NCBI GenBank assembly: GCA_022710975.1
Contig: JAKLGA010000002.1
Location: forward strand, 124,001 to 188,000
Direction of reading: 5' to 3'
Length of the DNA stretch: 64,000 bases
DNA from: Myxococcota bacterium
GTDB lineage: Bacteria; Myxococcota; B64-G9
Position numbers and translations under genes: made by a program. Below the pieces are notes generated by a model. That model did no database searches, was not told the DNA's origin, and worked only from the letters and a program-made list of their open reading frames with translations. Of this stretch, positions 1-64,000 are shown piece by piece; the stretch's first letter is position 1, and every line of letters begins with the position of its first letter.

Positions 1-77
1 TTGCCGCCAAGCAAGTTCTTCATGCCGCCGTCGCCGTCCGCACCGTCCGCACCGAAGTAGTACACCAGCTTGGCCAT
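1..77 (-). CDS. ppdK: Pyruvate, phosphate dikinase, N-terminal fragment (runs off the left edge)
   Basis: Only the first 25 codons are present. They read MAKLVYYFGADGADGDGG and then MKNLLGGK, which is the characteristic amino end of PPDK, where the MKNLLGGKGANLAEM stretch starts the nucleotide-binding domain. The enzyme interconverts pyruvate, ATP and phosphate with PEP, AMP and pyrophosphate in the cytoplasm. The ATG at 77 is preceded by GAGGAC and a further GGAGG. It starts 40 bases after the glyS stop on the same strand, so co-transcription with the glyQ-glyS group is likely. The Asp-Gly run replaces the usual Gly-Lys-Ala-Glu-Gly segment. Confidence 0.85.
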   Translation of the reverse strand, partial: MAKLVYYFGADGADGDGGMKNLLGG

Positions 78-117
78 GTCCTCGATCCTCCGTGTTTGGT
101 CATCTGCCCGGGCGGGT

Positions 118-2361
118 TCAGCCCGCGTCCGGGGTCTGCAGCCTAGTGAAATCCGCGATCCTGCCGAACAGCGAGTGGATGCCGCACAGCATCGCCTTGC
201 GGTTCGCCTGCCGGGCCGGATCGTCGGGATCGTTGACCAGCACCTTCTCGAAGAAGCGATCCACCGGGGCTCGCAGCTCGGTGGCCAGCAGCGCCAGCGC
301 CTCGTCGAAGCGGTTCGCGACCAGGCTGGCCTCGAATCGCGGCGCGGCGGCCTGGTACACCTCGAACAGCACCCGCTCCTCGTCCGCCACGAACAGCCCG
401 GGCTCGAGGGCGGCGCGCTCGCAGCCCTTGATGATGTTGGCCACCCGCTTGAAGGCCACCGCCAGGTCCAGGTAGGCGGGCTTGGCGGTGAAGGCCCCCA
501 GCGCCTTGACCCGCAGCAGCGTCTCGCTGAGGTCGTCCAGGCCGGCGGCCAGCACGGCCTCCACCACGTCCTGGGGGGCGCCCTCGCCCAGGCGCTGCCG
601 CAGCCGTCCGGCGAAGAACTCGACCAGCTCGTCGAGCACCTGCTCGTCGAAGGGCTCGACCTGCGTGGGCAGCGTGGGCTCGACCTTCTTGCGCGCCGCC
701 GCCTTGCGGGCCTTCTCCTGGGCCTTCTGCAGGCGGGCCGCGGTGAGCTTGTCGCGCAGCCCGTCCAGCGCGAGCGCGAGCATGCGGCGGAGCGAGAAGC
801 GGTAGCCCTTGCCCTGGGCGATGGCGATCACCCCCAGGCAGGCGCGCCGGAGGGCGAACGGGTCCGCCCCGCCGCTGGGCTTCAGCCCCAGACCGAAGCA
901 ACCCACCAGGGTGTCCAGCTTATCGGCGATGGCCACCAGCGCGCCCACGTCGCTGTCCGGGATGGCGTCGCCAGCGAAGCGCGGCCGGTAGTGCTCGCGC
1001 ACCGCCTCGGCCACGCCGGTGTCCTCGCCCGCGAGCGCGGCGTAGTGCCCGCCCATCTCCCCCTGCAGCTCGGGGAACTCGCGCACCAACTCGGTCAGCA
1101 GATCCACCTTGCTGAGCAGCGCGGCCCGGGCCACGCGCCAGGAGAAGCGCTCCGCCTCCTGGGAGATGGCCCCGAGCTTCACGCTGGTGGCCTCGATGAC
1201 CCGCTTGATGCGCTCCAGCCCGCCCAGCCCGAGCGCGTGGGCCAGCGCCACGGCCAGGTTGGCCACCCGGATGGACTTCTCGTAGTACGTCCCGAGCTCG
1301 GCCTGGAAGATCACGTCCTGGAGCCGCGGCAGCAGCTCGATCGGCGCGGTCTTGCGATCCGTGTCGTAGAAGAAGCGAGCGTCGGTCAGCCGGGCGGTCA
1401 GCACGCGTTCGTACCCGTGGCGCACCAGCTCGTCGTCGGGCACCGGCGTGTTGGAGATGGCCACGAAGGCGTTGACCAGCCCGCCGTCCGGGCGCTCCAC
1501 CGAGAAGTAACGCTGGTGGTTGCGCATGGCCGCGACCAGCACCTGGCGGGGCAGCTCCAGGAACTGCGCCGGGAAGCGGCCGAGCAGCGGCAGCGGGCGC
1601 TCGACCAGGTAGGTGACCTCGTCGGTCAGCCCGGGATCCTCGACCAGGCGCCCGCCGGCGGTCTCGGCCAGGCGGCGCGCCTCGCGCTCGATGTGCGCGC
1701 GGCGCTCGGCCGGCGCCACCAGCACGTCGTGCACGCGCAGCGTCTCCAGGTAGTCGTCGTACCCATGCACCTCGAGCGGGGCCGGGTGGGTGAAGCGGTG
1801 CCCGCGGGTGGTGCGGCCCGCGCGCACCCCGGCGAACTCGACCGGCAGCACCTCGCCGTCGAGCAGCGCGAGCAGCCAGTGCACGGGCCGGGCGAAGACG
1901 TGCTCGCCCGCGCCCCAGCGCATGGTCTTGGGGAACGCGAGCCCCTGCAGCGCGCCGCCGACCACCCCGCCCAGGACCTCGCCGGTCGGCCGCCCGGCCA
2001 CGCGCCGGCGCACGGCCACCACCTCGCCCTTGGGGGTGTCGATGCGCACCAGCGCGGACACGTCCACCCCACGGCTCTTGGCGAAGCCCAGGCAGGTCGC
2101 GGTCGGCTTGCCGTCGCGGTCGTAGGCCACCGCCACCTTGGGGCCGGCGATCTCCTCGTCGAGGTCCGGCTGGCTGGCGGGCAACCCGCGGGCCCTGAGC
2201 ACCAGCCGGCGCGGCGTGCCCAGGCTGTGCACCTCGAGCTCCGGGCCGGCCAGCCGGGCGGCCTCGAGGCCGGCGCGGAAGCCGCCGGCCAGGCCCTCGA
2301 GCGCGGGGGGCAGGAAGCGGGCGGGGATCTCCTCGCACCCTACCTCGAGCAGGAACTCCAT
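118..2361 (-). CDS. glyS: Glycyl-tRNA synthetase beta subunit
   Basis: This is the beta subunit of the bacterial alpha2/beta2 glycyl-tRNA synthetase; it provides tRNA binding. The product is 747 residues, close to the usual 690-720. It begins with the family signature MEFLLEVGCEEIPARFLPP and continues with conserved blocks such as MRWG, RNHQRYF and the HD-domain stretch through residues 400-500. The C-terminal part carries the DALR-type anticodon-binding region. I chose the ATG at 2361 because the 19 upstream in-frame residues are the reverse reading of the preceding gene. A Lys/Ala-rich insertion near residues 550-570 is not usual. Confidence 0.95.
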   Translation of the reverse strand: MEFLLEVGCEEIPARFLPPALEGLAGGFRAGLEAARLAGPELEVHSLGTPRRLVLRARGLPASQPDLDEEIAGPKVAVAYDRDGKPTATCLGFAKSRGVDVSALVRIDTPKGEVVAVRRRVAGRPTGEVLGGVVGGALQGLAFPKTMRWGAGEHVFARPVHWLLALLDGEVLPVEFAGVRAGRTTRGHRFTHPAPLEVHGYDDYLETLRVHDVLVAPAERRAHIEREARRLAETAGGRLVEDPGLTDEVTYLVERPLPLLGRFPAQFLELPRQVLVAAMRNHQRYFSVERPDGGLVNAFVAISNTPVPDDELVRHGYERVLTARLTDARFFYDTDRKTAPIELLPRLQDVIFQAELGTYYEKSIRVANLAVALAHALGLGGLERIKRVIEATSVKLGAISQEAERFSWRVARAALLSKVDLLTELVREFPELQGEMGGHYAALAGEDTGVAEAVREHYRPRFAGDAIPDSDVGALVAIADKLDTLVGCFGLGLKPSGGADPFALRRACLGVIAIAQGKGYRFSLRRMLALALDGLRDKLTAARLQKAQEKARKAAARKKVEPTLPTQVEPFDEQVLDELVEFFAGRLRQRLGEGAPQDVVEAVLAAGLDDLSETLLRVKALGAFTAKPAYLDLAVAFKRVANIIKGCERAALEPGLFVADEERVLFEVYQAAAPRFEASLVANRFDEALALLATELRAPVDRFFEKVLVNDPDDPARQANRKAMLCGIHSLFGRIADFTRLQTPDAG

Positions 2362-2369
2362 CGCGGCAC

Positions 2370-2681
2370 CTACTTCTTCGAGTTGTCGAAGTCCTTCATG
2401 TCCCTGGGCTTGGAGCACCCGGGCGCCTCGTCGCGCGAGAAGTCGCCGAGCTGCTTCTTGTCCTTCTTCGGTACGTCCACCACGTCGCAGCGGAAGAAGG
2501 CGATCAGGATGCCCGAGAGCGTCACCAGCAGGCCGGCCGCCCAGGTCAGGCGCTCGAGCCCCCCGGGCTGGTCGGCCGTCAGCCGGCCGCGCTTCATGAA
2601 CTTCGCGGCCACGATGAGCCCGAGGCCCACCAGCAAGACGACGATGATCTTGCTGTCCAGCAGGCGGCCGACTCCGTCCAT
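2370..2681 (-). CDS. Small two-helix membrane protein between glyQ and glyS
   Basis: This is a 103-residue protein. It has a hydrophobic segment at about residues 12-27 (KIIVVLLVGLGLIVAAKF) and a second at about 46-62, followed by a charged tail rich in Lys and Asp. The ATG at 2681 follows a clear GGAGGAGACG Shine-Dalgarno region. Its stop lies 8 bases before glyS and its start 14 bases after glyQ, so it must be co-translated with the synthetase subunits. I do not recognise a family. A role linked to aminoacylation is not implied by the sequence; it may simply ride in the operon. Confidence 0.8.
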   Translation of the reverse strand: MDGVGRLLDSKIIVVLLVGLGLIVAAKFMKRGRLTADQPGGLERLTWAAGLLVTLSGILIAFFRCDVVDVPKKDKKQLGDFSRDEAPGCSKPRDMKDFDNSKK

Positions 2682-2695
2682 CGTCTCCTCCTGGA

Positions 2696-3586
<891 letters not shown>

Positions 3587-3710
3587 GCCGTCGCTCCCGC
3601 GTCCCCGAGGCGGTTCGCAATCCCGCGAATCACCTGGCAAACGCGGCGCAAGCTACCATCGGAAAGGAGGGGTGTCAAGCGCGCCTTCCAGGTGGGGTCC
3701 CCCCCGTCCC

Positions 3711-3740
3711 CTCCTCTCCGGGATCCATCCCGAGAGGGGG
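3711..3740 (-). terminator. Hairpin just after recO
   Basis: Ten bases after the recO stop, the minus-strand RNA can fold into a near-continuous stem. CCCCTCTCGGGAT pairs with ATCCCGGAGAGG, with one or two bulges and a tiny loop. No U-tract follows; the RNA continues G-rich. It may end or attenuate the recO transcript before glyQ, or only stabilise a 3' end. The rest of the 163-base gap to glyQ shows nothing else I can name, and no T-box. Confidence 0.5.
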
Positions 3741-3749
3741 TCCGGGCGC

Positions 3750-4505
3750 TCACCCGGCCTCGCCGGCCCGCTCCTCGGCGAGCTGGCGCAGGAAATCCCG
3801 GGCGCGGAGCGGGTGGCCGATCAGCCGGTCGAGGACGCGGAAGAGCGCCTCGCGCGCCTCGCGGGCGGCCTCGGGCGCGACCTGGGGGGCGGGCAGCCCG
3901 GCCTGCAGCGCGCGCAGCAGCTCCAGGCCCGCGGCGGACAGCTCCGTGGGCCGGCCACCGGCGCAGCGCTCGCACACCACCCCGTGCAGGTCCGGATCCT
4001 GGGCCCAGCGAGCGGACTCCGCGGCGCCGCAGCGCGCGCAGGCGCCCAGGCTCGGGGCCAGACCCGAGAGCTGGAGGACGTCGAGCTCGAAGCGCCGCAG
4101 CTCCGCGGCCGGGAGCGGCCCGGCCTCGAGCGCGCCCAGGCCGCGCTCCAGCCGCTCCAGGAAGGCACCGGCCGGCTCTCCCTCGCGGGTGAGCGCGTGG
4201 ACCAGCTCGCACAGGTAGGCGGCCTGGCCGATGGCCACCAGCCCGGTCTGGATGGCGGCGTGCGGCTCGAGGCTGCGGGCCTCCTCCAGCCTCCAGAGCC
4301 CGCCCGGGCGGCGGGCCTCGCTGAGCACCGCCTCGATCCGCCCGAACGGCTCCAGGCAGCCCCCGAACCGCCTGCGCGAGCGCCGGCCGCTCGGGGCCAC
4401 GGCCTCCACCAGGCCGTGCTCCGCGGTCAGCAGGGCCACCACGAGGTCGGCCTCGCGGAGGGGACGCCGGGACAGCACGATGGCCTGGAGCTGCCAGCGC
4501 TTCAC
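3750..4505 (-). CDS. recO: DNA repair protein RecO
   Basis: RecO helps load RecA on SSB-coated DNA together with RecR and RecF. The 251-residue product starts with the OB-fold signature (W-Q-L-Q-A-I-V-L, then R-E-A-D-L-V-V). It has a four-cysteine zinc site at about C156, C159, C178 and C181 and ends with a helical region containing a conserved RDFLRQL-like segment. The GTG start overlaps the stop of the upstream TPR gene as GTGA, which implies translational coupling. Length and order of motifs fit the family. Confidence 0.93.
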   Translation of the reverse strand: MKRWQLQAIVLSRRPLREADLVVALLTAEHGLVEAVAPSGRRSRRRFGGCLEPFGRIEAVLSEARRPGGLWRLEEARSLEPHAAIQTGLVAIGQAAYLCELVHALTREGEPAGAFLERLERGLGALEAGPLPAAELRRFELDVLQLSGLAPSLGACARCGAAESARWAQDPDLHGVVCERCAGGRPTELSAAGLELLRALQAGLPAPQVAPEAAREAREALFRVLDRLIGHPLRARDFLRQLAEERAGEAG

Positions 4506-5296
4506 TGGGCGGCCGGGCCGGGCCTGGCGCCGCAGGAGAGGCGCTGCAGGCGCTGGCACTCCTGGGCGGGCAGCGACATGCGGCCCTTCTGGATACAGTT
4601 CTCGAGGTAGGTGCAGCCGTGGGGGTTGTCGCCGGACAGGAGGTGCACCTTGGCCAGGTGCAGGTAGCCCTGCACGTACTCGGGGCAGAGCTTGACGAGC
4701 TGCTTGAGGTGCTCGATGGCCTCCGGGAAGGAGCGCCGCTTCTGGTGCATCAGGCCCAGGTACTCGTAGGCCACGCAGAAGGACTCGTTCTGCGCGAGCG
4801 AGGACATCACCCGCCGCATGCCCTCGTCCTCCTGCCCGATCTGGAACAGGGCCCAGCCCAGGTTGGCCTCGGCCACGAAGCGCTCGGGCAGGAAGACGTC
4901 CTCCAGGGCCTTCTCCAGCATGGGCAGGGCCTCGCGGAAGCGGCCCTGGGAGATGAACACCCGCCCCAGGTTGGCCCGCGCGGAGCTGAAGTCCGGGTTG
5001 AGCTCCAGGGCGCGCTGGAAGCACTCGATGGCCTTCTGCTCGTTGCCCAGGAAGTGGTGCGTGAGCCCCAGGCCGTTGTGGGCCTGGTAGAACTCCTCGT
5101 TCAGCTCGATGGCCTCCTGGAACTCCTTGAGCGCCTGGTGCACCTGGCCGGCCTGCAGATCGTTGACCCCGAGATCGTACTGGATCTCGGACTGCATCGT
5201 GTCCTTCTGGCTGGCGCAGGCGGGCAGCAGCCCGGTGCCGAGCAACGCCGCGGCCCACGCCCCCCGCACCCACGCCCTGCTGCACGCGCCCTTCAC
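4502..5296 (-). CDS. TPR lipoprotein, Tgl/PilW (PilF)-like
   Basis: This is a 264-residue protein with a signal peptide ending in a lipobox (L-L-P-A-C, about residue 27), so it should be lipid-anchored in the envelope. It has about six tetratricopeptide repeats from residue 40 on, with typical spacing such as YDLGVNDLQAGQ and AHNGLGLTHHFLGNE. This architecture is that of Tgl/PilW/PilF, the pilotin-type lipoproteins that help assemble the PilQ secretin of type IV pili. No other pilus gene is nearby, so the pilus role is inference. Start is GTG with GGGAGG upstream. Its stop overlaps recO by four bases. Confidence 0.75.
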   Translation of the reverse strand: MKGACSRAWVRGAWAAALLGTGLLPACASQKDTMQSEIQYDLGVNDLQAGQVHQALKEFQEAIELNEEFYQAHNGLGLTHHFLGNEQKAIECFQRALELNPDFSSARANLGRVFISQGRFREALPMLEKALEDVFLPERFVAEANLGWALFQIGQEDEGMRRVMSSLAQNESFCVAYEYLGLMHQKRRSFPEAIEHLKQLVKLCPEYVQGYLHLAKVHLLSGDNPHGCTYLENCIQKGRMSLPAQECQRLQRLSCGARPGPAAQ

Positions 5297-5321
5297 CGTG
5301 AGCCTCCCGTCAGCCCGGACC

Positions 5322-5906
5322 CTAGAACGACGACAGCACCCGGGCGATCTTCGCCACCCCTTCGGGCGAGAGCACCGGCGTCGGCGGGGTCGCGGGCGCC
5401 GGCGGAATCTCCTCGGCCACCTCTTCCAGCTCCAGCACCTCGCCCTCCAGGGGCGTGAGATCGGGATCGGCCGGCGCCTCGGCCCCGGGCTGGGCAGCCT
5501 GCTGCGCCCGGGCCCAGGCCTTCAGGTCCGCCTGGAAGCACGGCAGGCTCTGGAGGAGCTGCGCCTGCGCCTCCACCGCCAGCGAGCGGAAGTTGATGTT
5601 GTCCACCATAAAGCCCATGGACTCCACGAACTGCAGCGCCTCGAGCTCGGTGTCGTGGTAGGACTCCTTGGTCACCTCGGGCGGATCGTGCAGGAACACC
5701 AGGCTCTCGTTCGACTCCGGGAAGAGCAGGTACACGTAGATCGAGAACCTCTGGGTCGCGTTCAGCACCCCCACGATCCAGGCCTTGGCGGCCTCCGCCT
5801 GGCGACCCGGCGCCGCCACGATGGGGGCGTTGATGGCCTCGATGATGGCCACGATCCACTCGCGGCGCGTCTGGATGAAGCGGATGTCGGTGCGTGCCTC
5901 GAACAA
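5322..5906 (-). CDS. Conserved-looking protein of unknown function, 194 residues
   Basis: No ATG is available at the front. The best start is the TTG at 5906, with GGAG seven bases upstream and only 20 bases after the previous gene's stop. The protein looks soluble, without signal peptide or membrane helix. Its globular part (about residues 1-145) contains FIQTRREWIVAIIEAIN, RFSIYVYLLFPES and MGFMVDNINFRSL. It ends in an acidic Pro/Glu-rich tail of about 45 residues. I do not recognise the family. Its place between a secreted protein and the Tgl-like lipoprotein suggests an envelope or motility accessory, but the sequence does not prove it. Confidence 0.8.
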   Translation of the reverse strand: MFEARTDIRFIQTRREWIVAIIEAINAPIVAAPGRQAEAAKAWIVGVLNATQRFSIYVYLLFPESNESLVFLHDPPEVTKESYHDTELEALQFVESMGFMVDNINFRSLAVEAQAQLLQSLPCFQADLKAWARAQQAAQPGAEAPADPDLTPLEGEVLELEEVAEEIPPAPATPPTPVLSPEGVAKIARVLSSF

Positions 5907-5926
5907 GTGCGTGCTCCACGAAGCGG

Positions 5927-6535
5927 CTAGTGGACCGTGATGTTGTACTCGTCGTTGTAGTTCTCGGTCTCGGCGGCCGTGCGCTTGTACTGCACGAGCG
6001 GGCTCTCGATCATCACGTTGTTGCCGCCCATGTCGCCCTCGCCCACGATCAGCCGCAGGTAGACCTCGGGCGACACGCTCAGGCGCTGCTCGCCGACCTT
6101 CTTGGTGGCGGCGAAGTGCAGCACGTTCGGCCCGGGCTTCAGGTGCTTGGTCAGCTCGATGACCATGGAGGGCTCGTCGTCGGAGCGGATGCGCTTCCAC
6201 CACTGGCTGTTGATGTAGATGTCGATCTCGTACTGCGTCTTGCCCGGGTAGTTCTCTTCCTTGACGAGCCAGTAGCGCTTGGAGGCGCCCGCGCTCCCCG
6301 CCCCGGGCAGGTTGGCCGGCTGGGCCTTCTGGCCGTCCTTGGCCTGCACTGCGTAGCCCGGGGCGTCGATGAAGATGTCGCCGTTGGCGTCGATGGTGAC
6401 CGTGCACTTCTCGAACTTCTGCCCGGTCACGGCGTCGATGCGCACCCCGTTGAGGAACACGTTGCGCGCCCAGGCCACCCCGCCGACGGCCAGCGTCCAC
6501 AGCAGCGCCGAGACCAGGATCGTCTTCAGTTTCAT
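5927..6535 (-). CDS. Secreted protein of unknown function
   Basis: This 202-residue protein has a typical signal peptide (MKLKTILVSALLWTLAVGG, then cleavage after V-A-W-A). The mature part starts RNVFLNGVRID and is rich in beta strands and Tyr/Asn/Asp, as in small periplasmic or surface domains. It has no cysteine pair and no membrane anchor. I chose the ATG at 6535 over an in-frame TTG three codons upstream because GAGG sits nine bases before it. It is followed after 20 bases by the unknown 194-residue gene, and the two probably form a pair. I do not recognise the family. Confidence 0.8.
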   Translation of the reverse strand: MKLKTILVSALLWTLAVGGVAWARNVFLNGVRIDAVTGQKFEKCTVTIDANGDIFIDAPGYAVQAKDGQKAQPANLPGAGSAGASKRYWLVKEENYPGKTQYEIDIYINSQWWKRIRSDDEPSMVIELTKHLKPGPNVLHFAATKKVGEQRLSVSPEVYLRLIVGEGDMGGNNVMIESPLVQYKRTAAETENYNDEYNITVH

Positions 6536-6570
6536 GGCTGCCAACCTCTTTCGCTTGCCAACTCTAGCTT

Positions 6571-7260
6571 TTACGACGCTCCGCCCGGCCCGTCAAGGTT
6601 CAGCGTCCAGCCGTCCTCGCCGCCCGGCCACACCAGCCTGTGGAGCTGGAGCTGCAAGCGGGCCTGCAACCTGGCCTCCAGCATCCAGCGGGCGAGCTCG
6701 GCCGGCTCGCACAGAGGAACGGCCGGCGACAGCAGGATATTCACCCCCGCGGGCGGCGGGTGGGCGGCCAACGTCCCGATCGACCAATCGAAGTCCGCCC
6801 TGTCGGCCACCACGATCTTGAGCTCGTCCCCGGGCCGCAGGCGCCCCAGGTTGGAAAGCCGCATGCGGCCGTGCTCGCCGCTCCCGGGCGGCTTGAGGTC
6901 CATGATGCAGCGCACGCCGGGCGGCACGCAGCCCACGTCGAGGGAGCCGTTCGTCTCCAGCAGCACGATCCGGCCCGCGGCCGCGAGGCGGGCGGCCAGC
7001 CCGAGGCAGGCCGGCTGGAGCAGCGGCTCCCCGCCGGTCAGCACCACCAGCCTGGGCCACTGGCCGAGCGCCAGCGCCTCGAGCGCCGGGAGCGGGACCT
7101 CCCGGCCGCCCTCCCAGGCCCGGGCGGTGTCGCACCAGCGGCAGCGCAGGTTGCAGCCCGCGAGGCGCAGAAACACGGCCGGCGTGCCCGCCAGGCTGGT
7201 CTCCCCGGCGATGGACACGAACGCCTCGCACACGCGCAGGCTGTCTGCGGCCCCGGCCAT
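6571..7260 (-). CDS. queE: 7-carboxy-7-deazaguanine synthase
   Basis: This radical SAM enzyme converts 6-carboxytetrahydropterin to 7-carboxy-7-deazaguanine, the ring-forming step toward queuosine or other 7-deazaguanines. It is 229 residues. Near the start are the substrate motif SIAGE and the iron-sulfur cluster motif C36-x3-C40-x2-C43 (CNLRCRWC). LTGGEPLLQ and ETNGS, both standard in QueE, follow. It starts four bases after the queD stop, so the two are co-translated. The next step enzyme QueC is not in this window. Confidence 0.93.
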   Translation of the reverse strand: MAGAADSLRVCEAFVSIAGETSLAGTPAVFLRLAGCNLRCRWCDTARAWEGGREVPLPALEALALGQWPRLVVLTGGEPLLQPACLGLAARLAAAGRIVLLETNGSLDVGCVPPGVRCIMDLKPPGSGEHGRMRLSNLGRLRPGDELKIVVADRADFDWSIGTLAAHPPPAGVNILLSPAVPLCEPAELARWMLEARLQARLQLQLHRLVWPGGEDGWTLNLDGPGGAS

Positions 7261-7264
7261 CGTT

Positions 7265-7633
7265 TCACTCGTGGTAGGTGGCCACCGAGCCCTCGGTCTC
7301 CCACACCCGCACCCGCACCACCCGGGCCCGCTCCCCGGCCAGGGAGTGCTGCAGCCGGCGGTAGATCACCCGGGCCAGGTTCTCGCTGGAGGGATTGCAC
7401 TCGCGGAAGTCGGCCACCTCGTTCAGATCGGCGTGATCGAGATCGGCCGCGGCGGCCACCAGGCGCTTGCGCAGCAGGCCGAAGTCGATCGCCAGCCCGG
7501 TCGGATCGAGGTCGGCGGCCGCCGCGGTGGCCTCGATCTTCCAGTTGTGCCCGTGCACCCGCTCGCACTTGCCCTGGTAGCCGCGCAGGTGGTGCGAGGC
7601 CGAGATCACCGTGTCCACCGTGACTTCGTACAT
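7265..7633 (-). CDS. queD: 6-carboxytetrahydropterin synthase
   Basis: QueD makes 6-carboxytetrahydropterin from dihydroneopterin triphosphate. The product is 122 residues, the normal length. It shows the zinc ligands in the H14/H15 region and in H27-G-H29, the catalytic C23 (GYQGKCERVHGHNW), a later HADLN-type helix and the E-x-P/S-S-E-N-L-A motif near residue 88. The ATG at 7633 follows GGGGACGGCC. The gene sits 17 bases after the aminopeptidase gene and directly before queE. Confidence 0.95.
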   Translation of the reverse strand: MYEVTVDTVISASHHLRGYQGKCERVHGHNWKIEATAAAADLDPTGLAIDFGLLRKRLVAAAADLDHADLNEVADFRECNPSSENLARVIYRRLQHSLAGERARVVRVRVWETEGSVATYHE

Positions 7634-7650
7634 GGCCGTCCCCTCCCCGC

Positions 7651-9438
7651 TCACAGCGGCCGGGTGGCCCGGTCGAGCCAGGCCCGGGCGGGCTCGTCCA
7701 GGTGCGGGCCCAGGGAGTCCCGCACCCGGGCGTGGTAGTCGTCCACCTGCCGCCGCTCGGCCGGGGACAGCAGCTCGGGCTCGATCAGCCGCCGGTCGTA
7801 GGGGCAGAGGGTGAGCCACTCGAAGCCCAGGAAGCGGCCGTGGGGAGTGTCCCCGGCCGGGACCACCACGGCCAGGTTCTCGACCCGGATGCCGCGCGCG
7901 CCCTCGACGTACACCCCGGGCTCGATGCTCAGCACGTGGCCCGGCTCCAGCGCGGTCAGGTTGCGCCGCAGCGACACGCTGAAGGGGCCCTCGTGCACGC
8001 ACAGGGCGGCGCCCACCCCGTGCCCGGTGCCGTGCCCGTAGTGCAGCCCCGCGGCCCACAGCGGCGCGCGGGCCAGCGCGTCGAGCTGGTAGCCGTTCGT
8101 GCCGGCCAGGAAACGCGCCCGCCCGAGCGCCAGGTGGCCCTGGAGCACGGCGGTGTACTCCCGCCGGGCCGCGGACAGGTCCCCGCCCAGCCCGAGCGTG
8201 CGGGTGATGTCGGTGGTGCCGTCCAGGTACTGGCCGCCGGAGTCGAGCAGCAGCACGCCCTCGGCGGCCACCGGCACGTCGCTCTCGGCCGACACCCGGT
8301 AGTGCACGATGGCGCCGTGGGCGCCGTACCCGGCGATGGTCTCGAAGGACGGGCCCAGGTACCCGGGCGCCTCGCGGCGGAAGCCCTCCAGGCGCTCGGC
8401 CAGGCTGGCCTCGGTGTGCCGCCCGCGCGGCAGCTCCTGCTCCAGCCAGGCCAGGAAGCGCGCCATGGCCACCCCGTCCCTGAGGTGCGCGGCCCGCGCG
8501 CCCGCCAGCTCGGCCTCGTTCTTGACCGCCTTCCAGGCCGGCACCGGGTTCGGCTGCTGCAGCAGGCGGGCGCCCGCGTGGCGCAGGCGCGCGGCCGTCC
8601 AGCGGCTGACGGTGGCGGGGTCGATCCACACCCCCGCGCCCGCGCGGCCCAGCCCGTCCAGCACCTCGCCGAAGCGCTCGTACGGCAGCACCTCCAGGTC
8701 GGCCGGCAGGGCCGCGCGCGCCCCGGCGCCGAGCTTGGCGGGGTCGACCAGCAGCCTGGCGCCGCGGGGCTCGACCACCAGGTAGGCGATGAACACCGGG
8801 TTGAAGGGCACGTCGGCGCCGCGCAGGTTCGTCAGCCAGGCGATCTCGTCGAGGGCCGCCAGCACCACCGCGTCAACGCCCGCCGCCTGCATGGCGGTCC
8901 GCAGCCGGGTGAGCTTGGCGCCGGCGTCCACGCCCGCCGCGGACAGGGCGTGCGTGCGCAGCGGGGCCGTGGGCAGGGCCGGCCGCCCGGCGCCCCACAC
9001 GGCCTCGACCAGATCCTCCTCCTGTGGGGCGAGCAGCACGCCGCGCGCGGTCAGCGCCTCCTCCAGCCGCTGGCAGGCGCCCTCGGAGAACACGCGCGGG
9101 TCGAGGCCGACCCGGGCCCCGGCGGGCAGGTTCTGGGCCAGGAAGGGCTCGAGCTCGGGCACCCCGGGCTCGCCCATGCGGAAGAGCTCGATCCCGGAGC
9201 CCGCCAGCTGCTCGGCGGCCTGCAGGAAGTAGCGCGAGTCGGTCCACAGCCCGGCCCGCTCGGCCAGCACGGCCACGGTGCCGGCCGAGCCGTCGAAGCC
9301 CGAGATGAACCCGCGCCGCTGCCAGCAGGCGGCCACGTACTCGCTCTGGTGCGGATCGGCGCTGGGCACCAGGTAGGCGTCCAGGCCCGCCGCCCGCATG
9401 CGCGTCCGCAGCGCCGCGATCCTCTCGCTCACCTTCAT
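7651..9438 (-). CDS. pepP: Xaa-Pro aminopeptidase (M24B, aminopeptidase P type)
   Basis: This cytoplasmic metallopeptidase removes an N-terminal residue before proline. At 595 residues it is the long, three-domain form (two creatinase-like domains, then the pita-bread M24 domain and a C-terminal cap), more like eukaryotic XPNPEP1 than short E. coli PepP. Metal ligands are visible: the two aspartates in LLLDSGGQYLDGTTDIT, the histidine in GTGHGVG, and the glutamates in IEPGVY and RVENL. Start ATG at 9438 has GAGGAGGTCGTG upstream. Residues further upstream in frame are only the reverse of a tandem repeat in the next gene. The gene symbol is by function. Confidence 0.9.
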   Translation of the reverse strand: MKVSERIAALRTRMRAAGLDAYLVPSADPHQSEYVAACWQRRGFISGFDGSAGTVAVLAERAGLWTDSRYFLQAAEQLAGSGIELFRMGEPGVPELEPFLAQNLPAGARVGLDPRVFSEGACQRLEEALTARGVLLAPQEEDLVEAVWGAGRPALPTAPLRTHALSAAGVDAGAKLTRLRTAMQAAGVDAVVLAALDEIAWLTNLRGADVPFNPVFIAYLVVEPRGARLLVDPAKLGAGARAALPADLEVLPYERFGEVLDGLGRAGAGVWIDPATVSRWTAARLRHAGARLLQQPNPVPAWKAVKNEAELAGARAAHLRDGVAMARFLAWLEQELPRGRHTEASLAERLEGFRREAPGYLGPSFETIAGYGAHGAIVHYRVSAESDVPVAAEGVLLLDSGGQYLDGTTDITRTLGLGGDLSAARREYTAVLQGHLALGRARFLAGTNGYQLDALARAPLWAAGLHYGHGTGHGVGAALCVHEGPFSVSLRRNLTALEPGHVLSIEPGVYVEGARGIRVENLAVVVPAGDTPHGRFLGFEWLTLCPYDRRLIEPELLSPAERRQVDDYHARVRDSLGPHLDEPARAWLDRATRPL

Positions 9439-9514
9439 CACGACCTCCTCGGGTGTCGAGCCCCCGGGCATGCTGCCAGCCCGGGCGCCGCAAGGCAAGG
9501 CTGGTCGCGGGCGC

Positions 9515-11656
9515 TCAACGGCGGCGCAGGACCCAGGGCAGCAGACCGAGCGCGAGCAGGCCCAGGCAAGCGACGGACGAGGCGCTGCCGCAGCCGCAGC
9601 CGCTGAGCGATCCGCCGCCCTGGTCTCCTCCGTCCACCTCGTCCACCTCGTCCACTCCGTCCGATCCGTCCGATCCGTCCGATCCGTCCGATCCGTCGGA
9701 TCCGTCCTCCACCCCACCCGCGACCCGCTCCACCGCCCCGAGGTCGGGCAGACCGTCCGGAACCTCGCTCACGCCGGGGATCGCCACGCCGACGTCGAGG
9801 AGCGCGTGCCCGAGGGCCAGGCGGTAATCCCCCCCGTCAGGGTCGGCGAAGCGGGGCTCGACCGAGAGCCCGTGGGCCTCGAGCCCGGTGGCCGCAGTGA
9901 ACAGCGCCAGGGTGTCGTAGCGCACGTTCAGCCACTTGACGAGCGGGCCGCCGTCGGACCGATCGGTGAACAGATCGTCGAAGTCGAGGTCCACCGGCGC
10001 GAGCAGGGAGTCCAGGCCGTTCTCGATGGCGTAGAAGTGCCCGGCCCAGATGTTGTTGCGCGAGGTGAGCGGCCCGAAGGGCTCGGAGGGCGCCCAGGCC
10101 TGGGCCTCGGGCGCGTCAGCGGCCGGGGCCGCGGTGGTGTGGTAGACGAAGATGGGCCCGGACGAGCCGTTGTTGAGCTTCAGGGCGTGGTCGCGGTAGC
10201 CGGCCACGAGCGTGCGGACCAGCCAGGTCGGCCCGCGCTGGATGGGCGAGAGCGAGACCGCGTTCTTGACCTCCAGGATGCGGTTCCCCACGAAACGCAC
10301 GTTCAGGCAGGCGCCCTCGGGCTCCAGGCCGTCGTCGCCGTGCAGGGAGAGCTCGTTCCCGGTGACGTCGGTGTCGGCCGCCACCCCCTCGTCCGGGCTG
10401 TCGGTGAACTCGCCCACGTACACCCCGTTGAAGGTCCCGCGCAGCGCGTTCCGGCGGACCACGTTCCCCCGCCCGCCGTTGACCTCCACGGCCGAGGCCT
10501 CGGCGTAGTGCGCCTTGACCGAGTCCCAGGGCCAGTCCCACACGCGGGTGTCGGTCATGCGGTTGCCCTGCACCAGGTTCTCCGCCCCGCCCCGGCGGAT
10601 GCGCACGCCGAGGTTCATGTTGTGGAGCTCGCAGTTCTGCACCGCGACCCGATCGCTGGCGCGGATGTCCACCCCGTAGCCGCTGTACTCGCCGTCCCCG
10701 TAGAAGCGCATCTCGAAGCCGTCGATGAGCACGTCGTGCTGCCCGTCGAGCAGCACGCCGCCCGGGAGCACGGCCGCGTGGATGGGCTGCCCCGTGGGGT
10801 CCGAGCGGTCCGGCAAGCGCACGTACAGCAGGTCCGCGGCCTCGTCCCAGAAGAACCCGCCCGGCAGCACGCCCGTGAGCCCGGCCTGGCCGCCGTCCTC
10901 GTCGAGCAGGCCCTGGAGATCGTGGTAGTCGTACAGCCGCTCCTCCCCGAGCGCCACGTACCAGGTGGGCCCCTGGTGCGGCGTGGAGTACAGCCCGTCC
11001 CCGAGCGCGGTCCAGGAGACCGCGCCCTCGGCCAGCTCGAGGCGGCTGCCGTCCAGGACCGCGCCCGGCTCGGCCAGGAGCACCAGCGGGTTCCCGGGCT
11101 CGCCCGAGGCCGTGACCTCCAGCGCCTCGCGGTACACGCCCGGGCGGGCGTGGATCACGAAGCCCGGTCCGGCCCGATCCACGGCCGCCTGCAGGGAGCG
11201 CAGCGGGGTCGCCTGGCTGCCATCGGCCCCGTCGCTGCCCCGCTCCGGATCCACGTACAGGTGGGTCGGGCTCGGCGGCAGCGCCACCCCATCCGGGCGG
11301 GTGGTGAAGCCGGCCGTGGCCGTCTCGGCCTGGTCGTTGTCGGGATCGTCGAGGGTCAGGCGCGCCTCGTAGGCCGTGGCCGGGGAGAGGAAGAACAGGC
11401 TGCCCGCGAAGCGGGTGGCGTCGATGCGCGCCAGCGGGTGGGCCGGCTGCCAGGCCGCGTCCCCGGCCCGTCGCACCTCGAGCCCCAGGCGCGCGTCCCG
11501 ATCCGCGTCGCCGGTCACGTTTACGCGCACGCCGGCCGCCTCGAGGTTGGCGTACACCTCGGGGGTGCCCAGGCTGGAGGCGTCCTGTGCGCGGGCGATC
11601 GGGGCTGCGGCCAGCAGCAGGAGAACCCACGCGACGCAGGCAAGCAGACGCCTCAT
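9515..11656 (-). CDS. Secreted right-handed beta-helix protein with MYXO-CTERM tail
   Basis: This 713-residue protein starts with a signal peptide (MRRLLACVAWVLLLLAAAP, cleavage near A-R-A-Q). About 100 residues of fibronectin-like beta sandwich follow, then a long parallel beta-helix (about 130-640) with repeated asparagine-rich turns and the segment YVDPERGSDGADGS, which opens many pectate-lyase-like proteins. The end has a (Asp-Gly-Ser)n linker, the motif SGCGCG, a hydrophobic helix and RRR: a MYXO-CTERM signal, which in myxobacteria directs surface anchoring or processing. A polysaccharide substrate is likely from the fold but cannot be specified. Start has AGAGGAG upstream. Confidence 0.85.
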   Translation of the reverse strand: MRRLLACVAWVLLLLAAAPIARAQDASSLGTPEVYANLEAAGVRVNVTGDADRDARLGLEVRRAGDAAWQPAHPLARIDATRFAGSLFFLSPATAYEARLTLDDPDNDQAETATAGFTTRPDGVALPPSPTHLYVDPERGSDGADGSQATPLRSLQAAVDRAGPGFVIHARPGVYREALEVTASGEPGNPLVLLAEPGAVLDGSRLELAEGAVSWTALGDGLYSTPHQGPTWYVALGEERLYDYHDLQGLLDEDGGQAGLTGVLPGGFFWDEAADLLYVRLPDRSDPTGQPIHAAVLPGGVLLDGQHDVLIDGFEMRFYGDGEYSGYGVDIRASDRVAVQNCELHNMNLGVRIRRGGAENLVQGNRMTDTRVWDWPWDSVKAHYAEASAVEVNGGRGNVVRRNALRGTFNGVYVGEFTDSPDEGVAADTDVTGNELSLHGDDGLEPEGACLNVRFVGNRILEVKNAVSLSPIQRGPTWLVRTLVAGYRDHALKLNNGSSGPIFVYHTTAAPAADAPEAQAWAPSEPFGPLTSRNNIWAGHFYAIENGLDSLLAPVDLDFDDLFTDRSDGGPLVKWLNVRYDTLALFTAATGLEAHGLSVEPRFADPDGGDYRLALGHALLDVGVAIPGVSEVPDGLPDLGAVERVAGGVEDGSDGSDGSDGSDGSDGVDEVDEVDGGDQGGGSLSGCGCGSASSVACLGLLALGLLPWVLRRR
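9631..9702 (-). repeat. 9-bp tandem repeat coding for an Asp-Gly-Ser / Val-Asp-Glu linker
   Basis: There are eight consecutive 9-base units. On the plus strand, three are variants of CGTCCACCT, four are CGTCCGATC and one is CGTCGGATC. Read on the minus strand they encode the DGS and VDE repeats just before the MYXO-CTERM motif of the beta-helix protein. The unit is a multiple of three, so copy-number change would alter linker length without breaking the frame. Confidence 0.9.
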
Positions 11657-11691
11657 GCCGGCTCCTCTCGGCGGAGAACGCCCCGGGACGC

Positions 11692-13917
11692 TCAGAGGAT
11701 ATACCGCAGCCCCAGGGCGAGCCACACGTCTGTGCCCAGCCACCCGTCAGGGTCCCCCCAGGTGATGAGATCAGCGGTCAGCTCGACCCGGGCACCGGTG
11801 AGTTCCTCGAGACTCCAGGCCATGCGCAGGTCCAGCCGCACCAGATCGCCCTCGTACGCGACCCAGCCAAGCAGGTACTGCGGATACCCGAGGAGCGCAC
11901 CGCCCAGGCCACCTTCGCCGGACAGTGCCGGTCCCTGCATCCAGTGCAGGCCGATCGCGCCCGACAACCCCCATGGCGCTCGGTAGGTGACGAACCCCGA
12001 AATTCGGTGTCCCTCCGCGCTCTCATGGGTGTCGCGCAGGCCGAGGATGCCCTCCGGCGCGTTCGTCTCCAGGTCGAACCAGCAGTAGGTGTAGGCCACC
12101 AGGGCCTGCCAGCGCTCCGACCGGCGAGTCCGCACCATCCCCCGGAACGCCACGTCGTTCCAGACCACGCTGAACTCACCTCCAGTGCCAGGATCGGACG
12201 CGCTCGGCGGAACGTTCTCCGAGGCGCTCCCGCGGCGCCAGGTCAGGTCGAAGGACAGGCCAAGACCCCACGGGGTCTCCTGCGCGTATCCGGCGTGGGT
12301 GGTGTCCACCGGCACCAGCACCAACCCCTGCGAGTCTACCCGGGGAGCCTCGCCCTCTCCGCTCCTGCCAACGAAGATGTCGTAGTCCGCGGTGGCTGGG
12401 TTGTAGGCGAAAACGTCGACGGCCAGGGTGGGCGCGGCCAGCGCTCCGAGCGCGAACATGCCCGGATCGCCGACCTGGCGCGAGTAGCCGAGGCGCAGGA
12501 TCACGCTCCCGTCGCCCAACGGGTCCCAGGCCGCCGCCAGGCGGGGCCACACATCGACGAAGCGCAGCTCACCGGCCTGTCCCGAGCGGTGGATCCAGGC
12601 CAGATCCGCGCGCAAGCCCGCCACCACCCGCAAGCCGCCGAAGGCGAATTCGTCCGCCAGGTGGACCCCCAGGGCATCCTGGGTGAGCTCGTCCCGTGCA
12701 GCGCGTACCTCGCCGTCGGGCCCGGGCACCATCCGTTCGACCCTGTAAGGTCTACCGGACCGGTCGATGAAGACCGCACCTCCCGGCAAGCTCTCTTCGA
12801 ACCCCGCCCAGGTGCGGCTGAACTGAAGACCGCCACGCAGGACCTGATCCAAGTTGCCCACCGGGACGAAACCCGACAGAGACGATTCCACCGCCAGACG
12901 CCGGCCGCGCTGACGCTTGCTCTCGTCTGCGTTGAGGATCTGGAGGCTGCGGTCTTCGTCGTAGTGCGAGCTGCAGGCCGGATCGTCCAGAGCGGTGCAG
13001 CCGCTGTGAGGCCCGACCTCGAGTGTGTGCTCGGAGAAGCTCGCGCGGGTCTCGTGGATGAGTCCCGGGATCCAGCGTGCCTGCCAGCTCGCGCCCACCA
13101 GCCAACCCTCGGAGAAGGCATCCTGTTCGGCCTCGGGCGACGTGGCAGGACTCTGTACGATGTTCTCGGCCCAGGCCGGCCGTCCCAGGGCGATGGCCAC
13201 CAGTTCGTGCCCGTCGACCGGTCGCGCCACCACCTCGGCCAGGTATGCGAGGCGCCACAGCCCGTAGGCCGGGAGCTCGGTCTCGTCGACCGCCGGCGTG
13301 AAAGGGTCCTCCGCGTGCTGCGCGTGACCGGCTCGCAGCAGCGCCACAGCGGCCGAGGCCCACACCCGGCCTGGCACGAGCGGGCCCGCGGCGCTTGCGT
13401 GGCCGGCGAACAGAGAGGTCCGATCCGTCGGCATGCCCTGCTCGTTGACCAACCCGACCGCCGCGGGATCGCGGTAGCGGGTCTCGGCCAGCATGGTCTG
13501 CAAGGCCGCATCCACCCGCCAGGTGTCGAGTCCCCGCGGGAGCGAGAGCCGCAGCGCGCCCGCGTCGGTCGGGCCGAGCGAGGCCGGCAGTCCGGCCTCC
13601 AGGACCTCCACGTGGCTCAGCACGCTCGCGGGCAGGGCGAAGTCGGTCGTGCCGGTGAGTGGATCCGTGAGCGAGAAGCCATCCACCAGCACGAGCTGGC
13701 CGGGAAAGACGGACAGCCCTCCCAGCATCCAGGCGAGTTCCAGGCTGGGGGCGTAGAGCGGCGGGGCAGGCAGCGCGAGCATGGTGTCCCGCTCGAGCGC
13801 CAAGCCCAGCTCGGTGCCAGGCGGTGTCTCATCGTCTGCGCGGGCTTCGCGCCACGAAGGGCCCAGGAGCATGGCCAGAGCCAGTAACCACAACGCGCCC
13901 TGAGATCCGCGGACCAT
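11692..13917 (-). CDS. TonB-dependent-receptor-like outer membrane protein, copy 1
   Basis: This 741-residue protein has a signal peptide (about 30 residues, ending A-R-A-D-D). A short plug-like domain contains LVLVDGFSLTDPLTG and HVEVLEAGLPASLGP, corresponding to the LVDGVP and EVLRGP motifs of TonB-receptor plugs. About 600 residues of alternating Tyr/Trp-rich beta-barrel sequence follow. A TonB box and carboxypeptidase-like domain are not evident. The protein ends in L-G-L-R-Y-I-L rather than a terminal aromatic residue. It is a clear paralogue of the next gene, 26 bases away. Its third codon positions look less GC-biased than its neighbours, which may reflect faster or foreign evolution. 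Substrate unknown. Confidence 0.75.
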   Translation of the reverse strand: MVRGSQGALWLLALAMLLGPSWREARADDETPPGTELGLALERDTMLALPAPPLYAPSLELAWMLGGLSVFPGQLVLVDGFSLTDPLTGTTDFALPASVLSHVEVLEAGLPASLGPTDAGALRLSLPRGLDTWRVDAALQTMLAETRYRDPAAVGLVNEQGMPTDRTSLFAGHASAAGPLVPGRVWASAAVALLRAGHAQHAEDPFTPAVDETELPAYGLWRLAYLAEVVARPVDGHELVAIALGRPAWAENIVQSPATSPEAEQDAFSEGWLVGASWQARWIPGLIHETRASFSEHTLEVGPHSGCTALDDPACSSHYDEDRSLQILNADESKRQRGRRLAVESSLSGFVPVGNLDQVLRGGLQFSRTWAGFEESLPGGAVFIDRSGRPYRVERMVPGPDGEVRAARDELTQDALGVHLADEFAFGGLRVVAGLRADLAWIHRSGQAGELRFVDVWPRLAAAWDPLGDGSVILRLGYSRQVGDPGMFALGALAAPTLAVDVFAYNPATADYDIFVGRSGEGEAPRVDSQGLVLVPVDTTHAGYAQETPWGLGLSFDLTWRRGSASENVPPSASDPGTGGEFSVVWNDVAFRGMVRTRRSERWQALVAYTYCWFDLETNAPEGILGLRDTHESAEGHRISGFVTYRAPWGLSGAIGLHWMQGPALSGEGGLGGALLGYPQYLLGWVAYEGDLVRLDLRMAWSLEELTGARVELTADLITWGDPDGWLGTDVWLALGLRYIL

Positions 13918-13943
13918 GCAGGCCACCCTTCTCCCCAGCTCGT

Positions 13944-16157
13944 TCAGAGCAGGTAGCGCAGCCCCAGGGCGCACCACAGGTCGTGGTGCAGCTCATCGCC
14001 TGGTTCGAGCCACACGTACAGGTCGGCCGTGACCTCGGCCCGGACGCCGAGCAGGTCCTCCAGGGTCCAGGCCAGGCGCGCGTCCAGGCGCAGAAGTTCT
14101 TCGCCAGCCTGCCGCGAGGCCGCGCCATTCGCGGACTCGAAGAGGTGCGTGACCAGCCCTCCAAGGCCTGTGTGGGTTTCTCCGGGCAACCAGTGGAGGC
14201 CGAGCGCTCCCGACAGGCCCCAGGGCCCCCGGTAGGAGCCCACGAGCGTCAACCGATGCCCGCTCCCGTCCATATCCAGGTCCATGAAGTTGCCGGTGGG
14301 TGGCTCCTCGCGCTCGCCGTCCCACCAGCAGAACGTGTATGCGATCAGGGCCTGCCAGCCCGAGGCCAGTCGCTTCCGAGCCATGGCCCGGATCGTCAGA
14401 TCGTCCGAGAGAACCTTTGTGGTGCCCATCCGGACGCGGAGGTCTCGCCAGACCAGGTCGGCCGAGAGGTCCAGCCCGGGGATCACCTCGCGCCACAGCC
14501 CGAGGTGGGCCGCATTCGCCGGGACGAGTGAATCCACCCTGGCTGACAGGAGCTCGGGCTCGCCCTCACCGCTCCTTTCCAAGAATATGTCGTACACCCG
14601 GGTGGACGGGTTGTACTCGTAGGTTTCCGTGACCTGCCCCGTGTCGCGGAGGCTCCGGAAGGAGTCCATGCCTGGATCGATCACGCCCCGGGAGTAACCG
14701 AGGCGGATCGCCGATCGTCCGTCGGCGAGAGGATCCCAGGCCACCGCCAGGTGAGGCCCGATGTGCGAGAAGCGCACCTCACCCTCCTGACCGTCGCGGT
14801 TCAACCAGAACAGGTCAGCCCGCAGACCCACCTGGAGCCGCATGGGGCCGTACACCAGCTCGTCCTCGAAGTGCAGGCCGAGCGCGTCCTGAGTGAGCTC
14901 GTCCTGCGCAGGACCGACCTCGCCATCCGGACCGGGCACGAGCCGGGTGACGCCATGCGGCCTGCCCGAAAGGTCCAGGTACGAGGCGCCTCCGAGCAGC
15001 CTGTACTCGTAGTGGGCCCAGGTGCGGTGGAGCTGCACCCCGCCGCTCACGACCTGGTCCACCACGTGGCCGCCAAGACGGCCAGAGAGGCTGGACTCCA
15101 CGGCCAGCCGCCGGCCACGTTGCAGCCAGGTGCTCCTCGCGTTGCCTGACAGGAGCCCCGAATCCCGGTCAAAGTGCGATGCGCAGTCCGGCTCGTCCAC
15201 GGCGGCACAGCCGCTGGTCGGGCTCTCCTCCCACGTGTGCTCGCCGAAGCTGATCCTCGATTCCTGGCGGAGTGCCGAGGTCCACCCAGCCGTCCAACCC
15301 ACGCCCACCAGCCAGCCATCGGAGAAGGCGTTCAGCTCGGCCTCGGGTGACCGATAGGCCTCCTGGGTGATGTTCGCGGACCAGGCCGGCCGCCCGAGCG
15401 CCAGGACCGTGAGCTCGTGCTCGTCGACCGGCCGCGCCACCACCTCGGCCAGGTAGGCCAGGCGCCACTGCGAGTAACCGGGCAGCTCGATCAGGTCCGG
15501 GTTCATCGGGTCGAAGTAGTCCGTGGCCTCGGTCATGCGCCCGGCCTGCCTGAGCCCCAGGGCGGCAGTGGCCCACAGCCGGCCCGGCAGGATGGGACCC
15601 GAGGCGCTCAGGCCCCCGGCGTACATGGAGTCACGCGTCCCGCGCGAGGAATCCCCTACCGGCTCCAGCCCGCGGCCAGGCTCGCGGAAGCGGAGCTCGG
15701 CGGGCGCGGCCTGGAAGCCCGCCTGCACGCGCCAGGCGTCCTCTCCCCGCGGGAGCCAGAGCCGCAGCGCGCCCGAGTCGGTCGGGCCGAGCGAGGCCGG
15801 CAGGCCCGCCTCCAGGACCTCCACGTGGCTCAGCACGCTCGCGGGCAGGGCGAAGTCGGCCGTCCCGGTGAGCGGGTCGGTGAGCAGGAAACCGTCCAGG
15901 GTGACGTGCTGGCCCGGGTTGCCGGCCAGGCCGCCCAGGAGCCAGGCGAGCTCCAGGCTCGGGGCGTAGATCGGCGGTGCTGGCAGTTCGAGCAGCGACT
16001 CCCGCTCGAGGGTCGTCCCGACCTCCACGCCCGGCGCCTGCTCGTCCCCGGCCCGTACCTCACCCACCGGCCAGGCCAGGAGCAGGCCCCAGGCGAGCGC
16101 GCACCACCCTGCCCTGGCGACTCGCAACCGAAGTCCCCCCCCGATCCCTCGTCCCAT
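13944..16157 (-). CDS. TonB-dependent-receptor-like outer membrane protein, copy 2
   Basis: This 737-residue paralogue of the downstream gene aligns along its full length. Shared blocks include LPAPP(I/L)YAPSLELAW, DGFLLTDPLTGTADFALPA and VLSHVEVLEAGLPASLGPTD in the plug-like region (about residues 50-140), and AYLAEVVARPVDEHEL in the barrel. A signal peptide ends near V-R-A-G-D. The ATG at 16157 has AGGAGG five bases upstream; an in-frame TTG one codon earlier would be too close to it. The tandem pair suggests a duplicated uptake or export channel. A partner TonB/ExbBD is not in the window. Confidence 0.75.
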   Translation of the reverse strand: MGRGIGGGLRLRVARAGWCALAWGLLLAWPVGEVRAGDEQAPGVEVGTTLERESLLELPAPPIYAPSLELAWLLGGLAGNPGQHVTLDGFLLTDPLTGTADFALPASVLSHVEVLEAGLPASLGPTDSGALRLWLPRGEDAWRVQAGFQAAPAELRFREPGRGLEPVGDSSRGTRDSMYAGGLSASGPILPGRLWATAALGLRQAGRMTEATDYFDPMNPDLIELPGYSQWRLAYLAEVVARPVDEHELTVLALGRPAWSANITQEAYRSPEAELNAFSDGWLVGVGWTAGWTSALRQESRISFGEHTWEESPTSGCAAVDEPDCASHFDRDSGLLSGNARSTWLQRGRRLAVESSLSGRLGGHVVDQVVSGGVQLHRTWAHYEYRLLGGASYLDLSGRPHGVTRLVPGPDGEVGPAQDELTQDALGLHFEDELVYGPMRLQVGLRADLFWLNRDGQEGEVRFSHIGPHLAVAWDPLADGRSAIRLGYSRGVIDPGMDSFRSLRDTGQVTETYEYNPSTRVYDIFLERSGEGEPELLSARVDSLVPANAAHLGLWREVIPGLDLSADLVWRDLRVRMGTTKVLSDDLTIRAMARKRLASGWQALIAYTFCWWDGEREEPPTGNFMDLDMDGSGHRLTLVGSYRGPWGLSGALGLHWLPGETHTGLGGLVTHLFESANGAASRQAGEELLRLDARLAWTLEDLLGVRAEVTADLYVWLEPGDELHHDLWCALGLRYLL

Positions 16158-16180
16158 CAAAGCCTCCTCGCTGCTGCCCC

Positions 16181-16209
16181 ATCGGAGCCCATTTTCACCG
16201 ATCCGTCAA
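16181..16209 (-). promoter_or_regulatory. Candidate promoter for the outer-membrane protein pair
   Basis: On the minus strand TTGACG (16209-16204) is followed after 17 bases by TCCGAT (16186-16181). The -35 match is strong; the -10 is weak (3 of 6). It lies 24 bases before the ATG at 16157 and back-to-back with the promoter of the plus-strand gene. Confidence 0.4.
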
Positions 16210-16222
16210 GCGCCATCCGGCC

Positions 16223-16251
16223 TTGACTCCCGCGCTCGATGCGCCGACAAT
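16223..16251 (+). promoter_or_regulatory. Sigma-70-type promoter of the zinc-finger lipoprotein gene
   Basis: TTGACT (16223-16228), a 17-base spacer and GACAAT (16246-16251) give the best consensus-like promoter in the window. The expected transcription start is near 16258, leaving a leader of about 45 bases that contains the GGGAGG Shine-Dalgarno sequence at 16288-16293. Confidence 0.6.
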
Positions 16252-16302
16252 GCGCCGCATTGTGGAGGAGATTCTCAACTGACCCCGGGAGGTAGGGAAA
16301 CC

Positions 16303-17034
16303 ATGCGTGCCTGGACTCGTGCGGCGGTGCTGTTCTCGTCGGTGCTCGCCATGTTCGCCTTCGCGGCCTGCTCGAAGACGGTCGAGGGCGAGACCAAGGC
16401 CTGGGAGGCGAACCAGCAGAAGGCGGCCGGCCTGAAGGCGCTCTACCCGGGCTTCAGCGCGGCGCTCGACGAGCAGCTCAAGAGGGCCCAGACCGCCATG
16501 GAGGCCGCCAAGACCGCCACCGAGGAGGACAAGCCCAAGCGCATGGCCGAGGCCAACGCGCTGCTGTCCTCGGGCTGGGTGGGCGACCTGCAGGGGCTCG
16601 ACGGCGAGATCAAGGAGCTGCGCGGGAAGATCACCCAGGCCACCACCGGCGCCAAGGACGAGACCGCCCGCCTGGCCGTGCGCCAGGTGGCGGACGACGC
16701 CCAGCGGGTGATCGCCCAGGTCGAGGAGCGCCTGAAGCAGGGCGCGCCCGACGCCGCCGCGGCCGGCGCCATCGTCACCAAGCTGGATGGCGATCTCGAG
16801 GCGGCCGAGAAGAACGTGGAGACGGTGATCAAGGCCCAGGCCGACGCGGCCAAGGCCGCTCCGCCGGCCGCGGCCGACGGCGGGACGCCGGCCCCGGCCG
16901 TGGGCGTGGACGGCGGCCAGCCGGCCCAGCCCGGCCAGCCCGCCCCGGCGGCCACCTGGAAGTGCGCCTACTGCGGCGGCTCGAACGAGGCCACCGCGAC
17001 CAAGTGCCAGGGCTGCGGCGCTCCCAAGGAGTAG
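16303..17034 (+). CDS. Lipoprotein with C-terminal RanBP2-type zinc finger
   Basis: This 243-residue protein has a signal peptide and lipobox (F-A-A-C, about residue 22). A mostly helical region (about 25-185, rich in Ala, Lys and Glu, probably coiled coil) and an Ala/Pro/Gly linker follow. The last 25 residues, WKCAYCGGSNEATATKCQGC, match the RanBP2-type pattern W-x-C-x2-C-x3-N-x6-C-x2-C exactly. In known proteins this finger binds RNA or ubiquitin inside cells, so its presence on an apparently exported lipoprotein is odd. It might remain reduced and metal-bound in the envelope, or the lipobox could be misleading. Start ATG has GGGAGGT upstream and a good promoter. Confidence 0.8.
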   Translation: MRAWTRAAVLFSSVLAMFAFAACSKTVEGETKAWEANQQKAAGLKALYPGFSAALDEQLKRAQTAMEAAKTATEEDKPKRMAEANALLSSGWVGDLQGLDGEIKELRGKITQATTGAKDETARLAVRQVADDAQRVIAQVEERLKQGAPDAAAAGAIVTKLDGDLEAAEKNVETVIKAQADAAKAAPPAAADGGTPAPAVGVDGGQPAQPGQPAPAATWKCAYCGGSNEATATKCQGCGAPKE

Positions 17035-17127
17035 CCGATCCGCGGACCGATCCTACCGAGAAATCACCCAGGCGCTTCCGTCCTCCATGCCGGCCGGGCG
17101 ACAGACCCGGACCGGGGAGGACCTTCC

Positions 17128-17229
17128 ATGCGCGCCCTGCTCGCCCTGTGCACCTTGGTGGCCCTGTTCGCCGTGGCCACGACCCTGCTCGTGGCAGGCC
17201 TGGTCCTGCCCGGCGCCGAGCCCACCTGA
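17128..17229 (+). CDS. Single-helix membrane peptide, 33 residues
   Basis: This very short gene has a strong Shine-Dalgarno sequence (GGGGAGG seven bases before the ATG). The peptide begins MRALLALCTLVALFAVATTL and continues as one hydrophobic helix, ending P-G-A-E-P-T. Codons are strongly GC3-biased like real genes here. It could be a small membrane peptide. The hydrophobic stretch could also be read as an uncleaved signal with no body. No family recognised. The next gene has its own promoter beginning just after this stop. Confidence 0.5.
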   Translation: MRALLALCTLVALFAVATTLLVAGLVLPGAEPT

Positions 17230-17235
17230 GCCCCC

Positions 17236-17264
17236 TTGGCTGTCGAGACCGGGCGGGGTATCCT
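17236..17264 (+). promoter_or_regulatory. Candidate promoter of the 325-residue lipoprotein gene
   Basis: TTGGCT (17236-17241), a 17-base spacer and TATCCT (17259-17264) lie 27-55 bases before the ATG at 17291. The TATCCT element recurs before several other genes in this window. Confidence 0.5.
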
Positions 17265-17290
17265 CTGAGCGCAACCCACGGAGGTGCGCG

Positions 17291-18268
17291 ATGGGGTCCC
17301 GGCTCATGAACCTGTGCCTGTGTTGCTTGCTGTCCTGGGCCGCCGGCTGCGACGGCGGCGGGGGCCCGGCCGAGGACGGCGGGCAGGACGCGGCCGGCGA
17401 GGACGGCGCGGACGGCGGCGGCGACGGGCTCGTCGCGGGCGCCTTCGTGCTGCAGGTCCCCGCGGACACCCGCCTGTGCGCCCTGACCATGCTGACGCCT
17501 GCGGACTACGCCGCGGCCCTCCAGACCAAGGTGCGCGTCGGCCTGCGGGCCGGGGAGGTGCGGCTGCCCGCGGACCAGGCCGAGGCCGAGGTCGAGCTCG
17601 TGGAGACGCTCGAGGCCGGCGCCGACGGGCTGGCCGGGATCCCCACGGGCCCGGGCCTGCTGAGCCGCACCCCCGCCGGGGCGCTGGCCGACGGGAGCTA
17701 CACGCTCACCTTCTCCCAGCCCTTCCAGGCCGGGCTCTCCACGCTCGAGGTGGTCGGGACCTTCACCGTCGAGGTGCGCTCCGGGAGCGCGCCGGCCGTG
17801 CGGCTGGACGACGCGCTGCTCACCGACGGGCAGCAGGGCCTCCAGGTGACCCGGATCGGGGGCAACCAGGCCCTGGCGCCCTGCGGCCTGGGGCCGTTCA
17901 CCTGCACCATCCACGACCTCGGCCTCGAGGGCGGAGACCGGCTGCAGTTCGAGGCCTGCGCCTTCTGCCCGCCGGACTGGATCTGCAAGTCGAGCCTGGG
18001 CGGTCTGCGCCGGGCCATGTTCGACCGCTCCCGCGTGCACCGCGACAGCCAGGACTACTTCCTGCTGGCGCACACCTGGCAGCACCACGACTGGGGCCAG
18101 GACGTGCTGGTGGTGCTCGAGCCCGCCGTGGGCGCGCTGCGGGCCATCGCCGTCGCCACCGACCCTCAGGAGTACGAGAGCTTCACCAGGGCCACCTACC
18201 TGGACGAGGGCTTCCAGGCGCTCGAGACCCGCGCGGTCACCTCCCAGACCAAGCGCGACGCCTGGTGA
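17291..18268 (+). CDS. Lipoprotein of unknown function with Asp-Gly linker
   Basis: This 325-residue protein has a signal peptide with lipobox W-A-A-G-C (about residue 20), so it should be membrane-anchored. A low-complexity Gly/Asp/Glu linker of about 25 residues follows. A globular domain then has paired cysteines (for example CGLGPFTC and CAFCPPDWIC) that could form disulfides outside the cell. It also has a His/Asp-rich stretch AHTWQHHDWGQD near residue 260. No family recognised. GGAGG lies seven bases before the ATG. The next lipoprotein gene starts five bases after its stop, so they form an operon. Confidence 0.85.
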   Translation: MGSRLMNLCLCCLLSWAAGCDGGGGPAEDGGQDAAGEDGADGGGDGLVAGAFVLQVPADTRLCALTMLTPADYAAALQTKVRVGLRAGEVRLPADQAEAEVELVETLEAGADGLAGIPTGPGLLSRTPAGALADGSYTLTFSQPFQAGLSTLEVVGTFTVEVRSGSAPAVRLDDALLTDGQQGLQVTRIGGNQALAPCGLGPFTCTIHDLGLEGGDRLQFEACAFCPPDWICKSSLGGLRRAMFDRSRVHRDSQDYFLLAHTWQHHDWGQDVLVVLEPAVGALRAIAVATDPQEYESFTRATYLDEGFQALETRAVTSQTKRDAW

Positions 18269-18273
18269 GGCCG

Positions 18274-19068
18274 ATGGTCCCGAGGATCGCGCTGGCGGTC
18301 GCGCTGCTCGCGGCCGGCTGCCTGGACTACGCGCCGCTGCCGCCGTGGAAGGCGGTGGACGGATTCGACGGGGCGGACGGCGAGGACGGCCAGGATGGAG
18401 GGGTGGAATCGGACGGCGAGGACCACACGTCCTACGGTGAGCCATGCATGCGGCGCGGGGGATATTGCCACATGGTGCACGATCTCGACGCGCCCTGCCC
18501 GCCGGGCAGCTACAGCCCGTTCAGAGGCTTCCTGCACCAGTGCCTGATGATCGGGTCCTCGATCTGCTGCGTGGACAAGGGCGACTTCGGCTCGCCCTGC
18601 ATCGACGACGCGGACTGCGACCTCGGCGGCTGCCTGCGCGAGGCTTCCGGCTATCCAGAAGGCGGCCTGTGCACGCAGGTCTGCGATCCGGGCGCCAGCC
18701 CGACCGGTTGCCCCGTCTACTCGGTCTGTATCCCGGTGTTCTTCTCCCAGGCCGTGGGCATGTGCATGCTGACCTGCGGCGGGTACGAAGGTTGCCGGGA
18801 GGGCTGGAGCTGCCAGGCCTTCCCCCGCCAGCCCTGGGGCGCAGACGAGCGGACGGTGAACGTGTGCTGGGCAAGGGAGATCGCGATGGGCATGGCCGCG
18901 CTCGGCGAGATCTGCAGCCAGGACGACGACTGTCTGAGCATGCTCTGCCGCGAAGACCCCTCTGGCCAGCGGCGCTGCGCGTCAACCTGCGGCGGAGAGG
19001 ATCGCTGTCTGTACGGGTTCACCTGCCAGCAGGCGTCCGGCGGCGGCGGCCTCTGTTTCCCGGGCTGA
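18274..19068 (+). CDS. Cysteine-rich lipoprotein
   Basis: This 264-residue protein has a short signal peptide and lipobox (L-L-A-A-G-C). An Asp/Gly/Glu linker (DGFDGADGEDGQDGG) leads to a cysteine-rich body. Repeated segments of the type C-x5-D-C-x3-C and CxxxCG resemble the short cysteine-rich repeats common in myxobacterial surface lipoproteins. The many cysteines suggest disulfide-linked modules outside the cell. Function unknown. It overlaps no other gene and sits five bases after the preceding lipoprotein stop. The next gene converges from the other strand 26 bases on, with no visible terminator. Confidence 0.85.
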   Translation: MVPRIALAVALLAAGCLDYAPLPPWKAVDGFDGADGEDGQDGGVESDGEDHTSYGEPCMRRGGYCHMVHDLDAPCPPGSYSPFRGFLHQCLMIGSSICCVDKGDFGSPCIDDADCDLGGCLREASGYPEGGLCTQVCDPGASPTGCPVYSVCIPVFFSQAVGMCMLTCGGYEGCREGWSCQAFPRQPWGADERTVNVCWAREIAMGMAALGEICSQDDDCLSMLCREDPSGQRRCASTCGGEDRCLYGFTCQQASGGGGLCFPG

Positions 19069-19094
19069 GCCTCGCCAGCACCGGTCGGGCCCCC

Positions 19095-19565
19095 TCAGGC
19101 GTAGATGCCGGCCACGATGCGCGCGAGCCCGTCCACGTCCGCGGGGCGGAAGGCGTCGAGCTCGTGGCTGTCCACGTCCAGCACCGCCCGGATCGCGCCG
19201 CTCCGATCGCGCACCGGCAAGACCACCTCGCTCCTGCTCCGCGCGTCGCAGGCGATGTGGCCGGGGAAGGCGTGCACGTCGGGCACCAGCACGGGCTCGC
19301 CGCGGTCGACGGCCGCCCAGCACACCCCCTGGTGCCGGGCGAGCACGGCGCAGGCCACCGGCCCCTGGTAGGGTCCGACCACCAGCTCCCCACCCTCCAG
19401 GCGGTAGAAGCCGGTCCAGGAGAAGTGCGGCAGCTTGTGGTGCAGCACGGCCGCGACGGTAGCCATGCGGGCCACGGCGTCCGGAGCCTCCTGGAGCAGC
19501 TCCGCGAGCTGATCGTGGAGGCGGGTGTAGCGGCTGCGCAGGCGCCCTTCTTCGAGTCTTGGCAC
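19095..19565 (-). CDS. msrC: Free methionine-(R)-sulfoxide reductase (GAF-domain fRMsr)
   Basis: This cytoplasmic GAF-domain enzyme reduces free Met-R-sulfoxide. The 156-residue product has the signature FSWTGFYRLEGGELVVGPYQGPVAC and all three functional cysteines (C72, C82, C106) in GPVAC, GVCW and GHIACD. In the family the last one is catalytic and the others resolve it. Start is a GTG with GAGG six bases upstream. It lies 23 bases after the L-2-hydroxyglutarate oxidase gene on the same strand, so the two may be co-transcribed. Length and motif order fit well. Confidence 0.93.
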   Translation of the reverse strand: MPRLEEGRLRSRYTRLHDQLAELLQEAPDAVARMATVAAVLHHKLPHFSWTGFYRLEGGELVVGPYQGPVACAVLARHQGVCWAAVDRGEPVLVPDVHAFPGHIACDARSRSEVVLPVRDRSGAIRAVLDVDSHELDAFRPADVDGLARIVAGIYA

Positions 19566-19588
19566 GCGTCACCTCGCGAGGGCCGCCC

Positions 19589-20806
19589 TCAGCGGGCGGC
19601 CAGGCTGAAGCTCTGCCCCGCCAACCCGGCGATGGTCTGGCCGATGGCGAGCGAGGCCGTGGCCGCCGGGGACGGCGCGTTCAGCACGTGGATCTGGCGC
19701 TCGGCCTGCACGAAGCGGAAGTCGTCCACCAGGGCGCCAGACGGCTCGAGCGCCTGGGCCCGCACCCCGCTGCCCGCGCGGCGCACGTGAGCCTTGTCGA
19801 GCTCGGGGACCATGGCCTGCAACGAGCGCACGAACGCCCCCCTGGAGAGGGAGCGCCACACCTCGGCCAGCCCCATGCGCCAGTGCCTGGCGGCCAGGCG
19901 CCAGAAGCCGCCGTACAGCAGCCAGGAGAACAGGTCCCGGAGGCGCAGGTCGAACCTGTGGTAGCCCTCGCGCTTGAGGGCCAGCACCGCGTTGGGCCCG
20001 GCCTCGACGCCGCCCCCGAGCGTGCGCGTGAAGTGCACCCCCAGGAAGGGGAAGCGCGCGTCGGGCACCGGGTAGATCAGGTTCCTGACCAGCCGGGCCG
20101 CCGCGGCGTCCAGCTCGTAGTACTCGCCGCGGAAGGGCACGATGCGTAGGCCTGGATCCAGTCCGCACAGGCGCGCCACCCGATCGCTCTGCAGCCCCGC
20201 GCAGTTGACGAGCTGGCGGGCGCGCACCCGCCCGGCAGGGGTCTCCAGCACCAGGCCCCCGGGCTCGCGGGCGAAACCCTGGACCCGGGCCCGCAGGCGG
20301 ACCTCGCCGCCCGCGTGGGCCACGAGCTCCGCGAGCTTCCGCGTCACGCCCGGGTAGTCGATGATGCCGGTGGACGGCACGTGCAGCGCCGCGAGGCAGC
20401 GCACGTGCGGCTCGCGCTCGCGAGCCTCCTCCGGGCCGAGCCGGCGGATGCCCTGGAGGCCGTTCGCGGCCCCGCGCCGCTCGAGCTCCGCCAGGACGGG
20501 CAGCTCTCGCTCCGCGGTGGCCACCACCAGCTTGCCGCAGCGCTCGTGGGCCAGGCCGTGCTCGGCCGCGAAGGCGAGCAGCAGCTGCCTGCCCCGGGCG
20601 CAGTGCTCGGCCTTCTGCGAGCCGGGCCGGTAGTACAGGCCCGAGTGGACCACCCCGCTGTTGTGCCCGGTCTGGTGCGCGGCCAGCTCGCCCTCGGCCT
20701 CCAGCACCACCACCCGGGCGCGCGTCTGCCGGGTGAGCGCCAGGGCCGTGGCGGCGCCCACGATGCCACCGCCGATCACGGCCACGTCGAAGGGCTGCTC
20801 GCTCAA
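19589..20806 (-). CDS. lhgO: L-2-hydroxyglutarate oxidase / dehydrogenase
   Basis: This FAD-dependent enzyme oxidises L-2-hydroxyglutarate to 2-oxoglutarate, usually at the membrane. It is 405 residues, the typical length. It opens with the dinucleotide-binding motif VAVIGGGIVGAATALAL. Family marks include HNSGVVHSGLYYRPGS, KCGKLVVA-like CGKLVVATAERE, STGIIDYPGV and the C-terminal NAPSPAATASLAIG. Start is TTG with GGGAGG seven bases upstream. It is divergent from a histidine phosphatase gene, and a promoter-like sequence lies between them. Confidence 0.92.
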   Translation of the reverse strand: MSEQPFDVAVIGGGIVGAATALALTRQTRARVVVLEAEGELAAHQTGHNSGVVHSGLYYRPGSQKAEHCARGRQLLLAFAAEHGLAHERCGKLVVATAERELPVLAELERRGAANGLQGIRRLGPEEAREREPHVRCLAALHVPSTGIIDYPGVTRKLAELVAHAGGEVRLRARVQGFAREPGGLVLETPAGRVRARQLVNCAGLQSDRVARLCGLDPGLRIVPFRGEYYELDAAAARLVRNLIYPVPDARFPFLGVHFTRTLGGGVEAGPNAVLALKREGYHRFDLRLRDLFSWLLYGGFWRLAARHWRMGLAEVWRSLSRGAFVRSLQAMVPELDKAHVRRAGSGVRAQALEPSGALVDDFRFVQAERQIHVLNAPSPAATASLAIGQTIAGLAGQSFSLAAR

Positions 20807-20839
20807 GCCTCGGCCTCCCGGAGGAGCTCTCCTGCGCGC

Positions 20840-20869
20840 ACGTTACCGCCGACCCCGCCGAGCGGGCAA
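20840..20869 (-). promoter_or_regulatory. Candidate promoter of lhgO-msrC
   Basis: On the minus strand TTGCCC (20869-20864), an 18-base spacer and TAACGT (20845-20840) stand 34 bases before the TTG start. The -10 match is only moderate. Confidence 0.4.
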
Positions 20870-20887
20870 GCGCGCCCGCGCGCCGGC

Positions 20888-20917
20888 CTGGCGAGCCGGC
20901 CCCGGGCGTGCTAGCTT
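20888..20917 (+). promoter_or_regulatory. Candidate promoter of the histidine phosphatase gene (near-leaderless)
   Basis: CTGGCG (20888-20893), an 18-base spacer and TAGCTT (20912-20917) end only 10 bases before the ATG at 20928. A start about seven bases after the -10 would leave a leader of a few bases. No Shine-Dalgarno sequence is visible, which agrees with leaderless translation. Confidence 0.4.
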
Positions 20918-20927
20918 GGCCGGCGCC

Positions 20928-21590
20928 ATGCGCTTCGAGGACATGATCTCCGGCCTGCCCACCGATCGCCCGCTGGCGCTGCTGCTGCGGCACGCCGAGC
21001 GCGCCTCCATCGACACCATCGAGGACTCCTACCGAGCCCTGCTCACCCCGGCCGGCATGACCGCGGCCCGGCTGCTGGGCGGCCGGCTGGCCCACCTGCG
21101 CCCGATCCGGCTGGCCCACAGCCCGGTCGGCCGCTGCCGCCAGACCGCCGCCTGCCTGGCGGAGGGCATCCAGGCCGCCGGGGGCGAGGCCACCCTCCTG
21201 GGCGAACGCACCGAGCTGGGCGGGCCTTACATGCTCGACTTCCGCGCGGCCATGGCCGCGGTGCTGGACGAGGGGGGTGGGCGCTTCGTGCGCGCCTGGT
21301 TCGACGGGCGCCCGCCGGCCGACGGCCTGGTGCGCCCCTTCCGGGAGGCGGCCCGGGGGCAGCTCGAGGCGCTGCTCGCGAGCCTGCGCGAGCCCGGGGC
21401 GCGCGGCGTGTGGCTGGGGATCAGCCACGACTGGAACCTCCTGCTGCTGCGCGAGGGCTACCTGGGGCTGCGGCACGAGGCGGCCGGCTGGCCCGACTAC
21501 CTGGAGGGCCTGGCGGCCTGGCTGGACGACGGACGGCTGGTGCTGTGCCGGGGCGAGCGCCTGGTGCGGCTCGCGCTGCCGCTCTCCTGA
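20928..21590 (+). CDS. Histidine phosphatase superfamily protein
   Basis: This 220-residue protein has the catalytic LLLRHAER motif near residue 20 (Arg-His-Ala-Glu, the phospho-accepting histidine). The conserved second arginine is in LAHSPVGRCRQTA and the second histidine in GISHDWNLLLL. Branch-1 members act on small phosphometabolites or phosphoproteins, but nothing here fixes the substrate. The 20-22 residue spacing and overall length fit the family. It has no signal peptide. It ends six bases before the convergent HAD phosphatase gene. Confidence 0.82.
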   Translation: MRFEDMISGLPTDRPLALLLRHAERASIDTIEDSYRALLTPAGMTAARLLGGRLAHLRPIRLAHSPVGRCRQTAACLAEGIQAAGGEATLLGERTELGGPYMLDFRAAMAAVLDEGGGRFVRAWFDGRPPADGLVRPFREAARGQLEALLASLREPGARGVWLGISHDWNLLLLREGYLGLRHEAAGWPDYLEGLAAWLDDGRLVLCRGERLVRLALPLS

Positions 21591-21596
21591 CAGGCC

Positions 21597-22253
21597 TCAG
21601 CCCCGCCAGTCCTGGATCTCCCAGCCTCGCCGGCGCGCCTCGCGCCGGAGGCGCGGATCGGGCATGACCACCCGCGGCCGGCCCACCCGCAGCAACATGG
21701 GCAGATCGGTGATGCTGTCGGTGTAGAAGGCGCTGGCGCCCAGATCGACCCCGTGCTCGGCCGCGTAGCGCTCGGCCCACACCACCTTGCCCTGGCCGGC
21801 GCACACCGGCGGCACCAGGGCGCCGGTGAACCTGCCGTCCTCGACCGCGTAGCGGGTGGCGATGAAGCCGTCCAGGCCGAAGTGCTCGCAGGCCGCCTCG
21901 GACTCGTAGCGCGAGGACGAGGTCAGCAGCACGCAGGGCTCCCCGGCCCGGCGGTGGGCGTCCAGCGCCGCCCGGCCGCCCGGGGCGGCGTGGGGCACCA
22001 CCTCCTCCTGGAACCAGGCGCGGGTCCAGCCGCGCACCGTCTCCTCGGGCAGGCCCCGGATGGTCGTCAGGGCCTCCTGCATGGCGCGCTCCATGTCGAT
22101 CAGCCCGAAGCGGTAGCCCAGCAGGTAGACGAGCGCCTTGGCCATCTGCGCGCGCGTGATGCGGCCCACGCGCCGCTCGCGCCGCATCCACAGGGCGCCC
22201 GAGTTGACGGTCAGCAGCGTCCCGTCGAGGTCGAAGAAGGCGACGGTCCTCAC
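21597..22253 (-). CDS. HAD-IB (SerB-like) phosphatase
   Basis: This 218-residue haloacid-dehalogenase hydrolase has motif I FFDLDGTLLTV (two catalytic aspartates) at residues 5-15, motif II LLTSSSRYE (threonine/serine), a lysine in AGQGKVVW (motif III) and motif IV FYTDSITDLPML. This is the HAD-IB/PSPase-like subfamily, which acts on phosphoserine-like or lysophospholipid substrates; specificity cannot be read. The GTG start overlaps the upstream gene stop as GTGA, so it is translationally coupled to that exported protein. It converges with the histidine phosphatase gene. Confidence 0.85.
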   Translation of the reverse strand: MRTVAFFDLDGTLLTVNSGALWMRRERRVGRITRAQMAKALVYLLGYRFGLIDMERAMQEALTTIRGLPEETVRGWTRAWFQEEVVPHAAPGGRAALDAHRRAGEPCVLLTSSSRYESEAACEHFGLDGFIATRYAVEDGRFTGALVPPVCAGQGKVVWAERYAAEHGVDLGASAFYTDSITDLPMLLRVGRPRVVMPDPRLRREARRRGWEIQDWRG

Positions 22254-23095
22254 TTGGCGCCGGCTCCCTGGCCGAGGGCCTCGAGCAGCGGCTGGATCTT
22301 GCCCGCCGCGTCCACCACGGCCTCGCGCAGGCCGCGGGACTCCTCGGCCTCGCTGCCCGCGGGCCTGCGCATGCCCTGCGCCGCGCCCGAGGCCACCACC
22401 CTCTTCGTGCGCACCTCCACGAGCTCCAGGGCGACCGCGTACGAGCTGGCTTGCGCGTCGGGCTCGTGGAGGCGTTTGACGCCCACCCGGAGCACCAGCT
22501 CCGCGCCCGGGGCCTGGCCCGGCTCGGGCTCCTCCAGCACCTCGAAGCCCGCCTTCTGCAGGAAGGGGATGAGCTCCGCCTTGACCAGGAACCACAGCCT
22601 GGGGCGGGGCGCGCCCGGGGCCGGGATCACCACCACGCTCCTGCCGGTCCCGCCCGCGGGCGGGGCCGCCCGCGCGCCGGCCTCCTGCATGCGCCGCTTG
22701 AGGGCCGAGGCGTGGAGCCTGGTGTTCAGCACCACCTGCACCCGGTCCCCGCCCAGGCTGCGCCGGGAGCGGAGCCCCTCCCCGCGCCCGTCGCGCGAAC
22801 CGGCCTGGACCAGGCCGACCAGCTTGTCCAGCTCCCTCTCCAGCGAGGGCCAGAGCTTCTCGAGGGCCGCCTCCTCCGCGGGCGTCGAGGTCAGCCCCTC
22901 GGCGTACCAGCGCAGGCAGCCCAGGCGGGCGTGCAGCACGGCCGCCTCGGTGCTCTCCCCCTCGCCCCGGCACTGGACCAGGGCGGTGTCCGCGTCGATC
23001 GTCTCGACCAGCTGTCCGGGCAGGAGGCTCTCCCCGGCCAGGGCGGTCGCGGCCAGGCCCAGCCACCATAGGGCCAGCAGCATGTGGAGGCGCAT
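22250..23095 (-). CDS. Exported protein of unknown function (possibly FlgT/LPP20-like)
   Basis: This 281-residue protein has a signal peptide (MRLHMLLALWWLGLAATALA, cleaved before G-E-S). An N-terminal domain with EAAVLHARLGCLRWY and VVLNTRLHASALKRR resembles the FlgT/LPP20-type envelope fold. A second domain contains VLRVGVKRLHEPDAQASSYAVALELVEV, typical of periplasmic proteins that copy an alpha-beta sandwich. No lipobox. The resemblance is weak and the function unknown. AAGGAC precedes the ATG. Its stop overlaps the HAD phosphatase start by four bases. Confidence 0.75.
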   Translation of the reverse strand: MRLHMLLALWWLGLAATALAGESLLPGQLVETIDADTALVQCRGEGESTEAAVLHARLGCLRWYAEGLTSTPAEEAALEKLWPSLERELDKLVGLVQAGSRDGRGEGLRSRRSLGGDRVQVVLNTRLHASALKRRMQEAGARAAPPAGGTGRSVVVIPAPGAPRPRLWFLVKAELIPFLQKAGFEVLEEPEPGQAPGAELVLRVGVKRLHEPDAQASSYAVALELVEVRTKRVVASGAAQGMRRPAGSEAEESRGLREAVVDAAGKIQPLLEALGQGAGAK

Positions 23096-23141
23096 GTCCT
23101 TCTCTCCTCGCGTCTTCCCTTCGAGCAGGGATTGTGCTGAC

Positions 23142-23170
23142 ATCCTAGTGCTGCGCGGCGGGGGCCACAA
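23142..23170 (-). promoter_or_regulatory. Candidate promoter of the exported protein / HAD phosphatase pair
   Basis: On the minus strand TTGTGG (23170-23165), a 17-base spacer and TAGGAT (23147-23142) lie 47 bases before the ATG at 23095. The region is divergent with the AcuC-type gene; for that gene only a weak CATCCT element is visible at 23141-23146. Confidence 0.45.
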
Positions 23171-23198
23171 GGGCCGCGCGGGGAGGGCCAGACCAGCC

Positions 23199-24338
23199 AT
23201 GGCAAGCGGCGCCGTCTTCCTGCACAGCCCCGAGCTCGAGCGCATCGCCTACCCGGAGCACAGCCCCTTCAAGACCGATCGCGCCCAGCGCACCCGGCGG
23301 CTGCTCCTGGGCATGGGCCTGCTGGGCAGCGCCGGCGCGCGCGAGGTGCCTCCGCGCCCGGCCAGTCACGCGGACCTCACGCGCCTGCACTCCCCGGTCT
23401 ACCTGGCGGCGCTGCAGCGGGCGGAGCGGGGCGAGTTCGACATGAGCTTCCTGGCCATGGGCCTGGGCACCGAGGACTGCCCGGTGTTCGCCGGCCTGTA
23501 CGAGCACGCCTGCTGGGCCGTGGGCGCCAGCCTGGAGGGCGCCCGCCTGCTGCTCGCCGGCGAGGCGCGGGTGGCCTTCAACCCCTCGGGCGGCTTCCAC
23601 CACGCCGGACCGGACTACGCCGCCGGCTTCTGCTACCTCAACGACGTGGCGCTGGCCTGCGAGCTGCTGGCCGCGGCCGGCAAGCGGGTGCTGTACCTGG
23701 ACGTGGACGTGCACCACGGGGACGGGGTGCAGGCCTTCTTCTACGGCCGCAAGGACGTGCTGACCATGTCGCTGCACGAGAGCGGCAAGACCCTCTTCCC
23801 CGGCACGGGCTTCGAGGACGAGATCGGCGAGGGCGAGGGCCTGGGCTACGCGGTCAACCTGCCGCTCCCGGTCGGCACCTACGACGAGGCCTACGTGGCC
23901 GCCTTCCGGGAGGCCTGCCTGCCGATCGCGCGCGCCTTCCGCCCGGAGGCGGTGGTGCTGGAGCTGGGCATGGACGCCCTGGCCGGCGACCCACTCGCCC
24001 ACCTGAGCCTGACCAACAACGCCTACGTCGAGGTGATCCAGGAGGTGCTCGGGCTGGGCGCCCCGGTCCTGGCCACCGGCGGCGGCGGCTACCACGTGGA
24101 GAACACCGCCCGCGGCTGGGCGCTGGCCTGGAGCGTGCTGTCGGGCCAGGATGATCCGGCCGACGATCCCTCGGTGGGCATGGGCGGGGTCTTCCTGCAG
24201 TCGAGCGAGTGGCGCGGCGGGCTGCGGGACCGGGTCCTGCTGTCCCACGCCGGCCAGCGCCAGGCCATCGACGAGGCCCTCGCGGCCAGCGTCGCCAGGG
24301 TGAAGGCCGGCCTGTTCCCGCTGCACGGCCTGGCCTGA
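23199..24338 (+). CDS. Class I histone-deacetylase-family protein (AcuC-like)
   Basis: This is a zinc-dependent amidohydrolase of the HDAC/acetoin-utilisation family, 379 residues, cytoplasmic. The active-site histidine pair is H134-H135 (GFHHA). The zinc ligands are D170, H172 (LDVDVHHGDG) and D259 (GMDALAGDP). The catalytic tyrosine is in ATGGGGYH. In bacteria AcuC removes acetyl groups from acetyl-CoA synthetase or other proteins, but some relatives act on small acetylated amines, so the substrate is open. The in-frame region upstream of 23199 is the reverse of other genes. No acetoin genes are nearby. Confidence 0.9.
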   Translation: MASGAVFLHSPELERIAYPEHSPFKTDRAQRTRRLLLGMGLLGSAGAREVPPRPASHADLTRLHSPVYLAALQRAERGEFDMSFLAMGLGTEDCPVFAGLYEHACWAVGASLEGARLLLAGEARVAFNPSGGFHHAGPDYAAGFCYLNDVALACELLAAAGKRVLYLDVDVHHGDGVQAFFYGRKDVLTMSLHESGKTLFPGTGFEDEIGEGEGLGYAVNLPLPVGTYDEAYVAAFREACLPIARAFRPEAVVLELGMDALAGDPLAHLSLTNNAYVEVIQEVLGLGAPVLATGGGGYHVENTARGWALAWSVLSGQDDPADDPSVGMGGVFLQSSEWRGGLRDRVLLSHAGQRQAIDEALAASVARVKAGLFPLHGLA

Positions 24339-24355
24339 GCCAGGGGGGTGACGGC

Positions 24356-25771
24356 ATGCGCGGCCTGGGCGGTTGTCTGTGCGCGTGGGCGCTCCTGGCA
24401 GTCTGGCCCGGCTGCGGCGGGTCCGACGATCGTTGCCGCGGGGTGGTCTGCGACCAGCCGCCGGCCAGCGCCTGCCTGGACGCGGACACGCTGCGGACGT
24501 TCACCTCGTCGGGCCAGTGCCAGCCGGACACGGGCCAGTGCAGCTACACCCCGGCCGAGCAGGCCTGCGAGTTCGGGTGCGGTCAGGATCGCTGCCTGGA
24601 GCAGGACCCGTGCCAGGGCGTGGTGTGCGACGACCCTCCCTCGAACACCTGCCTGGACGCCGACCGGCTGCAGGTCTACGCGGCGGTGGGCGCCTGCGCG
24701 CCGGAGGACGGCACCTGCGGCTACCCGTGGGACGCGCGGGTGTGCGAGCGTGGCTGCGCGGACGGGGCCTGCCTGGATCAGGACGCCTGCCAGGGGGTGG
24801 AGTGCGACAGCCCACCGCCGGACACCTGCCAGGACGCGGACACCCTGCTCGAGTACGCCGACCTGGGTGTATGCGACTCCGCTACGGGCAGGTGCCAGTA
24901 CACCCCCTCGCCCCGCGTCTGCGCCGCGGGCTGCCGCGCCGGGATCTGCCTCGAGCCCCCGCCCGTGTGGGGCTGGATCTCCGTGCTCGAGCTCAACGAG
25001 GCCACCCTCAACGCGCCCTGGACCTGGCTGTCGGGGGTGCGGGCCTACTTCGCCCGGGCGCCGCACTGCCGCAACTTCCCCGAGCACTGGCTCGAGGCCT
25101 GCGGCCCCCCGCTCGCCACGGAGGGTGCCTGCGCGCTGTACGGCAGCGACTGGCAGGATCCCTGGCGCTGTGAGCCTGCCTGCGACCTCGACACCCAGGA
25201 GTGCGTCGACGTAGACGCCCTGCCCACCTGCCGGGACCTGCCCGCCGCCTGGGACGTGGGCGCGATCCAGGTGACGGGCCTGGCGGCGCCCGTCAGTCTG
25301 AGCGCGGACGAGCTGGGCCGCTACAGCGCGGGCAGCCTGCCGGCCGAGCTGTTCGGCGCGGGCGACGCCATCCAGGTGCAGACGGGAGGCGGCGCGCTGG
25401 CGCCCCTGTCCCTGCAGGGCGTGGGTGTGGCCCACCTGGAGCTCGGCTCGGCCAGCCTGCCCCTGGTCCGGGGCCAGCCGGCCCAGGTCACCTGGACCCC
25501 GGCGGATCCGGACAGCCGCGTCCAGGTCCTGCTGGAGGCCGGGCCCCACCACCCCGCCCCGCCGGTCGCCGCCATCCTGTGCGACGCGCCCGACGAGGAC
25601 GGGCAGGTGGAGCTGCCCGCCGCGCTCGTCTCCACCTTCCTGGATCGGGCCTACTGCGTGTGCCGCTTCTCGCACGTCACCCGCTACCGGCAGGCAATCC
25701 TGCCGACCCAGGGCGGGGAGGTCGAGCTGCGCGTGGGCAGCGTCCGGCCGCTCCAGCTCGAGCGGCGGTGA
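24356..25771 (+). CDS. Cysteine-rich repeat lipoprotein
   Basis: This 471-residue protein has a signal peptide and lipobox (V-W-P-G-C, near residue 20). Three repeats of about 60 residues follow, each with C-x-G-V-(V/E)-C-D, a PP-x-x-x-C-x-D-A-D-x-L motif, G-x-C and C-x-x-G-C. These spacings resemble the small disulfide-rich repeats of myxobacterial outer-surface proteins. A beta-rich C-terminal domain of about 250 residues has further cysteine pairs. Function unknown, likely extracellular binding or structure. GGGGGTGA precedes the ATG 18 bases after the AcuC-like gene. It is convergent with the TPR giant. Confidence 0.85.
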   Translation: MRGLGGCLCAWALLAVWPGCGGSDDRCRGVVCDQPPASACLDADTLRTFTSSGQCQPDTGQCSYTPAEQACEFGCGQDRCLEQDPCQGVVCDDPPSNTCLDADRLQVYAAVGACAPEDGTCGYPWDARVCERGCADGACLDQDACQGVECDSPPPDTCQDADTLLEYADLGVCDSATGRCQYTPSPRVCAAGCRAGICLEPPPVWGWISVLELNEATLNAPWTWLSGVRAYFARAPHCRNFPEHWLEACGPPLATEGACALYGSDWQDPWRCEPACDLDTQECVDVDALPTCRDLPAAWDVGAIQVTGLAAPVSLSADELGRYSAGSLPAELFGAGDAIQVQTGGGALAPLSLQGVGVAHLELGSASLPLVRGQPAQVTWTPADPDSRVQVLLEAGPHHPAPPVAAILCDAPDEDGQVELPAALVSTFLDRAYCVCRFSHVTRYRQAILPTQGGEVELRVGSVRPLQLERR

Positions 25772-25787
25772 GCGCGATCCACGCGCC

Positions 25788-28700
25788 TCAGCCGTCGAGG
25801 TGGCGCCACCAGTAGGCCAGGCCCGCGCGGAGGCGGGCCCAGGGCCCGCAGCGCGCGCGCAGCCAGCGCCGCCACGCCCGGCGCAGCCGGCCCAGGCCCT
25901 TGGTCCCGTGGAGCTGCCCGAGCCGGCCGCTCAGCACGACCAGCTCGCGCGGCGAGCTGGCGCGGCCCAGCTCGTCGAGCAGGGCCAGCGCCTGGGGCGT
26001 CCACGGGCTGCCGCCCGGCAGGATGTCGTCCATCTGCCGGCCCGCCCAGAAGCGCTGGCCGTGCTCCAGGGCCGCGCGGACCAGCTCGGGCCGCTCCAGC
26101 CGCGCGCCGCACTCGCCCAGTACGCAGGCCAGGTACCCGGCGGTGCTGTCCGGCTCGAGCCGCTCGATTGCCCGGGCGCTCAGCGCGGCCAGCTCCTCGA
26201 GCGCCTCCGCGGGCGGGCTGCGCAGCAGCGTCCGGCGCAGCCCGTCGACCAGCCAGGCCGCGGCCGTCATGTCGACCCCCGGCCGCTCGTCCCAGCCCGC
26301 CAGCCAGGTCCGCAGCCCGGCCGGATCGGGGCGGGGCCGGTAGGCGGCGAACCAGACGGCCTGGCGCCACAGCGGCGTGTGGGCGCCGAGCTCCTGCCGC
26401 TGCGCGTCGAGGAAGGCCTGCAGCCAGCGCTCCAGCTCCGGCGCGTCCCGGCCGCGCCGCACCAGCCCCCCCAGGGCCAGGGCCCGGAGCTGGGCGTCGC
26501 GGTCCCAGGGCGCCTCGGCCAGCGCCCGGTACAGCTTCACCAGGTGGCCCGCGCCGCGGGCGTTGGCGGCCTGGAAGGGCATCCCCAGCGCCTCCGCCTC
26601 GCCCAGGCGGAGATCCAGGATACCGACCGACTCCACCAGCTCGGCCAGCGACGCCCTGCGCACCCGCGTCCCGCCCAGGGCCAGCCCGAGCAGCTCGGCC
26701 GTGGCCCGCTCCCGCAGCCCGGCCTCGCGCAGGTCGTTCCAGGCCGCCTGGTCGGGCCAACCCTCGTCGTCTCCCGGCAGGACCCACAGCCGGCGGGCCT
26801 CGGCCAGGGCCTCGTCGGGCCTGGCGCTCAGCGCCAGCAGGCCGACCTTGCGGGCGACCAGGAAGGCCGACTCGGGCTGCTTGCCCTCCACGGAGGCCAG
26901 CACGGCCAGCGCCTCGCTCCAGTGGCGCCGCTCGGCCAGCCAGTCGGAGCGCAGCAGGTGCAGGCCCAGATCGGCGGGGTGCTCGGCCAGCAGCCCCTGC
27001 CAGTGCCGCTCGAGCACGTCCGGCTGCAGGCCGGCCCGCTCCATGAGGCCCAGCCAGCGGGCGACCAGCTCGGCGTCGATCCGTGCGGGCGCGGGTAGCT
27101 CGGGCAGCAGCTCCAGCGCCAGGGCGTAGGCCTTGTCCTCCTCGAGCCAGTGCAGCAGCTGCCAGAGGGCGAAGCGGTGCCCCGGCCAGCGCCGGAGCAC
27201 CTCGGCCATGCGCTCCACGGCCAGCCGCCCCTGGCCCGCCTCGCGCTCGAGCCAGGCCAGCCTGGCCAGCGCCGGGCACGGATCGGCCAGCCGCTGCCGC
27301 AGCGGCTCGAGCAGGGCGCGGGCCTCGTCGATTCGCCCCGTGTGGGCCAGCAGCACGGCCAGCTCGTCGGCCGCGTCGTAGAGCTGGCCGTCCCGGCGGA
27401 GGGCCTCCCGGTACTCCGCCTCCGCCTCGCCCCGGGTGGTGTGGCCCGGGTGGCGGTCGAGCGCCCGGGCGAGCAGCACCCAGGCGTAGGCCGGCGCCGA
27501 CTCCTGCAGCGTGCCGGCCCGGGCGAGCTGCAGCGCCTGCTCGTGCTCGCCCAGCTCGAGGTGCAGCGCCAGCACCTGCTCGCGCAGCGCGAGGTTGTCC
27601 GGCTGCAGCGCGATCCCCCGCCGCCCGCAGCGGATGGCCTCCTGGGGCCGGCCGGCGTCCCTGGCGAGCTGGGCCCACATGCGGAACACCTGCCGATCCT
27701 GGGGCCGCATGCGCGCCCCCTCCCCCAGCAGGTCGAGCGCGAGCTGCGCCTGGCCGCGCTGCAGGTGGAGCCGGGCGAGGCTGTGCCGGGCGCCCAGGTG
27801 GGTCGGGTTCCAGCGCACCAGCGCCTCCAGGACCTCCACCTCGGCTTGCTCCCGGCCGAGCAGCCGGAGCGCGTGGGTGTAGGACAGGCGCAGGTCGAAG
27901 TGTGCGGGGAAGCGGGCGCAGGCGCGCTCGAGCAGCTCGAGCGCCCGGCCGGCCTGGGTCTGCCCGCCCTGGCCCTCGAGCCACAGGTCGGCCTGCGCCT
28001 CGAGCCACTCGGGATCCTCCGCGCCGCGGCGGGCCAGGCGGTCCAGGGTGCGCTGGGCGCGCTCCGGGCCGCGCAGGCCGGCGAGCTGGAGCACGAGGTC
28101 GCGGGCCGGGTGCAGCCGGCCCGGGCAGCGCTCCAGGTGCTCCTCCAGGCGCTCCAGCACGGCCTCCTGGGCGGCCTGGTCGAGCCCGGCGCTGGCGGCG
28201 AGCGCGTGCAGGTAGGCGCCGCCGAGCTCGGGCGCCACGGCCAGCGCCTCCAGGGTCCAGGCGACCGCCTCGGCGTGCTCCCCGCGGGCCGAGGCCTGCT
28301 CCGCCTGCAGCATGCGGGTGGCCGGGGCCCCGGGCGACAGGGCCACCGCCCGCGCCACGGCCTGCCGGAGCTCCTCCGCCCGGTCCACCCCCGCGGGGCT
28401 CTCGGCCGACTCGCGGTCGAGCAGGCGGAAGCCGAGCTCGCGCCAGGCCCAGGCGTCCTCGGGGTTGCGCCGCAGCCTGGCGCGCAGCAGGGTGTCGGCC
28501 TCGCGGGTCTGGGTCTGGCGGCGCAGGGTCTCGTAGAGCAGCAGCTCCACCTCGTCGTCCCCGGGCCGCTCGGCCACCCAGCGCCGGGCCAGCTCCAGGC
28601 TGGCCGGCCGGCCCCGGTCGCACTCCACCAGCTCGAGCAGGTTGCGCCGCGCCAGCAGGTCGTTGGGCGCCTCCACGCACCAGGACCAGCAGGGCTCGAA

Positions 28701-31025
28701 GGCGTCCTGCCAGCGTCCCTGCCCGAGGGACAGCTCGACCTGGGCCTGCAGGTGGCGGGGCGCGTCGCCCAGGCGGCCGAGCTCCTCCAGCGCCAGGGTC
28801 GCCAGCTCCGGGCGGCCCTGGGCCGACCAGAAGCGCACCGCGTGGGCCTGGACCGCCACGTCTCCGCCCCGGGCCTGCTGCGCCCGGGTCATGGCCGCGC
28901 GCGCCTCCTCCGGGCGGCCGTGGTCCTCCAGCGCCTCGATCCAGGCCACCCAGGCGCGCCCGCCGTGCAGCCGGTCGCCCAGGACCTCCACCCGGGACGC
29001 CAGGAAGGCCAGGCCCTGCTCCGGGCGCCCGACCCACGCCAGCGCGTCGCACAGGGCCTGGGCGTAGTGATCGTTCTCCAGCTCGAGGTGGGCGGCCAGG
29101 CGCAGCGGCAGCAGGCTCTCCTCGCAGCGGCGCTGGCGCAGCCGCACGTCGCCCAGGATGTGGTACACGCTGGCGTCGTCCCACACCCTGCGCAGCAGCC
29201 GGGTCAGCATGCGCTCCGCCACCCCGCAGCCCTCGTCGTGCACGGCCAGGAGGTCGGAGTACTCGGCCACGTACTCGCTCGGCGGGAAGGACCACTCCTC
29301 CTGGCGGCTGAAGCCGGGCAGGCGGCCGCGCTCGACCACCTCGGCCAGGCAGGCGCGCTGGCGCGCGGCGTCGCGGGTGGCGCGCAGGCAGCCCAGCAGA
29401 TCCCGGCGCAGCGGCAGGCAACGCGGCTGCCCGGCCAGCAGCTGCTCCAGCAGGCGGATGGCGGTGGCGATCTCGCCGCGCGCGCGGAGCAGCCAGGCCT
29501 CCGCGCGGATGGCCCAGGGCGAGCCGGGGTGCGCCCGGCCCAGCTCGGCCAGCAGCCGCTCGGCCTCCTGCACGCCCTGGTCCTGGAGGGCCGCCTGGAA
29601 GCGCAGCCAGGCCTCGACGGGCCCGCAGGCCTCCTCCTCGAGCAGCGCCAGGACGTCCGGGCGATCGGCGGGCGCGAGCAGCAGCCCCTCGGGGCCGATG
29701 GGCGCGTCCTGCTCGCAGAAGCGCTCCAGCAGCGTCTCCAGCAGCCGCGGCGAGGAGGGGTCGTGGGCCAGCAGCAGCCCGGCCCGCTCGTCCAGGCCGA
29801 TCACCGCCACCGCGTGGGCCTGCCGCTCGCCCTCCAGGCCGAGCACGAAGGGCACGCCGTGCTCCAGCAGGCGCCGCGCGCGCGCCTGGGTGACCAGGAA
29901 GGGCCGGGCCAGCAGGCCCCGCGCCCGCAGCCACTCGACGGCCCGCCAGGGGCTGGTCCCGGCGTAGGTCACCTCGGCGGCCATGGTGTCCGGATCGAGC
30001 TCCACCCCCAGCCCCGAGAGCACGGTGGCCACGCTGGTGGGCAGGCAGGCCGCGTGGCGCTGGCGCAGCGGGCGGTGCGGCAGCAGGCGGCGACGGCCCT
30101 CGGGGTGCGCCAGGGCGTGGGCCTTGACCTCGCGCAGGAAGGTCCAGCCGTGCCGATCCGCGAGGCGGCCGACGGCCTCCAGGTCTTCGCCCACCAGGGC
30201 GAGATCCATGCGGGCGCGGTCGAAGGCGTGGAGCGTCTGGCGGTCCGCCAGGGGCGCGAAGCCGCGGGCGGCCTCGACCTGCCGGGCCGCCCGGGCGAGC
30301 TCGGCCCGGGCCGGCTCGCGCTCCTGCCGCTCGGCCAGGGCGCACAGCGTGGCGGCCGCCAGCAGGCAGGTCTCGCAAGACTGGACCTGCGCGGCGCCCT
30401 CCTCCAGCCGCCGGGCGGCCTCCTCGGCCAGACCGCGCTTGAGCAGCGCCTGGAGCAGCGAGTGGGCCGCCCAGGGCACCCCCGGCTGGCAGTCCCAGCC
30501 GCGCTCGGCCGCCGCGCGCGCCTCGTCCCAGCGGTCCTCCTGGAGCAGCACCAGGGCCCGGCAGCTGTCGACCCAGCCGCCGGCCGCGTCCCGCTCCGCG
30601 GCCCGCTCGAGCAGGCCGTGCGCCCTGCGGAAGTCCCGCATCCTGGACCAGTTGAGCGCCTGCAGCGCCAGCCACGAGGCGGCGCCCTCCTCCGGGCCGA
30701 GGGCCAGGGCCTCCGCCTCGAGGGCCTCGGCCTCGCGCAGCTCCTCGAGCGGGTCGCGGTGGAGCGTGGGCCAGGCGCGCAGGCGGATCGGCAGCGAGCC
30801 CGGCTCCCGGCGCACCGCCTCGCGCAGCAGCCGCTGCCGCAGGCCGTTCGCGCCCAGCCGGCCCGCCAGCCGCGCCAGCGTGGTGAGATCCCAGGCGCCG
30901 AAGCGGTCGAGCGCCCCCAGGCCCGCCCAGGCGGGCAGCGCCAGGTGGTAGGCCTCGAGGTAGGCCCCCCGGTCGTAGAGCTCCAGGATCCGCCCGCTGT
31001 CCAGCCCCGCGCTCGCCATCCGCAC
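25788..31025 (-). CDS. Giant TPR protein with embedded C39-like papain-fold domain
   Basis: This 1745-residue protein is almost entirely alpha-helical repeats of about 34 residues (TPR-type, A-x-x-x-L-A-x-x-x-W-x-x-A patterns). At about residues 315-440 a different domain interrupts. It has Q322 and C327 (RQRHAACLPTSVATVL), H404 (QAHAVAVIG) and D422 (LLLAHDPS), the Gln-Cys-His-Asp arrangement of C39-type double-glycine peptidases. No signal peptide, membrane helix or ABC domain is visible, so it appears cytoplasmic. The substrate is unknown, and the TPRs probably bind partner proteins. GTG start with GGAAG six bases upstream; an ATG two codons later is an alternative. Confidence 0.85.
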   Translation of the reverse strand: MRMASAGLDSGRILELYDRGAYLEAYHLALPAWAGLGALDRFGAWDLTTLARLAGRLGANGLRQRLLREAVRREPGSLPIRLRAWPTLHRDPLEELREAEALEAEALALGPEEGAASWLALQALNWSRMRDFRRAHGLLERAAERDAAGGWVDSCRALVLLQEDRWDEARAAAERGWDCQPGVPWAAHSLLQALLKRGLAEEAARRLEEGAAQVQSCETCLLAAATLCALAERQEREPARAELARAARQVEAARGFAPLADRQTLHAFDRARMDLALVGEDLEAVGRLADRHGWTFLREVKAHALAHPEGRRRLLPHRPLRQRHAACLPTSVATVLSGLGVELDPDTMAAEVTYAGTSPWRAVEWLRARGLLARPFLVTQARARRLLEHGVPFVLGLEGERQAHAVAVIGLDERAGLLLAHDPSSPRLLETLLERFCEQDAPIGPEGLLLAPADRPDVLALLEEEACGPVEAWLRFQAALQDQGVQEAERLLAELGRAHPGSPWAIRAEAWLLRARGEIATAIRLLEQLLAGQPRCLPLRRDLLGCLRATRDAARQRACLAEVVERGRLPGFSRQEEWSFPPSEYVAEYSDLLAVHDEGCGVAERMLTRLLRRVWDDASVYHILGDVRLRQRRCEESLLPLRLAAHLELENDHYAQALCDALAWVGRPEQGLAFLASRVEVLGDRLHGGRAWVAWIEALEDHGRPEEARAAMTRAQQARGGDVAVQAHAVRFWSAQGRPELATLALEELGRLGDAPRHLQAQVELSLGQGRWQDAFEPCWSWCVEAPNDLLARRNLLELVECDRGRPASLELARRWVAERPGDDEVELLLYETLRRQTQTREADTLLRARLRRNPEDAWAWRELGFRLLDRESAESPAGVDRAEELRQAVARAVALSPGAPATRMLQAEQASARGEHAEAVAWTLEALAVAPELGGAYLHALAASAGLDQAAQEAVLERLEEHLERCPGRLHPARDLVLQLAGLRGPERAQRTLDRLARRGAEDPEWLEAQADLWLEGQGGQTQAGRALELLERACARFPAHFDLRLSYTHALRLLGREQAEVEVLEALVRWNPTHLGARHSLARLHLQRGQAQLALDLLGEGARMRPQDRQVFRMWAQLARDAGRPQEAIRCGRRGIALQPDNLALREQVLALHLELGEHEQALQLARAGTLQESAPAYAWVLLARALDRHPGHTTRGEAEAEYREALRRDGQLYDAADELAVLLAHTGRIDEARALLEPLRQRLADPCPALARLAWLEREAGQGRLAVERMAEVLRRWPGHRFALWQLLHWLEEDKAYALALELLPELPAPARIDAELVARWLGLMERAGLQPDVLERHWQGLLAEHPADLGLHLLRSDWLAERRHWSEALAVLASVEGKQPESAFLVARKVGLLALSARPDEALAEARRLWVLPGDDEGWPDQAAWNDLREAGLRERATAELLGLALGGTRVRRASLAELVESVGILDLRLGEAEALGMPFQAANARGAGHLVKLYRALAEAPWDRDAQLRALALGGLVRRGRDAPELERWLQAFLDAQRQELGAHTPLWRQAVWFAAYRPRPDPAGLRTWLAGWDERPGVDMTAAAWLVDGLRRTLLRSPPAEALEELAALSARAIERLEPDSTAGYLACVLGECGARLERPELVRAALEHGQRFWAGRQMDDILPGGSPWTPQALALLDELGRASSPRELVVLSGRLGQLHGTKGLGRLRRAWRRWLRARCGPWARLRAGLAYWWRHLDG

Positions 31026-31077
31026 CCCGTTCTTCCGTCCCGGCGGAGCCCCCGACCGCCCGGGCCGCGCAGGCCGG

Positions 31078-31107
31078 AGGATAGCCAGGCGGACGGGCGC
31101 CTGGCAA
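31078..31107 (-). promoter_or_regulatory. Candidate promoter of the TPR/C39-like gene
   Basis: On the minus strand TTGCCA (31107-31102), an 18-base spacer and TATCCT (31083-31078) stand 52 bases before the GTG start at 31025. The -35 overlaps that of the opposite promoter. Confidence 0.5.
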
Positions 31108-31130
31108 GCGCCGCGCCCATCCGCTATCCT
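31101..31130 (+). promoter_or_regulatory. Candidate promoter of the MBOAT gene (near-leaderless)
   Basis: CTGGCA (31101-31106), an 18-base spacer and TATCCT (31125-31130) end eight bases before the GTG at 31139. Transcription would begin almost at the start codon, and no Shine-Dalgarno sequence is present. Confidence 0.5.
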
Positions 31131-31138
31131 CCCTGGCC

Positions 31139-32548
31139 GTGCTGTTCGTCTCCTTCACCTTCCTGTTCTTCCTGCCGCTGGTGCTGGTGGGCCGCTGGCT
31201 GCTGCCGGGTCGGGCCGTGCGCCCGTTTCTGCTCGCCGCCTCCTACGCCTTCTACGCCGTGTGGGGGCCGTGGTACGCGCTGCTGCTGGCCGGCGCCACC
31301 CTGTGCGCCTACCTGCTGGGCCGCGGCATGGGGCGCTGGCCCGCCCACCGCGGCGCGCTGCTCGGCGCGGGCGTGGCCGGCGCGCTGGGGACGCTCGGCT
31401 GGTTCAAGTACGCCGGCTTCCTGGCCACCCAGGCCTGGCACCTGGGGCGGCTGCTCGGGGTCGAGGCGCCCCAGCCTGCGCTGGACATCGTCCTGCCGGT
31501 GGGCATCTCCTTCTACCTGTTCCAGCTCCTGAGCTACCTGGTGGACGTGAAGCGCGGGCGGGCGGCCGAGGCCGATCCGCTCCGCTTCGCGCTGTACGTG
31601 GCCTTCTTCCCGCACCTGGTGGCCGGGCCCATCGTGCGCGCGGACGAGCTCCTGCCCCAGCTCCACGCGCCGCCGCCCTTCGACGGCCAGCGCTTCCAGC
31701 GCGGCGTGCTGCGCCTGCTGCAGGGGCTGCTGAAGAAGGCCGTGCTGGCCGACGGGCTGGCGGCCTGGGTGGAGCCGGTCTTCCGCGACCCGGCCCAGGC
31801 CTCGGGCCTGGGGCTGTGGACCGCGGTGGTGGGCTACGCCGCGCAGATCTACTGCGACTTCTCGGGCTACACGGACATCGCGCTCGGGGCGGGGCAGCTG
31901 CTCGGCTTCGAGCTGCCCGAGAACTTCCGCTACCCGTACCTGGCGCTCTCCCCGGCGGACTTCTGGCGGCGCTGGCACCTGACCCTGTCCCGCTTCCTGC
32001 GGGACTACCTGTACATCCCGCTGGGCGGCAGCCGGCGCGGCCGGGCGCGCACCGATCTCAACCTCCTGCTGACCATGCTGCTGGGCGGGCTGTGGCACGG
32101 GGCCGCCTGGCGCTTCGTGCTGTGGGGGGGCTACCACGGGCTGCTGCTCGTGCTCCACCGGGCCTGGCGGGCGGCCTTCCCCGCCGGCTCGCGGCTGGAC
32201 GCCTGGCGCGGCCACGGGGCCTACCGCGCGCTGGCCGGGCTGCTGTGCTTCGCCGCGGTCACCCTGGGCTGGGTGTTCTTCCGCGCCCGGGATCTGCCCA
32301 CGGCCTTCGCCGTGCTGGGCGGTCTGTGCTCGCCCGCGCCCCACCTCGAGACGCCGGCCGGGCTGTGGAAGGCGTGGATCCTGCTCGCGGTGGTCGCGCT
32401 CGGCCACGCGCTCGGGCCCGGGCGGGTGCTGGAGCGGGTGAGCGGCTGGCTCCCGGCGCCGGCGCGCGGGCTGCTGTGGGCGCTGATGCTGGCGCTCCTG
32501 TGGCTGTTCGCCTCTGCGGCGGCGCCGTTCATCTACTTCCAGTTCTGA
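31139..32548 (+). CDS. MBOAT-family O-acyltransferase (AlgI-like)
   Basis: This is an integral membrane acyltransferase of 469 residues with about 10-12 membrane helices. It belongs to the AlgI/DltB-type MBOAT group, which moves acyl groups (often acetyl) across the membrane to exported polysaccharides. Signatures include LPVGISFYLFQLLSYLVDV, IYCDFSGYTDIALG, FWRRWHLTLSRFLRDYLYIPLGG and the catalytic histidine H320 in GLWHGAAWRFVLWG. The GTG start without Shine-Dalgarno lies next to a promoter. The downstream SGNH-like gene is 11 bases away, the usual pairing for envelope O-acetylation systems. Target polymer unknown. Confidence 0.93.
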   Translation: MLFVSFTFLFFLPLVLVGRWLLPGRAVRPFLLAASYAFYAVWGPWYALLLAGATLCAYLLGRGMGRWPAHRGALLGAGVAGALGTLGWFKYAGFLATQAWHLGRLLGVEAPQPALDIVLPVGISFYLFQLLSYLVDVKRGRAAEADPLRFALYVAFFPHLVAGPIVRADELLPQLHAPPPFDGQRFQRGVLRLLQGLLKKAVLADGLAAWVEPVFRDPAQASGLGLWTAVVGYAAQIYCDFSGYTDIALGAGQLLGFELPENFRYPYLALSPADFWRRWHLTLSRFLRDYLYIPLGGSRRGRARTDLNLLLTMLLGGLWHGAAWRFVLWGGYHGLLLVLHRAWRAAFPAGSRLDAWRGHGAYRALAGLLCFAAVTLGWVFFRARDLPTAFAVLGGLCSPAPHLETPAGLWKAWILLAVVALGHALGPGRVLERVSGWLPAPARGLLWALMLALLWLFASAAAPFIYFQF

Positions 32549-32559
32549 GGAGGACGCGG

Positions 32560-33597
32560 GTGACACGCTCGAGCCGAGACGCCCTGCTGGCCAGCCTGAC
32601 CGCGCTCGCCGCGCTGGGGGCGGCCGAGGCGGCGCTCAGGCTGTCCGGGCTGGGGGCAGAGCTCCGGGCCGAGGACCCGCTCGAGAGCCGCGCCGGCCTG
32701 CTGGCGGCGCTGCCCTTCGAGCCCGAGGTGGTGGTGCTCGGCAACTCGCGCGCCCGCCACGGGCTGGACACCGGCGCGCTGGAGGCGAGCCTGTCTCCGG
32801 CGCTGGGCCGGCCGGCCCGGGCCTGGAACCACGGCCAGGGCGGGGTGACCGGCTGGTCGTTGCTGTCGGGCGCGCTGCGGATGCTCGAGCGCGCGCGCCC
32901 GCCCGCGCTGGCCGTGCTCTGCCTGGCCCCGGCCGACCTGGTGGAGGCCACGCCGCCGGAGCTCAGGCACATGACCTGGTCCCAGGGCTGGCGGCCGGGC
33001 GACCTGCCCGCCCTGCTGCGGGCCGGCGTGGGCGTCGAGGACGCGCTGACCGCGTTCGGCTGCTCCCTGGCGGAGGTGCTGCGCCACCGCGCGCGCCTGC
33101 TCTCGCTCCTGGGCGGCGCGCCGCCGGGCTCGCCGCTCCCGGCCGACGCCCAAGGCTACAAGGCCGAGGCCCCCGTGCCGGCCGACCTCCAGCGCGCCCG
33201 CGCCCTGGCCCGCGCGGAGGGCTACCGGCGGGAGCTGGTCGGGCCCGGCGTGCGCCTGTCCGCGGACAAGCTCGGCTGCCTGGAGGAGGCCGTGCGCCGG
33301 CTGCGGGCGGCCGGGGTGCGGGTGGCCCTGGTGATGTCCCCGGCCTCCAGCCCGGTGGCCGCGCTGAACCGCGCCCCTGGCTCGGTCGTGCCCGGGCTGC
33401 TGGCGGCGCTCGAGGCCCTGGCGGGGCGACAGGGTGTGCCGTTCTGGGACCACACCCGGCCGCCGGGGCTCACGGACGCGGACTTCACCGACGGCGACCA
33501 CCTGAACCGCGACGGCGCGCGGCGCTACACCACCTGGCTGGCCGAGGAGTTCTTGCGCCCCCTGCTGCAGGACGCCTCCCCTTCGGGGCCCAGGTAG
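32560..33597 (+). CDS. SGNH-hydrolase-like partner of the MBOAT acyltransferase
   Basis: This 345-residue protein has one N-terminal hydrophobic segment (residues 9-25, likely a membrane anchor or uncleaved signal). A periplasmic SGNH/AlgX-like fold follows. VVVLGNSRARHGLD is the block I serine region, VLCLAPADLV a mid-block, and FTDGDHLNRDGARRY carries the Asp-x-His pair near the end. In such pairs the MBOAT passes the acyl group to this serine protein, which puts it on the sugar. GTG start with GAGGAGGA upstream, 11 bases after the MBOAT stop. Confidence 0.82.
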   Translation: MTRSSRDALLASLTALAALGAAEAALRLSGLGAELRAEDPLESRAGLLAALPFEPEVVVLGNSRARHGLDTGALEASLSPALGRPARAWNHGQGGVTGWSLLSGALRMLERARPPALAVLCLAPADLVEATPPELRHMTWSQGWRPGDLPALLRAGVGVEDALTAFGCSLAEVLRHRARLLSLLGGAPPGSPLPADAQGYKAEAPVPADLQRARALARAEGYRRELVGPGVRLSADKLGCLEEAVRRLRAAGVRVALVMSPASSPVAALNRAPGSVVPGLLAALEALAGRQGVPFWDHTRPPGLTDADFTDGDHLNRDGARRYTTWLAEEFLRPLLQDASPSGPR

Positions 33598-33669
33598 GCT
33601 AGCATCCGCACATTCTTCGAATGGTCCGCCCAGGCCCGCCGTCTCATGGGCGACACGAGGAGGGAAACC

Positions 33670-35496
33670 ATGCGCCGCGCGTTCCCCATGAGCTTGTTCT
33701 GGCTGGGGCTGCTCTGCCTGGGCTGCGACGGCGGGGCTGGCGTCCAGGATCCCGGGGACGCCTGCGGCCTGGACTCCGGGGACGCGGGCTGCGGACAGGA
33801 CGAGCCCGATCAGGATTCTCCGGACGGCGAGGATCTCCCCACGGACGGCGACGCCCCGCCCCAGGGAGCCCCGCTGACCCTCACGGCCCGGGCGGTCGAG
33901 CGCTGCGGGAGCTGGGCGCCCGATCACCAGACCGGCCTCCAGTACCAGACCCCGACCGGCCTGCGCGTGGGGCTGATGGGGGTCGAGCTGCTGCGCTCCC
34001 ACCTGGACCCCGCCCCGGTCGCGCTCGGCCTGCCCGCCTCGATCGTCGAGGTGGACGTCGAGGCGGGCGGCGCGCTGGCCGAGGCGCGCACCACCGACCT
34101 GCCCGCGGGCGACTACACCCACGTCCGCCTGACGCTGGCCTACGCCGTCTACCACGTGCTGGCCACGGGCCACTCGTTCGCCGTGGCGGCCGGCGATCTC
34201 GGCACGGACATGGCGCTGAGCAACCACCAGGGCGCGGGCGGCGCGCTGCGCGCCCAGGGGCAGTACACGGCCACCTTCGTGGCCTACGGCCAGCCCTACA
34301 CCTACTCGGGCAGCACCACACTGAACTGCACCCTGTCGCTGTGGGGCGGCAAGGTGACCACGGCGGGCGGGCTCTACCAGGTGACCGTGCCCCTGCCGGG
34401 CTGGCCGCTGCGCATCGACCACGCTAGCCAGACGCCGCTGGCCGTGGCGCTCGAGTTCCCCATGCAGGACACCTTCGCCTGGCAGGACCTCGACCTGGCC
34501 GGCTTCGGCGCCGGCGTCTACGATCTGGTGCCGCCGCCGGGCGACGGCGAGCTCCCTGACTCGCTGCTGGAGTGCAACCTGCTGCTGGCGGACCGCTGCC
34601 AGGGCGAGGCGGTGGTGCCGCTGCACCCCACCTGGAGCATGCCGGACTCGAGCCCGCTGTTCTTCACCGACGGCGCCCAGGTGGTGGCGGAGTGCCCCGC
34701 CCCGGGCGCACCGGCCTCCGGGCAGGACGCGTGCTACGCCATCGCGCCGCTCGACTACCAGGCCGCGGACGGCGTGGTCGAGGACCAGGTCACGGGGCTG
34801 GCGTGGCAGCAGGCCACCCCGGTCGAGACCTACGACTGGTGGGAGGCGCGCGACTACTGCCAGGCCCTCTCGCTCGGCGGCCACGACGACTGGCGCCTGC
34901 CCAGCCGCGTCGAGCTGGTCTCCCTCCTGGATCTCGGGCGCATCGATCCGACCATCGATCCGGGGGCCTTCCCCGGGACGCCCAGCGACTTCTACTGGTC
35001 CTCGTCGCCCGTGCCGTTCCTGGGCTTCGCCTACGGGGTGCGCTTCGAGCTGGGCTTCGTCTACGACCACGACGCGAACGGCGGCGGGCGGGTCCGCTGC
35101 GTGCGGGGCGGCTATGCGCCACCGCAGCCGCGCTTCGCGGTGCAGGGGGACGTGGTGCTCGACCAGGGCAGCGGGCTCATGTGGCAGCGCCGGCACGAGG
35201 AGATCCCGGTGGGCTGGCTGGAGGCGCTGGCTCTGTGTGAGGGGCTGGACCTCGGCGGCTTCGACGACTGGCGCCTGCCCACCATGAAGGAGACCCAGAC
35301 CCTGGTGGACGAGCGGCGGCTCCAGCCGGCCATCGACATCTTCGCCTTCCCCGGCACACCGGCCGAGTGGTTCTGGTCCTCGACCCCCATCGCCACCCAT
35401 CCGGACCAGGCCTGGTGCACCAGCTACACCGACGGCTACGCCAGCATCCATGCCGGCGCCGAGCTGCACCGGGTGCGCTGCGTCCGGGACCCCTGA
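33670..35496 (+). CDS. Lipoprotein with two C-terminal DUF1566 (Lcl-type) domains
   Basis: This 608-residue protein has a signal peptide and lipobox (L-C-L-G-C). An acidic Asp/Gly/Pro linker is followed by a beta-rich central domain (about 80-350, DUF4382-like appearance with SIVEVDVEAG). Two repeats of the Lcl/DUF1566 type lie at about 365-480 and 490-605. Each has the hallmark G-L-x-W-Q, W-x-x-A-x-x-x-C, DDWRLP and YWSSS/FWSST. DUF1566 domains occur in surface proteins that bind glycans or fibrinogen. Start ATG has AGGAGGGAAACC upstream. It follows the SGNH gene by 72 bases and is convergent with the next lipoprotein. Confidence 0.88.
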   Translation: MRRAFPMSLFWLGLLCLGCDGGAGVQDPGDACGLDSGDAGCGQDEPDQDSPDGEDLPTDGDAPPQGAPLTLTARAVERCGSWAPDHQTGLQYQTPTGLRVGLMGVELLRSHLDPAPVALGLPASIVEVDVEAGGALAEARTTDLPAGDYTHVRLTLAYAVYHVLATGHSFAVAAGDLGTDMALSNHQGAGGALRAQGQYTATFVAYGQPYTYSGSTTLNCTLSLWGGKVTTAGGLYQVTVPLPGWPLRIDHASQTPLAVALEFPMQDTFAWQDLDLAGFGAGVYDLVPPPGDGELPDSLLECNLLLADRCQGEAVVPLHPTWSMPDSSPLFFTDGAQVVAECPAPGAPASGQDACYAIAPLDYQAADGVVEDQVTGLAWQQATPVETYDWWEARDYCQALSLGGHDDWRLPSRVELVSLLDLGRIDPTIDPGAFPGTPSDFYWSSSPVPFLGFAYGVRFELGFVYDHDANGGGRVRCVRGGYAPPQPRFAVQGDVVLDQGSGLMWQRRHEEIPVGWLEALALCEGLDLGGFDDWRLPTMKETQTLVDERRLQPAIDIFAFPGTPAEWFWSSTPIATHPDQAWCTSYTDGYASIHAGAELHRVRCVRDP

Positions 35497-35499
35497 GGC

Positions 35500-36360
35500 T
35501 CAGTCCAGCAGGTTCAGCCTGACCGTGGTGCCGGTCGAGAGCGAGCTGGCGCCGATCGACAGCAGGATGTTGGCCTCGCCGTCGCAGGTCGGGTGGAAGC
35601 CCAGCATGGTGATGCCGTTGTCCATCACCTCGCTGGTGTTGACCGCCTCGATCATGGCGTAGCCGCGCACCGGGTTGCGCAGGCAGGTGGCCTCCATCTC
35701 GACCATGATCATCGCGGTCTGCTTGGCGTTGGCGCGCTCCGCCCCGCTGCCGGCCTCCTGGCTGGCGCCGGTGACGCTCATGCGGTCGTCGGACGGATCG
35801 CCCGGGGTGCCGCGCGTGGCGACGTCCACGATCCACTGGGACTGGGCCACGTCCACGCCGTCGTCCCGGGCCAGCTCCAGGTCGGCGTCGTAGAACAGCA
35901 CCTTGATGCCCTCCTCGTTGCGCGGCTCGCCCAGCACGGAGTCGGTGAAGCGGGTGACGATGAAGGCCCGCACCTCGCGCAGGACCAGGTGGCGCGAGCC
36001 GACCTCGACGTCGGAGAACACGGCCGCGAACAGTCCGGTGTCCTCGCCCACCAGCGCGCCGGTCACGGTCACCATGCCCTGGCCGCCCTCGGCCAGCGGC
36101 AGCGGGCAGTCGTCATCGACCCGCACGTTGACCAGGCCGCCGCAGGGCGGATCGGCGCAGTTGGTGGCGAAGTCCACGCAGCGGGTGGTCTCCCCGCGGA
36201 AGGCGGCCATGGCCAGCGTGCCCACGTAGGCGATCGGCACGGCCGCGCCCAGGGCGGTCTCGATGGAGTCCACGTCCGGCTTCAGGAACAGCTCGTCGCA
36301 GGCGGTCAGCGCACACAGCGCCAGCGCGAGCGACGCGGCCAGGGCGGCGATCTTGCGCAT
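35500..36360 (-). CDS. Lipoprotein of unknown function
   Basis: This 286-residue protein has signal peptide MRKIAALAASLALALCALTAC, where the last residue is the lipidated cysteine. The body is beta-rich with four cysteines in the first third (CVDFATNCADPPCG) that may form disulfides, and a second half with RDDGVDVAQSQWIVDV and VRGYAMIEAVNTSEVM. I recognise no family. It may be a periplasmic calycin-like or immunoglobulin-like module. GGGAGGAGAG precedes the ATG. A promoter and palindrome lie in its leader. It converges on the DUF1566 gene with three bases between stops. Confidence 0.8.
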   Translation of the reverse strand: MRKIAALAASLALALCALTACDELFLKPDVDSIETALGAAVPIAYVGTLAMAAFRGETTRCVDFATNCADPPCGGLVNVRVDDDCPLPLAEGGQGMVTVTGALVGEDTGLFAAVFSDVEVGSRHLVLREVRAFIVTRFTDSVLGEPRNEEGIKVLFYDADLELARDDGVDVAQSQWIVDVATRGTPGDPSDDRMSVTGASQEAGSGAERANAKQTAMIMVEMEATCLRNPVRGYAMIEAVNTSEVMDNGITMLGFHPTCDGEANILLSIGASSLSTGTTVRLNLLD

Positions 36361-36381
36361 GTCTCTCTCCTCCCGGAGTTG

Positions 36382-36396
36382 CCCGTGATCCACGGG
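36382..36396. promoter_or_regulatory. Palindrome in the leader of the 286-residue lipoprotein gene
   Basis: CCCGTG-ATC-CACGGG is a perfect 6-base inverted repeat with a 3-base centre. It lies just downstream of the predicted start site (near 36402) of the minus-strand gene, where a repressor or an RNA hairpin could act. No regulator gene is adjacent. Confidence 0.4.
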
Positions 36397-36408
36397 TGGA
36401 ATGACTCG

Positions 36409-36437
36409 AGGATAACCCGGGCCGCGGAGGAGCGCCA
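36409..36437 (-). promoter_or_regulatory. Candidate promoter of the 286-residue lipoprotein gene
   Basis: On the minus strand TGGCGC (36437-36432), a 17-base spacer and TATCCT (36414-36409) are found, the same -10 element seen before several other genes here. The predicted leader is about 42 bases. Confidence 0.45.
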
Positions 36438-36556
36438 CCCGGGTTCGCCGCGGTGCGTAAGGAGGCCGCCGCCACGTGAGCTGGCGCGGCCACCGGGTGC
36501 GGGTGACCGCCGGCTCGTTCTTGCTGGCCGAGCGCGGGTAGGCCGGCACGCGGGCG

Positions 36557-36585
36557 TTGAACCCGGCCCCGGCCTCGCGTACCCT
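36557..36585 (+). promoter_or_regulatory. Candidate promoter of the amino-acid permease gene
   Basis: TTGAAC (36557-36562), a 17-base spacer and TACCCT (36580-36585) lie 32 bases before the ATG at 36618. The GGGAGG Shine-Dalgarno sequence lies in the leader. Confidence 0.45.
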
Positions 36586-36617
36586 ACGCCCCATCCGTTC
36601 CCCAGGGAGGGGCGCCG

Positions 36618-38081
36618 ATGGGCTTCCAGGACTTGTTCCGCCGCAAGTCGCTCGCCGATCTCCAGCAGCGCGCCGAGGACACCGAGCACGGGCTCAAGCG
36701 CACGCTCGGGCCCATCAACATGATCAGCCTGGGGGTGGGCTGCATCGTCGGGGCCGGCATCTTCGTGGTCACCGGCCAGGCCGCGGCCGCCTACGCCGGG
36801 CCGGCCATCATCCTGAGCTTCCTGCTGGCCGGCCTGGGCTGCGCCACCACCGGCCTGTGCTACGCCGAGCTGTCCTCGATGATCCCCGTGGCGGGCAGCG
36901 CCTACACCTACGCCTACGCCACCCTGGGCGAGTTCGTGGCCTGGCTGATCGGCTGGGACCTCATCCTCGAGTACCTGTTCGGCGCCTCGTTCGTGGCCGT
37001 GGGCTGGTCGGGCTACGTGGTCTCGTTCCTGGCCGACTTCGGGCTGGAGCTCCCCTCGGCCCTGGTGAGCGCGCCCTGGGCCTACTCGGCCGCGACGGGC
37101 TGGACCGCCACCGGGGGCATCCTCAACCTGCCGGCGGTGATCCTGGTGCTGGTCATGGTGGCCATCCTGGTGATCGGCATCCGCACCTCGGCCAACACCA
37201 ACAACCTCATCGTCGGCACCAAGATCGCCGTGCTGCTGCTGTTCATCGGGGTGGGCTTCGCCTACGTGAACACGGACCACTGGGTGCCCTTCCTGCCGGA
37301 GAATACCGGCACCTTCGGCCAGTTCGGCTGGAGCGGGGTGGTGCGCGGGGCCGGCGTCATCTTCATCGCCTTCATCGGCTTCGACGCGGTCTCGACCGCG
37401 GCCCAGGAGGCGCGCAACCCCCAGCGCGACGTGCCCATCGGCATCCTGGGCTCGCTGGGCATCTCCACGGTCCTGTACGTGCTGGTGGCGCTGGTGCTGA
37501 CCGGCCTGGTGAGCTACCAGGCGCTCTCCGTGCCCGACCCCATCGCGGTGGGGGTGAACGCCATCGGCGAGGAGCTGTTCTGGCTGCGGCCGGTGGTCAA
37601 GGTGGGGGCCATCGCCGGCCTCAGCTCGGTGGTGCTGGTGCTGCTGCTCGGCCAGCCGCGCATCTTCTACAGCATGGCCCAGGACGGGCTGCTGCCCAGG
37701 GTCTTCGCCCGGGTGCACCCGCGCTTCCGCACCCCGCACGTGACCACGATCGTGACCGGCCTGGTGGTAGCCCTGGTGTCCGCGCTCTTCCCGCTGGGCG
37801 TGCTGGCCGAGCTCGTGTCGATCGGCACCCTGTTCGCCTTCGTGGTGGTGTCGGTGGGCGTGCTGGTGCTGCGCTACCGCGAGCCCGGGCTGGCGCGCCC
37901 CTTCCGCACCCCCTGGGTGCCGCTGGTGCCCGTCGCCGGCGTGCTCATCAGCGTGACCGAGATGGTCTTCCTGCCGCTGGACACCTGGATGCGGCTGGGG
38001 GGCTGGATGGCCATCGGGCTCGCCATCTACTTCCTGTACGGCCGCCGCCACAGCCTGGCCGGCCGGGCCGCGCGCGGCTGA
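36618..38081 (+). CDS. APC-superfamily amino-acid permease (CAT-like)
   Basis: This 487-residue membrane transporter has about 12 hydrophobic helices. The substrate-binding motif GAGIFVVTG is in helix 1 and AELSSMIPVAGSAYTYAY in helix 3. FIGFDAVSTAAQEARNPQRDVPIGI is the conserved APC loop. It resembles the cationic-amino-acid-transporter branch (YfnA/CAT), which imports amino acids with protons, but the substrate cannot be read. The N-terminus has the charged stretch RRKSLADLQQRAEDTEHGLKR, typical of this branch. It has its own promoter and ends one base before the convergent lipoprotein. Confidence 0.9.
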   Translation: MGFQDLFRRKSLADLQQRAEDTEHGLKRTLGPINMISLGVGCIVGAGIFVVTGQAAAAYAGPAIILSFLLAGLGCATTGLCYAELSSMIPVAGSAYTYAYATLGEFVAWLIGWDLILEYLFGASFVAVGWSGYVVSFLADFGLELPSALVSAPWAYSAATGWTATGGILNLPAVILVLVMVAILVIGIRTSANTNNLIVGTKIAVLLLFIGVGFAYVNTDHWVPFLPENTGTFGQFGWSGVVRGAGVIFIAFIGFDAVSTAAQEARNPQRDVPIGILGSLGISTVLYVLVALVLTGLVSYQALSVPDPIAVGVNAIGEELFWLRPVVKVGAIAGLSSVVLVLLLGQPRIFYSMAQDGLLPRVFARVHPRFRTPHVTTIVTGLVVALVSALFPLGVLAELVSIGTLFAFVVVSVGVLVLRYREPGLARPFRTPWVPLVPVAGVLISVTEMVFLPLDTWMRLGGWMAIGLAIYFLYGRRHSLAGRAARG

Positions 38082-38082
38082 G

Positions 38083-40113
38083 CTACTCGCCTGCCCGGTA
38101 CTGCTCGAGGGACAGCAAGCGCGCCTCCTGGCCCTCCTGGAGGTAGACCACCTGGTTGGCGCGGACGTCGTGCAGGGTCGTCACGCTGTTGGTGGCGTTG
38201 GGCCAGCGGATGGTGATCTCCTCGGCCAGGCACTCGTTCCCCAGCCCGATGATGACCAGGGGGTCGTGCTGGTACTGGCTGAGCCCGTGGCCGCTCTGCA
38301 CCTCGCGCACGAACAGTTTCCCCCCGGCGGTCACCCGGATGCGGGCGCCGATGGCGTCCCGGTTGGCGCCGCCCGGCGCGCCCGCGCCCACCAGGTGGAA
38401 CATGAGCTTGTTCGAGTCCTGGCCCACGTCGTTGCGGAACAGGTACGCGTAGGTGTCGTCCGGCGCGGGCGGGTCGTCGCCCGAGCTCCAGCGCATGAGC
38501 GAGGTGCCGATCACCAGGTCGTAGTCGCCGTCGCGGTCGTAGTCGACCAGCCCCAGGCCGCGGCTGCGGTGCACCCGCACCCCCGCCTGCTGGCCCAGCT
38601 CGCGGAAGGTGCCGCCGCTGCCCTGCTGCCACAGCAGGAAGTAGGTGTCGGGGTAGTCGGAGCTGGGGATCATCGCGTCCATGCGGCCGTCGTTGTCGAG
38701 ATCGGCCAGGGCCGCGCCCATGTCGCCCTCGTTCCAGCCGTCGGCGTGCACCCGGGTCAGCCCGGTGGCCTCGTTCCCCGGCCGCAGGAAGGGCGCGGCC
38801 GGGAAGCCGACGTTGAGCAGCAGCTCGCTCTTGTCGGAGGCCTGGCCGATGTGCCAGTGGGCGATCTCGCTGGTCAGCAGATCCAGGTCGCCGTCGTTGT
38901 CCACGTCCCCGCAGGCGGTGGTGCCGCTGTTGCCGCCCAGATCCCAGGGCTGGTCGTTCACCCCGGGCCACCAGTTGTTCTCCATCCCCGCGCACATGAG
39001 CGCCGGCGCGCCGGCCCCCTCGCAGTAGGGCTGGTCCCGCCGGCTCTGGCAGTAGCACAGGAAGAACTGGTCGTCCTCGCGGAAGCTCTGGTTGCCGTCG
39101 GCCTCGTAGCCCGAGCCGATGGTCAGATCCTCGAACACGCCCGCGCCGGTGTTGCGGTAGAGCTGGTTCCAGCTCCGGCCGTAGGCGGCGATGAGCAGGT
39201 CGTCCCAGCCGTCGTCGTCGAGATCGCAGGCGGTCGCGCCCCAGGAGGCCCGGTGGAATTTGCCGTCCGCGGCGGTGTCCTCGTCGAAGGGCACCGTGGT
39301 CAGCCCGGCCGCGGCGGTCATGTCCACGAAGGCGCCGTCGCCCTGGCCGCGCCACAGGTAGTCCTGGGTCATGGATTCCAGGTACCCGTAGCGGCCGTAC
39401 CACTCCGAGGTGAACAGGTCGAGGTACCCGTCGTGGTCCGCGTCCAGGAAGGTGGCCGAGGACACCGGCTCGTACTCGGCCAGGGTGAAGGCCTGCTCCG
39501 GGGCGATGGCGAACATCCCGTCGCCCTGGTTCAGGAACACGGCCGAGCGGTCCACCAGGGTGGCGGCGTTGTCGTAGTTCTGGTACACGCCCGCGAAGGC
39601 GTCCTGGTCGCCGTCGTTGTCCACGTCGCCGAACAGGAGCAGCGAGGTGGCCCGGCCCTCGGTCCCGTCGCGCGCCCGGAACAGCCCCGAGCGCCAGGTC
39701 CAGTCCTCGAAGCCGGTCCCTCCCAGGTTGTGCAGCAGCCGGTAGTAGCCGTGCGGGGCGGCCGGGTCCTCGCGCGCGCTGCTCGACTTCGTCAGCGCCA
39801 GATCCGGCCAGCGATCCCCGTCCAGGTCGACCACCAGCGCCAGGATGCCGGTCATGCGCAGGCCGTCCGGCCCGAGCCCGAGCTCCTGGGTCACCTCCGT
39901 GAAGGTGACCGGCTCCGGGTAGATGCCCGGGTGCAGGCACACGGGCCCGCCGTCGTCCTGATCGCCGTCGACGCCGTCCTGGCCGTCCAGGCTCCCGTCC
40001 GCCTCCCCGTCCTGGCCCGCGTCGCGGGAGCCGTCCGTGGACGAGCAGCCCAGCGCCCAGAGCGCCAGCGAGAGCCCCGCGAGCCAGCCGACCGACCCAC
40101 CGAGTGAACGCAT
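38083..40113 (-). CDS. FG-GAP/VCBS-repeat lipoprotein with UnbV/ASPIC-type end
   Basis: This 676-residue protein has signal peptide and lipobox (W-A-L-G-C), then an Asp-Gly linker. About seven FG-GAP/VCBS repeats follow, each with a calcium-loop-like D-x-D-x-D-G motif (for example DLDGDRWPDL, DVDNDGDQDA, DLDNDGRMDA), forming a probable integrin-like propeller. The C-terminal 90 residues contain NRDAIGARIRVTAGGK, GLGNECLAEEITIRWP and N-S-V-T-T-L, the ASPIC/UnbV signature. Such proteins are surface-exposed adhesion or binding modules. GGGAGG precedes the ATG. It starts 31 bases after the GHKL-partner gene and may belong to that operon. Confidence 0.9.
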   Translation of the reverse strand: MRSLGGSVGWLAGLSLALWALGCSSTDGSRDAGQDGEADGSLDGQDGVDGDQDDGGPVCLHPGIYPEPVTFTEVTQELGLGPDGLRMTGILALVVDLDGDRWPDLALTKSSSAREDPAAPHGYYRLLHNLGGTGFEDWTWRSGLFRARDGTEGRATSLLLFGDVDNDGDQDAFAGVYQNYDNAATLVDRSAVFLNQGDGMFAIAPEQAFTLAEYEPVSSATFLDADHDGYLDLFTSEWYGRYGYLESMTQDYLWRGQGDGAFVDMTAAAGLTTVPFDEDTAADGKFHRASWGATACDLDDDGWDDLLIAAYGRSWNQLYRNTGAGVFEDLTIGSGYEADGNQSFREDDQFFLCYCQSRRDQPYCEGAGAPALMCAGMENNWWPGVNDQPWDLGGNSGTTACGDVDNDGDLDLLTSEIAHWHIGQASDKSELLLNVGFPAAPFLRPGNEATGLTRVHADGWNEGDMGAALADLDNDGRMDAMIPSSDYPDTYFLLWQQGSGGTFRELGQQAGVRVHRSRGLGLVDYDRDGDYDLVIGTSLMRWSSGDDPPAPDDTYAYLFRNDVGQDSNKLMFHLVGAGAPGGANRDAIGARIRVTAGGKLFVREVQSGHGLSQYQHDPLVIIGLGNECLAEEITIRWPNATNSVTTLHDVRANQVVYLQEGQEARLLSLEQYRAGE

Positions 40114-40144
40114 GCGAACCTCCCGTGGAGAGTTGCCCGCCATC

Positions 40145-41659
40145 TTACCCCAGGCCGGCCAGCCTGGCGATGGCCTCGGCGCGGCGGGGTCCAAAGGCGT
40201 CCGCGCCGTCCCGCAAGAGCATCAACACCGCGTACAGGGCCCGGGGCTCCCGGCGCCAGGCCGCGACCAGGCCGCGCACCCGCGGGTGGCGCCGGCCGAG
40301 CCACAGCACCTGCCCGGCGCGGCCGCGCTCCCAGGTCGAGGCCAGCAACCGCCCGCGGCAGAAGCGCACCCGCGCCCCCTCGCAGCCTGGCACCAGGCCC
40401 TCGGCCAGGGCGGCCTCCAGGGCGGCGGCCAGCCCGGCCTCGGCGGGCTCGAGCTCCTCGAGCGGCACGGCCCTCTGCAGGATCAGCCCGCGCCGCAGCG
40501 CGCGCCCGAGCCGCCCCAGGCGCTCGGCCAGCGCGCGCCGCAGGCGCCGGCCCGGCCCGGGGGGCGTGGGCCGCCTGGCCGGCTCGTGCACCACGAGGCC
40601 CAGGTGGCGCTCGACGAAGGCCCGCTCGGCCTCGTCCAGCACCAGCACCACCCCGTCCAGGAGGTGCTGCCCGGGACGCGCCTCCGGCCCCAGGGCCCGC
40701 AGACCGCGCCCGCGGGCCAGCGCCGGCAGCTCCTCCGGCCGGTAGGCCGCCCCGTCCAGCCCGCGGAAGAGCGGCACCCCGGCCGCCGCGGACGCGCCCT
40801 GCCCCGCGTCGGCCAGGCGGAAGAGCAGCTCGGCCAGGCGGCGCTGGTCGGCCGGGGGCAAGCGGGGGAAGAACCCCCTGGCCTCGTGCAGCAGCCGGGC
40901 GGCGCACTCCGCGGCCAGCGCCAGGGCCTCGCGCTCCCTGCCCGGCGGCCCGTCCACCAACGCGTCCCACACCTCGCCCCCGGCCGGGCTGGCCCACACC
41001 TCGCGGCGCAGCACGCCCCGCTCGAGCACCCGCGTGCGGGCCGCGTGCCCCCGCCGGGGCAGGCCGACCACGGCCAGGAGCTCGCCTCGCCGGGTGGTGG
41101 TCGAGCGGAGCACGTCCTGCAGCACGAGCCCGCGATCCACCCGCCGGCCGTCGACCTCCGCGCGGAAGCTGGCGTGCTCCAGGTGGCTGGCCGCGGCGCG
41201 GGCCCAGCCGGCGGTGTCGGCCTGGAGCCCGTCCAGCCGCAGGCGCGCGCCGGCTGCGCCGGCCTCGACCGCCAGGCGGATCACCCGCGGCCGCCCGACC
41301 ACCCGGAGCGCCCGGCCCCCCGCGACCAGGCTCGCCTCACGGGCGGGCAGCACGAAGGCCACCAGCAGGTCGAGCAGCCCGCCAGCCTCCAGCGCGTCCA
41401 GGGCCCGCCGCCGGACCTCTTCCGGGACGGCCGGATCGAGCGCCCGGCCGAGCGCCTCGAGCGCCTCGGCCGCGGGCGGCGCCCCGTCGTGCTCGAGCTC
41501 GAGCCGCCGCCGCGCCACGCGCAGGGCGAGCCGGGCCGGGTGGGCCCCGGCGGCCCAGCGCGCGAGCGCCACGGCCGCGTACTCCGGCCCGGGCAGCCGG
41601 CCGAGGGCCAGCTTGGCCAGGGCCGCCTCCAGGTCCACGCTGAGCAGGGCCTCCTTCAC
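40145..41659 (-). CDS. Degenerate Hsp90/GHKL-like partner protein
   Basis: This 504-residue protein has no signal or membrane helix. Its first 200 residues can be laid against the ATPase domain of the upstream protein. RLALRVARRRLELEHDG matches the strand before the G1 box, EASLVAGGRALRVVGRP the region after the G2 box, and FRAEVDGRRVDRGLVLQDVL the end of the fold. The catalytic Glu/Asn of the N box and the glycines of G1 and G2 are missing, so it is probably a non-hydrolysing copy. The rest is Leu/Arg-rich helical sequence. The GTG start overlaps the upstream stop as GTGA, so the two proteins are made together. This relationship is my inference from eye alignment. Confidence 0.75.
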   Translation of the reverse strand: MKEALLSVDLEAALAKLALGRLPGPEYAAVALARWAAGAHPARLALRVARRRLELEHDGAPPAAEALEALGRALDPAVPEEVRRRALDALEAGGLLDLLVAFVLPAREASLVAGGRALRVVGRPRVIRLAVEAGAAGARLRLDGLQADTAGWARAAASHLEHASFRAEVDGRRVDRGLVLQDVLRSTTTRRGELLAVVGLPRRGHAARTRVLERGVLRREVWASPAGGEVWDALVDGPPGREREALALAAECAARLLHEARGFFPRLPPADQRRLAELLFRLADAGQGASAAAGVPLFRGLDGAAYRPEELPALARGRGLRALGPEARPGQHLLDGVVLVLDEAERAFVERHLGLVVHEPARRPTPPGPGRRLRRALAERLGRLGRALRRGLILQRAVPLEELEPAEAGLAAALEAALAEGLVPGCEGARVRFCRGRLLASTWERGRAGQVLWLGRRHPRVRGLVAAWRREPRALYAVLMLLRDGADAFGPRRAEAIARLAGLG

Positions 41660-44613
41660 CTGGGCACCTCCAGCGCGGCCCGGGCCACCGCCCGCCGCAG
41701 GGCCGGGGCCGCGGCGGCCAGCAGCGACGACTCCTCGGCCAGCCGATCGAGGAGCACGGCCGCGGCCAGCGCGGGGGAGGCCTGCCCCAGCCCCCCGGCC
41801 AGCCCCTGGAAGAAGGGATGGGCCCGGTGCAGCGCCACGAACCGCCGCGGCCAGCCCGAGCCCGGCGGAGGACGGAGCGGCGAGAGATCCACGTCGTGGC
41901 AGAGCCGCTCCGCCCCGGCCTCGACCAGGCAGCAGGGCGGCGCGCCCGAGCTGGCCAGGGCCGGCGCCAGGGCGGCCAGCAGGGCCGCCTCGGCCGGCCT
42001 GGCCTCGTCCAGCGGCCGATCGAGCGCCAGCTCGGCCAGCTCCCGCAACCCGGCCGTGCGTCCGAACAGCGGGCCGAAGCAGGGGTCGTCGGCGTCCAGC
42101 ACCAGGGCCCCGGCCCTGCGGGCGGCCTCGGCCAGCGCGTCCCCGGCGCGGCCGACGAACATGCGACCCGCCGGGATGCGCTCGACGAGCTGGGCGAGCG
42201 AGGCGCTCCGCCCGTGCAGGCAGGGCAGGAACGGGCGATACCACAGGCCGGGCACGTGCCGCCAGGCCCGCGGCCGGCGGAGCGCGTCCTCGGCCATGCC
42301 CGCGAGCAGCGCGCGCCGGGCGGCCGGATCGGCCCGGGCGCGCAGCCGCCCGCGCTGGCCGAGCCCGCTCAGCGCGAGCAGCGCCCCGGCCAGCAGGGCC
42401 AGCCCCCCGAGGGCGATCGCCAGCCAGCGCGCGGCCAGGGGGGACGCCGCCGCGGGGGCCCGCGTCGCGCCGGGGCCGGGCGCGACCAGGGCGGGCGCAC
42501 CGGGAGCCACGGCCTGGACGCGGGCCGCGTCAGGCCGGGCGCCGCCAGCGGCCGGGGCGGCCACCCGCGCCCCCGCGGTCGCGTCCACCACCTGCAGGCG
42601 ACCGTCCAGCCACACCTCCACCCAGGCGTGCAGGCCGGGCACGCCCCGGCCGTCCTGCCCCACGATGCCCACCACCAGGCGCGCGGGCAGCCCGGTCCGG
42701 GCCAGCAGCAGCGCCAGCACGCCGTTGAGCACGTCGCAGTCCCCGGCCCCGGTCGCGGCCACGGCGGCCGCCCAGCCGTCCGGCGGACCGAGGCTGGCGC
42801 CGCGCAGGCGCTCCGCGGCCTGGGCCGAGCGGTCGTACGCCAGGGCGTCCTGGACCGCGCGCGTCAGGCGCGCCACGCGCTCCGCGTCCGCGAGCCCGCG
42901 CACCTCCTCGAGCGCGCGCTCGAACGACCCTGGCAGCGCGAGCCCCGCGGCCCAACCCGGCGGCGTCCGCAGCCCCACGGGCCGGGGACCGCCAGGCAGC
43001 GCGCGGTAGCGCAGGGGGCCCGGACCCTCCACCTCGCGGGCCGGGCGCAGCCAGCCGTCCGCGGACACCTCGAGCGGCAGGGGCTGCCCGCGCAGCCGGC
43101 CGCTCCGGGCCTCCGGCTGGAAGCCCGTGGGCACCGGCAGGTACGGCCGCCCGAGCCGGCCGGCCGGGAGCAGCAGCTCCACCTCCAGCACCCCCTGCCC
43201 GCCCGCGTCCCGCGCGGAGGCCGGCGCGAAACCGCCCGGAGCGCGCCCGGGCGAGAAGCCCCGGCTCGCCTCGAACTCCTCGAGGCTGGCCAGGCGGAAG
43301 AGCCGGGGCGCGGGCGGCGTGTAGCTGAGCGCCCAGCCGGGCTCCACGGCCTGCGCCGGCGTGATGGCGCCGGCCCGCAGCCCGGCGGCGCTCTCGGCGG
43401 TCAGCACCGGGCTACGGGTGGGCGCCGGGCGGAGCCCGACCGCGGGCGCGTCCCCCGGGGCCGGCCGCGGCGGATCGCCGGGGACGGAGGCGGACACGAT
43501 CGCGGGCCCGCCCTCCGGCCGGGCGACCCGGGCGCGGGCCGCGAGCAGTCCGAGCGCGCCGCCGGCCACCACCAGCAGCAGCGCGAGCGCCAGGGCCGTG
43601 GCCCAGACCGGGCGGGCGGACAGCCCGCGCGCGGCCTCCCGCAGCCAGGTCAGCAGCCGCCGCCAGGGCGTGGGGCGCGCCGCGCCGTCCAGGGTGCGCG
43701 AGACCAGCTCGTCGAAGCGCCGCCGGGCGACGGCCAGCAGCCGCTCGAGGGCCTGGTCGCGCACCACCTCCTGGCGCGAGAGCACCACCCGGAGCTGGTT
43801 GCCGTTCAGCAGGAAGACCGGCGCCACGCCCTCGCGCTCGGCCGCGGGCCGCGCCGGGTGCACCCGGCGCACGCCCACCTCCAGCTCCTCGAGGAAGGCG
43901 CCCTCCGCCACCGGCAGCCCGCGGGCCAGCAGGCGGTAGGCCGGCCGCGGGCCGAAGCCCACCACCCCTTCGACCGGCCCCTCCACGAACTCCAGGGTGT
44001 CGGCGCCGGGCAGGCCGAGCGGGCGGCTCACGAGCTCGCCGTCGAGCCACACGGGCAGCGGGGCCGCCCGCCGCCGGCAGGAGCGCAGGTGCGCCAGGTA
44101 GCGCTCGAGCCCGGCCCGCACCTCGGCCCGGAAGGGCTGCAGCTGCTCGGCCGTCCCGGGCCGGCGGAGCCGCACCGTGGTCCCGCGGCCCGCGTGGGCG
44201 CACGGGCACCAGCGCCAGTCCTCGAGCCCGCCATCGAGCCACACGCCCCAGCCAGGCTCGGCGGCGCGGCCGGTGCGGGCGTGCACCTCGAGCTCCGCGG
44301 GCTCGAAGCGCAGCACGCTCCAGAAGCCCACCCCGAACCGGCCGGCCGCGGAGCGCTCGGAGTCCTTGCTGGAGGCGTACAGCCGGAAGAGGTAGCGGCG
44401 GGCGTGGGCGCGGGTCATGCCCAGGCCGTCGTCGGCGAAGGACAGCGCCAGCAGGCCTCCCTCCCAGGAGCAGCGCACCTCGATGCGGCTGGCGCCCGCG
44501 TCTCGTGAGTTCTGCCCCAGCTCGCGCAGCAGCACCCACGCATCGTCCCCGTAGCGCCGACCCTCTTGCCGCGCCCGGCGGAGGAAGTCCTGGCTGTCCG
44601 CGCCCGCGTCCAT
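41656..44613 (-). CDS. Membrane fusion of Hsp90/GHKL-type ATPase and transglutaminase-like domain
   Basis: This 985-residue protein has four parts. The cytoplasmic N-terminus (1-330) has a Bergerat ATP fold: N box E31-L-G-Q-N35-S-R-D38-A, G1 box D62-G-L-G65, G2 box G91-R-F-G94-V-G96. One membrane helix lies at about 336-360. An outer domain (360-728) contains a transglutaminase-like catalytic triad C626 (GAGDCDVLNG), H662 (LHAWVEVW) and D677 (VVDATAG). A second helix (730-751) leads to a 235-residue cytoplasmic tail. So ATP binding inside could control a protease, cross-linking or structural domain outside. I know no family with this arrangement. A GTGA overlap couples it to the next gene. 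The start is near-leaderless after TAGACT. Confidence 0.85.
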   Translation of the reverse strand: MDAGADSQDFLRRARQEGRRYGDDAWVLLRELGQNSRDAGASRIEVRCSWEGGLLALSFADDGLGMTRAHARRYLFRLYASSKDSERSAAGRFGVGFWSVLRFEPAELEVHARTGRAAEPGWGVWLDGGLEDWRWCPCAHAGRGTTVRLRRPGTAEQLQPFRAEVRAGLERYLAHLRSCRRRAAPLPVWLDGELVSRPLGLPGADTLEFVEGPVEGVVGFGPRPAYRLLARGLPVAEGAFLEELEVGVRRVHPARPAAEREGVAPVFLLNGNQLRVVLSRQEVVRDQALERLLAVARRRFDELVSRTLDGAARPTPWRRLLTWLREAARGLSARPVWATALALALLLVVAGGALGLLAARARVARPEGGPAIVSASVPGDPPRPAPGDAPAVGLRPAPTRSPVLTAESAAGLRAGAITPAQAVEPGWALSYTPPAPRLFRLASLEEFEASRGFSPGRAPGGFAPASARDAGGQGVLEVELLLPAGRLGRPYLPVPTGFQPEARSGRLRGQPLPLEVSADGWLRPAREVEGPGPLRYRALPGGPRPVGLRTPPGWAAGLALPGSFERALEEVRGLADAERVARLTRAVQDALAYDRSAQAAERLRGASLGPPDGWAAAVAATGAGDCDVLNGVLALLLARTGLPARLVVGIVGQDGRGVPGLHAWVEVWLDGRLQVVDATAGARVAAPAAGGARPDAARVQAVAPGAPALVAPGPGATRAPAAASPLAARWLAIALGGLALLAGALLALSGLGQRGRLRARADPAARRALLAGMAEDALRRPRAWRHVPGLWYRPFLPCLHGRSASLAQLVERIPAGRMFVGRAGDALAEAARRAGALVLDADDPCFGPLFGRTAGLRELAELALDRPLDEARPAEAALLAALAPALASSGAPPCCLVEAGAERLCHDVDLSPLRPPPGSGWPRRFVALHRAHPFFQGLAGGLGQASPALAAAVLLDRLAEESSLLAAAAPALRRAVARAALEVPR

Positions 44614-44682
44614 GCGGGCCGAGTCTAGCACGGCCGCGGAAGCCCTTGGGTCGGGCCGGGAAACGGTGTAGAGGTGGAGGGG

Positions 44683-45171
44683 ATGGAGTCCTACCGGCTC
44701 GAGTCCGAGTACCCCGTGCCTGCCCGCAGGCTGTTCGACCTCCTGCGGAGCCCGGCCTGCCAGGAGGCCCTGGCGCTGGTGCGCGGGGCGCAGGAGGTCA
44801 GCGCCCAGGCGCTCGAGCAGCGGGGCGCGGTCCGGCCGCTCGAGCTGGAGCTCAGCCTGCCGGGCTGGGACGTGCTCGGCCGCCCGCGCGGCGCCGAGCG
44901 GGTGGTCGAGCACCAGGACTGGGACGCGGACGGCCTGGCCGGCCGCTGGGTGCGCCACTTCCGCGAGCGCGGCCAGGCGGTGGTGTGGGAGGGAGAGTGG
45001 CAGCTCCACGTGCTGGGGCCCGAGGCCTGCCGGCTGGTGGAGGTCGGACAGATCGAGATCCGCACGCCCCTGGTGGGGCGCAAGGTGGAGCGCGCGGCGC
45101 TCGCGGAGCTCCAGGCCCGCCACCCGCGCGTGGTGGACCTGCTGCTCCGCCAGCTCGGCGCCCTGGAGTGA
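44683..45171 (+). CDS. DUF2505-like (Bet v1/START-fold) protein
   Basis: This 162-residue soluble protein starts MESYRLESEYPVPARRLFDLL, the pattern of DUF2505 and other SRPBCC-fold lipid- or ligand-binding proteins. The next conserved-looking part runs from WDVLGRPRGAERVVEHQDW to VGQIEIRTPLVGRKVER, which closes the pocket in this family. No signal peptide. GGAGGGG precedes the ATG. It is divergent from the GHKL-transglutaminase gene (69 bases apart) and 29 bases ahead of the propeller lipoprotein on the same strand. Ligand unknown. Confidence 0.8.
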   Translation: MESYRLESEYPVPARRLFDLLRSPACQEALALVRGAQEVSAQALEQRGAVRPLELELSLPGWDVLGRPRGAERVVEHQDWDADGLAGRWVRHFRERGQAVVWEGEWQLHVLGPEACRLVEVGQIEIRTPLVGRKVERAALAELQARHPRVVDLLLRQLGALE

Positions 45172-45200
45172 CCCCGCGGGGTCGAGCCTGGAGGGGAACG

Positions 45201-47540
45201 ATGAGACAGGTGCTCACGCACGGGTTGGTCGGTTGCCTGGTGGCGAGCTGCCTCGGCCTGGCCTGCGGCGAGGGGACCGACCCGCTGGCCGGCTACCCGG
45301 ATCCCGACTTCGTCTACCAGGCCAGCGGCCAGGTCGACACCCTGACCGACGAGGCCTTCCTGCAGGAGCGGCCGAGCCTGTACCGCACCGTGGACCGCCT
45401 GCCCGACCTCGACGTGCGCGCGCTGGCGGTGGTGGACGGCGCGGTGTGGGCCGGCACCGCCTCGGGGCTTTTGCGGCTCGACGCGGCCCAGGACCGCTTC
45501 CTGGCTGTGGCCCTGCCGGGCGGCGACGGCCCGGTGGTGGACCTCGCCCCGCGCGCCCTGGCCGACGGGCGCCTGGTGGTGGCGCTGGCCGACCGGGTGG
45601 CGCTCGTGCCGGCGGCCGGCGGGGGCGAGTCCTTCCCCACCCCGGCCGCCTCCCAGGCGGTGGCGGCCTCGGGCGCGGAGGTGTGGCTGGGGACGGCCCA
45701 GGGCCTGCACCGGCTGGAGGCCGGGAGCTTCGTGGAGGTCCCGGAGGCCGCGGGGCTGGACGTGCGCGACCTGGGCGCGGACGAGGGCGGTGACCTGTGG
45801 CTCGCCACCCCGGTCGGCCTGACCCGGCTGGCGGGCGCCGTGCGCACGGACTTCCGCGCGGCCACGGGCGCGCTGCCGGACGACGACGTGCGCGCGCTGG
45901 CGGCGCTCCCCGGCGGTGGCGTGCTGGCTGCCTGCCAGGGCGGCGCGGCCCGGGTGGGCACCGCCGCCGACCGGCTCTTCCCGGCCGGCAAGGGCGGCCT
46001 GCCGACCGACGAGCTGACCGCCGCGGCCGCCGGTCCGGACCTCTTCCTGGTGGGCCACGCGGTGGGCGCCTCGGCCGTGCAGGGCGAGCTGGCCCACGTG
46101 GATCACTACCACTCGCTGCGCTGGCTCCCGGCCGAGCGGGTCACCGGGGTCGCCCTGGAAGGTTCGACCCGGCGCTGGATCGCCACCCCGGCGGGCCTCG
46201 CCCGGATCGAGCTGGTAGAGACCGACCTGGCCGCCAAGGCCGCCCTGTTCCAGGAGCGCACCCTGCGCCACTGGCGCCTCGACTTCGTGTCCGACGGCAG
46301 CTCGCTGGCGGACCCCTGGCAGCCCGACGGGCAGCTCAGCCACTGGGATCACGACAACGACGGGCTGTGGACCCAGATGGTGGTCGGGGCCTGGAGCTTC
46401 GCCGCCGCGGCCAGCGGGGACGCGGCCTACTGCGAGCTCGCCCGGCGGGCCATGGGCGGGATGATGCGCCAGATCGACATCCCGGGCGTGAGCTTCGAGG
46501 CCATCGGCCGGCCGCGCGGCTTCGTGTGCCGCTCGTTCGTGCGCGACGACGAGGGCGAGGTGTTCACCAGCAAGGCCCCGCAGGCCAACTGGCACCTGGT
46601 CGAGGGCTACGAGGGCCACGACTACTACTGGAAGGACGACACCTCCTCCGACGAGACCACCGGCCACTTCTTCGGCTACCCGCTGTTCTACGATCTGTGC
46701 GCCACGCCCGCGGAGCGGGAGGTGCTCCGCGAGCACATCGGCGCGCTGGCCCACCACATCGTGGACAGCGACTTCCGGCTGCTCGACCTGGACGGCCAGC
46801 GCACCACCTGGGGCAAGTGGTACCCGGAGGTGCTGGCCATCGCGCTCGACGGCGGCCTGTCCGGGTGCATGCAGACCTACCCGCTCGAGGACTGCGCCAG
46901 CGCGGCCTACGGCGGTGGCTGGCTGAACTCCATCGAGATCCTGGGCCACCTGCTGGCCGCCTGGCACATGACCCACGACCCGGTCTTCTACGACGCCTAC
47001 GACCACCTGATCGTGGCCCACCGCTACGGCGAGCTGGTGGACTTCGACGAGGACGTGTGGACGGTCACCAAGCGGGCCGTCGCCAACCACTCGGATCACG
47101 AGCTGGCCTTCCTGGCCTACCACACCCTCATCCGCTACGAGCCCGACGACGCCCGGCGCGCGCGCTGGATCCAGTCCATGCTGGACATGTACGCCTGGGA
47201 GGTGGCCGAGCGGAACCCGCTGTGGTCGGCCATCGTGGCCGGCTTCCAGCCCGAGGGTTACCACCTGGCCGAGGCGGCGCAGACGCTGCGCGAGTGGCCC
47301 GAGGACTGGCGGGAGTGGCTGGTGGACAACAGCCACCGCAAGGACATCACCCCGGACGGCGGCGACCGCCACCAGAACCCCCAGATCAAGGAGGTCCTGC
47401 CGTACGACGAGATCCGCACCATGAAGTGGAACGGCAACCCGTACGCGCTGGCCGACGGCGGGGACGGCCGCTCGGTGCAGGCGCCCTGGCCCTGGCTGTT
47501 GCCCTACTGGCTGTACCGCTACCACGGGATCCTCCAGTGA
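45201..47540 (+). CDS. Lipoprotein with beta-propeller and helical glycan-enzyme-like domain
   Basis: This 779-residue protein has signal peptide and lipobox (L-G-L-A-C). Residues 50-360 show repeated blades of the type V-W-x-G-T-x-x-G-L-x-R-L (VWAGTASGLLRL, VWLGTAQGLHRL, DLWLATPVGLTRL, RWIATPAGLARI), as in the periplasmic propellers of two-component sensors. There is no kinase. The C-terminal half (about 370-779) is helical and contains DHDNDGLWTQMVVGAWSFA, TTGHFFGYPLFYDL and HSDHELAFLAYHTL, similar to alpha/alpha-toroid glycan-active enzymes. Possibly a surface sugar-binding or degrading protein; catalytic residues cannot be assigned. Good Shine-Dalgarno (GGAGGGGAA). Confidence 0.83.
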   Translation: MRQVLTHGLVGCLVASCLGLACGEGTDPLAGYPDPDFVYQASGQVDTLTDEAFLQERPSLYRTVDRLPDLDVRALAVVDGAVWAGTASGLLRLDAAQDRFLAVALPGGDGPVVDLAPRALADGRLVVALADRVALVPAAGGGESFPTPAASQAVAASGAEVWLGTAQGLHRLEAGSFVEVPEAAGLDVRDLGADEGGDLWLATPVGLTRLAGAVRTDFRAATGALPDDDVRALAALPGGGVLAACQGGAARVGTAADRLFPAGKGGLPTDELTAAAAGPDLFLVGHAVGASAVQGELAHVDHYHSLRWLPAERVTGVALEGSTRRWIATPAGLARIELVETDLAAKAALFQERTLRHWRLDFVSDGSSLADPWQPDGQLSHWDHDNDGLWTQMVVGAWSFAAAASGDAAYCELARRAMGGMMRQIDIPGVSFEAIGRPRGFVCRSFVRDDEGEVFTSKAPQANWHLVEGYEGHDYYWKDDTSSDETTGHFFGYPLFYDLCATPAEREVLREHIGALAHHIVDSDFRLLDLDGQRTTWGKWYPEVLAIALDGGLSGCMQTYPLEDCASAAYGGGWLNSIEILGHLLAAWHMTHDPVFYDAYDHLIVAHRYGELVDFDEDVWTVTKRAVANHSDHELAFLAYHTLIRYEPDDARRARWIQSMLDMYAWEVAERNPLWSAIVAGFQPEGYHLAEAAQTLREWPEDWREWLVDNSHRKDITPDGGDRHQNPQIKEVLPYDEIRTMKWNGNPYALADGGDGRSVQAPWPWLLPYWLYRYHGILQ

Positions 47541-47562
47541 TCCCGGGAACAGGGGCACCCCG

Positions 47563-49773
47563 ATGAGGCTCCACCCGACCTGGCTCGCCCTGGCCCTGGC
47601 CCTCGCGTTCGCCGCCGCGGCCTGCCAAGGGGAGATCTCCCCGCGCTGCGTGACGGCCGCCGACTGCGACGACCAGAACCCGTGCACCGACGACCGCTGC
47701 GACCCGACCATCGGCTGCGTGTCCAGCGCCAACGCCGCGGCCTGCGAGGACGGGAGCGCCTGCACCGCGGGCGACGCCTGCGCCGCCGGCCTGTGCCAGC
47801 CCGGCGCGGCCGTGGTGTGCGACGACCAGAACCCCTGCACCGAGGACGCCTGCGACCCGGCCGCGGGCTGCACCGCGGCGCCCAACAGCGCGCCCTGCGA
47901 AGACGGCGACGTGTGCACCGCGGGCGACGCCTGCGCCGCCGGCCTGTGCCAGCCCGGCGCGGCCGTGGTGTGCGACGACCAGAACCCCTGCACCGACGAC
48001 ACCTGCGACCCGGCCACGGGCTGCGAGCACTCCCCGGGCACCGCCGGCTGCGAGGATGGGGACGCCTGCACCGCCGGCGACGCCTGCGCCGCCGGGGTCT
48101 GCCAGCCCGGCGCGGCCGTGGTGTGCGACGACCAGAACCCCTGCACCGACGATGCCTGCGACCCGGCCACGGGCTGCACCGCCACGCCCAACGCGCTCGG
48201 CTGCGAGGACGGGGACGCCTGCACCGCCGGCGACGCCTGCGCCGCCGGCCTGTGCCAGCCCGGCGCGGCCGTGGTCTGCGACGACCAGAACCCCTGCACC
48301 GACGACACCTGCGACCCAGCCGCGGGCTGCGCGGCCACCCCCAACGCGCTGGCCTGCGAGGACGGGGACGCCTGCACCACGGGCGACGCCTGCGCCGCCG
48401 GCGCCTGCCAGCCCGGCGGCCCCACCGGCTGCGACGACGGCGACGGCTGCACCGCGGACGGCTGCGACCCGGCCGCGGGCTGCACGCACGCCTACGCCTG
48501 CCACCCCCAGGCCGCCTGCGTCTCCAGCGCCTGCGTGTGCCAGGGTGGCTGGATCGGAGACGGGTTCCAGTGCAGCCCGCCCTGCGGCGACGGCGCCTGC
48601 GGCGCGGACGAGGATCTGGCCTCCTGTCCGCAGGACTGCGACTACGACCTCCTGCTGCTCGCGCCGACGCAGCTGCTCGCGGACCTCGGCCCTCAGCTCG
48701 TCCAGTACCAGGCCGACGCGGCCACGGAGGGGGCGCGGGTGCTCACCCGGGCCTGGACGGGCGGCACGCTGGCGGACCTGCGCGCGCTGCTCGTCGACGA
48801 GCGCGCGCGCCACGCCGTGGAGGGCGCCTGGCTGCTCGGCAGCCTGCCGGCGGCCTGGTACGAGCAGACCGCCTTCGAGACCTGGGAGGAGTTCCCCACC
48901 GACGTCTACCTGCTGGACCTGGACGCGACCTGGACCGACGCCGACGCCAACGGCCGGTTCGAGGGCCACACGGCCATCACCACCGAGCTGTTCGTGTCCC
49001 GGCTGGACGGCAGCCTGGCCCAGCTCCAGGCCTACTTCGCCAAGCTGCACGCCTACCGGACCGGCGGCTCGCTGGTCACCCCCAGCGCCTTCATCTTCAA
49101 GGACGACGACTGGTCCGACTACGTGGCCGGGGTCGACTGGGGCCTGGACGCCCTGTACACCGTGTTCCACAAGCTCGAGGCCCTGGCCGACACCACCCGG
49201 GCCAACTACCTGGCGCGCATGACCGGCACGGGGGCCGAGTTCGTCTACCAGTGGATCCACTCGGACTCCACCACCCTGTACATCGCCGGCAGCGGCGGCG
49301 GCACGGTGAGCACCGACCAGGTCGCGAGCGAGGATCACCGGGGCTCGTTCTTCAACCTGTTCGACTGCTCCGGAGCGCGCTTCACCCAGACCAACTTCGG
49401 CAACGTGTACCTGACCCGCACCACGCGCGGCCTGGCCAGCATCGGCTCCACCAAGACCGGCGGCATCTACGATCCGTGGAGCTTCCACGGCGCCCTGGGC
49501 GAGGGCTCGAGCTGGGGCGAGGCCTTCCAGCGCTGGTACGACGCCACCGGACGCTGGGACGACGAGTGGTACCTGGGCATCGTCATCCAGGGCGATCCCC
49601 TGCTGCGGCTGCAGGGCGACACCCGTGGCCTCGTCCGGTCCGCCGCGGGGCGCGCCCCGAGCGCGGACGAGCTCCGGGCGCTGCGGGAGAGCCTGATCCG
49701 GCGCGGACCCGGACGCGGCCTGGAGAGCTTCGCCGACTACCGCGCGCGGCACCCGGAGTTCTTCCGCGACTAG
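47563..49773 (+). CDS. Lipoprotein with cysteine repeats and C25/caspase-like domain
   Basis: This 736-residue protein has signal peptide and lipobox (A-A-A-A-C, near residue 21). Residues 36-290 are five 51-residue cysteine-rich repeats (DDQNPCTDD, CDPAxGC, CEDGDACTAGDACAAGLCQPG) plus a sixth, partial one. An EGF-like and a GDGxC-type module follow. The last 380 residues look like a gingipain/caspase-type (C25) fold with probable catalytic H566 (WIHSDST) and C602 (FDCSGA), 36 apart, near the usual spacing. Family members cleave surface proteins. The assignment of the domain is moderate. It follows the propeller lipoprotein by 22 bases, so co-expression is likely. Confidence 0.82.
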   Translation: MRLHPTWLALALALAFAAAACQGEISPRCVTAADCDDQNPCTDDRCDPTIGCVSSANAAACEDGSACTAGDACAAGLCQPGAAVVCDDQNPCTEDACDPAAGCTAAPNSAPCEDGDVCTAGDACAAGLCQPGAAVVCDDQNPCTDDTCDPATGCEHSPGTAGCEDGDACTAGDACAAGVCQPGAAVVCDDQNPCTDDACDPATGCTATPNALGCEDGDACTAGDACAAGLCQPGAAVVCDDQNPCTDDTCDPAAGCAATPNALACEDGDACTTGDACAAGACQPGGPTGCDDGDGCTADGCDPAAGCTHAYACHPQAACVSSACVCQGGWIGDGFQCSPPCGDGACGADEDLASCPQDCDYDLLLLAPTQLLADLGPQLVQYQADAATEGARVLTRAWTGGTLADLRALLVDERARHAVEGAWLLGSLPAAWYEQTAFETWEEFPTDVYLLDLDATWTDADANGRFEGHTAITTELFVSRLDGSLAQLQAYFAKLHAYRTGGSLVTPSAFIFKDDDWSDYVAGVDWGLDALYTVFHKLEALADTTRANYLARMTGTGAEFVYQWIHSDSTTLYIAGSGGGTVSTDQVASEDHRGSFFNLFDCSGARFTQTNFGNVYLTRTTRGLASIGSTKTGGIYDPWSFHGALGEGSSWGEAFQRWYDATGRWDDEWYLGIVIQGDPLLRLQGDTRGLVRSAAGRAPSADELRALRESLIRRGPGRGLESFADYRARHPEFFRD
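47668..48432 (+). repeat. Five exact-period 153-bp tandem repeats inside the C25-like gene
   Basis: The sequence GACGACCAGAACCC begins at 47668, 47821, 47974, 48127 and 48280, exactly 153 bases apart each time. A sixth, diverged unit starts at 48433. Units are highly similar at DNA level, more than protein constraint alone needs. Because 153 is a multiple of three, gain or loss of a unit keeps the frame. Confidence 0.95.
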
Positions 49774-49798
49774 CGGTCGGACCGGCGCAGAGGTGGGG

Positions 49799-51841
49799 AT
49801 GGGAAAGGACGACAGGACCCCCGCGGACCCGGCGGAGCTGGCCCAGGCGCTGGCCCTGGCCGAGGCCCGCCTGGCGGAGCAGGCCCGCCGCCTGGAGGCG
49901 CTCGAGCTGCTGCAGCGCACCCCGCTCGACGCCCTGGCCGAGGCGACCCACCTGGTCGACGGTGAGCTGCGGGTGATCGCCATCAGCAAGAGCTTCGAGG
50001 AGTGGGGCGCCCGGCTGGGGATCGACATCGCCCCCACCGCCGCCCTGGGCCGGCCGCTGGCCGAGCTGTTCCCCTTCCTGCCCGCGGAGGTGTTCGCCCA
50101 GTACCGCCAGGTGCTGGACACGGGGCGCCCCCTGCAGACCCTCGAGTTGACGCAGCTCGGCGAGCGGGAGATCGCCACCCGCACCCGCAAGCTGCCGGTG
50201 AAGGGGCCGGGCGGCCAGGACTGGGTGCTGACCATCGTCACCGATGTCACCGGCCAGCAGGGCGCCGAGGAGGCCGTGCGCTCCAGCGAGCTGCGCTACC
50301 GGCAGCTCTTCGAGGCCACCACCGACGCCATCCTCGTGGCGGACGCCGGGACGCACCGCCTGCTCGACTGCAACCTGGCCGCCGAGCGGCTGCTCGGGCG
50401 CAGCCGGGCGGAGATCCTGGCCATGCGCGCGGACGAGCTCCACCCCCCGGAGGTGCTGGAGCACACCATGCGGCGCTTCGGGAACTACGCCCGCGGCATG
50501 CTGGACTCGGGCCTGGACTCGGAGCTCGTCACCCGCACGGGCGGGCGGGTGCCGGTGTCGATCAACGCCGGCCGGGTGCAGCTCGGCGATCGTTTCTGCG
50601 TGATCGGCATCTTCCGCGACAACACGGAGCGGCGGCGGGCCGAGGAGGAGCGCGGCCGGCTGCTGGAGCAGCTCCAGCAGTCCATGAAGATGGAGGCCAT
50701 CGGTCGGCTGGCGGGCGGGGTGGCGCACGACTTCAACAACCTGCTCACCAGCATCGCCGGCAACCTGGAGCTGGCGCTGCTCGACCTCGACCCGGCCGAT
50801 TCGGTCGCCCGCAGCCTGACCGAGTCCCGGCGGGCCTGCGAGAGCGCCGCGGAGCTCACCCGGCGGCTGCTGGCCTTCTCGCGCAAGCAGGTGATCGCGC
50901 CCCGGCCCCTGGATCTGGGCGAGCTGGTCGCCCACCTCCAGCCGATGCTGGCGCGCCTGCTCGGCGAGGACATCCGCCTGCTGGTGGTCCAGGGTTCGGC
51001 GCTGGCCCCCGTCAAGGTGGACCCCGGCCAGTTCGAGCAGATCTTGGCCAACCTGGCGATCAACGCCCGGGACGCCATGCCGGACGGCGGGACGCTACGG
51101 ATCGAGACCGCGAACCTCGCCGTGGACGCGGCCACCTGCGCCCGCCACCCCGGCCTGCGACCGGGGCCCCACGTGCGGCTCGCGGTCAGCGACACAGGCC
51201 AGGGCATGAGCGAGGAGGTCCAGGCCCACCTGTTCGAGCCGTTCTTCACCACCAAGCCCATGGGCCGGGGCACGGGCCTGGGGCTGGCCAGCATCTACGG
51301 GGCCGTGCACCAGGCCGGCGGCGCCATCGAGGTGGAGTCCGCGCCGGGCCAGGGCGCCACCTTCCGCCTGCTCCTGCCCGTCACCGCGGAGCCGGCCGAG
51401 CGCCTCGCGCCGGAGAGCCTGGGCCGCTTGCCCCTGCCCGGCGGCCGGGAGACCGTGCTGGTGGTCGAGGACGAGGCCTCGGTCCGCGCGCTGGCCCTGG
51501 AGATCCTCGGCCGCCTGGGGTACCGGGTGCTGTCCGCTCAGGACGGCCAGGAAGCCCTGCGCCTGGCCGGGCAGTCGGAGGAGCCCATCGATCTGCTGGT
51601 GACCGACGTGGTCATGCCGGGCATGAACGGTCGGGAGCTGGCCGAGCGGCTCCAGCGCCTCCACCCGGAGACGAGGGTGCTCTACACCTCGGGCTACAGC
51701 GAGGAGGTGATCGCCCACCGCGGGGTGGTCGAGGAGCAGCTCAACTTCCTGTCGAAGCCCTACACCCCCCGCTCCCTGGCGGACAAGCTGCGCGAGGTGC
51801 TGGCGGCGCCGGTGCACACGGACATCCACGGCGGCGGGTGA
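49799..51841 (+). CDS. Soluble hybrid sensor histidine kinase (PAS-PAS-HisKA-HATPase-receiver)
   Basis: This 680-residue cytoplasmic kinase has no membrane helix. PAS-like domain 1 is at about 40-150, PAS 2 at about 165-285 (ATTDAILVADAGTHRLLDCN). The HisKA phospho-acceptor is H310 (GGVAHDFNNLL). The HATPase domain shows ILANLAINARDAMP, DTGQGM and GTGLGL. A C-terminal receiver has the phospho-acceptor D603 (VTDVVMPGMNG) and the conserved lysine in LSKPYTP. It belongs to the NtrB-like AHDFNN group. No separate response regulator is next to it, so it is an orphan. The signal sensed is unknown. Its last 101 bases are overlapped by the protease gene on the other strand. Confidence 0.94.
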   Translation: MGKDDRTPADPAELAQALALAEARLAEQARRLEALELLQRTPLDALAEATHLVDGELRVIAISKSFEEWGARLGIDIAPTAALGRPLAELFPFLPAEVFAQYRQVLDTGRPLQTLELTQLGEREIATRTRKLPVKGPGGQDWVLTIVTDVTGQQGAEEAVRSSELRYRQLFEATTDAILVADAGTHRLLDCNLAAERLLGRSRAEILAMRADELHPPEVLEHTMRRFGNYARGMLDSGLDSELVTRTGGRVPVSINAGRVQLGDRFCVIGIFRDNTERRRAEEERGRLLEQLQQSMKMEAIGRLAGGVAHDFNNLLTSIAGNLELALLDLDPADSVARSLTESRRACESAAELTRRLLAFSRKQVIAPRPLDLGELVAHLQPMLARLLGEDIRLLVVQGSALAPVKVDPGQFEQILANLAINARDAMPDGGTLRIETANLAVDAATCARHPGLRPGPHVRLAVSDTGQGMSEEVQAHLFEPFFTTKPMGRGTGLGLASIYGAVHQAGGAIEVESAPGQGATFRLLLPVTAEPAERLAPESLGRLPLPGGRETVLVVEDEASVRALALEILGRLGYRVLSAQDGQEALRLAGQSEEPIDLLVTDVVMPGMNGRELAERLQRLHPETRVLYTSGYSEEVIAHRGVVEEQLNFLSKPYTPRSLADKLREVLAAPVHTDIHGGG

Positions 51842-53444
51842 GCCAGGCGAGCGCCAGGAGGCCGAGCATCAGGAGCCAGCCCGGGCCGGTCGCCCCGCCA
51901 GCCGAGGCGCAGCCCGCCCCGCCCGGCTCCTGGACGTCGCCGTCGGGCTGGCCGCCGCCGTCCGGCCCGACCGCCCCGTCCGGCTCGACCGCGCCGTCCG
52001 GCTCGACGGCCCCGTCCGGCTCGACCGCCCCGTCCGGCTCGACCGCCCCGTCCGGCTCGACGGCCCCGTCCGGCTCGACCGCCCCGTCCGGGTCGCCGCC
52101 GTCCTCGAGGCCGCCGTCCGGCTCGGGCAGGTCGCCCACCAGGACCACCTCGATGGTCGCGGGCGCGAGCCCGAGCATGGCCACGGTCAGCTGTCCGCTC
52201 ATGCCGCCCGACACCTGGCCCGCGGGCACGACGCGGTAGTCGCGGCCCGCGGCCACCTCGGCCCCACCCGGGACCTGCGCGCCCTGGCTGTCCTGCATGG
52301 CCAGCCAGTCCACGTCGAACTGGGGCCACCACTCGAGCACTCCGCCGCCGCAGTTCGCCAGGTGCAAGCCGGCGCCCGGATCGGGCCGGGTCAGGTCGAT
52401 CTCCAGCCGCGTGGGCAGCCCGGGGCAGACGGCCGGGCCGGCCTGGTCCTCGTGCCACTGGTACACGAAGGACCACTGGCCGAAGGCCGAGGTCTGGTAC
52501 TTGATGCGGAAGTAGCCGTCCTCGCCCCAGGTCGGATCCCAGGAGTTCTTCACGATCCAGGCCTGCTCGGCGTCGTCGTAGCCCACGATGTTGATGGCGT
52601 GCATGCCGCCGTTGCTCGTGTCGGTGGGCTCGTACACCCCGCCGCCGTAGTAGAAGAAGTCGTCGTACACGAAGAACGAGGAGCCCACCGAGCGCTCTCG
52701 CAGGTAGCCCTTCACCTCGTCCATGGACTCCTGGCTCATCACGTACCCCTCCATGTCGAAGAGGTTCGGCATGGTGGAGTTGATCTCGACCAGGTCGTCC
52801 GAGTGCACCAGGATGTCCGCGCAGCCGGCCGGCAGGTCGTCGACCTGGACGCAGGACTCCTTGTCCCCCGTCTGTCCCGAGATGTAGGGGTAGCACTCCT
52901 CGCTGGTCACGCCGGTGTCGCGCAGGAAGGCGCCGGCCATGTACCAGGTGATGCCGCCCGAGTCGCAGCCGAGGGAGGCCGTCGCGCAGGACAGGAGCTG
53001 CTGCTCGGAGAGATCGAGGGTGGGGTCGGGCGTGGACGAGCGCCAGGCCAGGAGCAACTCCAGATTCGCGATGGTGGAGAAGGCCCAGCAGGCCCCGCAG
53101 TTGCCCTGGTCGCGGATGGGGGTGTCCCAATTGTAGCCCTTGTAGGCACGCCAGTCCATGTCCGGCGCCTTCGGGCCAGGCGCGGGGACGGGCGCGGCCA
53201 GCTCGCACTGGGGGCTGAAGAACCCGTCGGTCCAGGGCGGCAGCCGATCGGGCGGCAGGATCAGCCGTCGGCGCTCCTCCGGGGAGAGGCGGCTCACCCG
53301 GTTCTCCACCGCGACCCACCTGAGCCCGCGCTCGCGGATGACCTGGTTGATGCGATCCACCTCGGCCTGGTCGGCCTGGGCCAGCCCGCCGTAGATCATC
53401 GAGCCCAGCAGGGTCAGCCCGCACAGCGCAGCCTTCGCCTTCAA
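51741..53444 (-). CDS. Secreted papain-family (C1A) cysteine protease with MYXO-CTERM-like tail
   Basis: This 567-residue protein has a signal peptide (cleavage near A-Q-A-D) and a short pro-region. The papain domain has Q113 and C119 (DQGNCGACWAFST), H282 (MHAINIVGYD) and N300 (VKNSWDPTWG). A beta-rich domain follows, then a tandem P-D-G-A-V-E linker, and then G-C-A-S, a hydrophobic helix and R-R-R, the MYXO-CTERM pattern. Family tails usually stop right there. Here no stop occurs, and 28 more residues run into the reverse of the kinase gene. TTG start with AGGAGG six bases upstream. The last part may not be needed or may be a sequence-level change. Confidence 0.88.
   Translation of the reverse strand: MKAKAALCGLTLLGSMIYGGLAQADQAEVDRINQVIRERGLRWVAVENRVSRLSPEERRRLILPPDRLPPWTDGFFSPQCELAAPVPAPGPKAPDMDWRAYKGYNWDTPIRDQGNCGACWAFSTIANLELLLAWRSSTPDPTLDLSEQQLLSCATASLGCDSGGITWYMAGAFLRDTGVTSEECYPYISGQTGDKESCVQVDDLPAGCADILVHSDDLVEINSTMPNLFDMEGYVMSQESMDEVKGYLRERSVGSSFFVYDDFFYYGGGVYEPTDTSNGGMHAINIVGYDDAEQAWIVKNSWDPTWGEDGYFRIKYQTSAFGQWSFVYQWHEDQAGPAVCPGLPTRLEIDLTRPDPGAGLHLANCGGGVLEWWPQFDVDWLAMQDSQGAQVPGGAEVAAGRDYRVVPAGQVSGGMSGQLTVAMLGLAPATIEVVLVGDLPEPDGGLEDGGDPDGAVEPDGAVEPDGAVEPDGAVEPDGAVEPDGAVEPDGAVGPDGGGQPDGDVQEPGGAGCASAGGATGPGWLLMLGLLALAWLTRRRGCPCAPAPPAPRAACPPGSGGCRASTGS
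51968..52093 (-). repeat. Seven 18-bp tandem repeats in the protease linker
   Basis: Seven consecutive 18-base units of the type CGACCGCCCCGTCCGGCT (plus strand) differ at only one or two positions. On the minus strand they encode P-D-G-A-V-E repeats between the protease and its C-terminal sorting motif. The unit keeps the reading frame. Confidence 0.95.
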
Positions 53445-53638
53445 GTTAAGCCTCCTGCCACCCCGGCAACCTTTCGGACTCTAGCATAATCACAGAGGGG
53501 TGGCGGCGAACAGGGGGTCCCCCGCGGCGCACAGACCCGCTGCGCCCGCTCTCCAGGGCGCGGCGGTCGAGCACCGTGGGGGAGAGTGAGCCGACAGGAC
53601 CCCGACGTGCGTAGGCGTTGGATCGCGGGAACGGATGG

Positions 53639-55231
53639 TTACTGGCAGTTCTCGTCGCGCCAGGGGTTCGAGGCGTAGTCGGTGAACGTGCCGCGGAAGA
53701 ACGAGCCCGGTCCGGCCGGGCGGATCTCGGTGCCGTTCACCGTCACGTAGAAGTCCAGCTCGGCCTGCACGTAGGCCTCGCCGCCCTGGTCGACGGTGGC
53801 CACCGGGACCTCCGGGCAGCTGTAGGAGCGGAAGGGGTCCAGGCCGCGGAGGTCGATGGCGTAGCGGGCGTTGTTGCCCGGCTGGTCGACCATGTCCACG
53901 TAGGCCGAGGAGAACGCGCCCTCCCCGAAGCCGGTGTGCACCTGCACGTCGAGCTGCTGCCACAGGTCCGGGTTGGCCCAGTCGGTGACCCCCTGCTTCC
54001 ACACCTCGAAGCACACGTTGGTCACCGCGGCCCGCTGGCGGGCCCAGGTGCCGAAGGAGAAGCCCTCGCCCAGCGCGGCGCCGCCGTCGCAGGGGCTGGA
54101 GGCCTCGCGCGACAGGAGCTGGACGAAGTTGCCCACCCACAGGGTCGGGTCGACGGGATCGGCCGGGGCGATCTCCAGCTCGTAGTTCTCGCCCAGGTTC
54201 GAGTCCCAGGCCGCCGGGCTGCCCTGCCCCATCGGGATGCAGCCGAACCACATGCTCAGGCGGGTCGCGCCCGCGGGGAGCTCGATCAGCGGCTGGCTGG
54301 CGCGGTCCTGGACGCAGGGCGAGGCGCCGTTGCAGGCGTAGCCGTAGGACTCGATGTAGCTCTCCACCTCGGCGCTCTGCACGCTCTCGCCGTCGCCGTC
54401 GAACATCCAGTAGACCATGAGCGTGGTCGCGGACACGGCGGCCTGGCCACCCATGCAGGGCTGGGTCTCGCGCAGGCGGCGGCCGTCGTAGACCACCTTC
54501 ACCTGGCCGCCGGCCGCGAGCGGCCCGCCCACCAGCAGCTCGTTCCAGTCCGGGTAGCTCAGGCGGTACTCGGGCGCGTCCAGGCGCGGCGGGCAGCTCC
54601 CGTCGGCCAGGAGGGTCCAGCCGTTGTCCAGGCGCAGGTGGTAGCTGTCCAGGGGATCGGCCACGCGGTTGTGGTCGAACACCCGGCCGGTGGCGGTGGT
54701 CACGTAGGGCGCCAGATCGATGGTGGTGCGGTTGAGGGAGGTGAAGCTCATGCCCGGCGACGGGGTGTGCTCGGTGATGCGGAAGCGGTAGCGGGCGAAG
54801 CCCTGCTCGGCGCCGTCCACCGGCTCGGCCACGACGGCGTACCAGGCGCCCTGGGTGGTCCCGGTCTGGTACAGCACCTCGACGGTCTGGACGCCGGACA
54901 GGCGCGCGGCGTCCACGTCCACGAACCCCTCCCACAGGTAGCGGCAGTCGGAGCTCGCCAGCCCGGCCGCGCAGGTGTCCAGGTAGCCGCCCATGTTGTT
55001 CGACACCCGGCCCACCGAGCGCAGCACCACGAGGCAGGAGGAGTCGCCCCGATCCGTGGGTCCGTCGGCCTTGTCCAGGAAGTTGGGGGCGTCGGCCGGC
55101 TCGAGCCCGGCCGTCTCTGCGCCGCCACAGCCCGCCAGCCCGCCGACCGCCAGGATGGCCGCGGTGGCCAGGAGGTACCCGAACGCCAGCCCGATCACCA
55201 CCCGGCCGCTCTGTCCGCTGCTCGACTTCAT
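53639..55231 (-). CDS. Large lipoprotein of unknown function
   Basis: This 530-residue protein has a long signal peptide with lipobox (G-G-L-A-G-C). A Gly/Ala/Asp linker follows, then a beta-rich body with many aromatic residues and about nine cysteines (for example CLVVLRSVGRVSNNMGGYLDTC). Segments such as YPDWNELLVGGPLAAGGQVKVVYDG and FVQLLSREASSPCDGG suggest two stacked beta-sandwich domains. I recognise no enzyme motif. GAGGAGCGTGAC precedes the ATG at 55231, which I prefer to one eight codons upstream. The 195-base gap after its stop holds only short GC stems and the weak promoter region of the protease. Confidence 0.8.
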   Translation of the reverse strand: MKSSSGQSGRVVIGLAFGYLLATAAILAVGGLAGCGGAETAGLEPADAPNFLDKADGPTDRGDSSCLVVLRSVGRVSNNMGGYLDTCAAGLASSDCRYLWEGFVDVDAARLSGVQTVEVLYQTGTTQGAWYAVVAEPVDGAEQGFARYRFRITEHTPSPGMSFTSLNRTTIDLAPYVTTATGRVFDHNRVADPLDSYHLRLDNGWTLLADGSCPPRLDAPEYRLSYPDWNELLVGGPLAAGGQVKVVYDGRRLRETQPCMGGQAAVSATTLMVYWMFDGDGESVQSAEVESYIESYGYACNGASPCVQDRASQPLIELPAGATRLSMWFGCIPMGQGSPAAWDSNLGENYELEIAPADPVDPTLWVGNFVQLLSREASSPCDGGAALGEGFSFGTWARQRAAVTNVCFEVWKQGVTDWANPDLWQQLDVQVHTGFGEGAFSSAYVDMVDQPGNNARYAIDLRGLDPFRSYSCPEVPVATVDQGGEAYVQAELDFYVTVNGTEIRPAGPGSFFRGTFTDYASNPWRDENCQ

Positions 55232-55555
55232 GTCACGCTCCTCGCTGCCTGACACCCGCTCGCCTCACCACGAGGCCCGACGGGCGCCGATACTTGCAAC
55301 ATCCGAACCAAGACGTCAACAGGAATCCAAAGAAGAAAAAATAGGATTCTTAGAGGGTTAGGAAGGGGCCAGGGAAGGATGCACGGAGGTCTGCGGCGGA
55401 CGGTGAAGCCCTGGCATTGCCTGGCGCCCAGCCCATGCATCCCCGGGGATACACCTGCCTCCAGGCCCTCCCCATGCCTTCCTCCAAAAGAAATCCTTTC
55501 TTGGGCTCGGTCCGATGATACAACCGTGGTGTTCCAGGAGACTCGGAGGTCGAGC
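55232..55555. other. AT-richer 324-base divergent intergenic region
   Basis: This is the longest gene-free stretch in the window and lower in GC than its surroundings. It contains an inverted repeat GAATCC...GGATTC (55323-55349) around an A-rich run, and AAGAAA-TCC-TTTCTT (55488-55502). It also has TTGACG on the minus strand (55319-55314) and GATGATACA about 40 bases before the next gene. It should hold the promoters and operators of both flanking genes. In-frame codons upstream of 55556 do not look coding. Confidence 0.6.
55488..55502. promoter_or_regulatory. Inverted repeat, candidate operator before the 172-residue membrane protein
   Basis: AAGAAA-TCC-TTTCTT is a perfect 6-base inverted repeat with a 3-base centre in an otherwise GC-rich region. 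It overlaps the place expected for a -35 element, with GATGATACA about 15-20 bases downstream as a possible -10. This is the type of site a dimeric regulator binds; none is adjacent. Confidence 0.4.
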
Positions 55556-56074
55556 ATGCAACGCACGGGTCTGAGCATCGCCGGCGGGGTCGCCATCCTG
55601 GTCGCCTCCCTGTTCACCGGCATCGGCGGTTTCGGGTTCACCATCGCGGGCAAGGCGGGCGACCTCATGGACATGGCCCGCGAGCAGATGGCCAAGCAGC
55701 AGGCGCCCCGGACCGAGGCCGAGGCGCGCCAGCTCGAGGACGCGCGGGCCAAGATGGCGGAGGCCGAGGAGATGCTCGCGCGCTCGGACGTGCAGGACAA
55801 GATGAAGTCCATGCGCAGCTACGGCAAGTTCGAGCTCCTGGCCGCGCTGGTCGGGCTGATCGGCGGTATCGCGCTGCTGACCGCGACCGGCTTCGGCAAG
55901 GCGGCCGGGGTGGTCGCGGCCGTCCTCGGGCTGATCACCTGCGCCTGGGGTTTCGCGGTCACCGAGGCGGCCCTGCTGCAGATCCTCTTCGCCCTGGCCT
56001 ACGGGGTGGGTCTGTTCGGCGCCCTGTCCCTGGCACCTGCCCCGACCCCTGCCCAGCCCCGCCCGTTTGGCTAG
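55556..56074 (+). CDS. Membrane protein with coiled-coil loop
   Basis: This 172-residue protein begins MQRTGLSIAGGVAILVASLF with an N-terminal helix (about 6-30). A charged helical stretch (about 35-95, many Ala/Glu/Lys/Met, coiled-coil-like) and two further hydrophobic segments (about 96-118 and 120-160) follow. It probably has three to four membrane helices. No family recognised. The ATG has GGAGG seven bases upstream. A longer reading from 55379 lacks a ribosome site and has non-coding-like composition. It is convergent with the nitroreductase (13 bases between stops). Confidence 0.8.
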   Translation: MQRTGLSIAGGVAILVASLFTGIGGFGFTIAGKAGDLMDMAREQMAKQQAPRTEAEARQLEDARAKMAEAEEMLARSDVQDKMKSMRSYGKFELLAALVGLIGGIALLTATGFGKAAGVVAAVLGLITCAWGFAVTEAALLQILFALAYGVGLFGALSLAPAPTPAQPRPFG

Positions 56075-56087
56075 ATCCTCGCGCCGC

Positions 56088-56687
56088 CTACAGGCAGAGC
56101 TCCTCGCGCGGGAAGCGCACCCGCAGCGCGGGGCGGTCGGTGCCGAAGCCCAGCGGGCACATGGCGGTCGGCACCAGCCGCGGCGGCAGGCCGAGCCGCG
56201 CCGCCACCCGCGCCCCGTCGAAGCCGGTCATCGGGCAGCCGTCGAAGCCGAGCGCCCTGGCGCCGAGCAGCGCGTGCGCCAGCGCCAGGAACACCTGCTG
56301 CTGGGCGAAGGCCAGGGCCTGCGCGGGCGCCATCCGCGAGACCATGTCCCGGGCCAGCGCGATCACCCGCCGGCGCTCCTTCTCCGGCGAGCCGGCCTGG
56401 CGCATGAGCTGCTCGAGCTCGCCGATGCGCCCCGCCAGATCGCTGTCGGCACACAGCACCAGGAGGTGCGAGCAGGCGCCGACCTGGGGCTGCCCGAAGG
56501 CGGCCTCCATGAGCGCGCCCTTGGTGGGCGCGTCCTCGACGACCTTGATACGCCAGGGCTGCAGGTTCAGGCCCGAGGGCGCCCAGCGGACGAGCTCCAG
56601 GAGGGCCTCGATCTTCTCCTCCGGGATGCGCTCCCCGGTGTAGGCCCTCGCGGCGTAGCGCTGCATGACCAGGTCCTTGAAGTCCAT
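56088..56687 (-). CDS. Nitroreductase-family flavoprotein
   Basis: This 199-residue FMN-binding oxidoreductase is of the nitroreductase/NADH-oxidase fold. It starts MDFKDLVMQRYAARAY, with the RYAARAY-type phosphate-binding arginines. It then has RWAPSGLNLQPWRIKVVED (the S-x-x-N-x-Q-P-W signature), AHALLGARALGFDGCPMTGFD, and the C-terminal MCPLGFG. It reduces quinones, nitro compounds or flavins with NAD(P)H; the substrate is not specified. GGAGGAGCC precedes the ATG. It is divergent from an M28 peptidase gene across a palindromic region. One monomer length, no fusion. Confidence 0.93.
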   Translation of the reverse strand: MDFKDLVMQRYAARAYTGERIPEEKIEALLELVRWAPSGLNLQPWRIKVVEDAPTKGALMEAAFGQPQVGACSHLLVLCADSDLAGRIGELEQLMRQAGSPEKERRRVIALARDMVSRMAPAQALAFAQQQVFLALAHALLGARALGFDGCPMTGFDGARVAARLGLPPRLVPTAMCPLGFGTDRPALRVRFPREELCL

Positions 56688-56711
56688 GGAGGCTCCTCCT
56701 CGCGTCGGCCG

Positions 56712-56740
56712 CACTCTACCCGAGCCCCGATCCGCCCGCA
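56712..56740 (-). promoter_or_regulatory. Candidate promoter of the nitroreductase gene
   Basis: On the minus strand TTGCGG, a 17-base spacer and TAGAGT stand about 25 bases before the ATG at 56687. Confidence 0.45.
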
Positions 56741-56763
56741 ACGGCCGGTCTCTGGTGCAACGC

Positions 56764-56779
56764 GTCAATTTCCATTGAC
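56764..56779. promoter_or_regulatory. Palindrome overlapping the M28 peptidase promoter
   Basis: GTCAAT-TTCC-ATTGAC is a perfect 6-base inverted repeat. Its right arm contains most of the TTGACA -35 element of the plus-strand promoter, so a bound regulator would block it. It lies between the two divergent genes. Confidence 0.5.
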
Positions 56780-56804
56780 AGGCGGGGCCGGTGTTGCCGA
56801 TGAT
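56775..56804 (+). promoter_or_regulatory. Promoter of the M28 peptidase gene (and perhaps the transketolase operon)
   Basis: TTGACA (56775-56780, full consensus), an 18-base spacer and GATGAT (56799-56804) lie 36 bases before the ATG at 56841. AAGG sits before the start. Confidence 0.55.
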
Positions 56805-56840
56805 CACCGCACCGCCACCCACCCCAAGGAAAGGGCCGTC

Positions 56841-58160
56841 ATGCCTGCCAAGACCCCCCCGAAGCGCAAGGCCCAGGCCGTCCCACCCGCGCGGGTGAAG
56901 TCCGCCGCGCTGACCCGGGCCCAGGAGCTCGAGCTCATCCGCGAGCTGGTCGCCCGCATCGTGCAGGAGTGCCCGGTGCGCACCCCCACGGGCGAGGACG
57001 AGCGCAGGGCCCACGAGATCATGCGGGCCGAGTTCGAGGCCCTGGGGCTCCCGGTCAGCGAGCACGAGTTCGAGTTCAACCGGAGCCTGTACGCCAACAT
57101 GGCCCTGCACATGGGCCTGGGCGTGGCCGGCACGGCCGTCTCCGGCCTGCTGCCCTGGCTGGGCTTCCTGCTGCACGCGGGCACGGCCGCGTCCTACTGG
57201 CGGGAGGCCACCCGCAAGGGCTACTGGCTCCGGCGGGTGTTTCCCTGGCGCCCCTCCCGGAACATCCTGGCGACCCTGCCAGCCACCGCGCCCAACGGGC
57301 CGGAGCCCGCGCTGCGTGTCGTGGTGGCCGCCCACGTGGACGCGGCCTACACCGGGCTGCTCTTCCACCCGGCCATCATCCGCGCCATGGAGAACGGCCC
57401 GCGCGCCCTGGACTTCGCCAAGCGCGGGCTGAACCTGGCGGTGCGCACCCAGGTGGCGCTCGCGGGCATCGATCTGGCCCGCATGCTCCTGGGGCCGCTG
57501 GCCTGGCCGCTCCGGCCGCTGGAGGCCACCCTCACCCTGCCCTCCCTGCTGGCCTTCCTGACCTCCTTCGAGGTGGTGCTCAGGAACCGCATCGTGCCCG
57601 GGGCCAACGACGACCTCAGCGGGGTGGCGGCCCTGCTGGTGCTGGCGCGGCGGCTGCTCGAGCGCCGCGATCCGCGGGTCGAGTACGTGCTGGCGGCCAC
57701 GGGCTGCGAAGAGGCCAGCCTGGGCGGGGCCGACGCGCTGGCGCGCGACATGCGTGGGCGCTGGGACCCGCGCCGCACGGTGGTGCTCGGCCTGGACGGC
57801 CTGGCCGGGGGCGAGCTGCGCTTCGCCCAGACCGAGGGCGAGGTCACCCAGATCCACATCCCGGCCTGGCTGCGCGAGGTGTGCCAGGAGACGGCCGCCA
57901 GCGAGCCACGCTTCGCCGAGGTGAAGGGTTTCGCCATCCCGGTGGGCGGGACCGACATGGAGGCCTTCCTGTTCCGCGGCTGGGAGGCGGTCTCGCTGGT
58001 GTGCCTGGATCCGGCCATCGGCGCCCCGCACCACTACCACCAGCCCTCCGACACGCCCGAGAACCTGGACGTGGAGAAGGTGCTCTTCTCCACCGACTTC
58101 GCCCACAAGCTGATCGAGGGGATCGTCGCGCGGCGCCTGGGGACGCCGCCGGGGGCCTGA
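56841..58160 (+). CDS. M28-family zinc aminopeptidase-like protein with membrane segments
   Basis: This 439-residue protein has the five metal-ligand motifs of M28: HVDAAYTG (His and Asp), ANDDLSG (Asp), ATGCEEASLGG (catalytic Glu and Glu), LGLDGLAGG (Asp) and HHYHQPSDTPENLD (His). Between the N-terminal part and the first motif is a hydrophobic stretch (about 90-130), and another follows the HVD motif (about 195-245). So it may be membrane-associated. The N-terminus is Lys/Pro-rich without a signal peptide. M28 enzymes remove N-terminal residues. The tkt-like operon begins 25 bases downstream, so they may be linked. Confidence 0.88.
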   Translation: MPAKTPPKRKAQAVPPARVKSAALTRAQELELIRELVARIVQECPVRTPTGEDERRAHEIMRAEFEALGLPVSEHEFEFNRSLYANMALHMGLGVAGTAVSGLLPWLGFLLHAGTAASYWREATRKGYWLRRVFPWRPSRNILATLPATAPNGPEPALRVVVAAHVDAAYTGLLFHPAIIRAMENGPRALDFAKRGLNLAVRTQVALAGIDLARMLLGPLAWPLRPLEATLTLPSLLAFLTSFEVVLRNRIVPGANDDLSGVAALLVLARRLLERRDPRVEYVLAATGCEEASLGGADALARDMRGRWDPRRTVVLGLDGLAGGELRFAQTEGEVTQIHIPAWLREVCQETAASEPRFAEVKGFAIPVGGTDMEAFLFRGWEAVSLVCLDPAIGAPHHYHQPSDTPENLDVEKVLFSTDFAHKLIEGIVARRLGTPPGA

Positions 58161-58185
58161 GCTGCCCAGGAAAGGAGCCACGCAC

Positions 58186-59022
58186 ATGCTGGACGCAGCG
58201 GAGAAGAAACGCCTGGTGAAGAAGGCGAGGCAGCTCCGGGAGCGCATCGTCGAGGTGACCTTCACCTGCGGCGGGGCTCACATCGGGGGGGCCTTCAGCC
58301 AGCACGACATCCTGGTGGCGCTGTACTACAAGTACCTGCGCCTCGATCCCGCGCAGCCCGCCTGGTCCGAGCGCGACCGGTTCGTGCTGTCCAAGGGGCA
58401 CGGCGGCATCGGCCACGCGGTCATCCTGGCCGACAAGGGCTACTACGCGGACAAGCTGCTGGACGAGTTCAACAAGACCGGCTCGCCCTTCGGCATGCAC
58501 CTCGACCGGCTCAAGGTCCCGGGCGTGGACGCGTCCACCGGCTCGCTGGGCCACGGCATCGGCATCGCGGTGGGCATGGCGCTCGGCGCGCGGGTGACCG
58601 GCAAGAGCTACCGCACCTACTGCCTGATCGGCGACGGCGAGTGCCACGAGGGCTCGGTGTGGGAGTCGGCCATGGCGGCCGCCCACTTCAAGCTCGCCAA
58701 CCTCACCTGCTTCGTCGACCGCAACGGCTTCTCGCTCGACGGGCCGACCGAGAAGATCATGGCGCTCGAGCCGCTGGACAAGAAGTTCGAGGCCTTCGGC
58801 TGGCGCGTGTTGCAGATCGACGGGCACGACTTCGACGCCATCTGCGGGGCGATCGAGGAGGCCCAGCGGGAGCGCGAGCGGCCGGTCATGGTGATCGCCA
58901 AGACCATCAAGGGCAAGGGCGTGGACTTCATGGAGTCGAAGACCGGCTGGCACTACGGCGGCCTGGACGACGAGATGAAGCGCAAGGCGCTGGAGTCCAT
59001 CCGGCGCACGTACCCGGACTGA
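58186..59022 (+). CDS. Transketolase-like protein, N-terminal (TPP-binding) subunit
   Basis: This 278-residue protein covers only the first half of a transketolase, as in split enzymes. It carries GGAHIGGAFSQHDILVALYY, LSKGHGGIGHA and the thiamine-diphosphate motif GDGECHEGSVWESA. It ends with TIKGKGVDFME. It transfers two-carbon units between sugars when paired with the C-terminal subunit, which starts 16 bases on. AAAGGAG precedes the ATG. Split transketolases often serve specialised sugar or vitamin pathways rather than the pentose phosphate cycle; the neighbours here (lipid-binding proteins, aminotransferase) favour that. Confidence 0.93.
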   Translation: MLDAAEKKRLVKKARQLRERIVEVTFTCGGAHIGGAFSQHDILVALYYKYLRLDPAQPAWSERDRFVLSKGHGGIGHAVILADKGYYADKLLDEFNKTGSPFGMHLDRLKVPGVDASTGSLGHGIGIAVGMALGARVTGKSYRTYCLIGDGECHEGSVWESAMAAAHFKLANLTCFVDRNGFSLDGPTEKIMALEPLDKKFEAFGWRVLQIDGHDFDAICGAIEEAQRERERPVMVIAKTIKGKGVDFMESKTGWHYGGLDDEMKRKALESIRRTYPD

Positions 59023-59038
59023 GCGGGAGGGCACGACC

Positions 59039-60052
59039 ATGGCCAAGGCACAAGGGCTCACCTGGACGGTCGAGGACGCGGATCAGATGACCCAGGCCGA
59101 GATCTACGGCGCGGTCATCACGCAGATGGGGCAAAAGGACAAGCGCCTGGTGGCGCTGACGGCGGATCTGGCGCGCTCCACCAAGATAGGCAAGTTCGAG
59201 GAGAAGATCCCCGAGCGCTTCTTCAACTTCGGCATCGCCGAGGCCAACATGTTCGCGGTGGCCTCCGGCATGGCGGACGCGGGGCTCATCCCCATCGTGT
59301 CCACCTTCGCCGTGTTCAGCTCGCTGCGCGCGGCCGAGTTCGTGCGCACCGACATCTGCTACCAGAAGCGCAACGTCAAGATCATCGCCACCCACTCCGG
59401 CACCTCCTTCGGCCAGGCCGGCACCACCCACCACTGCACCGAGGACCTGGCGGTCATGCGGGCGCTGGCGGGCATGACGGTGATCGCCCCGGCGGACGCG
59501 CTGGAGACGGCCAAGGCGGTCGAGGCCGCCGTCGCCATGGACGGGCCGGTCTACATCCGCATCGGGCGCGGCTTCGAGCCGCCGCTGCACAAGGATCTCG
59601 GCTTCGAGTTCCAGATCGGCAAGGCCATCCAGCTCCGCGAGGGCACGGATCTGACGGTGATCGCCACGGGCGTCCCGGTGCGCCACGCGGTCGAGGCCGC
59701 CGACCTCGCCAAGCAGCAGGGCCACAGCGTGCGGGTGCTGGACATGCACACGCTGAAGCCGCTCGACGAGGCCGCGGTGCTGGCCGCGGTGAAGGACACC
59801 CGGCGCATCGTCACCGTCGAGGACCACTCGGTGGTCGGCGGCCTGGGCACGGCGGTGGCCGAGGCGATCGCCAGGAGCGGCAAGGGCTGCGCCTTCCGCA
59901 GCCTGGGTTACCAGGACTGCTACTCCATCGTCGGCTACCCGGACGACCTGCAGCACCACTACTGCATCGACGGCGACGGCATCCTGGCCGCCATCGGGGA
60001 GGTCCTCAAGGCCGACTTCGAGGCGGACGAGGATTGGGCGGACGAGGACTAG
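59039..60052 (+). CDS. Transketolase-like protein, C-terminal (pyrimidine-binding) subunit
   Basis: This 337-residue second half of the split enzyme has the pyrimidine-binding domain with the activating glutamate in FNFGIAEANM. HSGTSFGQAGTTHHCTEDLAVMRALAGMTVIAPAD and the C-terminal transketolase domain (MHTLKPLDEAAVLAA, VTVEDHSVVGGLG) follow. It must pair with the preceding subunit to be active. Length and motifs fit the common bacterial split form. The gene ends 12 bases before the first SCP2-like gene, so the operon continues. Confidence 0.93.
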   Translation: MAKAQGLTWTVEDADQMTQAEIYGAVITQMGQKDKRLVALTADLARSTKIGKFEEKIPERFFNFGIAEANMFAVASGMADAGLIPIVSTFAVFSSLRAAEFVRTDICYQKRNVKIIATHSGTSFGQAGTTHHCTEDLAVMRALAGMTVIAPADALETAKAVEAAVAMDGPVYIRIGRGFEPPLHKDLGFEFQIGKAIQLREGTDLTVIATGVPVRHAVEAADLAKQQGHSVRVLDMHTLKPLDEAAVLAAVKDTRRIVTVEDHSVVGGLGTAVAEAIARSGKGCAFRSLGYQDCYSIVGYPDDLQHHYCIDGDGILAAIGEVLKADFEADEDWADED

Positions 60053-60064
60053 GGAGAACGCACC

Positions 60065-60838
60065 ATGGCCGATCAAGCGACCGAGCTGCGCGCGCGCATC
60101 TTCCTGCGCGCCGCGCTGCCGCTCATCAAGGTGGTGCTGGCCGAGCGGCCCGCCTACCGCCGCTACCTGTGGAAGGCCTGCGGGGTGGTCCAGTTCGCCG
60201 CGGGGGACAGCCAGCAGGGCGCCTACGTCGAGCTGTCCGAAGGCTCCCTCCAGGTCGTCCAGGGCATCCACGAGAGGCCCGACGTGCGCCTGACCTTCAA
60301 GCGCCTGGAGGACCTGTGCGCCTTCTTCGCCGGCGCGCTGAAGCTGCCCTCCATCTCGGGCCTGCTCAAGATGGGCAGGCTGCTGCGCCTGCTGCCCTTC
60401 CTGCTGAAGCTCAAGATCCTCATGCCGGACGCCATGCCCACGGACCCGGCCGAGAAGGCGCTCAAGGTGCGCCTGCTGCTCTACATGGTGACCAACGCGC
60501 TCAGCCAGCTCAACAAGGGCGGTGATCCGGCCTTCAGCAAGGTGGTCAAGACGAGCCCGGATCGCATCTACCAGTGGACCGTGGCGGGCGGCCCGGAGGC
60601 CTACCTGCGCATGAAGGCCGGCAAGACCAAGGCCGGGCGCGGGACCTACACCCGGCGCAAGCCCTTCGTGCACATGATGTTCCCGGACAGCGAGAGCGCC
60701 TTCGACGTGCTGACCCAGAAGGTCAGCACGGTGGACGCGGTCAAGCAGGGCAAGCTCAAGCTGGAGGGCTCCCTGGAGTACGGCAAGGAGATCGGGCTGC
60801 ACATGCAGCGGGTGGAGGCCATCACCACGGGCGGCTGA
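60065..60838 (+). CDS. SCP2-like lipid-binding protein, first copy
   Basis: This 257-residue protein has no signal. The C-terminal part, with QKVSTVDAVKQGKLKLEGSL and a closing amphipathic helix, is the SCP2 sterol-carrier pattern (Q-G-K-L-K-x-x-G). The first half has a similar profile around RPDVRLTFKRLEDLCAFFAG. So it may be two linked SCP2-like modules that bind lipid or a hydrophobic intermediate. A role in transport or presentation of a lipid to the transketolase/aminotransferase steps is inference. A second, weaker paralogue follows 29 bases downstream. Confidence 0.75.
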   Translation: MADQATELRARIFLRAALPLIKVVLAERPAYRRYLWKACGVVQFAAGDSQQGAYVELSEGSLQVVQGIHERPDVRLTFKRLEDLCAFFAGALKLPSISGLLKMGRLLRLLPFLLKLKILMPDAMPTDPAEKALKVRLLLYMVTNALSQLNKGGDPAFSKVVKTSPDRIYQWTVAGGPEAYLRMKAGKTKAGRGTYTRRKPFVHMMFPDSESAFDVLTQKVSTVDAVKQGKLKLEGSLEYGKEIGLHMQRVEAITTGG

Positions 60839-60867
60839 GCCCCAGGCCCCCCGCACACGGAGAGGAC

Positions 60868-61680
60868 ATGCGCGCGCTAATCGACAAGCTCGGGATCTCG
60901 AGGCTGCTCCCCGCCCAGGACTGCACGGCCGACTGCGTCCTGGCCAACATGCACCTGCACGCGGTGCTGCCCAGGCTCGCGGACCTCGTCCGCCTGGACC
61001 CCGAGGCCCGGGCGCTGGCGGAGAAGCTGTCCCTGTCCCTCGATTTCTCCGTGCTGGGCGGGCCCGCCGCGCACCTGCGCTTCTCGGGCGGCCAGGTCCA
61101 GCACGGCGCCGGGCGCCAGGGCTTCCCGGCCCTGGGGCTGGTGTTCACCTCCTGCGCCCGCCTCAACCGCATGTTCGGCGGCGAGAAGGTGACGCCCATC
61201 CCCGTGGGCGGGCTGCACCAGCTCCTCAAGGTGAAGCAGTTCGAGGCGCTGACCGGGATCCTGACCCGCTACCTGAAGCCCAGCGAGGACGCCCTGGCCG
61301 ACCCGCGCTTCAAGGCCGCGCACGTGGAGCTCTCCCTGCTGACCGGCCTGGGCGCCGCCTGCCAGGTGGGCCACTGCGACCCGGCCGCGCGGCGGGTGAT
61401 GGCGGCGCTGCACGACGGCACCATCCAGTTCCAGGTGAAGGGCGGGCCGAGCGCGTACGTGCGCATCGCGCGCGAGGAGCTCAGCGTCGCGGCCGGCGAG
61501 GTCGAGCGGCCCACCGCCACCCTGGTGCTGCGCGATCTGGACTTCGCCGCCTCGCTGATCCGCGGCGAGGTGGACGCCTTCTCCGCCGTGGGCGCGGGCG
61601 ACATCCGCATGCACGGCGATCTCTTCCTGGCCGACGAGTTCAACGCGCTCTTCGACCGGGTCGGGCTGTTCCTGCACTGA
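60868..61680 (+). CDS. SCP2-like lipid-binding protein, second copy
   Basis: This 270-residue protein has the same general arrangement as the preceding one. Two SCP2-like modules are seen. One centres on ARLNRMFGGEKVTPIPVGGL. The other ends with LRDLDFAASLIRGEVDAFSAVGAGDIRMHGDL, the last part matching the Q-G-x-I-x-x-x-G-D closing strand of the family. No signal peptide or membrane helix. AGAGGAC precedes the ATG. Sequence similarity to its neighbour is low, so an old duplication is possible. Function unknown but probably in the same pathway. Confidence 0.7.
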   Translation: MRALIDKLGISRLLPAQDCTADCVLANMHLHAVLPRLADLVRLDPEARALAEKLSLSLDFSVLGGPAAHLRFSGGQVQHGAGRQGFPALGLVFTSCARLNRMFGGEKVTPIPVGGLHQLLKVKQFEALTGILTRYLKPSEDALADPRFKAAHVELSLLTGLGAACQVGHCDPAARRVMAALHDGTIQFQVKGGPSAYVRIAREELSVAAGEVERPTATLVLRDLDFAASLIRGEVDAFSAVGAGDIRMHGDLFLADEFNALFDRVGLFLH

Positions 61681-61712
61681 GCCGGCCGGCAGAAGCCAAG
61701 CGGAGGCGCACC

Positions 61713-62957
61713 ATGCCCGAGAAGCTGAACACCTTCGACAAGTCGATGGCCCTGTTCCGCCGCGCCGCGGCGAGCATCCCCGGCGGCATCCCCGGGCACT
61801 TCAGCCCGGCGCTGACCGTGCCGGGCTCGTTCCCCTACTACGCCGTGCGCGGGCAGGGCTGCCGCTACTGGGACGCGGACGGCAACCAGTTCATCGACTT
61901 CATGTGCGGCTACGGGCCGATCATCCTCGGCTACCACCACGCCAAGGTGGACGAGGCCGCCCGCCGCCAGCGCGAGCAGGGTTCGGTGTTCAACCACCCC
62001 ACCGCGCTGACGGTCGAGCTGGCCGAGCGGCTGGTGAGCATGGTGCCCATCGCCGACTGGGCCACCTTCGCCCGCAACGGCTCGGACGTGTGCACCTACC
62101 TGGTACTGGTCGCCCGCCAGCACACCCAGCGCCGCAAGATCCTCATGGCCAAGGGCGCCTACCACGGCACCCACGCCTGGTGCATCCACGGCATCGCCGG
62201 GCTGATCCCCGAGGACTACGAGCACGTGCTGCGTTTCACCTGGAACGACCTGGACGAGCTCGCCAGCCTGGTGCAGAAGAACGCGGGCGACGTGGCCGGG
62301 ATCATCCTGACCCCCTACCACCACCCGGCCTTCGGCGACTCGGTGCTGCCCGCGCCCGGCTTCATGCAGGGCGTGCGCGAGCTGTGCGACCGGCACGGCA
62401 TCGTGTTCATCATGGACGACGTGCGCGCCGGCTTCCGCCTGGATCTGGGCGGCTCGAACGAGTACTTCGGCTTCAAGCCCGACGCGATCGCCTTCTGCAA
62501 GGCGCTGGCCAACGGCCACGTGATCTCGGCCGCGGTGGGCCGGGAGGAGCTGAAGAAGGCCGCCTCCCAGGTGTTCTTCACCGGCTCCTACTACAACAGC
62601 GCGGCCGAGATGGCCGCGGCGCTGGCCTGCCTGGAGGAGCTGGAGCAGACCCGGGCCGTCCCGCACATGCTGGAGATGGGCGCCATGCTGCAGCAGGGGC
62701 TGCGCGACCGGGCGGCCAAGCACGGGCTGCAGGTGACCGTCAGCGGCCCGCCCTCCATCCCGGCCATGACCTTCTCCAACGAGAAGAACTTCCTGCGCAT
62801 GCAGCGCTTCTCGGCCGAGGCCGCGCGGCGCGGGGTGTTCTTCCACCCCCACCACAACTGGTTCCTGTGCGCCGCCCACCAGGAGAACGACATCCGGGAG
62901 GCGCTGGAGGTGGCCGATCGCTGCTTCGCCATCGTCAAGGCCGAGTTCGGCTCCTGA
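61713..62957 (+). CDS. Class III PLP aminotransferase (GSA-aminomutase-like)
   Basis: This 414-residue PLP enzyme is of the class III (omega) group, closest in look to glutamate-1-semialdehyde aminomutase. It has [32 protein letters not shown], the PLP-ring aspartate D235 in [10 protein letters not shown] and the Schiff-base lysine K263 in [14 protein letters not shown]. True GSA aminomutase motifs such as YGGRRDIM are not clear, so I do not call it hemL. It is the last gene of the transketolase-SCP2 cluster, 32 bases after the second SCP2-like gene, and probably aminates a sugar- or ketone-type product of it. Confidence 0.9.
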
Positions 62958-63018
62958 AGATTCTCCTTCCCTTTCGTCCCGGAACCGGGCCAGAGTCCCC
63001 CCTCGGTCAGGAGGGACC

Positions 63019-63303
63019 ATGCCTGAAGCGCAAGACAAGCTCGGCCGGAACGAACCCTGCCCTTGCGGCAGCGGGAAGAAGTACAAGCACTGCTGCCTGC
63101 ACCAGGAGTCCAGCCAGCCGACCAGGCGCTTCAAGGGCGTGATGGTCGTCCTGGCGGTGCTGAGCGTGCTGGCGAGCGTCGCGGGCGCGCTGCTCTTGCG
63201 CGAGTGGTGGGTGCTGGCGGGCGGTGGTATGCTGGCCGCGCTGCTCCTGGTGCTGGAGAACCCGCCCGCGGCGCGAAAGCCCGTCCGGGTGCGCGGGCGC
63301 TGA
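63019..63303 (+). CDS. Small membrane protein with N-terminal SEC-C zinc motif
   Basis: This 94-residue protein starts with [18 protein letters not shown] (residues 9-26), an exact SEC-C motif (C-x-C...C-C/H), as found at the SecA C-terminus, where it binds zinc and SecB. After about 12 residues comes a membrane region (about 39-79, two hydrophobic stretches) and a basic tail. So the metal motif would be tethered at the cytoplasmic membrane face. It may dock to ribosomes or SecB-like partners; that is inference. AGGAGGGACC precedes the ATG. Confidence 0.82.
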
Positions 63304-63334
63304 CCGGCCGGGCGCGGCTCCGGGGAGGACGCCC

Positions 63335-63982
63335 ATGGGAACCGCCGTCATCCTGATCCTGCTCGCCCTGGTCTCGTCCGGGTTGATCCTGGCCACCTCC
63401 GCCCGCCCGCAGGGGGGCGCGCCGGCCACGCTGGCCCAGGCCGCGCCGGAGGCGAGGCCGCCCGCGCCCGCGGCGACGAGGCCGCTCAGCCGGGACGAGG
63501 TGGCCGCCCGCCTGAGGGCGCTGGCCGCGAGCGAGCCGCCCAAGAACCTCGAGATGGGCGCCATGTGCTACGACATGGCCGGCCCGCCCCCGACCGCGGA
63601 CTACGTCTGCCCGAAGTGCGGCCAGCGCACCCAGTACAGCCGCGAGGGCGGCCTGACCATGCTGCTGACCTACGAGCTCCAGGGCATGCGCGCGCAGGTC
63701 AAGAGCCTCAAGGGCCTGGATGCCACCCTGGACGAGTCCGAGCTGTGCCGGAAGTGCAGCCCGAGCGTGCAGACGCCCGAGCTGGTGCTGCGGGTGCGCT
63801 ACACGGAGCCCTCCGGCGGCAAGTTCGAGGAGCACCGGGTGCGGGGCGTGCGCCCGCGGGATCTCACCCTGCTCCAGGAGTTCCTCGGCGGCACGCCCAA
63901 GCACACGGGTGAGCAGGGCCGGGAGTCCCCCCTCAGGGACCACCTGCCGCGCATCCGCGAGCTGCTCGGGGTGAAGGACTAG
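63335..63982 (+). CDS. Membrane-anchored protein with zinc-ribbon cysteine pairs
   Basis: This 215-residue protein begins with one hydrophobic segment (MGTAVILILLALVSSGLILA), possibly an uncleaved signal or membrane anchor. An Ala/Pro-rich linker and a domain with two pairs of cysteines (VCPKCG and CRKCS, about 45 residues apart) able to bind zinc follow. The second half has VRGVRPRDLTLLQEFLGG. No known family recognised. GGGGAGGAC precedes the ATG, and it follows the SEC-C protein by 31 bases. Both may be expressed together. Its stop lies 18 bases from the right edge. Confidence 0.8.
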   Translation: MGTAVILILLALVSSGLILATSARPQGGAPATLAQAAPEARPPAPAATRPLSRDEVAARLRALAASEPPKNLEMGAMCYDMAGPPPTADYVCPKCGQRTQYSREGGLTMLLTYELQGMRAQVKSLKGLDATLDESELCRKCSPSVQTPELVLRVRYTEPSGGKFEEHRVRGVRPRDLTLLQEFLGGTPKHTGEQGRESPLRDHLPRIRELLGVKD

Positions 63983-64000
63983 TGGTGAAGGACTAGGGGG

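Follow-up and report, generated by a model that had tools for sequence, protein, structure and literature searches.

A predicted membrane-spanning Hsp90-like ATPase with an inserted transglutaminase domain and an adjacent degenerate Hsp90-like partner in Myxococcota and other bacteria

Introduction

How can enzymes of the bacterial cell envelope be driven from inside the cell? Since the periplasm contains no ATP, this is a general question, and it is raised by a locus of a Myxococcota bacterium (NCBI GenBank assembly GCA_022710975.1, contig JAKLGA010000002.1) in which a single gene, termed P1 here, combines an Hsp90-like ATPase with a transglutaminase domain that is predicted to lie outside the cytoplasm. 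Known Hsp90 relatives are soluble or lumenal ATPases. The window analyzed is a stretch of 64,000 nucleotides from this contig (positions 124,001 to 188,000), and all coordinates refer to it. P1, the downstream gene P2, and their homologues were compared using sequence profiles, structural models and genome context.

Architecture and integrity of P1

The original prediction, made from the sequence of the window, described P1 as a Bergerat-fold ATPase with N box, G1 and G2, after which come a transmembrane helix, an outer domain of transglutaminase type, another helix and a tail in the cytoplasm; the same order was recovered here, with all ATPase motifs present (Table 1). Residues E31, N35, D38, D62, G65, G91 and G96 of the proposed ATPase, as well as C626, H662 and D677 of the proposed transglutaminase triad, all occupy the positions assigned to them. 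Both domains also scored above the curated Pfam cut-offs: HATPase_c_3 (PF13589) at residues 28-100 (E 6e-9; 36.4 bits, cut-off 25) and Transglut_core (PF01841) at residues 575-677 (E 1.4e-10; 41.8 bits, cut-off 23). Likewise, hydropathy maxima at approximately residues 336-357 and 727-749 coincide with the two helices of an AlphaFold2 model of P1 (mean pLDDT 81.5, pTM 0.62), in which confidence is low at the N-terminus, in the ATP-lid region (78-95) and in both linkers. The topology of P1 in the membrane is a prediction from hydropathy and homology.

Table 1. Features of the P1/P2 locus, with positions in the window
Feature	Position	Strand	Evidence or remark
P1, Hsp90-like ATPase predicted to span the membrane, with a periplasmic transglutaminase inserted	41656..44613	-	Open reading frame of 985 codons (985 aa), ATG at 44613, end at 41656
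P1 residues 10-175, N domain of Hsp90 type (Bergerat/GHKL ATPase; E31, N35, D38, D62-G65, G91-G96)	44089..44586	-	Pfam, HtpG profile match, hhalign, motifs in 35/35
P1 residues 180-312, initial part of the Hsp90-like middle domain, containing the invariant R280	43678..44076	-	hhalign, Foldseek, R280 in 36/36
P1 residues 336-363, transmembrane helix 1 (predicted)	43525..43608	-	Hydropathy, AlphaFold2 model, alignment
P1 residues 425-545, TgpA-like beta-rich module, predicted periplasmic	42979..43341	-	Profile match to 6g49, model
P1 residues 575-677, transglutaminase core with triad C626-H662-D677	42583..42891	-	Pfam, triad conservation
P1 residues 726-751, transmembrane helix 2 (predicted)	42361..42438	-	Hydropathy, AlphaFold2 model, alignment
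P1 residues 756-985, cytoplasmic tail: second part of middle domain and C-terminal-domain-like region	41659..42348	-	hhalign, homology to P2 tail, soluble relatives
P2, pseudo-Hsp90 partner, 504 aa, N-box Asn and G2 lid lost	40145..41659	-	GTG start overlaps P1 stop (GTGA)
Divergent DUF2505 gene	44683..45171	+	Pfam; shares intergenic region with P1

Distribution of P1

Near full-length homologues of P1 were identified in a search of 58 relatives' genomes; their identity to P1 was 40-47% in genera other than its own within the family, and 33-41% in other families. Within the family of the source genome the pair is common. A scan of the contigs of named genomes with the single P1 sequence returned no relative, and an alignment-based scan of named genomes returned 41 further loci. 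At 38 of these 41 loci, all or most of the P1 profile is contained in one frame; at two others (L079 and L082) the homologue is divided between two overlapping frames, whether by sequencing error or by decay, and L086 holds a fragment at a contig edge. Taking the two sets together (the 58-relative search and the 41-locus scan, on which the prevalence figure rests), the architecture occurs, nearly always in one open frame, in about 40 species of Myxococcota, Acidobacteriota (including Aminicenantes and Vicinamibacteria), Fermentibacteria and Eisenbacteria, supporting the original proposal that an Hsp90/GHKL ATPase and a periplasmic transglutaminase are built into one gene. Cultured carriers include Nannocystis, Plesiocystis, Enhygromyxa and Paraliomyxa, and metagenome-assembled carriers come from Aminicenantes, Vicinamibacteria, other Acidobacteria, Fermentibacteria and Eisenbacteria.

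A frameshift or an erroneous joining of two genes had been named as the finding that would undo this design. The GC content by codon position is even over the whole P1 gene, with no frame switch, and this uniformity, along with the one-frame homologues in other families, rules out a joining artefact or frameshift. The broader suspicion that P1 is a joining artefact or a product of chance motif matches has next to no probability, considering the identical architecture in about 40 species, the Pfam cut-offs that P1 passes and its confident AlphaFold2 model.

The Hsp90-like portion of P1

The best match of the P1 family profile in the PDB was HtpG (E 1.4e-6), and the N domain matched an alignment of HtpG sequences from related genomes at an hhalign E-value of 8.5e-17. 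The N box, G1 (DxGxG) and G2 (GxxGxG) are all present, which places P1 among the GHKL/Bergerat ATPases. The similarity continues into the middle domain, where the segment LLNGNxLxVVLSRxxVxxDxAL aligns by hhalign with the catalytic-Arg segment of HtpG, VIDSDDLPLNVSREMLQ, such that R280 falls on the catalytic Arg of Hsp90. The tail gave a weak match to HtpG (E 0.002 alone, with low probability; 4e-4 in combination with the middle segment), but a collinear one by hhalign, with KRILEVNPKHP of P1 opposite RRFVALHRAHP of HtpG and the rest of the middle domain and the C-terminal domain following in order; it is also homologous to the tail of P2 (E 1e-4). In addition, the P1 model matched TRAP1 and other Hsp90s in Foldseek (E 4e-12, probability 1.0) over approximately 340-380 columns covering the N and middle domains.

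Thus, P1 has an Hsp90 N domain and a middle domain with the catalytic-Arg position, and together with its C-terminal region it is predicted to be a catalytically competent Hsp90-like chain. The Pfam HSP90 family (PF00183) matched neither P1 nor P2, and P1 is therefore filed as a divergent Hsp90-like relative outside PF00183. No canonical Hsp90/HtpG (PF00183) was found in the source genome (98.6% complete) or in several of its relatives. Assignment of P1 as the canonical HtpG is ruled out, as PF00183 is absent from both P1 and the source genome.

The inserted transglutaminase hairpin

In the outer part of P1, residues 437-685 matched TgpA (PDB 6g49) at a profile E-value of 7e-5, the match extending beyond the transglutaminase core, and TgpA was the only solved transglutaminase retrieved by the family profile. 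The core fold of PF01841 and its C-H-D triad are both found, and catalysis is predicted. The periplasmic portion of TgpA has transglutaminase activity in vitro (PMC3507681), and for this reason the outer domain of P1 is likely to be an enzyme as well.

Soluble Hsp90-like relatives of P1 (L041, L042 and L045) align with residues ~24-295 and then directly with ~755-945, omitting the hairpin; their second-half matches are individually weak, yet in order in each. The continuous Hsp90-like order without a hairpin is also seen in P2. Because the soluble relatives lack roughly residues 300-755, and because they and P2 are continuous at this point, alignment indicates that the hairpin (helix, TgpA-like module at 425-685, helix) is inserted between the two halves of the Hsp90 middle domain. 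The earlier picture of two domains fused end to end was thus correct in placing both in one chain, but that chain is an Hsp90 into which the transglutaminase hairpin has been inserted.

The P2 partner

Pfam gave no match for the P2 protein, but hhalign comparison of the profile of its family (A3) with P1 revealed homology (E 3.9e-11 across 189 columns). A structural model of P2 (mean pLDDT 89.2) matched full-length Hsp90s in Foldseek (E 1e-15) over approximately 630 columns at an rmsd of 14-16 A, a high value that probably reflects the arrangement of the domains, which is either different or uncertain. The N-box Asn, a Mg-binding residue, is gone from the P2 family, its position being occupied mostly by R and otherwise by S, A, V, M and others, and the GxxGxG glycine lid is missing; the N-box Glu is gone as well in 7 of 27 sequences, including P2 of this locus. 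On these residues P2 does not qualify as an active GHKL ATPase; since the N-box Asn and the glycine lid are lost, it is predicted to be a pseudo-ATPase. At all 39 loci where the contig continues, P2 lies directly downstream of P1, mostly less than 100 bases away. From these observations we infer that P2 is a soluble Hsp90-like paralogue serving as a non-catalytic partner of P1.

Proposed mechanism and conservation of the active sites

The domain content and order of P1, the insertion, the catalytic residues of P1, the loss of motifs from P2 and the constant adjacency of the two genes are well supported by sequence and structural models. On this basis, P1 and P2 are proposed to be the two subunits of a transmembrane ATPase belonging to the Hsp90 superfamily; its ATP-dependent clamp would move the helices and in this way control which state the outer enzyme adopts. 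This is the most probable of the readings considered, at about even odds. In such a machine, P1 and P2 would dimerize as Hsp90 protomers do, through N- and C-terminal contacts; ATP binding would shut the P1/P2 clamp, and hydrolysis would reopen it. Because the two helices emerge straight from the P1 middle domain, closure of the clamp in the cytoplasm would shift them, and their movement could toggle the outer transglutaminase between inactive and active states, so that a cytoplasmic cue would govern cross-linking or cleavage of envelope proteins. The more specific version, in which an obligate active/pseudo heterodimer uses cytoplasmic ATP to switch a periplasmic transglutaminase via the two inserted helices, is held tentatively. 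No published precedent for an Hsp90-superfamily machine acting across the membrane in the inside-out direction was found in the open-access literature.

If correct, the proposal would describe a new use of the Hsp90 clamp, namely, transmembrane control of an extracytoplasmic enzyme. A natural pairing of active and pseudo-Hsp90 also bears on why Hsp90 has two protomers and whether both must hydrolyze ATP, and P1/P2 make the general question of driving envelope enzymes from inside testable in cultured Nannocystis, Plesiocystis and Enhygromyxa.

Conservation indicates that both active sites of P1 are under selection. E31, N35, D38, G65, G91, G94 and G96 do not vary among the 35 sequences aligned there, D62 being replaced by N in six of them, and R280, C626, H662 and D677 are the same in 36 of 36 (alignment A2). 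As the scan pattern GDCDVxNG includes C626, the count for this residue is partly by construction; nevertheless, the complete triad is also invariant in all 11 homologues found without a Cys pattern. By domain, identity is highest in the ATPase (0.46), followed by the transglutaminase core (0.39), and falls to 0.17-0.19 in the linkers; the membrane helices are poorly conserved in comparison with the ATPase and the transglutaminase core.

These values bear on two other readings of the locus. In the first, P1 would be an outside-in receptor: sensing or processing of an envelope ligand by the periplasmic domain would move the helices and so control a cytoplasmic clamp acting on cytoplasmic clients. 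The anatomy of P1 is compatible with either direction, and the ATPase is its best conserved part; however, an invariant, full C-H-D triad favors an enzyme over a mere sensor, and no downstream signaling gene is conserved, making this reading unlikely. The second, which we likewise consider improbable, is a membrane-tethered chaperone, whose clamp folds or assembles an envelope complex at the membrane while the enzyme outside cross-links or trims this client on its own, with no allosteric coupling through the helices. Hsp90 relatives are chaperones, the source genome is without a canonical HtpG, and the variable linkers beside the helices would fit a loose tether; against this, the hairpin interrupts the middle domain instead of extending one end of the chain, which suggests coupling.

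Genomic neighborhood

The genes adjacent to P1 are P2 and the divergent DUF2505 gene, with no adjacent DUF58. A DUF2505 homologue adjoins the P1 homologue in four related genomes (L029, L031, L032 and L034), and its product is SRPBCC/START-like according to our own reading of the sequence. As a neighbor in close relatives only, this gene is probably not core to P1/P2. OsmC is likewise found beside P1 in close relatives, and other neighbors are lineage specific: a beta-lactamase-fold protein and DUF3014 in Aminicenantes, and Spo0M, a thioesterase and a SpoU methylase in Nannocystis. In a reduced-set comparison of P1-locus neighbors, none beyond P2 was conserved across phyla. Elsewhere in the window, the plus strand encodes a secreted-looking protein with tandem Cys-rich repeats (47563-49773; CDDQNPCTDDTCDPATGC).

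The neighborhood is also relevant to a possible role in conflict or defense, in which P1/P2 would be an ATP-gated envelope effector activated on infection, comparable to the peptidase effectors of NTP-dependent conflict systems. Transglutaminase-like peptidases do serve as effectors in other systems (PMC7159879, PMC8195603), and the ATPase domain has weak similarity to the PADLOC model TmtA and to NCBIfam MzaB. Both matches are limited to that domain, however, the neighboring genes are ordinary, and the pair is common in the source family, so that a defense function appears highly improbable.

Comparison with known systems

In its N-terminal ATPase domain, its catalytic-Arg middle domain and, more weakly, its C-terminal-like tail, arranged in the same order, P1 resembles Hsp90, HtpG and TRAP1; it differs from them in the enzyme-bearing membrane hairpin of the middle domain, in its degenerate partner gene and in having no PF00183 score. 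With TgpA (P. aeruginosa PA2873; PDB 6g49) it shares a membrane-bound, periplasmic combination of a beta module and a transglutaminase core. Six membrane helices are predicted for TgpA (PMC3507681), whose gene clusters with PA2874/PA2875; P1, in contrast, has two helices and carries its own ATPase in the same chain.

The MoxR-DUF58-TgpA systems similarly pair an ATPase with a periplasmic transglutaminase, but theirs is of the AAA+ type, whereas that of P1 is Hsp90-like. No Pfam match to DUF3488 or DUF4129 was obtained in P1, and its only hydrophobic helices are the two described above, with no multi-helix TgpA membrane region. The original prediction had stated that no MoxR or DUF58 gene is present. 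This holds for DUF58 on the P1 contig (C12), which has no match, but DUF58 genes do occur elsewhere in the genome, with matches on contigs C1, C7 and C11. Since the multi-helix region, DUF4129 and a DUF58 on the contig are all missing, and the ATPase belongs to another superfamily, P1/P2 is not a member of the MoxR-DUF58-TgpA systems. The earlier reading was thus right about the Hsp90/GHKL-transglutaminase design and the absence of DUF58 from the contig, but had overlooked the Hsp90 middle domain, the similarity of the tail, the insertion and P2. Neither the architecture nor the pair was found described in the open-access literature, and P1/P2 is apparently an undescribed pair.

Sacsin-type and other bacterial HATPase_c_3 Hsp90-like proteins (L040 and L041 in the source genome, G000; L042 in G007) have an Hsp90-like ATPase in common with P1; the soluble relatives share the tail as well, and some of them are accompanied by a degenerate Hsp90-like neighbor; the transglutaminase insert, in contrast, is present in P1 and in none of the soluble HATPase_c_3 relatives examined. 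At five loci of the source and related genomes (L041-L045), Hsp90-like ATPases of ~580-780 aa adjoin large degenerate Hsp90-like frames of 667-2110 aa, so that pairs of an active and a pseudo-Hsp90 appear to form a wider class in Myxococcota. One Hsp90-like protein of this set (L044, 6044-8383, plus strand) has two strongly hydrophobic stretches, at ~495-515 (by eye) and 582-605, separated by a short loop, and is possibly a membrane-hairpin variant without a transglutaminase.
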